This document shows, one piece after another, positions 1 through 39,239 of a stretch of 39,239 nt of DNA. Numbering within the stretch: the first letter of the stretch is position 1; each line of letters begins with the position of its first letter. Source of the DNA: Actinomycetes bacterium (GTDB taxonomy: Bacteria > Actinomycetota > Actinomycetes > DATJPE01); the NCBI GenBank assembly GCA_035506535.1, contig DATJPE010000015.1, forward strand, positions 1 to 39,239, in the 5' to 3' direction. The position numbers were made by a program, and so were the translations under genes. The notes below the pieces were generated by a model. That model did no database searches, had not been told where the DNA came from, and saw only the letters and a program-made list of their open reading frames with translations.

Positions 1-427
1 CCGCGCCATGCTCGCCGACACCCTCGACATCACCCGCGACTGCTACACCGCATACCTGCAAGCCGATGAGCCCACCAGACGGATCTTCAACCAGGCCTTC
101 TTCACCAAGATCTACATCGATGAAGACGATCAAAGCCGTCAACGACAGGTCCGCGTCGACTACAACCAGCCATTCGACGACCTGCTGTCACGCCTCGTGC
201 CAGCAGGTGTCCACCGCCAAATGCTCGACGCACTCGATGGGCCTGGGCACCAGCAGACGACCGGTGCAACTGGCAACCAGCCCGGCGTGCGTGACGGCCA
301 GGGTTCTCATACCGACCTTTTGGTGGAGCTGAGGGGACTCGAACCCCTGACCCCCTGCATGCCATGCAGGTGCGCTACCAGCTGCGCCACAGCCCCAGCC
401 GCCCTCGCGGGCGAGCCAACAGGATAG
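1..427 (+). CDS. Serine site-specific recombinase, C-terminal fragment
   Basis: The frame is open from the window edge, so only the last ~140 residues are present; the catalytic N-terminal domain lies outside. The segment TRRIFNQAFFTKIYIDEDD resembles the C-terminal part of large serine recombinases of actinobacterial integrative elements. These proteins catalyse integration and excision by recombining attachment sites. The frame reads straight into the antisense strand of the tRNA-Ala gene, giving the tail LVELRGLEPLTP, and stops beyond it. That is the usual arrangement when the recombinase sits at the end of an element integrated in a tRNA 3' end. Codon use in the first 250 bases is less GC-biased than in the genes to the right, which fits a mobile origin. 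The family call rests on a short fragment and is an inference. Confidence 0.7.
   Translation, partial: RAMLADTLDITRDCYTAYLQADEPTRRIFNQAFFTKIYIDEDDQSRQRQVRVDYNQPFDDLLSRLVPAGVHRQMLDALDGPGHQQTTGATGNQPGVRDGQGSHTDLLVELRGLEPLTPCMPCRCATSCATAPAALAGEPTG
321..375. other. Putative attachment site (att) in the tRNA-Ala 3' half
   Basis: The recombinase coding frame enters the tRNA gene at its 3' end, and the mobile DNA would lie to the left, downstream of the tRNA. Integration into a tRNA 3' end usually leaves an intact tRNA on one side and a partial direct repeat of its 3' part at the far end. The far end lies outside the window, so the core limits given here are only the likely range (T arm through anticodon arm). 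Confidence 0.4.
321..396 (-). tRNA. tRNA-Ala (anticodon GGC)
   Basis: The minus strand folds into a complete 76-nt cloverleaf. The acceptor strand GGGGCTG pairs with CAGCTCC, the anticodon stem CCTGC/GCAGG closes the loop ATGGCAT, and the T arm is AGGGG-TTCGAGT-CCCCT. CCA is encoded, after discriminator A. Anticodon GGC reads alanine GCC codons, frequent in this GC-rich genome. The plus strand is also translated as the tail of the adjoining recombinase frame, so the 3' half probably serves as an attachment site. Confidence 0.96.
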
Positions 428-471
428 CCGTACGCCGTTCCCGCGACCCAATCAGCGCCAACCCGCCCGCC

Positions 472-1140
472 TCAGCCCTGGGCGTCCTCCCCGACGACGG
501 GCTCGGGCAGCGTCCCGGCGTTGTGCTCGGCGAGGCGCCAGCCGCCGTCCGCGCGCTCCTCGAGCACCGACCAGGCCGCGTTGGCCAGGCCGCCGAGGAC
601 GTCCCAGTGCTCCACGGGCAGGGCGAGGAGAGTGCCGATCGACGCGCGCGCCGTACCGCCGTGCGTGACGACCACGAGGATCCCGCCGGGGTCGAGCACC
701 TCGAGCCCGCGGCGGATGGCGGCGACGGCACGCTCGGCCACCTGGGACCGGGTCTCGCCGTCCCCGCCGGGAGCCACGTCCTCCCCCGCACGCCAGGCCC
801 GGTAGCGCGGCCCGTCCATCTCCTGGATCTCCCGGCCCAGATGACCCTCCCACGAACCGCCGTAGGTCTCGCGCAGGTCAGGGTCGTGAAGGACCTCCAG
901 GCCGGTCCAGCGTGACAGGGCGGCGGCGGTGTCCGCGGCCCGCACCAGGTCGGAGGACAGGATCGCGGCGGGCGGCAGGGAGGCCAGCAGCCGGGCGGAG
1001 CGCTCGGCCTGGTCGAGCCCGACCGGGTCGAGCTCGACGTCGAGATGCCCCTGGAAGCGGTTCTCGCTGTTCCAGGCGGTACGCCCGTGCCGCCACAGGA
1101 CGACCCGGCGGCCCCTGCCGCGCGCCGCCGGGGGGCTCAC
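472..1140 (-). CDS. Histidine phosphatase family protein (phosphoglycerate mutase-like)
   Basis: This 222-residue protein begins with the phosphatase signature LWRHGRTAWN near residues 15-24, whose His accepts the phosphate. The second catalytic His is in VVTHGGTARA, and LRETYGGSWEG is a typical motif between them. Members are broad phosphatases or phosphoglycerate mutase-like enzymes in the cytoplasm; the substrate cannot be read from sequence. I chose the GTG at 1140 because it overlaps the rsfS stop as GTGA, implying translational coupling. A longer open frame upstream would only repeat the rsfS region in another frame. Actinobacteria commonly keep this gene directly after rsfS. Confidence 0.9.
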   Translation of the reverse strand: MSPPAARGRGRRVVLWRHGRTAWNSENRFQGHLDVELDPVGLDQAERSARLLASLPPAAILSSDLVRAADTAAALSRWTGLEVLHDPDLRETYGGSWEGHLGREIQEMDGPRYRAWRAGEDVAPGGDGETRSQVAERAVAAIRRGLEVLDPGGILVVVTHGGTARASIGTLLALPVEHWDVLGGLANAAWSVLEERADGGWRLAEHNAGTLPEPVVGEDAQG

Positions 1141-1559
1141 GCGCCGGGGCGCTCGGCCAGGCCCTCGCGCGACGTCCGCCCGCCGCGTCCTGATGAGACG
1201 CTCTCGGGGAGGGGGATGACCGGGCAGTCGCGCCACAGCCGCTCGAGGGAGTAGTACACCCTCTCCTCCGCGTGCTGCACGTGCACGACGACGTCGACGT
1301 AGTCGAGCAGCACCCAGCGGCCTTCGCGCTCACCCTCGCGGCGGGTCGGACGCAGGTCGAAGTCGCGGCGCAGCCGCTCCTCGATGGCGTCGACGATCGC
1401 CTGGACCTGGCGGTCGTTGGGCGCCGAGCAGAGCAGGAACGCGTCGGTGATCGCGAGCTGCTCGGAGACGTCGAAGGCGATGATGTCCTCCGCCAGCTTG
1501 TCGGAGGCCGCCTCGGCGGCCGCCACGACGACGGCGATGGACTCTGCTGCTGCGGTCAC
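1137..1559 (-). CDS. rsfS: Ribosome silencing factor RsfS
   Basis: This 140-residue protein belongs to the RsfS/Iojap family, which binds ribosomal protein L14 and blocks subunit joining when nutrients are scarce. Family features are visible: AIVDAIEERL, then GEREGRWVLLDYVDVVVHV and the near-C-terminal stretch ERVYYSLERLW. The start is GTG at 1559. The tail after the core domain (SSGRGGRTSREG) is a short variable extension. Together with nadD, the LytR_C protein and the phosphatase, it forms a conserved actinobacterial run transcribed leftward; its stop overlaps the phosphatase start. Confidence 0.95.
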   Translation of the reverse strand: MTAAAESIAVVVAAAEAASDKLAEDIIAFDVSEQLAITDAFLLCSAPNDRQVQAIVDAIEERLRRDFDLRPTRREGEREGRWVLLDYVDVVVHVQHAEERVYYSLERLWRDCPVIPLPESVSSGRGGRTSREGLAERPGA

Positions 1560-1607
1560 GAGCGGTGGGCCCTCAGGGTGGTCGAGGTCATCGGACCCTC
1601 AAGGATC

Positions 1608-3050
1608 TCACGGGCGATAGTCGGTCCCGAGCACCACGACGACGTCGGCGATGCTCTGGCCCTCGCCGGTGACCCGCAACGAGGCGTCGGTGAGTCCCAG
1701 CGCCTTGGCGACCTGGTCGCCCATCGCCCGCTGCTGCGGGGTGTCCTCGGAGATGAGGACCACCGTCGGGTCCTTGTCGAAGGGCAGGAGGTTGCCGCCG
1801 GGGACGTACACGTCACCGGCCTTGGCGAGCTTGGCGCGCGTGGTCTCCCCCAGCCCGGGCGTGCCGACCCCGTTGCGGACGAGGACCCGGATCGCGGTCG
1901 GGTTGGCCGCGTCGCCGGTCGAGCTGCCGGTCAGTGCCGACAGGGCGCCCTCGGCTCCGGTGGAGTCCACGGTGTACGTCGGCGTCCCGCCGGTGTCGAG
2001 CTCGTGCACCGGCAGCGACTGGTAGACCAGCGAGTTGCTGGCGTCGAGCGCAGTCAGGTCCGCCAGGACCTGGCTGAGCCGGGCCAGCGGCATCGTGGAG
2101 TGGCTGGTCGCCCCGAGCGCGGCGAGCTGGGCGCTCACCCCGGCCGGCTTGGCGGACAGCTTGGCGAAGACGGCCTCGAGGACGGTGTCGAGCCGGGCCA
2201 GCTGCGCCTGGGCCGGCTGGCCGGGCACGGCGTACGTCGCGAACTCGGCCGCAGCGGCCCCGCCCAGGTGCTGCTGGCCGGCGGTGATCTTGATCACGTC
2301 GCCCTGGCGCACGTCGACGTCGACGTCGGCGTCGACCCCGCCGATACTGTCCACCAGCGCGGCCAGGCCGGCGGGGGTCAGGGTCCAGGTGCCGTCGATG
2401 CGCAGGCCCAGCGCGTCGGACAGGCCGTCCGCGGCGGCAGTGCCGGGCAGGAGGGCTGCGCTTTGCATGGTGGCCCCGCCGTCACCACCGGCGTCCACGG
2501 ACAGCTGCGGCGGGACGAGCACGACGGCCCCGGCGCTGGCGTGCTGGTCACCGAGCAGGGCGATGCCCTCGGCGCCCTGGGCGTCCACGATCTGCAGCAG
2601 CACGACCGAGCTGGGGATGCTGGCCACTGGCGCGGCGTGGTGCTTGCCGCCGGCATGCCGGGAGACGTAGGTCGCCGCGACGACCAGCAGGACCAGGGCC
2701 ACGAGCGCGGCCAGGACGACGCGGGTGCGCTGCGAGCGGCGCTCGCGCTCCTGACGGGCGAGGGTGCGCGAGCCGAGCGGGACGGCGCCGGACGGCAGGA
2801 CGGAGGGGTTGCCTGCCGGGACGACCGCCCCGCTCGGGGCCGCGGGGGGCGGGGGCTCAAACGGCAGCGCCGGCCCGGTGGGGTGAGGGAGGTCGGAGGG
2901 GGCGCCGACATGGGCGAGGACGGGTGCCTCGGCGGGGACCGCCGCGTGCCCCGGGTCCGCGTCGCTGCGGGCCGGCGCCGCCGGGGCAGCCTGGCGCTTG
3001 GGCCAGCCCAGCCCGCGGCGTTGCTTCGGCGCCGCCCGCTTTCCGGTCAC
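1608..3050 (-). CDS. LytR C-terminal domain membrane protein (LCP-like)
   Basis: The 480-residue protein has a long Pro/Ala-rich cytoplasmic N-terminus (about 1-110), one membrane helix (about 111-129), and an extracellular region. The latter resembles a weak LytR-CpsA-Psr (LCP) domain (about 145-360) and ends in a LytR_C domain (about 387-480; IRVLVRNG, then [10 protein letters not shown]). LCP proteins attach secondary polymers to peptidoglycan, but the LCP part here lacks the clear arginine-rich catalytic pattern, so enzymatic activity is doubtful. The GTG at 3050 overlaps the nadD stop (GTGA), which fixes the start. The gene lies between nadD and rsfS, a normal actinobacterial position. 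Confidence 0.82.
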
Positions 3051-3682
3051 GCGCCCCCCTCGGGTGCGTGACGAACCGTCGCGCCGTCCGCCATACGGCG
3101 GTACAGACCGCGCTTGCTGATGTACTGCACGACACCGTCCGGCACGAGGTACCAGATCGGCAGGTTGGCCCCGATTCTTTCGCGGCAATCGGTACTGGAA
3201 ATCGCCAGGGCCGGGACCTCGATGAGGCTCACCTGCCCCAGCGGCAGCCCCGGGTCGGCCAGGTGGTGCCCGGGACGGGTCACCCCGACGAAGTGGGCGA
3301 GACCCACGACCTGGTCGGCGTCCTGCCAGGTGAAGATCTGCGCGAGCGCGTCCGCCCCGGTGATGAAGTACAGCTCCCAGTCCGGGCGAGCGGCCCGCAG
3401 GTCACGCAGCGTGTCCACGGTGTAGGTCGGCCCACCGCGGTCGATGTCGATCCGGCTGACCCAGAACCGGGGGTTCGAGGCGGTGGCGATGACCGTCATG
3501 AGGTAGCGGTCCTCGGCCGGGGTGACCTCCCGGCTCTCCTTCTGCCACGGCTGGAACGTCGGGACGAACACCACCTCGTCCAGGTGGAAGCGGGCCGCGA
3601 CCTCGGAGGCGGCCACGAGGTGGCCGTGGTGGATCGGGTCGAAGGTGCCGCCCATCACCCCCAGGCGCCGTGGGGCGCTCAC
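3047..3682 (-). CDS. nadD: Nicotinate-nucleotide adenylyltransferase NadD
   Basis: This 211-residue enzyme transfers AMP from ATP to nicotinic acid mononucleotide, making deamido-NAD in NAD biosynthesis. The nucleotidyltransferase motif [12 protein letters not shown] starts at about residue 11. The second motif [10 protein letters not shown] lies near the C-terminus, where the family has ISST-x-x-R. The length is typical. It starts 7 bases after the small membrane protein stop, and its own stop overlaps the next gene, so the run is clearly polycistronic. Confidence 0.96.
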
Positions 3683-3689
3683 CGCCGTG

Positions 3690-3839
3690 TCAGCGGTCGC
3701 GGTTGAACCGCGTCACGATGAAGAGCAGCAGCGCCAGCCCGAGGAAGACGCCGAGCCCCGCGAGGATGGCCTCGTGCTCCTCCTTCGGCGAGGAGGCCTT
3801 CTCGGCGACCAGGTGGGTCAGGAGGAGGAGTGCGCTCAT
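3690..3839 (-). CDS. Small single-span membrane protein (49 aa)
   Basis: Reading the minus strand from the ATG at 3839 gives 49 residues starting [20 protein letters not shown] and ending [13 protein letters not shown]. The middle, [20 protein letters not shown], is a clear membrane helix followed by a positively charged end. It fills the space between proA (9 bases away) and nadD (7 bases away), which leaves little room for anything else and argues that it is translated. Its function is unknown. I believe small proteins of this kind occur at this site in other actinobacteria, but I could not run the comparison. Confidence 0.75.
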
Positions 3840-3848
3840 GCCCGGAGC

Positions 3849-5135
3849 CTAGCGGCGGACGTGGCCGTCGCCGGTGACGACGTACGTGGTCGTGGTGAGC
3901 TCGGGCAAGCCCATGGGCCCCCGCGCGTGCAGCTTCTGGGTCGAGATGCCGATCTCGGCACCGAAGCCGAACTCTCCGCCGTCGGTGAAGCGGGTGGACG
4001 CGTTGACCATCACGGCGGCGGCGTCGACCCCGCTGACGAAGCGCTGGGCTGCGGTGACGGAGTCGGTGACGATCGCCTCGGTGTGCCCGCTCCCCCACCG
4101 CCGGATGTGCCGCAGGGCCTCGTCGACGTCATCCACGACACCGGCGGCGATGTCGAGGCTGTAGTACTCCGCGGCCCAGTCCTCGTCGGTGACTGGCGCG
4201 AACGCGACGCCGGCGGCCGGCACGTACGCCGCGATGCGATCGTCGCCGTGCACCGTGACCCCGGCCTCCCTCAGGGCCGCGAGCGCCTTGGGCAGGAACG
4301 CCCCCGCGACGTCGGCGTGCACGAGGAAGGTCTCCGCGGCGTTGCACACGCTCGGGCGCTGCGCCTTGGCGTTGACGAGGATGCTCACCGCCTTGTCGAT
4401 GTCGGCGTCCGCGTCGACGTACACGTGGCAGTTGCCGATCCCGGTCTCGATGCTCGGAACCCTCGACTCCTCCACGACCGAGCGGATCAGTCCCGCTCCC
4501 CCGCGCGGGATCACCACGTCGACCAGGCCGCGTGCCGTGATCAGGTGGGTGACCGACTCGTGAGAGGTGCCGGGGACCAGCTGCACCGACTCCCGCGGCA
4601 GCCCGCTCGCCTCGAGGGCGTCCTGCATGACGTCGACGAGCACCTCGTTGGTGGCATACGCGCTGCTCGAGCCGCGCAGCAGGACGGCATTGCCCGACTT
4701 CAGGCCGAGGCCAGCGGCGTCCACGGTCACGTTCGGGCGCGCCTCGTAGATGATCGCGACCACGCCGAGGGGGACGCGGACCTGGCGGATCTGCAGGCCG
4801 TTGGGCTGGGTCCAGCCGCGTACCACGACACCGACCGGGTCGGGCAGGTCGGCGATGTCGCGCAGCGCGTCGGCGATGGCCGCGACCCGGGCCTCGGTGA
4901 GGGTGAGCCGGTCGACGATGCCCTCGGAGGTCCCGTTCGCCCGCGCGCGGGAGACGTCGGCAGCGTTGGTCTCCGTGATGCGCCCGCTCTCCTTGACCAG
5001 CGCGTCGGCCATGGCGTGCAGGGCGGCGTCCTTGGTGGCCCGGGACGCCTGGGCGAGGTGGACCGCCGCGCCCTTGGCCCGCCGCGCCGTGGCGAGGACG
5101 GCCTCGCGCTCGCCCGGGACCGACGTCGTCGACAT
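3849..5135 (-). CDS. proA: Gamma-glutamyl phosphate reductase ProA
   Basis: This 428-residue enzyme reduces gamma-glutamyl phosphate to glutamate-5-semialdehyde with NADPH, the second step of proline synthesis. It has the aldehyde-dehydrogenase fold. The catalytic cysteine is C264 in [10 protein letters not shown]. The segments [23 protein letters not shown] and [21 protein letters not shown] are characteristic. The start is ATG at 5135. It follows proB after an 85-base gap with an inverted repeat, so co-transcription is likely but may be attenuated. Confidence 0.97.
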
Positions 5136-5158
5136 GTGCCCAGCGTAGTGGGCCAGTC

Positions 5159-5198
5159 GTCAGGCGCGGCGTGCGTCAGGGCGCCCGGAACGCCTGAC
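5159..5198. other. Inverted repeat between proB and proA
   Basis: The arms GTCAGGCG (5159-5166) and CGCCTGAC (5191-5198) are exact reverse complements with 24 bases between them. They lie in the 85-base gap between proB and proA. There is no T tract, so a classical terminator is unlikely; a processing site or attenuating hairpin is possible. No function can be shown from sequence. Confidence 0.4.
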
Positions 5199-5220
5199 AG
5201 CTCACCGCTTGGGCGGACGG

Positions 5221-6345
5221 TCAGAGGAGGACGAGGTCGTCGCGGTGGACGACCTCGCGCTCGTACGTCGGCCCGAGGTCGGCCGCCAGCTCACGGGTCG
5301 AGCGGCCCAGCATCGAGGGCAGCTCGGACGCGCCGTAGTTGACCAGCCCACGTGCGACAGCGACCCCGGAGTCGGCGTCGACGAGGTCGACGGCGTCGCC
5401 GGCCTCGAAGTCGCCCTCCACCGCCGTGACGCCGGCGGGCAGCAACGACAGCCGGCGCTGGACGACGGCGCGCACGGCCCCGGGATCGAGCAGCAGCCGG
5501 CCGGCCGGCGCCACCGCGTGCTGCAGCCACAGCAACCGGGTCCGCGCCCGGGTCCCCGTCGCGTGGAAGAACGTCCCGGCCTCAGCGCCCGCGAGCGCCT
5601 CCGCGGCGGCCGCCGTCGAGGTGAGCACCACCGGTACGCCCGCCGACGTGGCGATGCGGGCGGCCTCGACCTTGGTGGTCATCCCACCCGTCCCGACGCC
5701 GGCGCGCCCGGCACGCCCGGGCCGGCCCAGCGACACCCCGACCAGGTCCTCCTCCGAGCGGACCTCGCGCAGCAGCTCGGTCCCAGGCTTGGCGGGGTCA
5801 CCGGAGTACAGCCCGTCGACGTCGGACAGCAGGACCAGCAGGTCCGCACCCACCAGGTGCGACACCAGGGCGGCGAGCCGGTCGTTGTCGCCGAAGCGGA
5901 TCTCGTCGGTGGCGACCGTGTCGTTCTCGTTGACGATGGGCAGGGCGCCGAGCTCCAGCAGCCGGTAAAGGGTCCGCTGGGCGTTGCGGTAGTGGGCCCG
6001 CCGGGTCACGTCCTCTGAGGTGAGCAGGACCTGCCCGACGACGACACCCCGGGCGGCGAACGCGTCGGTGTAGCGGTGCATCAGCCGCCCCTGGCCCACG
6101 CTGGCCGCGGCCTGCTGGGTGGCGAGGTCGCGCGGCCGGCGCACCTGCCCGAGCGGGGCGAACCCGGCGGCGATGGCGCCCGAGGAGACGAGCACGATCT
6201 CCCGGCCGGACGTACGCGCGCGGGACAGCACCTCGGCCAGCCCGTCGACCGCGCCCTCGTCGATCGTACCGGTGCCGTCGGTCAGTGACGACGAGCCGAC
6301 CTTGACCACGACCCGCCGGGCCTGCGCGACGCTGGCGCGGGGCAT
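5221..6345 (-). CDS. proB: Glutamate 5-kinase ProB (kinase plus PUA domain)
   Basis: This 374-residue enzyme phosphorylates glutamate to gamma-glutamyl phosphate, the first and feedback-controlled step of proline synthesis. The amino-acid kinase domain starts with VVKVGSSSLT (about residues 12-21). It includes VNENDTVATDEIRFGDND and the GTGGMTTKVEAA segment. A C-terminal PUA domain follows (from about residue 280, including VARGLVNYGASEL). The ATG at 6345 shares one base with the obg stop (TGATG), so translation is coupled to obg. The order obg-proB-proA is standard in actinobacteria. Confidence 0.97.
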   Translation of the reverse strand: MPRASVAQARRVVVKVGSSSLTDGTGTIDEGAVDGLAEVLSRARTSGREIVLVSSGAIAAGFAPLGQVRRPRDLATQQAAASVGQGRLMHRYTDAFAARGVVVGQVLLTSEDVTRRAHYRNAQRTLYRLLELGALPIVNENDTVATDEIRFGDNDRLAALVSHLVGADLLVLLSDVDGLYSGDPAKPGTELLREVRSEEDLVGVSLGRPGRAGRAGVGTGGMTTKVEAARIATSAGVPVVLTSTAAAAEALAGAEAGTFFHATGTRARTRLLWLQHAVAPAGRLLLDPGAVRAVVQRRLSLLPAGVTAVEGDFEAGDAVDLVDADSGVAVARGLVNYGASELPSMLGRSTRELAADLGPTYEREVVHRDDLVLL

Positions 6346-7694
6346 CAGAGGCCCTCGAGCCGTACGTCGGTGCCGCGCGGGCCGAGCGCGCCGGCACCGG
6401 CCTCGATCGAGGGCTCCCAGTCGAACACCCAGCCGTCCTCGCCGCCGATGACGACCTCCGCCCCCGGGGTCGCACCCAGCTCGACGAGTCGCTCCTCGAC
6501 GCCCAGGCGGGCGAGGCGGTCGGCGAGGTAGCCGACCGCCTCGTCGTTGGTGAAGTCGGTCTGGCGTACCCAGCGTTCAGGCTTGACCCCGCGCACGCGG
6601 AACCGCTCGCCCTCGCGGACGACGCTGAACTGCGCCTCGTCGACCGCCCGGGGACGCAGCACGATCCGGTGCGGCTCCGCCGGCTCGGCGTGGGCGCGCG
6701 CGGCGGCGACCAGCTCGGCCATCGCGTACGACAGCTCTCGCAGCCCGGCGTGCGAGACGGCCGAGACGGCGTACACCCGCAGCCCGCGCTCGCGCAGGAT
6801 CGGCGTGACCAGCTCGGCGAGCTCGGCGCCCTCGGGGACGTCGACCTTGTTGAGGGCGACGATGCGCGGCCGGTCCTCCAGGCCGCCGTACGCCGCGAGC
6901 TCCGCCTCGATGACGTCGAGGTCGGACACCGGGTCGCGGCCCGGCTCGAGCGTGGCGCAGTCGAGGACGTGGACCAGCGCGGCGCACCGTTCGACGTGGC
7001 GCAGGAACTCCAGGCCGAGGCCGCGGCCCTCGCTCGCCCCCTCGATGAGGCCGGGTACGTCGGCCACGGTGAAGCGCACGTCACCGGCCTCCACGACCCC
7101 GAGGTGCGGGGTCAGCGTGGTGAACGGGTAGTCGGCGATCTTGGGGCGGGCGGCGGAGAGGGCGGCGACCAGGCTGGACTTGCCGGCGCTGGGGAAGCCG
7201 ACCAGGCCGATGTCGGCGACCGTCTTGAGCTCGAGGACGACGTCGCCCGACCAGCCGGGCTCGCCGAGCAAGGCGAAGCCCGGGGCCTTGCGGCGGGTCG
7301 TCGCCAGGGCGGCGTTGCCGAGCCCGCCCCGGCCGCCCTGCGCGACGACGTACCGGGTCCCGGCGCCGACCAGGTCGGCGAGCGGCTCGCCGTCAGGGCT
7401 GGACACCACGGTCCCATCGGGGACCGGGAGGACGAGGTCGTCGCCGTCGGCCCCGCTCCGGTGGTCGCCCTGGCCGGCCTTGCCGGACGTCGCGTGCCGG
7501 TGCGGGGCGCGGTGGTAGTCCAGCAGCGTGGTGACGTTCGGGTCGACGACGAGGACGACATCGCCGCCGCGCCCGCCGTTGCCGCCGTCCGGCCCGCCCA
7601 GCGGCTTGAACTTCTCGCGGTGGATCGAGGCGCAGCCATTCCCGCCGTCGCCGGCGGCGACGTGCAGCACCACGCGATCGACGAAGCTCGCCAC
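6345..7694 (-). CDS. obg: Obg family GTPase (ObgE/CgtA)
   Basis: This 449-residue essential GTPase acts in ribosome assembly and stress control. The Gly-rich Obg fold spans about residues 1-158 ([18 protein letters not shown]). The G domain follows, with the P loop GFPSAGKSS (166-174), the G3 motif DVPGLIEGA and the G4 motif NKVD. The last ~80 residues ([17 protein letters not shown] and onward) form the Obg C-terminal domain found in Gram-positive members. The start is GTG at 7694, 125 bases downstream of rpmA. Confidence 0.97.
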
Positions 7695-7765
7695 GTGGTG
7701 CCTCCTCTCGGCGGTCGGACCCTCCCGGCGGGACGACGTACCTGCGACGGCCCCTCGAGACGACG

Positions 7766-7796
7766 GGAGGGCGGTACCCGGCCGGGCCCGCCCTCC
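7766..7796. terminator. GC-rich hairpin between rpmA and obg
   Basis: The arms GGAGGGCGG (7766-7774) and CCGCCCTCC (7788-7796) form a perfect 9-bp stem with a 13-base loop, lying in the gap between rpmA and obg. No U tract follows on either strand. It could partly terminate or process the ribosomal-protein transcript before obg. The terminator label is tentative. Confidence 0.35.
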
Positions 7797-7819
7797 TCGG
7801 TGTGCTTCCCGCTCGGCGG

Positions 7820-8077
7820 TCAGTCCGCCACGGGAACGACGTTGATGACGCGTCGGCCGCGCCGCGTGCCGAACTCCACGCTGCCGCCGACCAGTGCGAA
7901 CAGCGTGTCGTCGCTGCCGCGGCCGACCCCGGTGCCGGGGTGGAAGTGGGTGCCGCGCTGGCGGATGATGATCTCGCCGGCGTTGACGACCTGGCCGCCG
8001 AATCGCTTCACGCCGAGGCGCTGCGCCGCGGAGTCGCGACCGTTGCGGGACGACGAGGCGCCCTTCTTGTGAGCCAT
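7820..8077 (-). CDS. rpmA: 50S ribosomal protein L27
   Basis: The 85-residue protein starts [16 protein letters not shown], the classic L27 N-terminus that reaches toward the peptidyl-transferase centre. It continues with [20 protein letters not shown] and [18 protein letters not shown]. Its length is normal. It begins 9 bases after rplU stops and the two genes are co-transcribed. There is no N-terminal extension needing cleavage of the kind seen in Firmicutes L27. Confidence 0.99.
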
Positions 8078-8086
8078 CGCTTGGTC

Positions 8087-8398
8087 CTACTTCGTCTCGA
8101 TGCCGGTGACCCGGACCTGGGTGAGCTTGCTGCGGTGCCCGAGGCGCTTGCGGTAGCCGGTCTTGTTCTTGTACTTCAGGATGTTGATCTTGGGACCCTT
8201 GGCGTCGGCGACGACCTCGGCCGTGACGCTGACCTTGGCCAGCGCGGCGGCGTCGGAGGTCACGGCGTCGCCGTCGACGAGCAGCAAGGCGGGCAGCTGC
8301 ACGCTGCTCCCGGGCTCACCCGGCAGCCGGTCGACCGTGACGAGGTCACCGACGGCCACCTTCTCCTGGCGGCCACCGGCGCGGACGATCGCGTACAA
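8087..8398 (-). CDS. rplU: 50S ribosomal protein L21 (TTG start)
   Basis: The 103-residue protein reads (M)[19 protein letters not shown] and ends [16 protein letters not shown], a full L21. The residue before YAIV is encoded by TTG at 8398, preceded by GAGGAG about nine bases upstream, so translation should start there. Upstream ATGs in the same frame would add about 38 residues with no counterpart in L21 and should be discarded. It is the first gene of rplU-rpmA-obg, with a promoter-like sequence about 85-115 bases upstream. Confidence 0.97.
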
Positions 8399-8482
8399 CG
8401 CTGACTCCTCGCTGTGGGCTCGTACGTGCCCGACGGACGGGCAGCAGTCGGCGCGCCGAGACGGCGCGATGCGCGACAGCCC

Positions 8483-8512
8483 AGGGTACGGGGACCCCGC
8501 GAAGAGGGTCAA
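8483..8512 (-). promoter_or_regulatory. Predicted sigma70-type promoter of rplU-rpmA
   Basis: On the minus strand, TTGACC (8507-8512) is followed after 18 bases by TACCCT (8483-8488). This is close to housekeeping actinobacterial -35 and -10 elements. A start near 8475 would leave a leader of about 75 nt before the TTG codon of rplU. The leader contains a short hairpin, GCCCG-TCCGT-CGGGC. The match is good but untested. Confidence 0.6.
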
Positions 8513-8563
8513 ACCGCCCCCCGCCAGCGCCTCAACGACCGCCTCGTCCGACCCAGTCCTCCC

Positions 8564-8617
8564 GAATGAACGCGGCGTTCAGTCGGACCTATTGGAGGAA
8601 TGCCGCGTTCAGTCGGA
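8564..8617. repeat. Tandem palindromic repeat, two copies with 30-base period
   Basis: The motif GCGTTCAGTCGGA occurs at 8575-8587 and again at 8605-8617. The first copy lies in a palindrome (TGAACGC-G-GCGTTCA) that extends imperfectly to 10 bp. The second forms a shorter GAATGC-C-GCGTTC hairpin with one wobble pair. The repeat lies just past the thiQ stop, between two leftward units. It can be translated as a repeated NAAFSR peptide, but nothing supports a real protein. It may act as a transcript end or belong to a dispersed intergenic repeat family. Confidence 0.6.
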
Positions 8618-8621
8618 GAAA

Positions 8622-9311
8622 TCAGGGGGCGAGGGTGCGGGCTCCGGCGGCGCTGGTGGGTGCGCCGGCGGTCACCGGCGCGGTGGCGGGGACGAGGCGG
8701 ACGGTGCGGTCGGCCACGAGCTCGGCCTCGGTGACGTCGTGGGTGACGTGGATGGCCGGGGTGGCGAGGGCGTGCAGGAGGTCGCGTACGTCGCCGGCGA
8801 GGCGGTCGCGCAGCTCGCGGTCCAGGGCGCCGAAGGGCTCGTCGAGCAGGAGCAGCCGGGGTCGGGGGGCGAGGGCGCGCGCGAGGGCCACCCGCTGCGC
8901 CTCGCCGCCGGAGAGGGTGGCGACGGACCGGCGGGCGTACCCGGGCAGGTCGACGAGCGCCAGCAGCTCCTCGACCCGGGTCCGTCGCTCGGCGCGGGGC
9001 AGGGCCGCGAGGCCGTACGCCACGTTGCCCCCGACGTCGAGGTGCGGGAAGAGCATCGCGTCCTGGAAGACCAGACCGAAACCGCGCCGGTGGGTGGGCA
9101 CCCGCGCAAGCGACTCGCCGTCCCACCGGACGTCGCCGCGGTCGGCAGGCAGCAGGCCGGCCACGACCCGCAGGAGGGAGGACTTGCCCGACCCGCTGGG
9201 GCCAAGAAGCGCCACGACGGCGCCCGGCTCGACGGCCAGGTCGACGTCGGTGAGCAACGCGTGCCCGCCGTAGGAGACGGCGATGCCGTCGAGGACCAGC
9301 CCACGCTCCAC
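8622..9311 (-). CDS. thiQ: Thiamine-type ABC transporter ATP-binding protein
   Basis: The 229-residue ATPase has Walker A GPSGSGKSS (37-45), signature LSGGEAQRVALARAL, Walker B LLLLDEPFGALD and the switch His in HVTHDVTEAE. It energises the import system encoded just upstream. By itself it would be called a generic spermidine/iron/thiamine-type importer ATPase. The TPP riboswitch at the head of the operon makes thiamine the likely substrate. The GTG at 9311 lies two bases beyond the permease stop; a much longer upstream frame is only an antisense artefact of GC-rich DNA. Confidence 0.85.
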   Translation of the reverse strand: MERGLVLDGIAVSYGGHALLTDVDLAVEPGAVVALLGPSGSGKSSLLRVVAGLLPADRGDVRWDGESLARVPTHRRGFGLVFQDAMLFPHLDVGGNVAYGLAALPRAERRTRVEELLALVDLPGYARRSVATLSGGEAQRVALARALAPRPRLLLLDEPFGALDRELRDRLAGDVRDLLHALATPAIHVTHDVTEAELVADRTVRLVPATAPVTAGAPTSAAGARTLAP

Positions 9312-9313
9312 GG

Positions 9314-10921
9314 CTACAGCCCACCCGAGGCCGACGGCCGCCAGCGGTCGGTCGCCAGCACCACGGCCGCCGTGACGACCATGAGCAGGGTGGCCGCGGC
9401 CGCCGCCGTCCCCGCGTTGGACTCCCCGGGCCGGGACAGCAGACGGACGACGGCCACCGGCAGCGTGGGCGACGCCGCGCGGTAGAGGAAGGCCGTCGCC
9501 CCGAACTCCCCGAGGGAGACCGCGGCCGCGAAGCCCGCACCGACCGCCAGCGCCCCGGCCAGGGCCCGGCCGTCGACGGTCCACCAGACCCGCCACGGGG
9601 ACGCCCCGAGCGTGGCGGCGACGTCGCGGAGCCTGGTGTCCAGCGAACGAAGCACGGGGAGCACGGCGCGGACGACGAGCGGGATCGCGATGAGGGCGTG
9701 CGCGAGCGGAACGAGCAGCACCGAGTCCCTGAGGTCCAGCGGCGCCCGCGAGAAGGCCAGCAGGAAGCCGAACCCCACCGTGACCGCCGAGGTGCCCAGC
9801 GGCAGCATGAGCCCGGCGTCGAGCCAGGAGGCAAAGCGGCGCGCGTACGCCACCGCACACGCGGCCAGCCCGCCGACGACGACCGCGATCACCACCGTCG
9901 CGACCAGGTAGCCCGCGGACACCCGCAACGCCGCCCCCACGTCGACGTCGCGGGTGGTCACCGGGGCGCGGAAGAGCTGGCGCCACCAGTCCAGCCCCCA
10001 GTGCCCGCCCACCCGCACCGAGCTTCGCGCGAGGGCGAGCAGCGGGAGCACGACGAGGGCGACCTCCACCCCGGCGACCGCCACCAGCAGCCGCGCGCCG
10101 CGCCCGCACACGGGGGCCAGGACGTCGGAGGGCGAGCGGGTACGTTGCCGCACCGCCAGCCGCGCCTGCAGCCGCGCCGACACCACGAGGACCCCCGCGA
10201 GCAGCACGAGCTGGACCAGGGCCAGCGCCGCCGCGCCGGGCAGGTCCAGCAGCTCGGCGGTCCGGCGGTACACCTCCACCTCCAGCGTCACGGTGCCCGG
10301 CCCTCCGAGGACGAGGACGACGCCGAAGGAGGTGAAGGTGAACAGGAACACGAGGATGGCCGCGGCGGCGACGGCGGGGCGCAACAGCGGCCACGTCACT
10401 GAGGCGAACACCCGCGCTGGGGAGGCGCCGAGGGTGCGCGCGGCCTGCTCGTAGCGGGGGTCGAGCTGCGCCCACAGCCCGCCGACGACGCGGACTACGA
10501 TCGCCAGGTTGAAGAAGACGTGGGCGAGCAGGATCGCGCGCACCCCCCCGACCCACGACGGGGGCAGCAGCACGCGGAACGCCTCACCGACGACGACGGT
10601 GGGCAGCACGAACGGGATCGTGACCAGTAGCAGCGCCGCGCGGCGGGCCGGTACGGCATAGCGGTGCAGCGCCGCCGCCAGCGGCATCCCGAGCGCGACC
10701 GTCAGCACCGTCGAGACGACGGCCTGCCACAGCGTGAACCACAGGATCCGCCGGGTCGAGGGCAGGGCCAGCACCGAGAAGCCCGCCGCGGTCAGCCCGC
10801 GCCGCAGGATGTCGACGACCGGCCACGCGAAGAAGACGGCGAGGAACGCCGCCGGCACGAGGGCGAGGGCCCACGCGGGCGGCGTACGGGCTCCCGCTAC
10901 TGGCCGATCGCCTCGGTCCAC
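9314..10921 (-). CDS. thiP: Thiamine-type ABC transporter permease, fused two-domain
   Basis: About 535 residues with some twelve hydrophobic helices. The protein contains two copies of the binding-protein-dependent permease module. Each carries an EAA-like loop (QAARTLGASPARVFASVTWPLLRPA in the first half, DVAATLGASPWRVWWTVDGRAL in the second). This fused layout is typical of ThiP and related iron permeases. The start is uncertain: GTG at 10921 overlaps the end of the binding-protein gene by 25 bases, and an internal GTG (ALALVPAAFL) is an alternative. The stop lies two bases before the ATPase start. Confidence 0.83.
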   Translation of the reverse strand: MDRGDRPVAGARTPPAWALALVPAAFLAVFFAWPVVDILRRGLTAAGFSVLALPSTRRILWFTLWQAVVSTVLTVALGMPLAAALHRYAVPARRAALLLVTIPFVLPTVVVGEAFRVLLPPSWVGGVRAILLAHVFFNLAIVVRVVGGLWAQLDPRYEQAARTLGASPARVFASVTWPLLRPAVAAAAILVFLFTFTSFGVVLVLGGPGTVTLEVEVYRRTAELLDLPGAAALALVQLVLLAGVLVVSARLQARLAVRQRTRSPSDVLAPVCGRGARLLVAVAGVEVALVVLPLLALARSSVRVGGHWGLDWWRQLFRAPVTTRDVDVGAALRVSAGYLVATVVIAVVVGGLAACAVAYARRFASWLDAGLMLPLGTSAVTVGFGFLLAFSRAPLDLRDSVLLVPLAHALIAIPLVVRAVLPVLRSLDTRLRDVAATLGASPWRVWWTVDGRALAGALAVGAGFAAAVSLGEFGATAFLYRAASPTLPVAVVRLLSRPGESNAGTAAAAATLLMVVTAAVVLATDRWRPSASGGL

Positions 10922-12039
10922 GTCTCGATCCAGGACGAGCGGTTGGCGGTGATCTCGGCGGGCGGGACCGACAGCGGGTTCGCGGGTCGGGCCGTCCACT
11001 TCTGGAACACCTCGGGGATCGCCACGCCGGCGCGCGCCGGCAGCACGAACATCGAGCCGGGCACGTCGGCCTGCACCGCGGGGGAGAGCAGCCAGTCGAC
11101 CACGGCGCGCGCCGCGGCCACGTGCTTGGTGCCGGCCAGGACCCCGGCGTACTCGACCTGGCGGAAGCAGCTGTCGTCCATCACCGCGATGTCCGGGGTG
11201 CTCGGCTTGGGGCTCGGCGCGAAGACGATGGCCGCGGCCGGGTCGGTGCCGTAGGAGACGACCAGCGGGTGCGTCCCCTTGCCGGCCGCGGAGAACTCGC
11301 CGTTGTAGGCGTCGTCCCAGCTGTTCACGACGGTCAGCCCGTTGGCCTTGAGCGCCTTCCAGTACGTCAGCCAGCCGGGGTCGCCGTACCGCGCGACCGT
11401 GGCCAGCAGGAAGGCGAGCCCGGGCGAGGACGTGGCCGGGTTCTCGGCGACCAGCAGCCCCCGGTAGGCCGGCCGCGTCAGGTCCGCCAGCGTCTGCGGA
11501 ACGGACAGGTGGTGCTTGGCGAACCACCCCGTGTCGGCGTCGACGCAGACGTCGCCGTAGTCGATCGGCGTGACGTAGCCGCCGCCGGTCTGGTCCTTCA
11601 GCTCCGGCCGCAGGTCGGCGTCCTCCGGCGAGACGTAGCGCTCGAAGACCCCGCCCTGCAGCGCCCGCGTCAGCAGCGTGTTGTCGACCCCGAACAGCAC
11701 GTCGCCCTCCGGGTTGCCCGCCGTGAGGACCGCCTTGTTGACCACCTCGCCCGCGTCACCGCCGGTGACCACCTTGACGGTGATGCCGGTCCGCCGCTCG
11801 AAGGCGGTCAGCAGGCTCTTGCTCACCGCGAAGGAGTCGTGCGCGAGCAGGGTGACGGTCACCGGGGCGCCATAGGAGCCGCTCGGGTACGTCGACGCGG
11901 CCGCGCCGCCCGACCCTGACGAGGCGGAGCACGCCGCGAGCGAGACACCGGCCAGCGCGAGCGCGACGAGGCGCGCACGGATCACCGGGCGACGAGACAG
12001 ATGGTGACGGATCAGATAGCGGGAACGATGGCGAGCCAC
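10897..12039 (-). CDS. thiB: Thiamine-type ABC transporter substrate-binding lipoprotein
   Basis: This 380-residue protein has a basic N-terminus, a hydrophobic stretch and a lipobox (LAGVSLAAC), so it should be a membrane-anchored lipoprotein. The body resembles ThiB: VTLLAHDSFAVSKSLLTAFERRTGI, DVLFGVDNTLLTRA, and TPIDYGDVCVDADTGWF. It captures the vitamin outside the membrane and delivers it to the permease. The GTG at 12039 sits six bases after GGAGGG, a ribosome-binding site inside the 3' strand of the TPP riboswitch. That placement decides the start and predicts translational shut-off by TPP. A later GTG (VIRARLVAL) is a weaker alternative. Confidence 0.9.
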   Translation of the reverse strand: MARHRSRYLIRHHLSRRPVIRARLVALALAGVSLAACSASSGSGGAAASTYPSGSYGAPVTVTLLAHDSFAVSKSLLTAFERRTGITVKVVTGGDAGEVVNKAVLTAGNPEGDVLFGVDNTLLTRALQGGVFERYVSPEDADLRPELKDQTGGGYVTPIDYGDVCVDADTGWFAKHHLSVPQTLADLTRPAYRGLLVAENPATSSPGLAFLLATVARYGDPGWLTYWKALKANGLTVVNSWDDAYNGEFSAAGKGTHPLVVSYGTDPAAAIVFAPSPKPSTPDIAVMDDSCFRQVEYAGVLAGTKHVAAARAVVDWLLSPAVQADVPGSMFVLPARAGVAIPEVFQKWTARPANPLSVPPAEITANRSSWIETWTEAIGQ

Positions 12040-12041
12040 GA

Positions 12042-12130
12042 GGTCCCTCCGCTGGCATTACCCAGATCAGGTTCGAGGGTCGGTGGCGGCGGCCACCCTC
12101 TCAGCCCGACGTCCCTGCGAGCTCCCCTTG
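12042..12130 (-). promoter_or_regulatory. TPP riboswitch (THI element)
   Basis: The minus strand shows the conserved blocks in order: a GGGGAGC 5' block, GGGCTGAGAGGGTGG, a variable P3 hairpin (GGCCGCCGCCACC), ACCCTCGAACCTGAT, then CTGGGTAATGCCAGCGGAGGGA. These are the pyrimidine- and pyrophosphate-sensing regions of thiamine pyrophosphate riboswitches. It directly precedes the binding-protein gene, and its final GGAGGG is also the Shine-Dalgarno sequence. Ligand binding would therefore hide the ribosome-binding site rather than require a separate terminator. Confidence 0.96.
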
Positions 12131-12139
12131 GTACGCCCT

Positions 12140-14368
12140 TTAGTCTACGGCGGCGGCTGAGGCCTTCCCCCGGCCCCGGCGGCGCCGGCCGCCCTCGCTG
12201 GGCTCGGCGTCCTCGCCGTTGCCGTGCCTGCGGTCCTCGACCGGCTCGGTGCGGATGATCACCCCGCGGCCGTGACAGGTCTCGCACGGCTCGCTGAACG
12301 CCTCGAGCAGGCCCTGGCCGACCCGCTTGCGGGTCATCTGCACGAGGCCGAGCGAGGTGACCTCCGCGACCTGGTGACGGGTGCGGTCGCGGCCGAGGCA
12401 CTCGAGCAGGCGGCGCAGCACCAGGTCGCGGTTGCTCTCGAGGACCATGTCGATGAAGTCGATGACGATGATCCCGCCCACGTCGCGCAGGCGGAGCTGG
12501 CGCACGATCTCCTCGGCCGCCTCGAGGTTGTTGCGGGTGACGGTCTCCTCGAGGTTGCCCCCGGCGCCGGTGAACTTCCCGGTGTTGACGTCGATGACCG
12601 TCATCGCCTCGGTGCGATCGATGACCAACGAGCCGCCCGAGGGCAGCCAGACCTTGCGGTCCAGCGCCTTGGTCAGCTGCTCGTCCACGCGGTAGGCGGC
12701 GAAGGCGTCGCCCTCCTGGGTCCACCGGGACAGCCGCGGCACCAGGTCGGGGGCGACGTGCCCGATGTAGGGCTCGACCATGTCCCACGCGTCGTCCCCG
12801 CTCACGACGAGGGAGGAGAAGTCCTCGTTGAAGATGTCGCGGATCACGCGCACGGTCAGGTCGGGCTCGCCGTAGAGCAGGGCGGGCGCCGAGGCCGCCT
12901 TGGCCTTCCGGCTGATGTCCTCCCACTGGGCGGTGAGGCGCGCCACGTCACGGCGCAGCTCCTCCTCGGAGGCACCCTCGGCGGCGGTGCGCACGATGAC
13001 GCCGGCGTCGTCGGGGACCACCTCGCGCAGGATGGACTTGAGCCGGTTGCGCTCGGTGTCGGGCAGCTTGCGGCTGATGCCGGTCATCGACCCGTCGGGG
13101 ACGAAGACCAGGAAGCGGCCGGGCAGGCTCACCTGGGCGGTGAGGCGGGCCCCCTTGTGTCCGACCGGGTCCTTGGTGACCTGGACGAGCACCGAGTCGC
13201 CTGCCTTCATCGCGTGCTCGATGCGCCGCGGCTGGCCGTCCAGTCCGGCGGCGTCCCAGTTGACCTCACCGGCGTAGAGGACGGCGTTGCGGCCCTTGCC
13301 GATGTCGACGAACGCCGCCTCCATCGAGGGCAGCACGTTCTGCACCCGGCCGAGGTAGACGTTGCCCACGAAGGAGACCGACGAGGCCCGGTTGACGTAG
13401 TGCTCGACGAGCATGCCGTCCTCGAGGACCGCGATCTGGGTCCGCTCCCCGGTCTGGCGCACCACCATGACCCGCTCGACGCTCTCGCGCCGGGCCAGGA
13501 ACTCGGCCTCGGTGATCACCGGCGGGCGGCGGCGACCCTGGTCACGGCCTTCCCGGCGGCGCTGCTTCTTGGCCTCGAGCCGGGTCGACCCGGACAGGCC
13601 AGTGACCTCGTCGCCCTCCTCGCGAGTGCGCTTGCGGGGCTCACGGACCCGCACGACGGTGTTCGGCGGCTCGTCCGGGCCGGCCTCCGCCTCGGCGCCG
13701 CTGCGCCGGCGCCGGCGCCGGCGCCGGTGGGTGGCCGACTCCCCCTCGCCCTCGCCGCCCTCGTCGGTCTCGGCCGACTCGGCGGTCTCGGCCTCGTTCT
13801 CGCCCGGCTCGGGCTCCGCGCCCTCCTCGGCCTCCTCGGCGCTCTTGCGCTTGCGGCCGCGGCCCCCGCGGCGACGCCGGCGACGCCGGGGGGCACCCTC
13901 GCCCTCCTCGGGCTCGCCGGTCTCCTCCTCCTCGGCCTCCTCGGCCTCCTCGAGGTCCTCCTCGGGCTCTTCCGGCTCCTCGAGCTCCTCGTCGGGCGCG
14001 ACCGCCGGGATGTCCGGGGGCTGGAACAGCGGCTCGACCGGACCGGGGACGCCTGCCTCCTCGCTGGCCTCGGCCGGCAGGTCGACCGGAGCCGTCTCGG
14101 CGGAGAAGACCGCGGCGACGGCCTTCTTGCGGCTGCGGCGCCGCGGCGGCTCCTGGGACGCGGCCTTCTCGGGCGTCGTCTCCTCCGGTGTTGACCCGGC
14201 CGAGGTCGCCTCCGCCTCGACCGGCGGCCCGGCCGGTCGTCGGGCGGAGCGCCGGCGCGGCTTGGCCGCGGGCTCCGGCGGCGCGGCCTGGTCGACCGGC
14301 GCGTCCGAGACCTGGCCCTCGGCGGGCGCCTGGTCGCTGCCGCTGCTCGTGTCGTCGTTGTCGAGCAT
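12140..14368 (-). CDS. rne: Ribonuclease E/G family endoribonuclease
   Basis: The 742-residue protein has a long low-complexity N-terminus of alternating acidic (EEPEEPEEDLEEAEEAEE) and arginine-rich ([12 protein letters not shown]) tracts, typical of actinobacterial RNase E. The catalytic region starts near residue 300 with an S1 RNA-binding section (VGNVYLGRVQNVLPSMEAAFVDIG). The DNase I-like active site (AMTVIDVNTGKFTG) is near residue 590, and the zinc-link motif CETCHGRG near 697. It processes rRNA and starts mRNA decay. The ATG at 14368 has AGGAG nine bases upstream. The acidic N-terminus corresponds to the scaffold region that in enterobacteria lies at the C-terminus. Confidence 0.95.
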   Translation of the reverse strand: MLDNDDTSSGSDQAPAEGQVSDAPVDQAAPPEPAAKPRRRSARRPAGPPVEAEATSAGSTPEETTPEKAASQEPPRRRSRKKAVAAVFSAETAPVDLPAEASEEAGVPGPVEPLFQPPDIPAVAPDEELEEPEEPEEDLEEAEEAEEEETGEPEEGEGAPRRRRRRRGGRGRKRKSAEEAEEGAEPEPGENEAETAESAETDEGGEGEGESATHRRRRRRRRSGAEAEAGPDEPPNTVVRVREPRKRTREEGDEVTGLSGSTRLEAKKQRRREGRDQGRRRPPVITEAEFLARRESVERVMVVRQTGERTQIAVLEDGMLVEHYVNRASSVSFVGNVYLGRVQNVLPSMEAAFVDIGKGRNAVLYAGEVNWDAAGLDGQPRRIEHAMKAGDSVLVQVTKDPVGHKGARLTAQVSLPGRFLVFVPDGSMTGISRKLPDTERNRLKSILREVVPDDAGVIVRTAAEGASEEELRRDVARLTAQWEDISRKAKAASAPALLYGEPDLTVRVIRDIFNEDFSSLVVSGDDAWDMVEPYIGHVAPDLVPRLSRWTQEGDAFAAYRVDEQLTKALDRKVWLPSGGSLVIDRTEAMTVIDVNTGKFTGAGGNLEETVTRNNLEAAEEIVRQLRLRDVGGIIVIDFIDMVLESNRDLVLRRLLECLGRDRTRHQVAEVTSLGLVQMTRKRVGQGLLEAFSEPCETCHGRGVIIRTEPVEDRRHGNGEDAEPSEGGRRRRGRGKASAAAVD
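13703..13726. repeat. Hexanucleotide tandem repeat (GCGCCG)4 inside rne
   Basis: Four exact copies of GCGCCG lie within the rne coding region and encode part of an arginine run. A change in copy number would keep the frame, adding or removing two residues per unit. Longer GAG/CTC-rich imperfect repeats further along (about 13920-14000) encode the acidic tract. Confidence 0.8.
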
Positions 14369-14383
14369 CCATGTGCTCCTCAC

Positions 14384-14430
14384 GGCCCCGGGCTCGCGCC
14401 ACGCGGGGCCACTCCGTCCACCGGATGGAG
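14384..14430 (-). other. Paired hairpins in the rne leader
   Basis: Two inverted repeats lie just upstream of rne: GGCCCCG (14384-14390) with CGGGGCC (14404-14410), and CTCCGTCC (14412-14419) with GGATGGAG (14423-14430, one mismatch). They occupy the 102-base gap between the DUF2344 gene and rne. They could be RNA processing structures or a weak terminator; no T tract is present. RNase E autoregulates through its leader in E. coli, but a link here is only a guess. Confidence 0.4.
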
Positions 14431-14470
14431 GAGCGCTCCGCCCGGCGGAAAGTCTGTCTGGCAAGCCCGG

Positions 14471-15253
14471 TCAGGACCGAGACGATGCCATCGGGTCGGC
14501 GACAGTGCCCCGGGCCGCGTCGAGCGGCCCCTGCGCCAGCCGGGTCACCGAAGGTGGGACCGGCGGCGCGAGGTCGGCCACCAGGCGCAACGCACCGAGC
14601 ACGTCGTCGGGTCGGACGGCCGGTGTTTCGTGCCGCACGACCAGGTGCAGTATCGCACACGGCGAGCCGTCCGGCCCGACGCCCGGCGTCCCGGTCGGTG
14701 AGTCCGGCGCGTCGACCTCGAGGCGGACGACGGCCCCGCGGGCGTCGAAGGAGCGCACTCCCGTCCTGGTCAGCCGTTGCACGATCACCTCGTCGCGTCC
14801 CAGGAAGGCGGCCACCGCCGCTTCGGCCCGTTCCGGCTCGACGTCGGGCAGCTCGACGCGCCACACCGAGCCCTGCAGGCGCTCGGCGAGGAAACCACGG
14901 CCGGCCTCCCCCGCGTCCACCACTTCCAGCACGTCCAGGCCGGGTGGCAGCGCTGCGTCGAGCTCGGCCCGCAACCGATCCGGGTCGCAGTGGGCGACGA
15001 CGCCGATCTCGACGTACTCCGCCTCGCTGGCCGTGCCGGTCGGCGCGGCGTTGGCGTAGGAGATACGGGGGTGCGGGCTGAACCCGGCGGAGTACGCCAT
15101 CGGCACGCCGGCGCGGCGCAGCGCTCGCTCGAAGGCGCGCTGGAAGTCCCGGTGCGAGGAGAAGCGCAACCGGCCGCGCTTGGCGTAACGCACGTAGAGC
15201 CGCTGCACCACCGGCGGTGGGGGCGGCCCGTCAGGCGTGCGCGCCACGCTCAC
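14471..15253 (-). CDS. TIGR03936 family protein (DUF2344), radical-SAM-associated
   Basis: This 260-residue protein has the family start RLYVRYAKRGRLRFSSHRDFQRAFERALRRAGVP, followed by YSAGFSPHPRISYANAAPTG. The domain occurs as a separate gene next to, or fused with, the TIGR03960 radical SAM protein. Here the partner is encoded 0.9 kb upstream (16135-18090). Its role is unresolved in the literature I know; linkage to rne suggests RNA modification or processing, which is inference. The 5' region faces a small plus-strand gene across 89 bases. Confidence 0.88.
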   Translation of the reverse strand: MSVARTPDGPPPPPVVQRLYVRYAKRGRLRFSSHRDFQRAFERALRRAGVPMAYSAGFSPHPRISYANAAPTGTASEAEYVEIGVVAHCDPDRLRAELDAALPPGLDVLEVVDAGEAGRGFLAERLQGSVWRVELPDVEPERAEAAVAAFLGRDEVIVQRLTRTGVRSFDARGAVVRLEVDAPDSPTGTPGVGPDGSPCAILHLVVRHETPAVRPDDVLGALRLVADLAPPVPPSVTRLAQGPLDAARGTVADPMASSRS

Positions 15254-15342
15254 CTGCCACCCGGCCAGCCTGGCACACCGAGCCGCTCAAGACCGACCAG
15301 TCGGCCACCGATGGCAGACGCAACACGATCCGAGGAGCACAG

Positions 15343-15570
15343 GTGCGAAACCTTCGGGCGGTCGGGGCGTTCGTGGGCGGCCTGGCCGTCGTGATGGTCG
15401 GGCTGATGCTCGTCGGGTCTGTCGTGGGCGGGGTGCTGCACGAGACCGAGGCTGACGGGCAGGTCCTGGGCCGCCTGCTGTTCTACCCCGGCCTGATCGG
15501 CGGGGCGCTGCTCGGCGTGCACCTGGCCCGCCGCTCGCTCGCCAAGACTCGGGTGGGCGACCGGAGCTGA
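15343..15570 (+). CDS. Small two-helix membrane protein (75 aa)
   Basis: From a GTG at 15343, with CGAGGAGC about eight bases upstream, the frame gives 75 residues. It has two hydrophobic segments, VGAFVGGLAVVMVGLMLVGSVVGG and LFYPGLIGGALLGVHLA, joined by an acidic loop (HETEADGQ), and ends with a basic tail. It runs opposite to the genes on both sides and stops four bases before the convergent HIT gene. I do not recognise a family. The same frame extends further upstream, but that part overlaps the DUF2344 gene and lacks hydrophobic or conserved content. Confidence 0.65.
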   Translation: MRNLRAVGAFVGGLAVVMVGLMLVGSVVGGVLHETEADGQVLGRLLFYPGLIGGALLGVHLARRSLAKTRVGDRS

Positions 15571-15574
15571 CGGT

Positions 15575-16138
15575 TCAGCCGGGCTGCAGCCCGTCGGCGA
15601 TGCGCCGGAGCGCGGCTCGCGCCACGTCCTCGTCGACCTTGGGCATCAGGTCCAGCCACATCGGCAGCATCGACCCGCGCAGCTGGAGGGCGCCGAGCGG
15701 ACGCGGCAGGAACCACAGGTGGAAGTGCCCGCCCCCGTCACCCCACCGGCACACATGGACCCGCCCGACCCCGCCGAGGCTCAGCACGGCCCGCTCGATC
15801 CGCGCGGTGAGCGGGCCGAGCTCCGCAAGCAGCTCGTCGGGCAGGTCCGCGAAGGAGTCGTGGTGGGCCCTTGTCATGAGCAGCACGGTGCCGGGCAGCT
15901 CGGTGGGCAGGTGGCCCGCGAGGCGCCAGTGCTCGTCGACCCACACGAAATCCTCGTCCGGGCGCGAGCACTGCTCGCATCCCTCGGTGGCCTCGTGGTG
16001 GCGTGCCGGCTCGGGCACGACGGGGTCCACCAGCGCCTTGACCCGTACGTCCCCGGTGAAGGGGAACCAGGGGTCGTCGAGCAGCTCGGCCGGCACGGGC
16101 GGACGGTCCTCGCCCGGCGCCGTGAGGTCCGCGGTCAC
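15575..16138 (-). CDS. HIT-like family protein
   Basis: The 187-residue protein has a CEQC pair around residue 50, an SFADLPDELLAELGPL helix, and the motif GGHFHLWFLPRP near its C-terminus. This is the position of the histidine-triad loop of HIT nucleotide hydrolases/transferases. The third His of the canonical H-x-H-x-H is Trp here, while the second, normally the nucleophile, remains. The GTG at 16138 overlaps the TIGR03960 stop (GTGA), so translation is coupled to the radical SAM gene. A nucleotide substrate is plausible but cannot be named. Confidence 0.75.
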   Translation of the reverse strand: MTADLTAPGEDRPPVPAELLDDPWFPFTGDVRVKALVDPVVPEPARHHEATEGCEQCSRPDEDFVWVDEHWRLAGHLPTELPGTVLLMTRAHHDSFADLPDELLAELGPLTARIERAVLSLGGVGRVHVCRWGDGGGHFHLWFLPRPLGALQLRGSMLPMWLDLMPKVDEDVARAALRRIADGLQPG

Positions 16139-18090
16139 GACGCGGGCGCGTCGGCGAGGACGCGGGGCGGTACGGCGGGGACCGGGAGCAGCGTCTCGCC
16201 GGTCGGGCCGACCTGGATCTCGGTGCCGAGCTGCGGGCAGACGCCGCAGTCGAAGCAGGGCGTCCAGCGGCAGTCGTCGACCTCGACCTCGGCGAGCGCG
16301 TCCTGCCAGTCCTCCCAGAGCCACTCCCTGTCCAGCCCCGCGTCGAGGTGGTCCCAGGGCAGGACCTCCGCCTGCTCGCGCTCGCGGGTGGTGTACCAGT
16401 CCAGGTCCACGCCGGAGCCGGCCAGCCCGCGCTCGGTGGCCGCGACCCAGCGCTCGAAGGAGAAGTGCTCGCTCCAGCCGTCGAAACGCGCGCCGTCCTC
16501 CCAGGCAGCCCGGATGACCGCCCCCACCCGTCGGTCGCCGCGGGAGAGCAGGCCCTCGATGATCCCCGGCTTGCCGTCGTGGTAGCGCAGGCCGATCGCG
16601 CGGCCGTAGGACCGGTCGGCCCGCAGCGCCTCGCGCAGCTTGGCCAGGCGGGCGTCGGTCGCCTCGTGCCCGAGCTGGGCGGCCCACTGGAACGGCGTGT
16701 GCGGCTTCGGCACGAAGCCACCGATCGAGACCGTGCAGCGGATGTCACGGCTGCCGGTGACCTCGCGCCCGGTGGCGATGACCCGGCGCGCCAGCTCGGC
16801 GATCTGCAGGACGTCCTCGTCGGTCTCCGTGGGCAGGCCGCACATGAAGTAGAGCTTGACCTGCCGCCACCCGGCGGCGTACGCGGCCGTGACCGTCCCG
16901 ATCAGGTCCTCCTCCGAGACGGTCTTGTTGATGACGCGGCGGATGCGCTCCGAGCCCCCCTCGGGGGCGAAGGTCAGCCCCGAACGCCGGCCGTTTCGCG
17001 ACAGCTCGTTCGCCAGGTCGATGTTGAAGGCGTCGACGCGGGTGCTCGGCAGGCTGAGGCTGGTGCTCGTGCCGGCGTAGCGGTCGGCCAGACCCTTGGT
17101 GATGGCGGCGATCTCGGAGTGGTCGGCGCTGGACAGGCTGAGCAGGCCGACCTCCTCGTAGCCGGTGGTCGCGAGCCCGCGGGCGACCATCTCGCCGATG
17201 CCCGTGAGGCTGCGCTCCCGCACCGGGCGGGTGATCATCCCGGCCTGGCAGAACCGGCAGCCGCGCGTACAGCCGCGGAAGATCTCCACGGACATGCGCT
17301 CGTGGACCGTCTCGGCGAGCGGCACCAACGGCTGCTTCGGATACGGCCACAGGTCCAGGTCGCTCACGGTGTGTTTGGCGACCCGCCACGGGACGCCGGC
17401 GGTGTTCGGCGCGACCCGCCGGATCCTGCCGTCCGGGAGGTACTCGACGTCGTAGTACCGGGGGACGTACGCGCTCCCGCTCCGGGCCAGCCGCAGCAGC
17501 AGCTCCTCCCGCCCCCCGGGGCTGCCCTCGCCCTTGTGCCGGCGCACGATCTCGCTGATCGCGAGCACCGCCTGCTCGCCGTCGCCGAGCACCGCGGCGT
17601 CCACGAAGTCCGCGATCGGCTCGGGGTTGAACGCGGCGTGGCCGCCGGCGATGACGATCGGGTGCTCGTCACCGCGCTCCCTGCTGTCCAGCGGGATGCC
17701 GGCCAGATCGAGGGCGGTCAGGAGGTTCGTGTAGCCGAGCTCGGTGGCGAAGCTCACCCCCAGCAGGTCGAAGGCGGCGACCGGCCGGTGGGCGTCGACG
17801 GTGAACTGCGGGACGTCGTGCTCGCGCATCAGCCGCTCGAGGTCGGGCCAGACGGCGTACGTGCGCTCCGCCAGGACGTCCGGCTGCTCGTTGAGCACCT
17901 CGTAGAGGATCATGACGCCCTGGTTGGGCAGGCCCACCTCATAGGCGTCCGGGTACATCAGCGCCCAGCGCACGCTGACACAGTCCCAGTCCTTGACCTG
18001 GGCGTTGAGCTCGCCCCCGACGTACTGGATCGGCTTGGACACCAGCGGGAGGAGGGCCTCGAGCCGAGGGAAGACTGACTCGACCGGCAT
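16135..18090 (-). CDS. TIGR03960 family B12-binding-domain radical SAM protein
   Basis: The 651-residue protein starts MPVESVFPRLEALLPLVSKP. It has an N-terminal B12-binding-like region (YPDAYEVGLPNQGVMILYEVLN; LGVSFATELGYTNLL; AGGHAAFNPEP). The radical SAM core has CTRGCRFC (C274, C278, C281), which holds a 4Fe-4S cluster, followed by FAPEGGSERIRRVINK. A C-terminal Cys-rich part (CFDCGVC) ends the protein. The reaction is unknown; the partner DUF2344 gene and rne linkage suggest RNA-related chemistry. The ATG at 18090 is chosen because the open frame beyond it reads through a palindromic repeat and has no family resemblance. Confidence 0.93.
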   Translation of the reverse strand: MPVESVFPRLEALLPLVSKPIQYVGGELNAQVKDWDCVSVRWALMYPDAYEVGLPNQGVMILYEVLNEQPDVLAERTYAVWPDLERLMREHDVPQFTVDAHRPVAAFDLLGVSFATELGYTNLLTALDLAGIPLDSRERGDEHPIVIAGGHAAFNPEPIADFVDAAVLGDGEQAVLAISEIVRRHKGEGSPGGREELLLRLARSGSAYVPRYYDVEYLPDGRIRRVAPNTAGVPWRVAKHTVSDLDLWPYPKQPLVPLAETVHERMSVEIFRGCTRGCRFCQAGMITRPVRERSLTGIGEMVARGLATTGYEEVGLLSLSSADHSEIAAITKGLADRYAGTSTSLSLPSTRVDAFNIDLANELSRNGRRSGLTFAPEGGSERIRRVINKTVSEEDLIGTVTAAYAAGWRQVKLYFMCGLPTETDEDVLQIAELARRVIATGREVTGSRDIRCTVSIGGFVPKPHTPFQWAAQLGHEATDARLAKLREALRADRSYGRAIGLRYHDGKPGIIEGLLSRGDRRVGAVIRAAWEDGARFDGWSEHFSFERWVAATERGLAGSGVDLDWYTTREREQAEVLPWDHLDAGLDREWLWEDWQDALAEVEVDDCRWTPCFDCGVCPQLGTEIQVGPTGETLLPVPAVPPRVLADAPAS

Positions 18091-18132
18091 GTTGCCCAAG
18101 CCTACGCGGCTGCAGCCCACCGCCCCTCCCGC

Positions 18133-18191
18133 GCGATCTTGAGAGATGCAGGCCGACACGCCGGTGACGCCCCTGGATCTGTCAAGATCGC
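18133..18191. repeat. 59-nt imperfect palindrome, copy 1
   Basis: The left arm is GCGATCTTGAGAGATGCAGG (18133-18152). The right arm is CCTGGATCTGTCAAGATCGC (18172-18191). They pair over 20 positions with two mismatches around a 19-base centre. The same element recurs at 19301-19359 in the same orientation and with identical length. This copy lies in the divergent gap between the radical SAM gene and the AbiEi-like gene, upstream of both, so it is not placed like a terminator. Confidence 0.9.
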
Positions 18192-18308
18192 GCAAGCACA
18201 GGTGGAGGTTTTCCTCCACGGGATGCACGGACCGAGCGGGCCGGTCGTCGTGCACAGATGACCGTGTCCCGGCCTGCTACCGACGCGACTCGTTGCACCC
18301 TGCCAGCC

Positions 18309-19268
18309 ATGGGACGCCAGGGCGATCCGGACCGAGAACGCGACGTCCAGCTGCTGGGTGCGCGCCAAGGAGGGTGCGTCAACGCCCGCCAGCTGTGCGA
18401 ACGAGGCTGGACCCGCTCGGAGACCGACTGGCGGGTCCGCTCCGGTTGGTGGCGCAGCCTCCTGCCGGGCGTTTACCTCGTGGCGGGCTGGGCGTACGGC
18501 CTTGAGTGGGACTCCCTCCCGTTCGCCACCCGGGCGTGGGCAGCGCGGCTCATGCACGGCGACGAGAGCGTCTTCTGCCTGCAGACGGCGGCCAAGCTCT
18601 GGGGGATCGAGGGGTACGGCGTCGACGATGCGACCATCCACCTTCGTCTGCCGCCCGGCCGGGAGCGCCACCAGGTCGACGGCGTCAAGGTCCACACCTG
18701 GCTGGTCCGCCACGACGAGGTCACCCTGCGCGAGGAGCACCAGCTGACCGGCGTCGGTCGGACGGTGACCGACCTCGTGCTTCGCCTACGGCGCGAGCCA
18801 GCCGTCTCGGTGCTCGACTCGGCGCTGCATCAAGGGTTGCTGGTTCCCGAGGACCTCGAGGAGCTCCAGCGACGCGCTCGCGGGAGGAGGGGCGTGGCCC
18901 GCAGCCGAGAGTGGTGGTGCCTGGGCGATGGTCGCGCCGAGTCGCCCCTCGAGACGAGGGCTCGGCTGATCGCCATCGATGCCGGACACCCGCCCGACGA
19001 GCTGCAGCTGCCCATCGTTGACAGCCACGGAGTGCTGTTGGGTTTCGGAGATCTTGCGTGGAAGCGCCAGCACCTGCGCCGGCGCACGATGGTGGTCGAA
19101 GCCGATGGTGAGGACGTGCATTCTCGCCCCGAAGCGCTGTTCCGGGACCGCTACCGCGGTAACGACATCGCGGAGGCGGGAGATTGCGACCTCTACCGGA
19201 TCACGTGGCGTGACGTGATGCGCCCCGCCTACTTCGTCAGCCTCCTCCGCCGCAACCTCGCGGCGTGA
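18309..19268 (+). CDS. AbiEi-antitoxin-like / DUF559-like (PD-(D/E)XK fold) protein
   Basis: This is a 319-residue protein from ATG 18309; an ATG at 18258 would add 17 residues, and neither has a clear ribosome-binding site. The N-terminus (residues 8-60; VNARQLCERGWTRSETDWRVRSGWW and LLPGVYL) resembles the winged-helix domain of AbiEi-type antitoxins. The C-terminus (about 205-319) resembles Vsr/DUF559-like nucleases, with E215, D248 and E264-x-D266 as candidate metal ligands. Proteins of this architecture are frequent and highly multicopy in actinobacteria, usually without an AbiEii toxin; none is adjacent here. It is the only gene on the plus strand in this otherwise minus-strand core block and is framed by two 59-nt palindromes. 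Function is unproven. Confidence 0.78.
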   Translation: MGRQGDPDRERDVQLLGARQGGCVNARQLCERGWTRSETDWRVRSGWWRSLLPGVYLVAGWAYGLEWDSLPFATRAWAARLMHGDESVFCLQTAAKLWGIEGYGVDDATIHLRLPPGRERHQVDGVKVHTWLVRHDEVTLREEHQLTGVGRTVTDLVLRLRREPAVSVLDSALHQGLLVPEDLEELQRRARGRRGVARSREWWCLGDGRAESPLETRARLIAIDAGHPPDELQLPIVDSHGVLLGFGDLAWKRQHLRRRTMVVEADGEDVHSRPEALFRDRYRGNDIAEAGDCDLYRITWRDVMRPAYFVSLLRRNLAA

Positions 19269-19300
19269 CCCGGCCCACTGGTTCGCCGCAACCTCTCACG

Positions 19301-19359
19301 GCGATCTTGAGAGATGCAGGGCGGTCTTCGGCGTGTCTCCCTGGATCTCTCAAGATCGC
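19301..19359. repeat. 59-nt imperfect palindrome, copy 2
   Basis: The left arm is GCGATCTTGAGAGATGCAGG (19301-19320). The right arm is CCTGGATCTCTCAAGATCGC (19340-19359). There is one mismatch over 20 positions. Compared with copy 1, the left arms are identical and the right arms differ at one base, whereas the 19-base centres match at only about five positions. This copy lies between the convergent ends of the AbiEi-like gene and rodA, where it could also stop transcription from either side. Confidence 0.9.
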
Positions 19360-19395
19360 GCGGGACAGGGCGGAGGGCGCGGGAGCGGGCGGCGG

Positions 19396-20577
19396 TCAGG
19401 CGTAGCGGCGGAGGTGGACGTTCTGGAGCAGGCCGACCGCCATCATCGAGGCGAACATGGCCGAGCCTCCGTAGGAGACGAAGGGCAGCGGTACGCCGGT
19501 CATCGGCATGATCCCCAACGTCATGCCGATGTTCTCGAAGGACTGGAAGGCGAACCAGCACACGACGCCGACGGCGACCAGCCGGCCGAACATGTCGTCG
19601 GCCTGCAAGGCGATACGCAGGCCGCGCCAGAGCACCAGCCCAAGGAGCAGGATCATCGTCCCCGCGCCGACGAAGCCGAGCTCCTCGCCGGCGACCGTGA
19701 ACACGAAGTCGGTGTCCTGCTCCGGGATGAACGTGCCGTTGGTCTGCGTCCCCTTGAACAGCCCCTTGCCCTCCAGGCCGCCCGACCCGATGGCGATCTG
19801 GCCTTGGTGCAGCTGGTAGCCGATGCCGCTCGGGTCGATCGAGGGGTTGACGATCACCTCGAAGCGGGCCTTCTGGTACTCCTTCAGCGCGCCGCCGTGG
19901 ACGATGAGCCCGACCCCGAGGCACCCCAGCAGCAGCAGGCCGAGCAGCCAGCTGGCGCGCATCTCCGACACCGCGAGGATGCCCAGGATGATGGCGAGGA
20001 CCACGACCGTGGTGCCGACGTCGGGCTGCAGCATGATGAGCCCGACAGGGACTGCCGCCACCGCGAGCGCGGTGAGGACGAGGCCGGCCGACGGGGCCGA
20101 CTCGTGGTCCGCGCGTTCGGCGAGGATCATCGCCAGCCCCACGCACAGGGCGACCTTGGCGAACTCCGAGGGCTGCACCGAGAAGCCCGCGGGCAGCAGG
20201 ATCCACGAATGGGCACCGTTGACGCTGGAGCCCAGCGGGGAGAGCACGGCGAGCAGGCCGATGACCGACGCGACGTAGATGAACGGCGCGTACGCGCGCA
20301 GCATGCGGTGGTCGAACAACGCGACGAAAATGCCCAGCGCCGCCCCGACGACGATGTTGAGGACGTGCTTCTTGAGCTCGCTCATCGGGTCGAGCCCGGC
20401 CTCGGCGAGCTTCACCCGCGTCGCGGAGTACACGAGCAACGAACCCATGAAGCACAGCCCCGCGACCGCGAGGATAAGCACCCAGTCGAGGCGCCACAGG
20501 ATCGAGTCGCGGGAGAAGGTGCCGCTGCGTCGGGCGACCGGACGGGAGCCCTCGTACGGCGGGTAGCCGGCGGTCAT
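19396..20577 (-). CDS. rodA: RodA-type peptidoglycan glycosyltransferase (SEDS family)
   Basis: This 393-residue integral membrane protein has about ten helices and the SEDS motifs GAHSWILLPAGFSVQPSEFAKVAL, LMLQPDVGTT (read here as LIMLQPDVGTT) and the C-terminal GVPLPFVSYGGSAM. It polymerises lipid II into glycan strands for side-wall growth, together with the class B penicillin-binding protein encoded just upstream. The ATG at 20577 overlaps the mrdA stop (ATGA). It is the last gene of the mreB-mreC-mreD-mrdA-rodA series. RodA is preferred over FtsW because of this neighbourhood. Confidence 0.95.
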   Translation of the reverse strand: MTAGYPPYEGSRPVARRSGTFSRDSILWRLDWVLILAVAGLCFMGSLLVYSATRVKLAEAGLDPMSELKKHVLNIVVGAALGIFVALFDHRMLRAYAPFIYVASVIGLLAVLSPLGSSVNGAHSWILLPAGFSVQPSEFAKVALCVGLAMILAERADHESAPSAGLVLTALAVAAVPVGLIMLQPDVGTTVVVLAIILGILAVSEMRASWLLGLLLLGCLGVGLIVHGGALKEYQKARFEVIVNPSIDPSGIGYQLHQGQIAIGSGGLEGKGLFKGTQTNGTFIPEQDTDFVFTVAGEELGFVGAGTMILLLGLVLWRGLRIALQADDMFGRLVAVGVVCWFAFQSFENIGMTLGIMPMTGVPLPFVSYGGSAMFASMMAVGLLQNVHLRRYA

Positions 20578-22847
20578 GGCGACCTCGAGGGCGACGCACG
20601 CGTGCTGGCGGTGGACCCGTTCGCCCGCCGGGCGGCGCGACCGGTGGCCCGGGCCCGGGAGTCCGCCGCGGTCGCGACGTACAGCGGCGGCCCGGGGATG
20701 CCGGTCAGGTTCGGCACCCAGGTCTTCAGCAGCGGCAGGGTCGGGACGGCCACCAGGCGCCCGTTCTTGGTGATCCTGGGCAGCGTGGTCGGCGGGGTGG
20801 TCATGATCGCCTTGGCGGGGTCGACCGTGTGCGAACCGGTCACGCCGTACAGCGCCTCGTAGATCTTCTCCACGGACGGGCCGGAGATGCCCGACCCGGT
20901 CCCGCCCTGGCTGACCATCATGACCACTGCGTACTGCGGCTTGTTCGCGGGGGCGTAGGAGGCGAACCAGGAGGTGGTGGCCTTGCCCTGCACCTCGGCG
21001 GTACCAGTCTTCGCCGCGATCGGCAGCTGGCCCTTCGGGAAGTTCGCGAAGGGTCCGCGCGCGGTGCCGTGGGACCCCGTGACAACGGTCGTGAGCGCGT
21101 GCTGCAGGTACGCCAGCACGGTCTTGGGCACCGGCAGCCTGCCGACCTTCTTGGGCTTGATGATGCGCACCAGCTTGCCGCTCGGGGTGATCACCGCCTT
21201 GCCGATGGTCGGCTGCCACAACGTGCCGCCGTTGGCCACCGCGGCGTAGGCCCGCGCCATCTGCAGCGGGGTGACGGCCGTCGAGCCCTGGCCGATGGCG
21301 AAGTTGGCCGCGTCCCCGGGGAGATAGATGTAGCCCTGCGCGCTGCAGTTCTCGGCGTCGATTCGCTGGAGGTACGTGCCCTTCGGGCGCGTCTTCGCGC
21401 CCTCGCAGGCCGACGCCCGCGTCGCCTGCCAGTACTGGTACTTGCCCTGGCGGTCGAAGATGCGGCTGCGTGCCTCGCCGGTCAGGTCCACCCCGGTCAG
21501 CTCGTCCATGCCGTACGCCTTGGCCATCTCGGTGAACGGGTCCTTGGCGGAGAGCTTGGCCTTCGCGCCGCCCTCGTGCAGCCAGTCGTGATACGCGACG
21601 CCATAGAAGACCGTGTCGCAAGAGACCTCGATCGCCTTCTGCAGGCTGATGTTGCCGAATGCCTCCGACTCGTAGTTCGCCTTGTATGTGTTGCCGATCT
21701 TCAGCTTCGACGGGCACGGGTAGGACCCGTAGAGGGAGTACCCCGGCGACTTCGCTACCGCCGGCAGCGACACGACCTTGAACGTCGAGCCCGGCGCGTA
21801 CAGACCCTGGTAGGCCCGCGACAGCGTGGGGTAGTTGTCCTTCTTGCTCGTGATCGCCGCGTAGTCCTTGGCCGAGATGCCACCGACCCACACGGACGGG
21901 TTGTAGGTCGGGTAGCTCGCCATGGCGATGATCCGCCCAGTCCTCACGTCCATGACGACGACGGCGCCGGAGTCGGCCGGGAACTTCTTGCCCTTCTTGT
22001 TGACGTCGCCGGTCACACGGGCGCGCTTGATGGCGGCGGCGAGCTGGTCCTCGGCGACCTTCTGCACCTGCGCGTCCAGACTGGTGACCAGGTAGTCCCC
22101 CGGCGTCGCCGCGACGTCGGACTCGGTCCCCGTGATGTGCCGGGCCGCGTTGACGTAGTACGTCGTCACGCCCGCCTTGCCCCGCAGCACGTTGTCGTAC
22201 ACCGCCTCCAGGCCGGTCTTGCCGACCAGGTCGGAGGCCGTGATCGGCGAGCTCGTGCCCTTCGAGGCGTTGATCTCGGCCTGGGTCGCGGGGCCGAGAT
22301 AGCCCAGCTCGTGCGCGGCGTTGGCGCCCAGCGGCTCCGGGTACTCCCGCACCGTCTCCAGCGTGGCGCTCACGCCCGGGAAGCGCTCGCGCTCCTCGCT
22401 GACCGACAGGGCGACCTGGGTGGTGACGTCCTTGGCGACCGGGATCGGCTGGAACGGCGACCCGCTCCAGCACTCCGGCGCGTGCGCGTCGGGATCGGTC
22501 CCGCACCGCCGCGTGCGCTCGTAGAGGTCGCGGTAGGTCGTCCCGAGCACCTTGGCCAGCCGATAGAGGACGACCTTGCCCTTGTCCTTGCGCCCCGCGA
22601 GCGTCTCGGCGTCGACGGTGACCACGATCGACTCACGGTTCTCCGCGAGCGGGCGTCCCTTGTCGTCGAGGATCAGGCCGCGGACCGCCGGGGTCACCAC
22701 GGTCTCCTCGGCGTTGTTGGCGGCGATCGCCTGGTACGTCGTCGTCGCGATCACCTGCATGTACCACAGACGCCCCACGAGGGTCAGCAGCAGCGAGATG
22801 ACCAGGACCTGCAGCACCACCAGGCGCAGCGAGGAACGGTCGGTCAC
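20574..22847 (-). CDS. mrdA: Penicillin-binding protein 2 (class B transpeptidase)
   Basis: The 757-residue protein has an N-terminal membrane anchor (about 9-30), a pedestal/dimerisation region, and a transpeptidase domain. The active-site serine is in STFK (354-357), followed by SCDT (409-412) and KTGT (613-616). It cross-links glycan made by RodA during elongation. The start is GTG at 22847. After the domain (ending near TGIPGPPLYVA) there is a basic, Ala/Arg/Ser-rich tail of about 35 residues of unclear role. It is coupled to rodA by a 4-base overlap. Confidence 0.95.
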   Translation of the reverse strand: MTDRSSLRLVVLQVLVISLLLTLVGRLWYMQVIATTTYQAIAANNAEETVVTPAVRGLILDDKGRPLAENRESIVVTVDAETLAGRKDKGKVVLYRLAKVLGTTYRDLYERTRRCGTDPDAHAPECWSGSPFQPIPVAKDVTTQVALSVSEERERFPGVSATLETVREYPEPLGANAAHELGYLGPATQAEINASKGTSSPITASDLVGKTGLEAVYDNVLRGKAGVTTYYVNAARHITGTESDVAATPGDYLVTSLDAQVQKVAEDQLAAAIKRARVTGDVNKKGKKFPADSGAVVVMDVRTGRIIAMASYPTYNPSVWVGGISAKDYAAITSKKDNYPTLSRAYQGLYAPGSTFKVVSLPAVAKSPGYSLYGSYPCPSKLKIGNTYKANYESEAFGNISLQKAIEVSCDTVFYGVAYHDWLHEGGAKAKLSAKDPFTEMAKAYGMDELTGVDLTGEARSRIFDRQGKYQYWQATRASACEGAKTRPKGTYLQRIDAENCSAQGYIYLPGDAANFAIGQGSTAVTPLQMARAYAAVANGGTLWQPTIGKAVITPSGKLVRIIKPKKVGRLPVPKTVLAYLQHALTTVVTGSHGTARGPFANFPKGQLPIAAKTGTAEVQGKATTSWFASYAPANKPQYAVVMMVSQGGTGSGISGPSVEKIYEALYGVTGSHTVDPAKAIMTTPPTTLPRITKNGRLVAVPTLPLLKTWVPNLTGIPGPPLYVATAADSRARATGRAARRANGSTASTRASPSRSP

Positions 22848-22950
22848 GTCGGCTGGGCTCCTCGTTCTCGCTCACATCGCTTCGCGCTGACCGTCTGGCC
22901 GCACACGTACGTCCCGACGGGCAACGCCTGGGCCACGCCTTCGGGTTCCC

Positions 22951-23475
22951 TCACCAGCGGGACGCGGCAGGACCGGTGGCTCGTCTTGTCCGGCGGACGA
23001 GTGCTGCGATTGCTGGAACCAGGAGCGCAGCCAGCACGACATCGTAGAGCGTCGCGAAGGGCACCGCCGACACGATCCCCTTGCCGCTGACCCGGGGGTC
23101 GCCCAGGAGGAGTCCGAGACCCGCGTAGCCGACGAGCGCGGCCGGCACGATGAGGGCAACGAGCAGCAGCGGCGTGAGAGGGCCCGCCTCGGACCGGATC
23201 CGGTACTTCCCCGCCGCCCATCCCGCGAGCGTCAGCACGAGGGCCCAGCGCCCCACCGTCCCGTCCGCCGGGGGGGAGACGTCGAGCAGGACCCCGCCGG
23301 CGAAGCCCATGAGCGCCCCGCTCGCGGAGTCCGTGGCCATCGCGAACGCGATGACGACGACCAGCACGACGTCCGGGGTGGCCCCGGGCAGTCGCAGCGG
23401 GCCCAGCACCACCGTCTCGACGACGATGGCCACGAGCAGCAGGGCTGCGGCGAGCGCGATGCGCGCGGCGACCAT
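22951..23475 (-). CDS. mreD: Rod shape-determining protein MreD
   Basis: This 174-residue hydrophobic protein has about five to six helices and begins MVAARIALAAALLLVAIVVETVV. The segment GFAGGVLLDVSPPADGTVGRWAL is typical of MreD (a Gly-rich turn with Asp after the third helix). It links MreC/MreB to the wall synthases in the elongasome. It starts four bases after mreC ends. About 100 bases separate it from mrdA, with no recognisable feature in the gap. Confidence 0.9.
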   Translation of the reverse strand: MVAARIALAAALLLVAIVVETVVLGPLRLPGATPDVVLVVVIAFAMATDSASGALMGFAGGVLLDVSPPADGTVGRWALVLTLAGWAAGKYRIRSEAGPLTPLLLVALIVPAALVGYAGLGLLLGDPRVSGKGIVSAVPFATLYDVVLAALLVPAIAALVRRTRRATGPAASRW

Positions 23476-23479
23476 CTGA

Positions 23480-24442
23480 TCAGCTCCGCGAGCCCGACGA
23501 CGACGGACGGCTTCCCGACTGGGAGACTGAAGGTGAACTCGAGGTCGATGGGCTGGCGGACGCCGACGGGCTCGCCGAGGGCGAGGGCGAGGGGAGCGCG
23601 GCGAGCACGGCGTCCCGCGGGTCGCGCGGGGGCGGCTTGACGACCACCCCGACGAGGTCGAGGGAGGTCACGTCCACGAACGGCTCCACGCTGGCCACCT
23701 GGTCGGCCGAGCCCACGACGCTGGTCACCGCGGTGATCTGGCCCACCGGGACCCCCGGGACGTACGGCTTGTCGTTGACCGACCCCAGGGTGACCAGCCG
23801 CTCCCCGACCCGCAGCACGTGGCCGGAGTTCTGCACGACCAGCTGCATGGGCCGCTTGCCCTGGCCGCTGAGCAGCCCGATCTGACCGGTGCCCTCCAGC
23901 CGCACGCCCACCCCGCTGTCGGGGTCGATGAGCAGGACGACGGTGGCCGTGTCACGAGTGACGTACTTCACGCGTCCGACCAGGCCCTGGCCGTTCAGCA
24001 CCGTCATGTCGGGGGTGATCCCGTCCTTGGTGCCCGCGTCGATCTCCACGGTGAAGTCGAAGCCCTGGGCCGCCCCCACCGCGATGACGCGAGCGGGGAT
24101 CAGCGTGTACTGACCGAGGCTGGAGACCTTGAGCATCGCGTCGAGCTCTGCCGCCCGGCGCTGGGCGTCCTGCGTGGTGAGCAGCTGACGCTGCAACGCC
24201 TGGTTCTCACGGGTGAGCCGGTCGATCGTCGCGCTGTCGTCGTGGGTCATCCGGTGGAAGAAGTCGCCGACCGGCCGGGTGATCGTCACCGTCGCGTTCT
24301 GGACCGGTCCGACGACGCCGGAGATCCCGTTGCGCAGGCCGGAGGGCAGCGCGCTGCCGCCGCGCAGGTCGAGGGTGATGAGCGTGAACGACGCGAGCAG
24401 CAGCAGCCCCAGCACGACCCGTGTTCGACGGTCGTCCCTCAT
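23480..24442 (-). CDS. mreC: Rod shape-determining protein MreC
   Basis: The 320-residue protein has one N-terminal membrane helix (VVLGLLLLASFTLITLDL). A coiled-coil follows around residues 75-105 (RLTRENQALQRQLLTTQDAQRRAAELDAML), then the beta-domain ending with VEPFVDVTSLDLVGVVV. It forms the extracellular scaffold that binds class B penicillin-binding proteins. The last ~50 residues are a Ser/Pro-rich tail (SPSPSASPSASAS), common in actinobacterial MreC. The start is ATG at 24442, 27 bases downstream of mreB. Confidence 0.94.
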   Translation of the reverse strand: MRDDRRTRVVLGLLLLASFTLITLDLRGGSALPSGLRNGISGVVGPVQNATVTITRPVGDFFHRMTHDDSATIDRLTRENQALQRQLLTTQDAQRRAAELDAMLKVSSLGQYTLIPARVIAVGAAQGFDFTVEIDAGTKDGITPDMTVLNGQGLVGRVKYVTRDTATVVLLIDPDSGVGVRLEGTGQIGLLSGQGKRPMQLVVQNSGHVLRVGERLVTLGSVNDKPYVPGVPVGQITAVTSVVGSADQVASVEPFVDVTSLDLVGVVVKPPPRDPRDAVLAALPSPSPSASPSASASPSTSSSPSVSQSGSRPSSSGSRS

Positions 24443-24469
24443 GAGGTGACGAACGCAACCCGCATCGGA

Positions 24470-25501
24470 TCAGTGCCTGGGCTCGGAGATGAGCACCTGC
24501 TGCAGCGCCTCGAACTCCTCGACACACTTGCCCGACCCCAGCGCCACCGAGTCGAGCGGGTCGGACGTGATGTGGATGGGCATACCCGTCTCGTGGCGCA
24601 GGCGCTCGTCGAGGCCCTTCAGCAGCGCCCCGCCGCCGGTCAGCACGATGCCGCGGTCCATGATGTCGCCGGACAGTTCCGGCGGGCACTTGTCGAGGGT
24701 CGTCTTGACCGCGTCCACGATCGCGTTGACCGGCTCCTCGAGGGCTTTGCGGATCTCCTCGCTGGAGACGACGATCGTCTTGGGCAGGCCGGAGACCAGG
24801 TCCCGTCCGCGGATCTCGGCGTGCGGCTCGTCCGGGATCGGGAAGGCCGAGCCGATGGCCATCTTGATCTCCTCGGCGGTGCGCTCGCCGAGCATCAGCG
24901 AGTACTCCTTCTTGACGTACTGGATGATCGCGTTGTCCAGCTCGTCACCGCCCACGCGGATGCTCTGCGCGGTGACGATCCCGCCCAGCGAGATGACCGC
25001 CACCTCGGTAGTGCCCCCGCCGATGTCGACGACCATGTTGCCGGTCGGCTCGTGCACCGGGAGCCCAGCGCCGATCGCGGCGGCCATCGGCTCCTCGATG
25101 ATGAACACCTTGCGGGCGCCCGCGGCGTACCCGGCGTCCTTGACCGCCCGCTGCTCGACGCCGGTGATCCCGCTGGGCACGCACACGACCAGTCGAGGCC
25201 GGTTGTAGCGGCGTCGGCGGTGCACCTTCTGGATGAAGTAGCGCAGCATCCGCTCGGTCGTGTCGAAGTCGGCGATGACCCCGTCCTTGAGCGGGCGGAT
25301 CGCGACGATGTTGCCGGGGGTGCGGCCGATCATCTTCTTCGCCTCGGCGCCCACCGCGAGGATCCCGCCGGTGTTCTGGTTGATCGCCACGACCGACGGC
25401 TCGTTCAAGACGATGCCCCGGCCGCGGACGTAGACGAGGGTGTTGGCCGTTCCGAGGTCGACAGCCATGTCGCGGCCGATGAAGGCGAGCTTGTTCGCCA
25501 T
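24470..25501 (-). CDS. mreB: Actin-like cell-shape protein MreB
   Basis: The 343-residue actin homologue has the phosphate-1 loop DLGTANT (15-21), the second phosphate loop [12 protein letters not shown] and the adenosine motif [14 protein letters not shown]. It polymerises beneath the membrane and organises side-wall synthesis. The ATG at 25501 gives the usual MreB start [17 protein letters not shown] and length, with GGAAGG about ten bases upstream. An upstream in-frame ATG at 25546 would add 15 residues without a ribosome-binding site. It heads the mreBCD-mrdA-rodA series. Confidence 0.97.
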
Positions 25502-25602
25502 GCGTGGGGAGCCTTCCGGGTCGTCCGGGCGGGGGAAGGCACTCATGGTAGCCCGGCGGGCCGGTCGTGGCCCAAGTCCCGATCATGGGCCGACAGGAGC
25601 GC

Positions 25603-26013
25603 TCAGGCCAGATCGGGGAAGAACAGCGCGATCTCGCGAGCCGCCGACTCGGGGCTGTCGGAGCCGTGGGTCACGTTCTCCTGGGTCACCGTGGCGAGGT
25701 CGCCGCGGATCGTCCCGGGTGCGGCCTGCGCCGGGTTCGTGGCGCCCATCGCGGCGCGCCAGGCGGAGATCGCCGACTCCCCCTCGATCACGGCGGCGAC
25801 GAGCGGTCCGCCGGTGATGAAGCTCACCAGGGAGTCGAAGAACGGCTTGCCAACGTGCTCGGCGTAGTGCGCCTCGGCGGTGGGCCGGTCGAGCGTGCGC
25901 AGCTCGAGGGCGAGGATGCGAAAGCCCTTGCGCTCGATGCGCGAGAGCACTTCGCCGACCAGGCCGCGTGCGACGCCGTCCGGCTTGACCAGCATCAGGG
26001 TCCGCTCGATCAC
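25603..26013 (-). CDS. ndk: Nucleoside diphosphate kinase
   Basis: This 136-residue enzyme transfers phosphate from NTPs to NDPs through a phosphohistidine. Active-site His116 sits in NVTHGSDS, and the N-terminal [18 protein letters not shown] is characteristic. The usual place of ndk in actinobacteria is right after folC/DUF4233; here three ABC transporter genes lie in between. The 101-base gap to mreB holds only a small GGGCC/GGCCC hairpin near 25558-25573. Confidence 0.98.
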
Positions 26014-26040
26014 GCGCCGGAGCCTACCGGCGCGGTGGGC

Positions 26041-26844
26041 TCAGGTGAGCAGGAGGCGGTCCAACCGCTTGGTGGCGAGCAGCGTTCCCGCAACGCCCAG
26101 GACGAGCAGGTAGACCACGTCGACGACGAGCCCGGGGTGCGGGTGACCCAGGGTGAAGGAGCGGATCAGGTCCACGGCGGGATAGAGCGGGCTGCAGCGC
26201 ACGATCGGCTGGACCCACGTGGGATAGGTCGCGAGGGGGAAGAACGTCGCCGACAGCAGGAACAGCGGCAGCGTGACCAGGCTCACCCAGGAGAAGTCCT
26301 GCCAGCTGCGCATGTACGTCGTGGCCGCCATGCCCGCACCCGCGAAGGCGAAGCCGGCGAGCACCGCGGCGGGCAGCACGAGGACCGCCCACCAGGAGAG
26401 GACCAGCCCGAGGGCGAGCATCACGAGCAGGAACATCGCCGAGTACGCCGCGCCGCGCATGACCGCCCACGCGACCTCGCCCACGGCGACCGAGGAGGTG
26501 GAGAGCGGCGTCGCCAGCATCGCGTCGTAGAGCTTGGCGTACTTGAAGCGGAAGAACACGTTGTACGTCACGTCGAGCACCGCCCCCTGCATCGCCGACG
26601 CGGCGAGCATGGCCGGGGCGACGAACTCCTGGTAGGTCACCGTCTGCCCGGTCCCGAGGGTGACCGAGCTGATGAGGTGCCCGAGGCCGAGGCCCAGGGA
26701 GAGCAGGTAGAACAGCGGCTCGAGGACCCCGGAGGCGAACATCAGCCAGCCGCGCTGGTAGACGACGACGTTGCGCTCCACGACGCTCGGCGCGCGACCG
26801 ATGCCCTGGAGCAGCGGCGGGGTCAGCCGAAGCGTCGAGGACAC
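26041..26844 (-). CDS. ABC-2 type transporter permease (NodJ/DrrB-like)
   Basis: This 267-residue protein has six hydrophobic helices, and its beginning resembles NodJ-like permeases (VVERNVVVYQRGWLMFASGVLEPLFYLLSLGLGLG). The segment FKYAKLYDAMLATPLSTSSVAVGE is the conserved cytoplasmic coupling region; LPLFLLSATFFPLATYP is the usual late helix and loop. It pairs with the second permease encoded one base upstream and the ATPase. Export of a drug, lipid or polysaccharide is likely, but the substrate is unknown. Confidence 0.87.
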   Translation of the reverse strand: MSSTLRLTPPLLQGIGRAPSVVERNVVVYQRGWLMFASGVLEPLFYLLSLGLGLGHLISSVTLGTGQTVTYQEFVAPAMLAASAMQGAVLDVTYNVFFRFKYAKLYDAMLATPLSTSSVAVGEVAWAVMRGAAYSAMFLLVMLALGLVLSWWAVLVLPAAVLAGFAFAGAGMAATTYMRSWQDFSWVSLVTLPLFLLSATFFPLATYPTWVQPIVRCSPLYPAVDLIRSFTLGHPHPGLVVDVVYLLVLGVAGTLLATKRLDRLLLT

Positions 26845-26845
26845 C

Positions 26846-27661
26846 TCAGACCACCAGCCGGCGCCGGAACGCGCGGTCCGCGAGCAGCAGGCCGGCTGCG
26901 AGCAGGGCGAGCAGGTATCCCACGTGCACGAGGTCGAACCAGCCGACCCGGCCGAGCACGAGGTCGCGGCACAGCGCCACCCCGTGCCACAGGGCGGTCA
27001 CCCAGGCCAGCCGCTCCAGCCACGCCGGGAGCTGGGAGATCGGGAAGAACGTGCCCGAGAAGAGGAACAGCGGCACGACCCCGAACCGGTACAGGTAGGT
27101 CAGCGACTGGGTGTCCTCCGAGCGCGCGGTCATCGCCATCGCGGGGGCGGCGAAGGCCAGGCCGACGAGAACGGCCGCGGGAAGGGCCAGCACCAGCCAT
27201 CCCGTGCCCAGCCCGAGGACGGCGATGACGAGCAGGAGGACGGCCGTCGACATCGCGACCATGGTCGCGGCCCACAGCAGGTGGCTGAGCAGGATCTGGC
27301 CGGCGGTGAGCGGCGTGGCCAGCATGGCGTGATAGGTCCGCTGCCACTTGATCGCGGCCATGACCGACCACGTCGCCTCCTCGAGCGCGGTCTGCATGGC
27401 GCTGGCGGCGACCAGGCCCGGCGCGAGGAACGCGACGTAGGTCACACCCTCCACCGGGCCGTTGGTGCGTCCGATGAGGTGGCCGAGTCCGTAGCCGAAG
27501 GCCAGCAGCTGCAGCACTGGGACGCCGAACATCGTCGCCGCCGACCCGCGCCAGGTCCGTCGGAAGGTGTCGACGAAGGACAGGTACGCCCGCCCGACCA
27601 TCACCGGGGCCGGTGGGTCCGCGGGCACGGTGGGCGCGGTCGGCGCTGTGCTCAGGCCCAT
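26846..27661 (-). CDS. ABC-2 type transporter permease, second subunit
   Basis: The 271-residue six-helix permease is similar in layout to the neighbouring one (AIKWQRTYHAMLATPLTAGQILLSHLLW; FGVVPLFLFSGTFFPISQLPAW). Two separate permease genes suggest a heterodimer. The ATG at 27661 shares one base with the ATPase stop (TGATG), which fixes the start; the longer upstream frame overlaps the ATPase gene and should be ignored. Its stop is followed after one base by the next permease. Confidence 0.87.
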   Translation of the reverse strand: MGLSTAPTAPTVPADPPAPVMVGRAYLSFVDTFRRTWRGSAATMFGVPVLQLLAFGYGLGHLIGRTNGPVEGVTYVAFLAPGLVAASAMQTALEEATWSVMAAIKWQRTYHAMLATPLTAGQILLSHLLWAATMVAMSTAVLLLVIAVLGLGTGWLVLALPAAVLVGLAFAAPAMAMTARSEDTQSLTYLYRFGVVPLFLFSGTFFPISQLPAWLERLAWVTALWHGVALCRDLVLGRVGWFDLVHVGYLLALLAAGLLLADRAFRRRLVV

Positions 27662-28596
27662 CAGTCGACCAGCGTCCGGCCGGTCAGGCGCAAGAAGACG
27701 TCCTCCAGGGTGCTGCGTCGGGCCAGCACCGACGTCGGGTGCAGGCCTCGCGCCAGCAGCGTGGAAACGGTGGCATCCCCGTCCTCGACGTACAGCAGCA
27801 GCCGGTCCGGCAGCTCCTCGACCCGGTCGGCGAGGTCTCGCAGCTGCGCGACGTGCTCCGCCGCGGCGTCCCGGAAGCGAAGCTCGACGACCTCGCGCGA
27901 GGAGTGCTCGGCGATGAGCTGCGCGGGCGAGCCCTCGGCGGCGATGCGGCCGCGGTCCATGACGACCAGCCGGTCGCACAGCTGCTCGGCCTCGTCCATG
28001 TAGTGCGTGGTGAGCACGAGGGTGACGCCTTGCTGCTTGAGACGGAACAACCGCTCCCAGACCACGTGGCGCGCCTGGGGGTCAAGGCCCGTCGTCGGCT
28101 CGTCGAGGAGCAGCAGCTCGGGGTCGTTGATCAGCGCGCGGGCGATGGTCAGGCGACGCTTCATCCCACCCGACAGCGCCTCGACCTTGGAGTCGGCGCG
28201 CTCGCCGAGCTGGACGAAGTCGAGGAGACGGTCCGCGCGGGTGCGGACCTCGCGCCGGGCCAGGCCGAAGTAGCGACCGTAGACGAGCAGGTTCTCGCGG
28301 ACCCGCAGCTCCTGGTCGAGGCTGTCCTCCTGCGGCACCACGCCCAAGCGGGAGCGGATCGCCGGGCCGTGCTCGGCGGGGTCCAGACCGAAGATCCGCA
28401 GCGTGCCGCTCGTGACCGGGCTGACGCAGCCGACCATGCGCATCGTGGAGCTCTTGCCGGCACCGTTCGGGCCGAGGAACCCGAAGGCCTCGCCCCTCGG
28501 GATGTCGACGTCGATGCCCTCGACCGCGACGAAGTCGCCGAAGGCCTTGGTGAGTCCCCGGGCGTGCACGAGGGGGAGGTCGGAGCCCGAGGTCAC
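27661..28596 (-). CDS. ABC transporter ATP-binding protein (NodI/DrrA-like)
   Basis: The 311-residue ATPase has Walker A GPNGAGKSS (42-50), signature LSGGMKRRLTIARAL, Walker B LLLLDEPTTGLDP and switch His in TTHYMDEAEQLCDRL. The last ~80 residues form the extra C-terminal domain of the drug-exporter subfamily. The wording of LSGGMKRRLTIARALINDPE and TTHYMDEAEQLCDR is closest to NodI. The GTG at 28596 is the likely start, just after the DUF4233 stop. It powers the two ABC-2 permeases downstream. Confidence 0.9.
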   Translation of the reverse strand: MTSGSDLPLVHARGLTKAFGDFVAVEGIDVDIPRGEAFGFLGPNGAGKSSTMRMVGCVSPVTSGTLRIFGLDPAEHGPAIRSRLGVVPQEDSLDQELRVRENLLVYGRYFGLARREVRTRADRLLDFVQLGERADSKVEALSGGMKRRLTIARALINDPELLLLDEPTTGLDPQARHVVWERLFRLKQQGVTLVLTTHYMDEAEQLCDRLVVMDRGRIAAEGSPAQLIAEHSSREVVELRFRDAAAEHVAQLRDLADRVEELPDRLLLYVEDGDATVSTLLARGLHPTSVLARRSTLEDVFLRLTGRTLVD

Positions 28597-28607
28597 GAGG
28601 CGGCAGG

Positions 28608-28949
28608 CTACCGAGACGGTCCGACCGGCCGGCTCGAGGCGCGCGCGAGGTCGACCCGGCGGCCGTAGCGCAGGGCGGCGATCCACAGCGCACCGAAGAC
28701 CGCGCCGAGGATCACCATGGCCGGGACCAGCAACCCGCACGCCAGCACCAGGACCTGCAGCAGCGAGCCGAGGGAGTACGCCCATGGGTGCCGGAGCAGC
28801 CCGGCGCAGACCAGGCAGGCCACGGCGAGCGCGCCGAACCCCCAGGCCACCGCGGCCGGTGGTGCGTCGGTGAGCGCGAGGGCCACCGGGATCGCGAGGG
28901 CGACGACGATCGCCTCGAAGAACAGCACCGGTGCCGCCATCGTCCGCAC
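28608..28949 (-). CDS. DUF4233 family membrane protein
   Basis: The 113-residue protein has four hydrophobic helices (VLFFEAIVVALAIPVAL; VAWGFGALAVACLVCAGL; YSLGSLLQVLVLACGLLVPAMVILGAVFGALWI) and a basic tail. It matches the small membrane proteins that follow folC across actinobacteria; their role is unknown. GTG 28949 has AGGCAGG upstream, 14 bases beyond the folC stop; ATG 28940 is an alternative start. Confidence 0.85.
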   Translation of the reverse strand: MRTMAAPVLFFEAIVVALAIPVALALTDAPPAAVAWGFGALAVACLVCAGLLRHPWAYSLGSLLQVLVLACGLLVPAMVILGAVFGALWIAALRYGRRVDLARASSRPVGPSR

Positions 28950-28963
28950 GGGACCAGCCTGCC

Positions 28964-30331
28964 TCAGCCGACCGGCCCGCGCCCACGCAGCAGGGCTCGG
29001 GCCTCCCCCGCGGTGAGAACCGAACCGGTCACCAGCACGGCCGAGGAGCCGAGGGAGGCCGACTCCTCGGCCAGGGTCACGGCTCGGTCCAGCGCGTCCG
29101 GGAGGAGGGCCACGACCTCGACCCGGTCGGCTCCGAACACCTCGACGGCCAGCGCGCCGAGCGCGTCCGGGTCGAGCGCCCGCGCGGAGGTCGAGCGGGT
29201 GACGACGACCTCGGTGAGCACCGGCTCGAGCGCCTCGAGCAGCCCGCGCGCGTCCTTGTCGGCGAGGACCCCGAGGACTCCGACCACCTGGTCGAAGGAG
29301 AACGCCTCGCCCATCGCGTCCGCGAGCGCCCGCGCACCCGCCGGGTTGTGCGCCGCGTCGACGAGCACGGTCGGGGACGTCCGGACGACCTCGAGCCGGC
29401 CCGGGGAGCTCGCCTCGGCGAAGCCGGCCCGCACGACCTCCTCGTCGAGGCGACCGCTGCCGCCGCCGAGGAAGGCCTCCACCGCAGCGAGCGCGACCGC
29501 CGCGTTGTGGGCCTGGTGAGCGCCGTGGAGGGGAAGGAACACCTCGTCGTAGGCGCCGCCGAGCCCCTGCAGGGACAGTCGCTGGCCGCCCACGGCGAGG
29601 TCACGGGCCAGCACGCCGAACTCGAAGCCTTCGCGTGCCACCGTCGCGCCCACCTCGACGCTGCGGCGGAGCAGCACCTCCGCGGCCTCGGGCTCCTGCT
29701 GTGCGAGGACCGCGACGCTGCCCGCCTTGATGATTCCGGCCTTCTCGCCGGCGATCGACGCGATGGTGTCGCCGAGATAGGCCTGGTGGTCCAGGCCGAC
29801 CGCCGTGACCACGGCGACGGCCGGGTCGACGACGTTCGTGGAGTCCCACCGCCCCCCCATGCCGATCTCCATGACCGCGACGTCGACGGGTGCCTCCGCG
29901 AACGCGGTATACGCCATGGCGGTGAGGACCTCGAAGAACGACAAGGGGTACGGCTGACCAGCGTCGACGAGCGCGACGTACGGCGCCACGTCGTCCCAGG
30001 CGGCCACGAAGCGCTCGGGCGCGATCGGGCGGCCCTCGAGGGCGATCCGCTCGGTGACCGACGTCAGGTGCGGGGAGGTGAACCGCCCGACCCGCAGGCC
30101 GAAGCTGCGCAGCAGGCCGTCCACCATGCGCGCGGTCGAGGTCTTGCCGTTGGTGCCGGTGACCAGGATCACCGGATACGTGCCCTGCGGGTCGCCCAGC
30201 AGGTCGAGTAGGGCGGTGATCCGGTCCAGGGTCGGGTCCACCCGCGACTCCGGCCAGCGCGCGAGCAGCTGCGCCTCCACCGAGGCCAGCCGGTCCGCCA
30301 GCGCTGCCGGCTCCGCTCGGCCCTCGGTCAC
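28964..30331 (-). CDS. folC: Bifunctional folylpolyglutamate/dihydrofolate synthase FolC
   Basis: The 455-residue Mur-ligase-family enzyme adds glutamate to dihydropteroate and folates. The ATP-binding loop is GTNGKTS (59-65). Other conserved parts are [37 protein letters not shown] and [13 protein letters not shown]. The start is GTG at 30331 with no ribosome-binding site; a TAGCCT hexamer sits six bases upstream, so the mRNA may be leaderless. It heads a minus-strand run into DUF4233 and the ABC exporter. Confidence 0.95.
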
Positions 30332-30337
30332 CGCCGC

Positions 30338-30343
30338 AGGCTA
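30338..30343 (-). promoter_or_regulatory. Predicted -10 element of folC (leaderless)
   Basis: On the minus strand TAGCCT ends six bases before the folC GTG. That is the distance at which transcription and translation would begin at the same base. No ribosome-binding site is present. The -35 region is not convincing. Confidence 0.4.
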
Positions 30344-30382
30344 TCGGCCGGTTCTGGTTCGTCGGAGGGCGCGGGCCTTTCG

Positions 30383-30388
30383 TAGCAT
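30383..30388 (+). promoter_or_regulatory. Predicted -10 element of valS (leaderless)
   Basis: TAGCAT lies eight bases before the valS ATG, so the transcript would begin at or next to the start codon. The eight bases between (TCCGCCTC) contain no ribosome-binding site. The -35 region is weak. Confidence 0.4.
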
Positions 30389-30396
30389 TCCGCCTC

Positions 30397-32964
30397 ATGG
30401 AGCCACGCCTGCCGGACCAGCCGACCATCGAGGGCCTCGAGGATCGGTGGACGGCGGTGTGGGAGGAGCAGGGCACGTACCGCTTCGACCGGTCGCGCCC
30501 GCGCGAGGAGATCTACTCCATCGACACACCCCCACCCACGGCCAGCGGCTCCCTGCACGTGGGGCACGTCTTCTCCTACACCCACACCGACCTCATCGCG
30601 CGCTACCAGCGCATGCGCGGGCGCGAGGTGTTCTATCCGATGGGTTGGGACGACAACGGCCTGCCGACCGAACGACGCGTGCAGAACTACTACGGGGTGC
30701 GCTGCGACCCCTCACTGCCCTACGACCCCGACGTCACCCCGCCGCAGTCACCGGGTGGCCAGCAGGTGCCGGTCAGCCGGCGCAACTTCGTCGAATTGTG
30801 CGAGCGGCTCACCACCGAGGACGAGAAGGTGTTCGAGGGGCTGTGGCGGCGCCTGGGGCTGTCGGTCGACTGGACGCAGACCTACCAGACGGTCGACGAC
30901 GTCTCGCGCGCGACCTCGCAGCGCGCCTTCCTGCGCAACCTCGCGCGCGGCGAGGCCTACCAGTCCGAGGCGCCGACCCTGTGGGACGTCTCGTTCCAGA
31001 CCGCCGTGGCGCAAGCCGAGCTGGAGGACCGGGAGGTTCCCGGCGCCTACCACCGGATCAGCTTCCACCGCACCGACGACGAGAGTCCGGTCTGGGTCGA
31101 GACCACCCGCCCGGAGCTGGTCCCGGCCTGCGTCGCGCTCGTCGCCCATCCCGACGACCATCGCTATCAGTCCCTGGTCGGCGGCACGGTCCGGACCCCC
31201 CTGTTCGGGGTCGAGGTCCCGGTCGTGGCCCACCGTCTCGCCGATCCCGACAAGGGGTCGGGGATCGCGATGATCTGCACCTTCGGCGACGTCACCGACG
31301 TCACCTGGTGGCGCGAGCTGGACCTGGCCACCCGGCCGGTGATCGGCTGGGACGGCCGGGTGGTCCGCGAGACGCCGGCGTGGATCGTCGGGGACACGGC
31401 CACGCAGGCGTACCTGGCCCTGGCCGGCCGGACCGCGTTCTCGGCCAGGGAGGCCATCGTCGGGCTGCTGCGCGCCTCCGGCGACCTGGAGGGCGAGCCG
31501 CGGCCGATCACGCACGCGGTGAAGTTCTTCGAGAAGGGCGACAAGCCGCTCGAGATCGTCACCACCCGCCAGTGGTACCTGCGCAACGGCGGCCGTGACG
31601 ACGACGGGGGCGCGCTGCGGGCACGCCTGATCCAGCGCGGCGAGGAGATCGACTGGCACCCGGAGTACATGCGGGCGCGGTTCGAGAACTGGGTCGCCGG
31701 GCTCAGCGGCGACTGGCTGATCAGCCGCCAGCGCTTCTTCGGGGTGCCGTTCCCGGTCTGGTACCCCCTCGACGGCGAGGGCCGCCCCGACCATTCGCGC
31801 CCGATCATCGCCTCCGAGCAGTCCCTGCCCGTCGACCCGATGGTGGACACACCGCCCGGCTACGCCGAGGACCAGCGCGACAAGCCCGACGGCTTCGCCG
31901 CCGACCCGGACGTCATGGACACGTGGGCGACCTCCTCGCTGAGCCCGCAAATCGCCGGCGGCTGGGAGCGCGACCCCGACCTGTTCTCGCGGGTGTTCCC
32001 GATGGACCTGCGCCCGCAGGGGCACGACATCATCCGTACCTGGCTGTTCTCGACCGTCGTCCGCGCACACCTCGAGCACGACTCGCTGCCGTGGGCCCAC
32101 GCCGCCATCTCCGGGTTCGTCGTCGACCCCGACCGCAAGAAGATGTCGAAGTCCCGGGGCAACGTGGTGGTTCCCACCGACATCCTCGACCGGTACGGCT
32201 CCGACGCGGTCCGCTGGCGGGCCGCCTGCGCACGGCCGGGCACTGACACCCCGTTCGACGAGGCGCAGATGAAGGTCGGCCGGCGGCTGACCATCAAGGT
32301 GCTCAACGCGTCGAAGTTCGTGCTCGGTCTCGGCCAGGCACCCGCGGGCGCGGTCATCGAGGAGGCGCTGGACCTGGCGCTGCTCGCCGAGCTCGCCGAG
32401 GTCGTCAGGAGGGCCACGTCGGCCTTCGACGCCTACGACTACACGCGGGCGCTCGAAGCGGTCGAGTCCTTCTTCTGGACCTTCTGCGACGACTACGTCG
32501 AGCTCGTGAAGGACCGGGCGTACGGCGCGCGCGGAGACGCAGCTGCCGGATCGGCGCGCGCCACCCTGGCCACGGCGCTGTCCGTGCAGCTGCGCCTGTT
32601 CGCGCCGTTCCTGCCCTTCGTCACCGAGGAGGTCTGGTCCTGGTGGCAGGACGGGTCGGTCCACCGAGCGCCCTGGCCGTCTCCCGACGAGCTGCCCCGC
32701 GGCGGAGACCCGGCGACGCTCGCCGCCGTCGGCGCGGCGCTCTCCCAGGTCCGCAAGGCGAAGTCGGAGGCCAAGGCCTCGATGCGGGCCGACGTCGAGC
32801 ACGCGACAGTGCGGGCACCGGGACCCCTGCTCGCCGGGGTGCGCGCCGGGGCGGACGACCTGCGCGCCGCCGGCCGGATCGCCAAGCTGGCTCTCTCCGA
32901 GGACGGCACGGCGGGTGAGCTGAGCGTCGAGGTCACCCTCGTGACGCCGGGTGCCCCTCAGTGA
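30397..32964 (+). CDS. valS: Valine-tRNA ligase, archaeal-like type
   Basis: The 855-residue class I synthetase charges tRNA-Val. HVGH is at residues 54-57 and KMSKS at 582-586. The editing (CP1) domain lies between ([23 protein letters not shown]). The sequence [20 protein letters not shown] resembles the archaeal-like group of ValS (PRK13208-type) rather than the common bacterial form, and the C-terminus lacks the long coiled-coil arm of bacterial ValS. In Streptomyces valS and folC run in the same direction; here they diverge, which may reflect replacement. The short tail [19 protein letters not shown] is the usual end region. Confidence 0.95.
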
Positions 32965-32980
32965 CCGGCTTCGCTCCCCG

Positions 32981-33808
32981 ATGACCATGGAGGTCCGGCA
33001 CCTCACCGACCCCGCCGCGGCGGCGCGGGAGCTCGAGCGCGTCGCGCTGGACCCGGTCCTCGACACGGTCCTGCTCTCTGTCCTGGACCGCACGGTGGCC
33101 GACCCGGACACTCATCCGGACCGGCACTGGTGGCTCGTCGAGGACCGTGGAGACGTGGTCGGTGTCGCGTTCCGCACGGCGCCCCACCCGCTCGGCCTCG
33201 CCCTGGAACCCGGACCCTGGCTTCGCCCCCTGGTCGAGGCCGTCCTCGCCGAGGCCCCTGACCTCGACGCGGTGGCGTCCGTGCGGCGCCGGGCCGAGGC
33301 GTTCGCCGCGGAGTGGGTCGCGGTGACCGGAGGGTCCGCCCGGCCACGGCTCCAGATGCGCATCCTCGAGTGCGTCCGCCTCGATCCGCCGGCGGACGTA
33401 CCCGGGGCGGCCCGAGCGGTCCGCGCCGAGGAGCTGACCGAGCTGGCGGCCTGGGTCGACGCGTTCGCCGACGAGCTCGCGCTCCGGGAGTCCGCCCACG
33501 ACCTCGAGGGCATGCGCGCCGGCGCGCGTTGGTGGGTCGACCGGGACGAGCGGGTGTCGCTCGCCGTGCACCGGGAGCCGAGCCGGGGAGTGGCTCGGGT
33601 CGGCCCTGTCTATACCCCGCGCCAGCACCGCCGGCGCGGCTACGCGGCGGCCGTCACCGCGGCCGTGACGCGGGCGGCGTACGACGCCGGCGCCGACCGC
33701 GTGGTGCTCTACACCGACGCCGCGAACCCGACGTCGAACGCGGTCTACGAGCGCATCGGCTATCGAGCCGTCGCCGAGGCCGTCGAGCTCGACCTAGCCC
33801 GCGGGTGA
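32981..33808 (+). CDS. GNAT family N-acetyltransferase
   Basis: The protein is about 275 residues. The C-terminal half holds the acetyl-CoA binding signature VYTPRQHRRRGYAAAVTAAV, followed by VLYTDAANPTSNAVYERIGYR, both typical of GNAT enzymes. The N-terminal half is more divergent and resembles a second, degenerate acetyltransferase fold. The acceptor is unknown. The start could be ATG 32981 or 32987; neither has a clear ribosome-binding site, and coupling to valS, which ends 16 bases upstream, is likely. Confidence 0.85.
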   Translation: MTMEVRHLTDPAAAARELERVALDPVLDTVLLSVLDRTVADPDTHPDRHWWLVEDRGDVVGVAFRTAPHPLGLALEPGPWLRPLVEAVLAEAPDLDAVASVRRRAEAFAAEWVAVTGGSARPRLQMRILECVRLDPPADVPGAARAVRAEELTELAAWVDAFADELALRESAHDLEGMRAGARWWVDRDERVSLAVHREPSRGVARVGPVYTPRQHRRRGYAAAVTAAVTRAAYDAGADRVVLYTDAANPTSNAVYERIGYRAVAEAVELDLARG

Positions 33809-33923
33809 GCAAACCCGAACCCCGAGGCCGCTGAGCACTCGCCGTCGGAGCACTGCCGGTCAGGTGCCCGCCTCGGCATCGTCCCTCCCACGGCGAACCA
33901 GCATCCCGGAGGGAGTCGCGACG

Positions 33924-34205
33924 ATGACCATGTATCGAGTCGAGGTGGGCCTGCTCGCGCGCCGGGTGCACCCCGCGTCGGCCGCCTCTGCGTCGCGACG
34001 TGTGCCGGCGGGCCGTCACGCCCGACCTGGGCGGCTGCGTCGGGCGGCCACCGCCGTCCTGCACTTCCTGACTCGGGCGCTGACCGCTGCAGCGCCCGCG
34101 GGTGGGTTCGCGCCTGGGGCGTCAGCGTGGACGCCCGACGAGGCAGCGTTCCCTCCGGAGCGGCGCGCCCCCGCGTCGCCGGCGGCGGGCGGGTGGTCGC
34201 AGTGA
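33924..34205 (+). CDS. Hypothetical 93-residue protein ahead of the kinase cluster
   Basis: The frame MTMYRVEVGLLARRVHPAS to AAGGWSQ starts at an ATG preceded by GGAGGGAG at a good distance. It ends in a 4-base GTGA overlap with the next gene. These two signs favour translation. The sequence is rich in Ala, Pro and Arg and has no domain I recognise; a mildly amphipathic helix (ATAVLHFLTRALTAAAP) lies in the middle. It could be a leader for coupling or a small partner. The 115 bases before it hold no clear gene. Confidence 0.45.
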   Translation: MTMYRVEVGLLARRVHPASAASASRRVPAGRHARPGRLRRAATAVLHFLTRALTAAAPAGGFAPGASAWTPDEAAFPPERRAPASPAAGGWSQ

Positions 34206-35020
34206 GCCGGCGGCTCGCGCGCTCCGCGTCTGCGGCCCCGCCCGCCGTCTGGGAGGGACATCCGGTGCCGGCGGACCTCACCAGAACAGTCGTCGATGCG
34301 GGCACGTCGCCGTGGCGCGCCGACCCGTTCGACCCCACCCGAGATCGGCTCTTCGACGGATGCTGGGGACCTCTCACACGCCTGACTCCGCCTCCCGGCG
34401 CTTCCGCGCGGGAGATCAGGTCGTCGGGCTTCTTCTGGGACCCGCTGCCCAACCACGGGCCATCGGCCGAGGAGCTTGCCGCCGCTGCCCGGCACACCTA
34501 CCGACGAGGCGCGGCGCTGCTCGCGTTGGCCGCGGCGGTCGGTGTCGCGGTCGGTGCCAGGTCTCTCTGGCTGAACGCCCAGCCGCAACCGGACTACACC
34601 CTGACCGGATTGGGGTTCTCGCTCTTGCTCATCCTGACACCCGTCGCCCTCGGTGAGCTCCGGTCGGCACGCATGCTGGCCATGCTGGCCCAAGCCGCGC
34701 GGGTCGCCGAGGACGAACTCAGCGCGGGCCAGTGCTGGTGCTTGATGAGCCGCCCGCACCGGGGGCTGCGCCTCACGGCCGCCGTGACCGTCTGCGCCGC
34801 GGCCGCCGCCGCGTGTGCATCATTCCTGGGCCAGTACATGTGGGACGGGCCGAATGTGCCGGAGACCGTACCCGTCGAGGACTACGGCCACCAGCTCCTC
34901 GTCGTGGCAGTCACGGTGTCCATGGCCATCGGTCTGCTCGTCGTGCTGCTCGGACGACCGGAGCGACTCGTCCGCGCCGACGCTTCCCTGGACCTCCCCC
35001 GCCGCCCGCCCGAGTCCTAG
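34202..35020 (+). CDS. Four-helix membrane protein of the kinase cluster
   Basis: The 272-residue protein starts at a GTG overlapping the preceding stop. A soluble N-terminus of about 100 residues (FDPTRDRLFDGCWGPLTRL) is followed by four hydrophobic helices: ALLALAAAVGVAVGA, LGFSLLLILTPVALG, AAVTVCAAAAAACASFLG and LLVVAVTVSMAIGLLVVLL. A cytoplasmic-looking loop rich in Ala and Arg (SARMLAMLAQAARVAEDELSAGQCWC) separates the second and third. No family is recognised. Its position before the FHA and kinase genes suggests a membrane partner or sensor. Confidence 0.7.
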   Translation: MSRRLARSASAAPPAVWEGHPVPADLTRTVVDAGTSPWRADPFDPTRDRLFDGCWGPLTRLTPPPGASAREIRSSGFFWDPLPNHGPSAEELAAAARHTYRRGAALLALAAAVGVAVGARSLWLNAQPQPDYTLTGLGFSLLLILTPVALGELRSARMLAMLAQAARVAEDELSAGQCWCLMSRPHRGLRLTAAVTVCAAAAAACASFLGQYMWDGPNVPETVPVEDYGHQLLVVAVTVSMAIGLLVVLLGRPERLVRADASLDLPRRPPES

Positions 35021-35056
35021 ACTCATCGGGCTGCACGCGCCGCAGGGAGGTCCATC

Positions 35057-35659
35057 GTGGCCACGCTGGACGTCAGGGGACCGCTGACTCGGGACGTGAT
35101 CGCCCTCGAGGGCTCGCGCTTGACCTTGGGTGCGAGCCCCCGCGCCGACATCGTCATCGAGGGCGATCCCACCGTCTCGAAGCTGCACCTGGTCCTCGAG
35201 CTCATCGGATCGACGTGGTTCGTCCGGGACCTCGGTGCGCGCAACGGCACGTTCCTCAACGGCGAGGCCGTTCTCGGAGAGCGACCCCTGCGGCCCGGGG
35301 ACGAGGTGATGGTGGGACGCACCACGCTCACCTTCCGTGACCCGGCATCCGTGCGCGACCGGACCACCGAGACGGCCAAGCCGCCGCCCGAGCTGACCCC
35401 CGGAGAGCGCAAGGTGCTCAACGAGCTCTGCCGTCCGATGGTCGCGGGCACCGTGTTCACCGCCCCCGCCACCGTGCGCGAGATCGCCGCCGCCTTGGTC
35501 GTCGGTCAACCGGCCGTGAAGCAGCATCTCGCGAACCTCTACACCAAGTTCGGGATCCCTCCCGACGGAACCCAGAACCGTCGGGTGCTCCTGGCCAACG
35601 AGGCGCTGAGCCGGGGCGCGGTGCGGACCTCGGACCTGCTGAAGTCGCGCGCCGACTGA
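35057..35659 (+). CDS. FHA domain protein with C-terminal helix-turn-helix
   Basis: The 200-residue protein starts at GTG 35057 with GGGAGG upstream. Residues 5-95 form an FHA fold: LTLGASPRADIVI, VSKLHLVL (S41, H44) and ARNGTFLNGE (N63). FHA domains bind phosphothreonine, but the Arg usually following LG is Ala here, so binding may be weak or altered. Residues 110-200 resemble a transcription-factor-like winged helix (LTPGERKVLNEL; REIAAALVVGQPAVKQHLANLYTKFGI). It is followed after one base by the kinase gene, so it is likely a partner or substrate that relays kinase activity to DNA or to another protein. Confidence 0.85.
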   Translation: MATLDVRGPLTRDVIALEGSRLTLGASPRADIVIEGDPTVSKLHLVLELIGSTWFVRDLGARNGTFLNGEAVLGERPLRPGDEVMVGRTTLTFRDPASVRDRTTETAKPPPELTPGERKVLNELCRPMVAGTVFTAPATVREIAAALVVGQPAVKQHLANLYTKFGIPPDGTQNRRVLLANEALSRGAVRTSDLLKSRAD

Positions 35660-35660
35660 C

Positions 35661-38600
35661 ATGGAGCGGCTCACCGATCGCTACGACGTAGCGGAGGAGA
35701 TCGGTGGGACAGGACGCGCACGTGTCTTGCGGGGCTGGGACCGCCGCCGGGCCCGTGCGGTGGCGATCAAGATCGTTCCGGTCCCCGATGAGGACCAGCG
35801 CGAGCGGCTGCGCGGGCAGGTCGAGCTCCTCATGGGCGTCCCGGCGCATCCGGGTCTCGTGGCCGTGGTCGACGAGGTGTCCGTGGACCGCTCGCACGCG
35901 GTCGTCCTGGACTGGGTCGAGGGCGTCGACCTCGGCAGCGAGCTGCGCGAGAACGGACGACCGGGTCTGGACCTGGAGATGGTCCTCGCGTGCGCCGAAC
36001 AGGTCGCGTCGGCGCTGGACCACCTCCACCGCGGCCCACGACCTGTGGTGCACGGGGACATCAAGCCCTCCAACATCGTCAGGACGCCCGAGGGTCGAGT
36101 CGTCGTCGTGGACTTCGGCAGCTCGGTGGTCCCCGGCGAACCCGCGACCACCGGTACGAGGGGGTACGCCGCCCCGGAGCTGGCCTCCTCTGGATTGCTG
36201 ACGCCGGCCTCGGACGTCTACGGCCTCGCGGCGACCGTGGTCGCCCTCCTGACCGGTCGGCCTCCTGACGGGGGCCGACCGAGGATCGACGACCTCCCGC
36301 CCGACACAGCTGCGCGGCTGCGGCACACGCTCGCCCGGGCGCTGGCCACGGATCCTCACGCGCGGCCCGCATCCGCAGGAGACCTCGCACGTGCCCTGCG
36401 CGGCAGGGACGCAGGCAACCGTTGCGCGATGCTGGTCGCCGCGGACCTGGACGAGTCAGAGACCGCACCCGACCCCGCTGAGGGCGCACGCCGGTCGCGG
36501 GCGATCCCGGATCGTCACCTGGGGCTGCTGATGGCCGAGGTCGCCGAGGACCTGGGTGGCGTCGCCCTGCACGGACGGGGACGACCCAGCCCCCGCGTGT
36601 ACCGCCTGCCGGGGCCTGATGCCGCGATCGCCTTCGTCTCGGCGATCCGCCACGAGTATCCCCGGCGCGTGCCGAGCTCGGTGGCGGTGCGCCTTCGCAT
36701 GGCACTCCATGCCGCAACCCGCCCCGCAGCCGACGCGGAGGTCGCTGTCATCGGCGCACTGAGGCTGTCCTCGCCGGGCCTCACCGTGGTGACCGGGCCG
36801 GCTGCCCGAGCGGTGAGCCCTCCGGCCGGTCTCGAGCTCGTGCGTATCGGCGTCTTCTCCTCGGAGCTCTCGCGCCCGGTGCAGCTCTTCGCCCTCGCCG
36901 ACGAAGGAGCTGACCCCCCGCCCCTGCGCGCCAAGCAGACGGAGAGCTCCGACTTCGCGGCGGAGGATGCCTCCTCCGGGCACCCCTTCATCGGGCGGTC
37001 GGCTGAGCTGGAGAGCCTGCTCGGCCTGGTCACGAGCGAGCGCCTCGTCACCGTCACCGGCGCGGCCGGCATCGGGAAGTCCCGAACGAGTGAGGAGTTG
37101 GTCCGGGCGGTGGCGGGCGGGTTCCCGGACGGTGTCTGGTGGGTCGACCTGCACGCGGCCGCCGCCGTCGCGCCTGCCGTCCTTGCCGCGCTCGGAGCAG
37201 AAGGGTCGGCGTCGGGAACTCTCGCCACGCCCACTCGCCCGCGACGTCGCTCCGCCGAGCAGCGACTGCTCGAGCGCCTGGTCGGGCAGTCCGCGTTGCT
37301 GGTGCTGGACGGATGCGACGAGCTGCTCGAGGAGTCGGCCGAGCTGCTCAACCGCCTGCTCGCGGACTGCCCCTCGATGACTATCCTCGCCACGAGCCGG
37401 ACCCCGCTCGGTATGGTCGAAGAGCGCGTCCTGCGCCTCGGCCCGCTCGAGGACGCCGATGCGTTGCGGCTGCTCTCCCTGCTGCTCCACCTGGACCGTC
37501 CGGCGGCTTCGGAACAGGACCTCGACGTCGCCCGGGACATCTGCCAGCTCGTCGACCGCGTCCCTCAGTCACTCGTCGTCGCGGCGTCGAGATGGCCGGC
37601 CATGAGCCTGGCACAGATCCGTGATTCGCTGACTGCGGGGCATCCCGGAAGTTCGGGCGGCAGAGATGCTCATGCCGCTCTGCAGTGGAGCGTCGCCTCG
37701 CTCCCCCCTGACGAGCTCGAGCTGCTCGCCGCCGTCACTCTCTTCCCGTCAGGCTTCAGCGCGGAGGCGGCCTCGGCCGTCGGCGGCGTCGATCGCGTCG
37801 TCGCGCTGTCCCTGCTCTACGCCCTGACCCGCCGCTCACTGCTCGAGGCTGAGCGCTCGCCGGGACCCGCGCGCTTTCGGATGCTGACTGCGACGCGCGA
37901 GGTCGCAGCCGCGCACCTGACCTCGTCGGGACGTCTCCGCTCGGCACAGGACCGGTTCGCAGCGTGGGGAGAGGACTTCGTGGCGCGGTTCGCGACCGGC
38001 TGCGCCGGGAGGGACCAGGCGCACTGGCTCGATGCGGCTCACGTCGACATCGCCAACCTGCGTGCCGCGTTCGAGTGTGGGCTGGCGCGGCCGGGGACGA
38101 GTCGACCGGCGCGCCTCGCCGCCGGCCTGGCGACCTACTGGATGGTTCGAGGACCGGTGACCCAGGGACGGGAGTGGCTTCGACGGGCCCTCGCGGCCAT
38201 GCCCGGCGGCGAGGCCGACGTCGAGGAGGGGCGGCGCGAGGCGGAGTGCACCGCCGGATGGCTCGCGTGCTTCGGTGGCGACCCCGTCGCGGCGGCGACG
38301 GCATCGCTGCGAGCCATCGGGTCGTCGTCCGGTGCCGGTGCATCGATCAACGCCCGCGCGCTGTCGGTCCTGGGGCTGGTGGCCTCGTCATCGGGCCAGC
38401 AGGAGGTGGCCATCCGCCGGCACGAGGCGGCACTCGCTTCCGCGCGCTCCGCCGGGGACCGCGCGGCCGTTGCTTTCGTCACGGCGAACCTGGCCAACCC
38501 GCTGGCACTCCGCGGGCGGGTCGGGGAGGCGCGCAAGCTCCTCGAGGACAGCCTCGCGCTCCGCAGAGCGCAGGAGGACTCCTACGGCATCAGCTGGAGC

Positions 38601-39239
38601 TGCTTTCGGCTGGGCCTGCTCCTGCTGTCCTGCGGCGAGATGCCCGAGGCCCGCGGGCTCCTGCTGGAGGCGTGGGAGTCGGCGTCGGAGATCGGCTACA
38701 CCCAGGGCCGGATCAACGCCGCGCTCGGGCTTGGCCGGCTGCTGCTGTCCACCGGTCACCCACGAGCCGGCGCCCGGTGGTTCGCCGAGGCCGACGAGGC
38801 GGCGGAGTCGGTCGGCGACCCCACATCGAGGTCCCTGGCTCTCGCCGGGACCCTCGAGTGCGCGGCCTGGGGTGGGAGCGCGGCCGACCTCGCTCGTTGC
38901 ATGGACCACCTCGATGCCTCCGACTGGGCGGGCAGCGTCGAGACCGTCGCCGACCGCGCGCTGGCGCACGCCGCCGTGGCCGAGATCGCCGCGGAGACCG
39001 GCGAGGCGCGCGACCGCCTGCGCCAGGCCCTGGTCGCCCTGGCCTGGCTCGGCGACCGCGGGCGACAGGTCGAGGTGCTCGAACGGCTGGCCGTGCTGGC
39101 CGCGGCCGAGGACCAGTGGCGCGACGCCGCCTTCCTGTTCACCCTCGCTCGCCGGGAGCGGGAGCGCACCGGTTGGATCCCTCGACGCGGACCGGCCCTC
39201 GCCGCCGTAGCGGCCCACCTCCGGCGCGACACCGACCCG
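35661..39239 (+). CDS. Ser/Thr kinase fused to degenerate cyclase-like domain, STAND/AAA NTPase and helical repeats (partial)
   Basis: The frame is open from ATG 35661 to the window end, so at least 1193 residues are present and the stop is missing. Residues 8-250 form a Ser/Thr kinase: Gly loop GGTGRARV, K37 in VAIKIV, catalytic HGDIKPSN (131-138, Arg of HRD replaced by Gly), DFG (151-153) and APE (171-173). Residues ~255-415 look like a class III nucleotidyl cyclase domain that has lost its GDG metal site. Residues ~440-700 are a STAND/AAA NTPase with P loop GAAGIGKS (467-474) and Walker B LVLDGCDE (D550, D553, E554). The rest is TPR-like helical repeats. The gene follows the FHA gene by one base. 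Role unknown: a kinase-controlled signalling switch. Confidence 0.88.
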   Translation, partial: MERLTDRYDVAEEIGGTGRARVLRGWDRRRARAVAIKIVPVPDEDQRERLRGQVELLMGVPAHPGLVAVVDEVSVDRSHAVVLDWVEGVDLGSELRENGRPGLDLEMVLACAEQVASALDHLHRGPRPVVHGDIKPSNIVRTPEGRVVVVDFGSSVVPGEPATTGTRGYAAPELASSGLLTPASDVYGLAATVVALLTGRPPDGGRPRIDDLPPDTAARLRHTLARALATDPHARPASAGDLARALRGRDAGNRCAMLVAADLDESETAPDPAEGARRSRAIPDRHLGLLMAEVAEDLGGVALHGRGRPSPRVYRLPGPDAAIAFVSAIRHEYPRRVPSSVAVRLRMALHAATRPAADAEVAVIGALRLSSPGLTVVTGPAARAVSPPAGLELVRIGVFSSELSRPVQLFALADEGADPPPLRAKQTESSDFAAEDASSGHPFIGRSAELESLLGLVTSERLVTVTGAAGIGKSRTSEELVRAVAGGFPDGVWWVDLHAAAAVAPAVLAALGAEGSASGTLATPTRPRRRSAEQRLLERLVGQSALLVLDGCDELLEESAELLNRLLADCPSMTILATSRTPLGMVEERVLRLGPLEDADALRLLSLLLHLDRPAASEQDLDVARDICQLVDRVPQSLVVAASRWPAMSLAQIRDSLTAGHPGSSGGRDAHAALQWSVASLPPDELELLAAVTLFPSGFSAEAASAVGGVDRVVALSLLYALTRRSLLEAERSPGPARFRMLTATREVAAAHLTSSGRLRSAQDRFAAWGEDFVARFATGCAGRDQAHWLDAAHVDIANLRAAFECGLARPGTSRPARLAAGLATYWMVRGPVTQGREWLRRALAAMPGGEADVEEGRREAECTAGWLACFGGDPVAAATASLRAIGSSSGAGASINARALSVLGLVASSSGQQEVAIRRHEAALASARSAGDRAAVAFVTANLANPLALRGRVGEARKLLEDSLALRRAQEDSYGISWSCFRLGLLLLSCGEMPEARGLLLEAWESASEIGYTQGRINAALGLGRLLLSTGHPRAGARWFAEADEAAESVGDPTSRSLALAGTLECAAWGGSAADLARCMDHLDASDWAGSVETVADRALAHAAVAEIAAETGEARDRLRQALVALAWLGDRGRQVEVLERLAVLAAAEDQWRDAAFLFTLARRERERTGWIPRRGPALAAVAAHLRRDTDP

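Follow-up and report, generated by a model that had tools for sequence, protein, structure and literature searches.

A gene for a nuclease-like protein lies between two hairpin-forming palindromes in the window analyzed here (the whole 39,239-nt stretch of DNA, from genome G000), and genes of the same family recur across the actinobacteria, each gene copy with its own hairpin, an arrangement that points to a mobile DNA repeat system of a previously undescribed kind. Each gene is probably the partner of its own hairpin family and its product probably a mobilizing nuclease, in an association that resembles that of REP palindromes with the RAYTs (REP-associated tyrosine transposases) and employs an unrelated enzyme.

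The window gene, its palindromes, and their insertion site

The initial annotation of this DNA had reported two 59-nt palindromes framing a single plus-strand gene, with identical left arms and with right arms that differ at one base, and these observations hold (Table 1). Each palindrome has a 55-nt core consisting of an 18-nt arm, a 19-nt loop, and a second 18-nt arm; a search by pair pattern gives 2 matches, against 0.00 in shuffled sequence. The two copies had been described as lying in the same orientation, but self-complementary arms carry no orientation, and it is the loops that share sequence once the left copy is reverse-complemented. Read in this way, the left copy is GATCTTGACAGATCCAGG-GGCGTCACCGGCGTGTCGG-CCTGCATCTCTCAAGATC and the right copy GATCTTGAGAGATGCAGG-GCGGTCTTCGGCGTGTCTC-CCTGGATCTCTCAAGATC, the two loops have the stretch CGGCGTGTC in common, and the pair is inverted. 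The almost complete divergence of the centers noted initially is thus an artefact of the same-orientation reading, the 3′ half of the loop (CGGCGTGTCG) being among the best conserved parts of the element. A mismatch between the arms that had been taken as fixed corresponds to paired positions in other copies in the same genome (GATGC...GCATC; L007, L009, and L014). Selection on the arms and not on the loop, as then proposed, describes the outer 13 bp of the arms, which are conserved, but half of the loop is conserved as well, and the inner arm varies with compensation. The palindromes were also considered as a known RNA family, and Rfam gave no match at either element; its matches elsewhere in the window, a TPP riboswitch (12025–12138) and a tRNA (324–396), both on the minus strand, are ordinary.

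Table 1. Positions in the window of the framed gene, the hairpin elements, and the neighboring host genes
Feature	Position	Strand	Remarks
TIGR03960 radical-SAM gene	16135–18090	-	Host neighbor at insertion site; ATG at 18090
Left hairpin element	18131–18193 (59-nt span 18133–18191; core 18135–18189)	-	Loop reads CGGCGTGTCG on minus strand; plus strand has CGACACGCCG at 18154–18163
Nuclease-like gene	18309–19268	+	319 amino acids; ATG at 18309 supported by homology to ortholog; longer ORF from 18258
Right hairpin element	19301–19359 (core 19303–19357)	+	Loop motif CGGCGTGTCT at 19329–19338; inverted relative to left element
rodA	19396–20600	-	Host neighbor at insertion site; stop at 19396, upstream boundary approximate

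The protein comprises an AbiEi-like winged helix-turn-helix (wHTH) region (approximately residues 13–192) followed by a putative DUF559/MTES_1575 Vsr-like nuclease part (approximately residues 210–305). The former is matched by the PADLOC AbiEi model (E 3.7e-16 over residues 13–192) and, under the cut-off of 25, by Pfam AbiEi_4 (18.9 bits); the latter is a weak match in the window protein (16.7 bits against a curated cut-off of 38.2), and among 20 diverse relatives MTES_1575 is matched by 9 (best 1.5e-10) and DUF559 by 7. Across 20 diverse homologs, residues D170, G195, A210, S212, E215, D248, E264, and D302 do not vary, and D266, G267, and H271 hardly do, as would be expected of a Vsr-like PD-(D/E)XK nuclease fold. 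Pfam and NCBIfam searches of 20 members returned AbiEi_4, MTES_1575, and DUF559, and no Y1 transposase domain. Solved structures gave weak matches only, the best being 3hrl (“Endonuclease-Like Protein”; E 0.023), together with AbiEi-type chains, and an AlphaFold model built from two sequences (mean pLDDT 50) was left out of the evidence. No relatives were recovered from viral contigs with one search pattern. Judged by its sequence, the window gene probably encodes a DNA-cutting enzyme.

The question, raised initially, of whether relatives have rodA and TIGR03960 uninterrupted by such a gene is answered in the affirmative by 26 other placeable genomes of the class, all with both genes on one strand, spaced 26–490 bp apart in 22 and 1.1–2.0 kb apart in 4, and none of the 26 with a homolog of the window gene between them. 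These include two members of the family of the metagenome-assembled genome JANYIP01, in which the gap measures 38 and 61 bp. On contig 164 (L047), JANYIP01 itself carries an ortholog of the window gene (149/320 residues, 47% amino acid identity) that is flanked by two hairpins inverted as in the window, adjoins TIGR03960, and has a stop codon overlapping a hairpin, so that a relative with the gene at this site keeps both palindromes, as the annotation's reading would have it. Given the 26 genomes without a homolog, the module is an insertion at rodA–TIGR03960 common to G000 and JANYIP01. In genome G037, the same gap holds a solo hairpin (L374) like those that frame the G037 paralog L124 (CCTGCTTGTCC), and the gap may therefore be a favored landing place.

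A palindrome unique to the window, a case the initial annotation had allowed for, can be dismissed. G000 (3.35 Mb in 102 contigs) contains 7 canonical copies, 1 degenerate copy, and 1 copy cut by a contig end (control matches 0), and among the canonical copies only the window pair frames the window gene; a whole-genome search of JANYIP01 (approximately 78% complete) found 13 copies. When 84,980 species genomes were scanned with the exact arms, JANYIP01 was the only other genome to yield the family, 4 single matches in other phyla being set aside, and an arm search of 394 class genomes found it in two genomes only, with 2 further single matches that look like chance. The arms are therefore lineage-specific, and a universal arm sequence is ruled out by the class-wide search. 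Oriented copies from G000 and JANYIP01 have in common GATCTTGAGAGAT arms and the CGGCGTGTCG loop motif, and the copies are intergenic, mostly immediately behind gene ends. Inner arm and outer flank covary in JANYIP01, with 15 cells changed on both sides against 6.0 in shuffles, none of 500 of which reached as high a value.

Framing and paralog-specific hairpins across the class

Relatives were detected in 90 of 297 genomes with a profile built from the two orthologs, and many of these relatives are bracketed by hairpins with other arm sequences. In an enlarged set, a repeat common to both flanks (score 16 or more) was present in 68 of 138 family genes, compared with 1 of the 246 other genes at these loci (Fisher p 3e-35, a value that overstates independence since the family genes are related by descent), and strong hairpins on both sides were present in 30/138 family genes and 1/246 controls. 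As right-hand hairpins are common in controls (35/246), only two-sided framing was used. Framing is spread over the whole tree of the family, and some clades are without it. The CGACACGCCG/CGGCGTGTCG loop motif persists in several pairs; a 10/10 match occurs in 29 of the 138 pairs of flanks, compared with 1 among 690 shuffled ones. Both orientations occur within pairs of the class (41 inverted, 26 direct), the pair being inverted in the window, in JANYIP01, and in the genus of genome G291, and direct in some other clades; it cannot therefore be described simply as terminal inverted repeats. Outside 34 framed pairs no consistent direct repeat, such as a target-site duplication, was found, a result at odds with a typical insertion sequence but compatible with a REP-like or homing-like route.

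Different paralogs in one genome carry different hairpins. In G000, the paralogs on contigs C66 (L033) and C44 (L035) are framed by CGTGACGTTGTTGCCCC and GAGACCACCCTGGTGG hairpins, respectively, and that on C93 (L032) by a weaker repeat; genomes G111 and G249 likewise have differing hairpins for differing paralogs. The type-1 gene of G291 has GAGCGTGCG hairpins, a second paralog has GAGCAGACACAGAATCGC on both sides, and a third (L322) has GAGTTCTACACC on one side, a sequence first met as a solo hairpin nested in GAGCGTGCG doublets of this genome and later found beside L322. Over the 68 framed genes, arm similarity rises with protein identity (Spearman 0.41; 0/999 permutations), a correlation that is expected from common descent and would also be compatible with cognate recognition.

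Copy number, a variable site, and doublets

The number of GAGCGTGCG hairpins in 60 genomes of the G291 genus ranges from 0 to 49 (reversed control pattern 0), with a median of 5 in the 27 genomes that have the type-1 gene against 1 in those without it (Mann–Whitney p 7e-6, kinship ignored); all 13 genomes with at least 6 copies have the gene. Three gene-bearing genomes are without the GAGCGTGCG pattern, and in two of these other arms surround the gene (GAGCGCTCAC in G048 and GAGCGCCCCC in G435). Arm matches reach 205 in genome G095 (f37; control 0), and overall there are one or a few genes per up to approximately 100 hairpins. Cognate genes with in-frame stops were seen at L226 (G149), L236 (G418), and L240 (G426), in genomes with 19 hairpins (G149) and 26 hairpins (G418), as if hairpins outlive their gene.

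At one syntenic site in the G291 genus, the gene unit, with complete hairpins on each side, is present in G291 and G432. The corresponding site has a solo hairpin in G418, a gene-less pair in G427, and no hairpin in G405, G429, and G419, so that its empty states are both solo-hairpin and hairpin-free; other relatives hold hairpins of other families there. Since the genomes are one per species, insertion boundaries are blurred.

Hairpins in this genus also form doublets (pairs less than 2 kb apart), and all 21 that were examined by script read L-R; one tandem L-L pair was seen, in G399. The L-R spacer of G291 doublets (L301–L313) often holds a whole hairpin of another family (GAGTTCTACACC... 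or CGAAACTACGG.TGTTGAC...), and such spacers are nested or composite repeats. Just outside the doublets and many single elements (L300–L319, L145, L001), the DNA is rich in pyrimidines on the left and in purines on the right, possibly a target preference. Insertion into pre-existing palindromes was considered and set aside, the complementarity of doublet outer flanks to their own partners being unconvincing (permutation 173/2000; 42/2000 for f1/f21 elements).

Interpretation and comparison with known systems

We regard it as reasonably probable that these loci are mobile units of hairpin, nuclease gene, and hairpin, in which a dedicated enzyme spreads its cognate hairpins. A unit of approximately 1.2 kb, mobile or formerly mobile, would have been inserted between rodA and TIGR03960; the AbiEi-like winged helix and the Vsr-fold nuclease would recognize the conserved arm and loop; the protein would cut or nick at the hairpin; and the ensuing repair or strand transfer would spread solo hairpins, doublets, and occasionally the whole unit. 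The initial annotation had proposed an inserted module that links a Vsr/DUF559-like nuclease with a palindrome after the manner of REP and RAYT, and this much is well supported by the site without the gene elsewhere, the ortholog with both palindromes, and the class-wide framing. For the cutting or spreading of the hairpin that it also proposed, we infer binding, cutting, and transposition chemistry, and that this enzyme and not another would be the mover. Beyond the points just named, our reading draws on the hairpin particular to each paralog, the copy number that follows the cognate gene, the several states of the syntenic site, the polarity of the doublets, the compensatory stem changes, and the invariant residues of catalytic type. 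Against it stand the lack of target-site duplications, the clades without framing, the mixed orientation of pairs, the few genes among so many hairpins, the scores of the window protein below the curated Pfam cut-offs, and the location of most hairpins at gene ends that terminators also occupy.

The hairpins might instead be binding sites (operators or boundary elements) for the AbiEi-like winged helix, which would regulate its own gene and nearby genes without use of the nuclease-like domain on the hairpin. AbiEi antitoxins bind to inverted repeats located in the promoters of their own genes (PMC7319586), the PADLOC AbiEi match covers the region concerned, and the left hairpin is located in the promoter region. 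A hairpin also stands, however, at the gene's 3′ end, up to 49–100 copies occur elsewhere, a syntenic site has hairpins in some genomes and lacks them in others, the doublets have fixed polarity, and the nuclease residues are invariant, all of which makes a purely regulatory role unlikely. A free-standing homing endonuclease of Vsr/EDxHD type, for which the solo hairpin is the target and whose cut and repair copy the gene into hairpins that spread otherwise, would be in keeping with the EDxHD nucleases as an established family of homing enzymes (PMC6083498) and with the solo hairpin in G418 where G291 has the gene. We consider this improbable: homing would split one site and not leave a complete hairpin on each side, there are clean empty sites without any hairpin, and the hairpins far outnumber the genes.

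Nor do we put much weight on the possibility that a different enzyme moves the hairpins, or that they spread because they are useful as terminators, with the nuclease gene as a defense or passenger gene among them. Most of the hairpins do lie at the 3′ ends of genes, where terminators are found as well, and AbiEi models are listed in a defense library, but hairpins specific to each paralog and correlated with the cognate gene are not expected of a passenger, and the neighboring genes are unframed. Apart from the low number of copies in G000, nothing favors a chance pairing of ordinary intergenic hairpins round one gene, a reading that is hardly credible and already refuted by the ortholog with the same pair and by the class-wide enrichment. 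The reading that we prefer, of a hairpin-spreading nuclease, lends itself to direct testing, since every paralog implies a substrate of its own. If it is true, the intergenic palindrome families of GC-rich actinobacteria, probably including mycobacteria, would gain an origin and a specific enzyme, and many annotations as “AbiEi antitoxin” or “DUF559” would have to be revised, the genes concerned being seen as partners of repeat elements, not toxin-antitoxin or defense genes. We lean, if only slightly, toward the broader proposition that actinobacterial palindrome families are made and maintained by dedicated AbiEi-wHTH/Vsr-fold nucleases, each specific to its hairpin, which would be a second, independently evolved solution of the REP/RAYT type and a use of the Vsr-fold nuclease as a stand-alone mobile-element enzyme.

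In open-access PMC, we found no paper describing such a system and nothing relevant linking DUF559 or MTES_1575 to palindromes. MTES_1575 was defined as a novel Vsr-type restriction endonuclease (PMC3710099), and the present proteins resemble the MTES_1575/DUF559 enzymes in their predicted C-terminal domain and its conserved acidic residues; in that study the domain occurs in giant fusions tied to restriction and defense, and no repeat link was found there. The N-terminal two thirds match models of AbiEi, the antitoxin of the AbiE type IV toxin-antitoxin system, but no gene for the AbiEii nucleotidyltransferase toxin lies next to the window gene (its neighbors are rodA and TIGR03960), a predicted C-terminal nuclease domain is added, and the gene is framed by hairpins. 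EDxHD homing endonucleases are Vsr-like, and the units described here similarly place a predicted Vsr-like nuclease in a small mobile unit, but with whole hairpins on both sides, many solo hairpins, and no split target site seen. Insertion sequences and MITEs share the single gene between terminal repeats and the gene-less derivatives; here, in contrast, DDE, serine, and HUH transposase domains and target-site duplications are lacking, the terminal repeats are palindromes in themselves, and pairs may be direct.

Closest in organization are REP/REPIN sequences with their RAYTs, REPtrons, and TIRtrons, in which the enzyme is an HUH transposase (PMC2817692, PMC3116915, PMC3733652). As in REP/RAYT systems, the palindromes are extragenic and multicopy, with solo copies (7–49 copies here, in addition to the arm matches in G095), and their families are paralog-specific; as in a REPtron, a gene is flanked by cognate palindromes of one family (68/138 against 1/246, and the window and JANYIP01); and as in REPINs, there are inverted doublets, uniformly L-R in one genus, the copies in the window genome being too few for this comparison. 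The elements are longer than REPs (55–75 nt), often with the CGGCGTGTCG loop motif, the GTAG or CGTC tag at the hairpin foot that is a feature of REPs is absent from the element and flank sequences, and the enzyme is an AbiEi-wHTH and predicted Vsr-fold (DUF559/MTES_1575) protein, not an HUH Y1 (IS200-like) transposase. Membership in REP/RAYT thus fails on the enzyme and on the tag, and the system, if our reading is true, would be a convergent counterpart of REP/RAYT built on an unrelated nuclease fold.

What the first reader, a model, noticed from the sequence alone, without database searches (positions are those of the whole stretch)
33924..39239. Candidate signalling system: membrane protein, FHA-HTH protein, and kinase/pseudo-cyclase/STAND/repeat giant protein
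Seen: tightly packed plus-strand genes with overlaps or one-base gaps. They encode a small ORF, a four-helix membrane protein, an FHA-HTH protein and a >1190-residue multidomain kinase. Known: STAND NTPases with repeats act as ligand-triggered switches, including in antiviral defence, and FHA domains read kinase output. Inference: the repeats sense a ligand, the NTPase switches the kinase, and the FHA-HTH protein relays the signal. A role in defence or development is possible, but not shown.
Basis: partly seen in the sequence, partly recalled or inferred. Interest (0 to 1): 0.72.

Follow-up and report, generated by a model that had tools for sequence, protein, structure and literature searches.

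The report
Kinase paired with phosphothreonine-reading DNA-binding protein
Two neighbouring genes encode a large sensing protein kinase and a small DNA-binding protein with a phosphate-reading domain; relatives of the small protein sit beside a kinase in most related bacteria while the kinase's sensor part keeps changing, which suggests a little-studied bacterial signalling pair that turns a stimulus into a change in gene expression.

Summary
The observation mostly holds. On the + strand are an FHA-LuxR-type HTH protein (35057-35659) and, 1 nt later, a Ser/Thr kinase of at least 1193 residues, open at the contig end. Its order is kinase, degenerate class III cyclase, STAND NTPase, TPRs. A four-helix membrane protein (34265-35020) precedes them. 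The "small ORF" shows no coding signal.

The proposed refutation test was run. In 80 named genomes found by FHA-HTH similarity, a kinase frame lies within 800 nt in 62; flanks beyond 4.5 kb held one kinase hit in 696 kb. A kinase-only search found FHA-HTH adjacent at 6 of 8 clade loci (7 of 9 with one weaker hit). Partner sensors differ by lineage: Kelch, WD40+STAND, TPR+STAND, discoidin. The membrane protein is not conserved.

Best explanation: a kinase/FHA-HTH pair acting like a two-component system, ligand-controlled through STAND-TPR. Phosphorylation, ligand and regulon are inferred. A near-invariant linker threonine (T104 here) is a candidate target. Cautions: this FHA lacks the canonical phosphate-binding Arg, and this kinase has Gln for the alpha-C Glu. 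No defence link was found. FHA+LuxR proteins were described in 2012; recurrent kinase pairing with swapped sensors appears new in the papers searched.

The parts
34265..35020 (+). Orphan membrane protein, 251 aa, four hydrophobic segments; not part of the conserved core
   Evidence: codon log-odds +29.7; hydrophobic segments; relatives in 1 of 295 other class genomes, weak
35057..35659 (+). FHA-HTH protein, 200 aa (GTG start, GGGAGG upstream)
35063..35341 (+). FHA domain (aa ~3-95), nearest in fold to GarA/OdhI and EmbR FHA; S41, H44, N63 kept, canonical Arg replaced by Ala26
35366..35368 (+). Thr104 in the FHA-HTH linker, candidate phospho-acceptor (position -9 before the HTH)
   Evidence: conservation; pLDDT below 50 at residues 100-106
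35390..35617 (+). LuxR/GerE-type helix-turn-helix (aa ~112-187)
35661..39239 (+). Multidomain Ser/Thr kinase, 1193 aa, open at the contig end; start 1 nt after the FHA-HTH stop
35661..36410 (+). Hanks-type kinase domain (aa 1-250): K37, HGD D133, N138, D151, T166 kept; alpha-C Glu position is Gln
36417..36950 (+). Degenerate class III nucleotide cyclase domain (aa ~253-430)
36978..37955 (+). STAND (NB-ARC/AP-ATPase-like) NTPase (aa ~440-765), Walker A GAAGIGKS 467-474
37998..39239 (+). TPR superhelix (aa ~780-1193), predicted sensor, cut by the contig end

Best explanation
The two genes form a dedicated Ser/Thr-kinase signalling pair. The C-terminal TPR superhelix is the sensor: a ligand or partner protein releases the STAND NTPase from a closed to an open, probably oligomeric state. 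That brings kinase domains together, and the degenerate cyclase domain serves as a non-catalytic binding or dimerisation element. The activated kinase phosphorylates the FHA-HTH protein encoded just upstream, most likely on the conserved linker threonine (T104). The FHA domain then engages a phosphothreonine, either its own (as in GarA/OdhI) or the kinase's, and this changes DNA binding by the LuxR-type HTH. Shown here: domain content and order, gene coupling, recurrent neighbourhood with swapped sensors, clade membership of the kinase, and conservation of the linker threonine. Inferred: the ligand, oligomerisation, phosphotransfer, the phospho-switch and the target genes.
For: Domains. Coupling: 1-nt gap here; FHA-HTH directly followed by the kinase also in L107/L185, L189, L190, L192 and L193, with gaps of about -1 to +35 nt. 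Linkage, forward: a kinase frame within 800 nt in 62 of 80 loci, against one kinase hit in 696 kb of flank beyond 4.5 kb. Linkage, reverse: a kinase-only search of 396 phylum genomes gave 8 strong clade loci besides the window, 6 with FHA-HTH adjacent, plus one weaker hit that also has it. Swapped sensors: Kelch, cyclase+STAND+WD40, cyclase+STAND+TPR, STAND alone, discoidin-like. Kinase clade with the other STAND-type partners, support 98/96. One clade member without a directly adjacent FHA-HTH is fused to a receiver and a LuxR HTH (L188), which ties the clade to LuxR-type output. Linker Thr: -9 in the non-mycobacterial kinase-linked rows with a parsed linker, -12 in nearly all mycobacterial-type rows, Glu at -9 in 14 of 16 rows of a subfamily with no kinase detected beside it in the loci checked. 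Precedents in text: EmbR/PknH and PknK with a STAND domain (PMC4601284); GarA ETTS switch (PMC5448819).
Against: No biochemical evidence. The window FHA has Ala where the FHA motif 'GR' has Arg (GR, SxxH, NG: PMC1262709), and kinase-linked relatives mostly have Lys. The window kinase has Gln at the alpha-C Glu position, where seven relatives have Glu. Both proteins sit on long branches. The order holds no other genome of the set searched, so selection cannot be tested. In mycobacteria the pair is mostly convergent, not an operon. Two strong kinase-clade loci lack an adjacent FHA-HTH (L188, L191). The linker Thr could be structural. The 80 loci are not independent: about half are mycobacterial.
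Confidence: 0.6

Rival explanations
1. The FHA-HTH protein binds the autophosphorylated kinase and reports or represses its activity rather than being its substrate; DNA binding is controlled by release from the kinase.
For: The FHA fold is closest to GarA and EmbR, and a PknB-GarA complex is among the solved structures listed (6i2p). A conserved threonine lies in the activation segment (T166).
Against: The linker threonine is nearly invariant in kinase-linked proteins and replaced in a subfamily with no kinase detected beside it, which argues for modification of the regulator. The window FHA lacks the Arg.
Confidence: 0.2
2. In this one genome the pair is degenerating or has taken a non-catalytic role: dead cyclase, altered FHA pocket and altered kinase alpha-C.
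For: Ala for Arg in FHA, Gln for Glu in the kinase, cyclase residues lost, long end branches 1.07 and 0.93.
Against: Uninterrupted frames of 200 and at least 1193 codons, codon bias of a coding gene (log-odds +66 and +230); HGD, N, DFG, activation Thr and Walker motifs kept.
Confidence: 0.12
3. Antiviral STAND defence system in which the kinase is the effector.
For: STAND with repeats is a defence theme; Avs3 is among the fold matches (rank 43).
Against: The other genes of the window are housekeeping (ribosomal rplU/rpmA-like, mreB-like, ndk-like, folC-like, valS-like, read by eye). The PADLOC hits shown are to kinase models. The conserved partner is a DNA-binding protein. STAND is only one of several sensors used with this partner.
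Confidence: 0.04
4. The neighbourhood reflects only the general habit of FHA genes to cluster with kinases, without a specific functional pair.
For: Clustering of FHA genes with kinases and phosphatases was reported for M. tuberculosis (stated in PMC1262709).
Against: Different gene orders in different lineages with the same FHA-HTH family, 1-nt coupling here, a reverse search that recovers FHA-HTH, and a subfamily in which no kinase was detected beside the gene.
Confidence: 0.15

Closest known systems
EmbR-PknH (Mycobacterium tuberculosis)
   Same: Ser/Thr kinase with a transcription factor that carries an FHA domain; phosphorylation raises promoter binding (PMC4601284)
   Different: [quoted passage not shown] here FHA is N-terminal and the HTH is LuxR-type. 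PknH (from general knowledge) is a transmembrane sensor kinase, not a STAND protein
PknK-VirS (M. tuberculosis)
   Same: soluble Ser/Thr kinase with a C-terminal STAND region that phosphorylates a transcription factor (PMC4601284)
   Different: VirS is AraC-type without FHA; no cyclase domain is described for PknK in the text read; PknK sequence was not compared here
FHA+LuxR subfamily of Actinobacteria (PMC3466318, 2012)
   Same: same FHA+LuxR domain pair; our family-f4 rows L026, L027, L029, L030 may correspond to it (not verified by accession)
   Different: that paper ascribes it to one fusion in the Rhodococcus/Nocardia ancestor; here relatives occur in Mycobacteriaceae, Pseudonocardia, Micromonosporaceae, Solirubrobacter, Acidimicrobiia and others, mostly next to kinases; no such pairing is mentioned in the passages read
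GarA/OdhI
   Same: FHA fold and a phospho-acceptor threonine in a flexible segment that the own FHA can bind (PMC5448819)
   Different: GarA has no HTH and its motif is N-terminal; the linker motif here is only similar in kind
STAND proteins with TPR or NOD-repeat arms (6mfv, Apaf-1, AfsR)
   Same: NOD plus repeat arm as predicted here
   Different: the effector domain here is a protein kinase with a pseudo-cyclase

Membership tests
Hanks-type Ser/Thr kinase | VAIK Lys, HxD Asp, catalytic-loop Asn, DFG Asp, APE | tested here: met
   K37, HGD D133, N138, D151, E173 invariant in A2; Pfam 5.6e-25
Hanks-type Ser/Thr kinase | alpha-C Glu | tested here: not met
   Gln in the window at the aligned position, Glu in the seven relatives
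Class III nucleotide cyclase | domain homology | tested here: met
   profile A3 matches Ma1120 cyclase, 7.8e-24; the window stretch alone gave no PDB sequence match
Class III nucleotide cyclase | two metal Asp and transition-state Asn/Arg | tested here: not met
   first Asp kept, second lost; Asn and Arg aligned to Ala (read); intact-looking in L107
STAND NTPase | Walker A, Walker B, NOD followed by repeats | tested here: met
   GAAGIGKS, LVLDGCDE by direct reading; AAA_16 and NACHT above cutoff; top fold match STAND-TPR 6mfv
FHA domain | fold plus GR, SxxH, NG motif residues | tested here: inconclusive
   fold met, SxxH and NG kept, GR is GA: the Arg is not met
FHA+LuxR regulator | FHA plus LuxR/GerE HTH in one protein | tested here: met
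   A5 profile matches GarA/EmbR FHA and GerE, ChrA HTH; predicted fold
EmbR | N-terminal DNA-binding domain, BTA, C-terminal FHA | tested here: not met
   order is FHA then HTH, no BTAD match
PknK | sequence orthology of kinase and STAND parts | not tested
   no PknK sequence compared
STAND antiphage (Avs-like) defence | known defence effector or defence neighbourhood | tested here: not met
   PADLOC hits shown for the giant are kinase models only; housekeeping context

The most novel reading that the evidence does not exclude
A widespread, largely uncharacterised Ser/Thr-kinase counterpart of two-component systems in Actinomycetota. One FHA-LuxR regulator family is the fixed output partner, kinases with interchangeable sensors (Kelch, WD40, STAND-TPR, discoidin) are the inputs, and a phosphorylated linker threonine docked on the FHA is the switch.
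Probability: 0.35. Interest if true: 0.74.

Novelty: new variant of a known kind. Interest (0 to 1): 0.56.

Why it matters
Most bacterial Ser/Thr kinases have no assigned output. A conserved neighbour with a DNA-binding domain gives a direct, testable output for several kinase architectures at once, including Kelch-type kinases of many environmental mycobacteria that can be cultured. It also offers a case for asking how an FHA protein works when the canonical phosphate-binding Arg is replaced.

Tried and rejected
Small ORF as a gene: no coding signal. Membrane protein as a conserved member: orphan, no similarity to the proteins encoded just upstream of FHA-HTH in related loci. Defence island: none seen. 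Missing 3' end: the contig ends, and the last 1240 bases match no other contig in the own genome. FHA-HTH single-sequence scan of genome contigs found nothing; the alignment scan worked. Full-length kinase search of the class failed on the server; an N-terminal query found little. phmmer of the middle domain alone against PDB: no hit. AfsR, MalT and PknK did not appear by name in the best 50 Foldseek rows of the STAND model; MalT domain III appears in the second look for the TPR part only; absence is no evidence. The FHA tree does not place the window row firmly.

Full report
What is there. The window is one whole contig (C15) of a 3.35-Mb assembly of 102 contigs that is the only genome of its order in the set searched. 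At its right end, on the + strand, lie an orphan membrane protein (34265-35020), an FHA-HTH protein (35057-35659) and a kinase frame (35661-39239) that runs into the contig end. The 1-nt gap between the last two suggests translational coupling (inference).

Domains. Pfam finds FHA and an HTH in the small protein and kinase, AAA/NACHT and TPR in the large one. The part between kinase and STAND matches no Pfam family. Aligned with the corresponding part of partner kinases L107, L114, L117 and L126 and with a cyclase-STAND protein of the same genome, it is a class III cyclase domain that keeps the first Asp but has lost the second metal Asp and the Asn/Arg pair (read by eye). The alignment profile matches solved cyclases (Ma1120, 7.8e-24). 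Predicted structure: FHA close to GarA, OdhI and EmbR. The pseudo-cyclase-STAND-TPR part has mean pLDDT 73 and its best Foldseek match is a STAND protein with a TPR sensor (6mfv), then Apaf-1; the TPR part is confident, the cyclase part is not.

Neighbourhood test, forward. FHA-HTH relatives were found in 97 of 393 genomes of the class; some of these matches cover only one of the two domains. A scan with alignment A1 gave 80 named loci. A kinase frame lies within 800 nt in 62 of 80, and one kinase hit was found in 696 kb of flank beyond 4.5 kb. Of the other 18, several are cut by contig ends or have a kinase 1-3 kb away. Gene order differs: mostly convergent in mycobacteria, kinase upstream in Micromonosporaceae, downstream in Pseudonocardia, L107, L087 and L131, divergent in Solirubrobacter. 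About half the loci are mycobacterial, so the count overstates independence; I count at least eight arrangements or architectures. In a sampled subfamily (loci L060-L064) no kinase was detected within the fetched flanks.

Neighbourhood test, reverse. A search of 396 phylum genomes with the kinase alignment A2 alone gave eight loci besides the window above 290 bits, with a gap down to 176 bits. FHA-HTH is directly adjacent at six (L185, L186, L187, L189, L190, L192) and at the 176-bit locus (L193); L188 and L191 lack it. L188 is a kinase-receiver-LuxR HTH fusion.

Partner kinases. Pfam on representatives: kinase-cyclase-AAA/NB-ARC-TPR (L107, and L191 without a neighbour), kinase-cyclase-nSTAND1-WD40 (L190; L114, L117 and L186 show nSTAND1 and WD40 among the best 25 rows, and L114 and L117 align in the cyclase part), kinase-STAND (L075), kinase-Kelch (L142, L144), kinase-discoidin-like (L131), and a 3225-residue kinase-cyclase protein with three AAA_16 stretches (L189). 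The window kinase groups with the STAND-type partners at 98/96 support. L107 has the same order as the window; identity to it is 42% (kinase), 29% (cyclase), 34% (STAND) and 32% (TPR).

Switch. In kinase-linked FHA-HTH proteins the linker is variable except for one threonine: -9 before the HTH in the non-mycobacterial rows that parsed (L076 and L099, with the kinase about 1 kb away, differ, and three rows did not parse), -12 in nearly all mycobacterial-type rows. In the subfamily without detected kinase neighbours position -9 is Glu in 14 of 16. In the model of the window protein, residues 100-106 have pLDDT below 50. GarA carries its phospho-acceptor ETTS motif in an unstructured segment and binds it with its own FHA (PMC5448819). 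This makes T104 a candidate, no more. The grouping into two registers was made after looking at the sequences.

Cautions. The FHA 'GR' Arg is Ala here; across 81 rows it is Lys 59, Arg 9, Ser 9, Ala 2, Leu 2. The kinase alpha-C Glu is Gln here only. Both could mean altered or reduced function in this genome.

Known work. FHA+LuxR proteins were catalogued in 2012 and ascribed to Rhodococcus/Nocardia (PMC3466318). FHA-kinase clustering in general is known (PMC1262709), as are EmbR/PknH and the STAND kinase PknK (PMC4601284). I found no description of this pairing in the held papers. Verdict: new variant of a known kind.

Noticed in passing
own genome contig C50, locus L065:6416-13363 (-): Single frame of 2316 aa: zinc-ribbon-like start, FHA, cyclase-like, STAND and TPR parts fused in frame to the C-terminal part of an NAD-glutamate dehydrogenase, downstream of a PP2C and a PknG-type kinase. 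No match across the junction was seen in 196 other class genomes; an ordinary-length GDH frame also exists (C78). Assembly chimera not excluded.
   Followed up: partly
L077, L093, L097, L109 and other mycobacterial loci, gene just upstream of FHA-HTH: Membrane protein, mostly six hydrophobic segments, with repeated (E/K)T(V/T)R(L/M)R-type motifs in its N-terminal tail; possible phospho-targets.
   Followed up: no
L188:9794-11266 (+): Kinase of the same clade fused to a response receiver and a LuxR HTH in 491 aa.
   Followed up: partly
L189:5363-15037 (+): 3225-aa kinase-cyclase protein with three AAA_16 stretches, starting at the last base of the FHA-HTH stop.
   Followed up: partly
L107 / L185: Record titled Acidobacteria; a contig of the same length (G401:C61) belongs to a genome placed in the same phylum as the window, so the title may be wrong.
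   Followed up: no
L076, L099, L111: FHA-HTH loci with a kinase 1-2 kb away; a PP2C-like protein is near in L099 and L111 and a vWA-like one in L111, read by eye.
   Followed up: no
L131:4725-6260 (+): Partner kinase with a NADase_transloc / F5_8 type C domain at its C-terminus.
   Followed up: no
L194:8571-10136 (+): Kinase fragment with cell-wall-binding CWB2 repeats; no FHA-HTH detected in the fetched locus.
   Followed up: no
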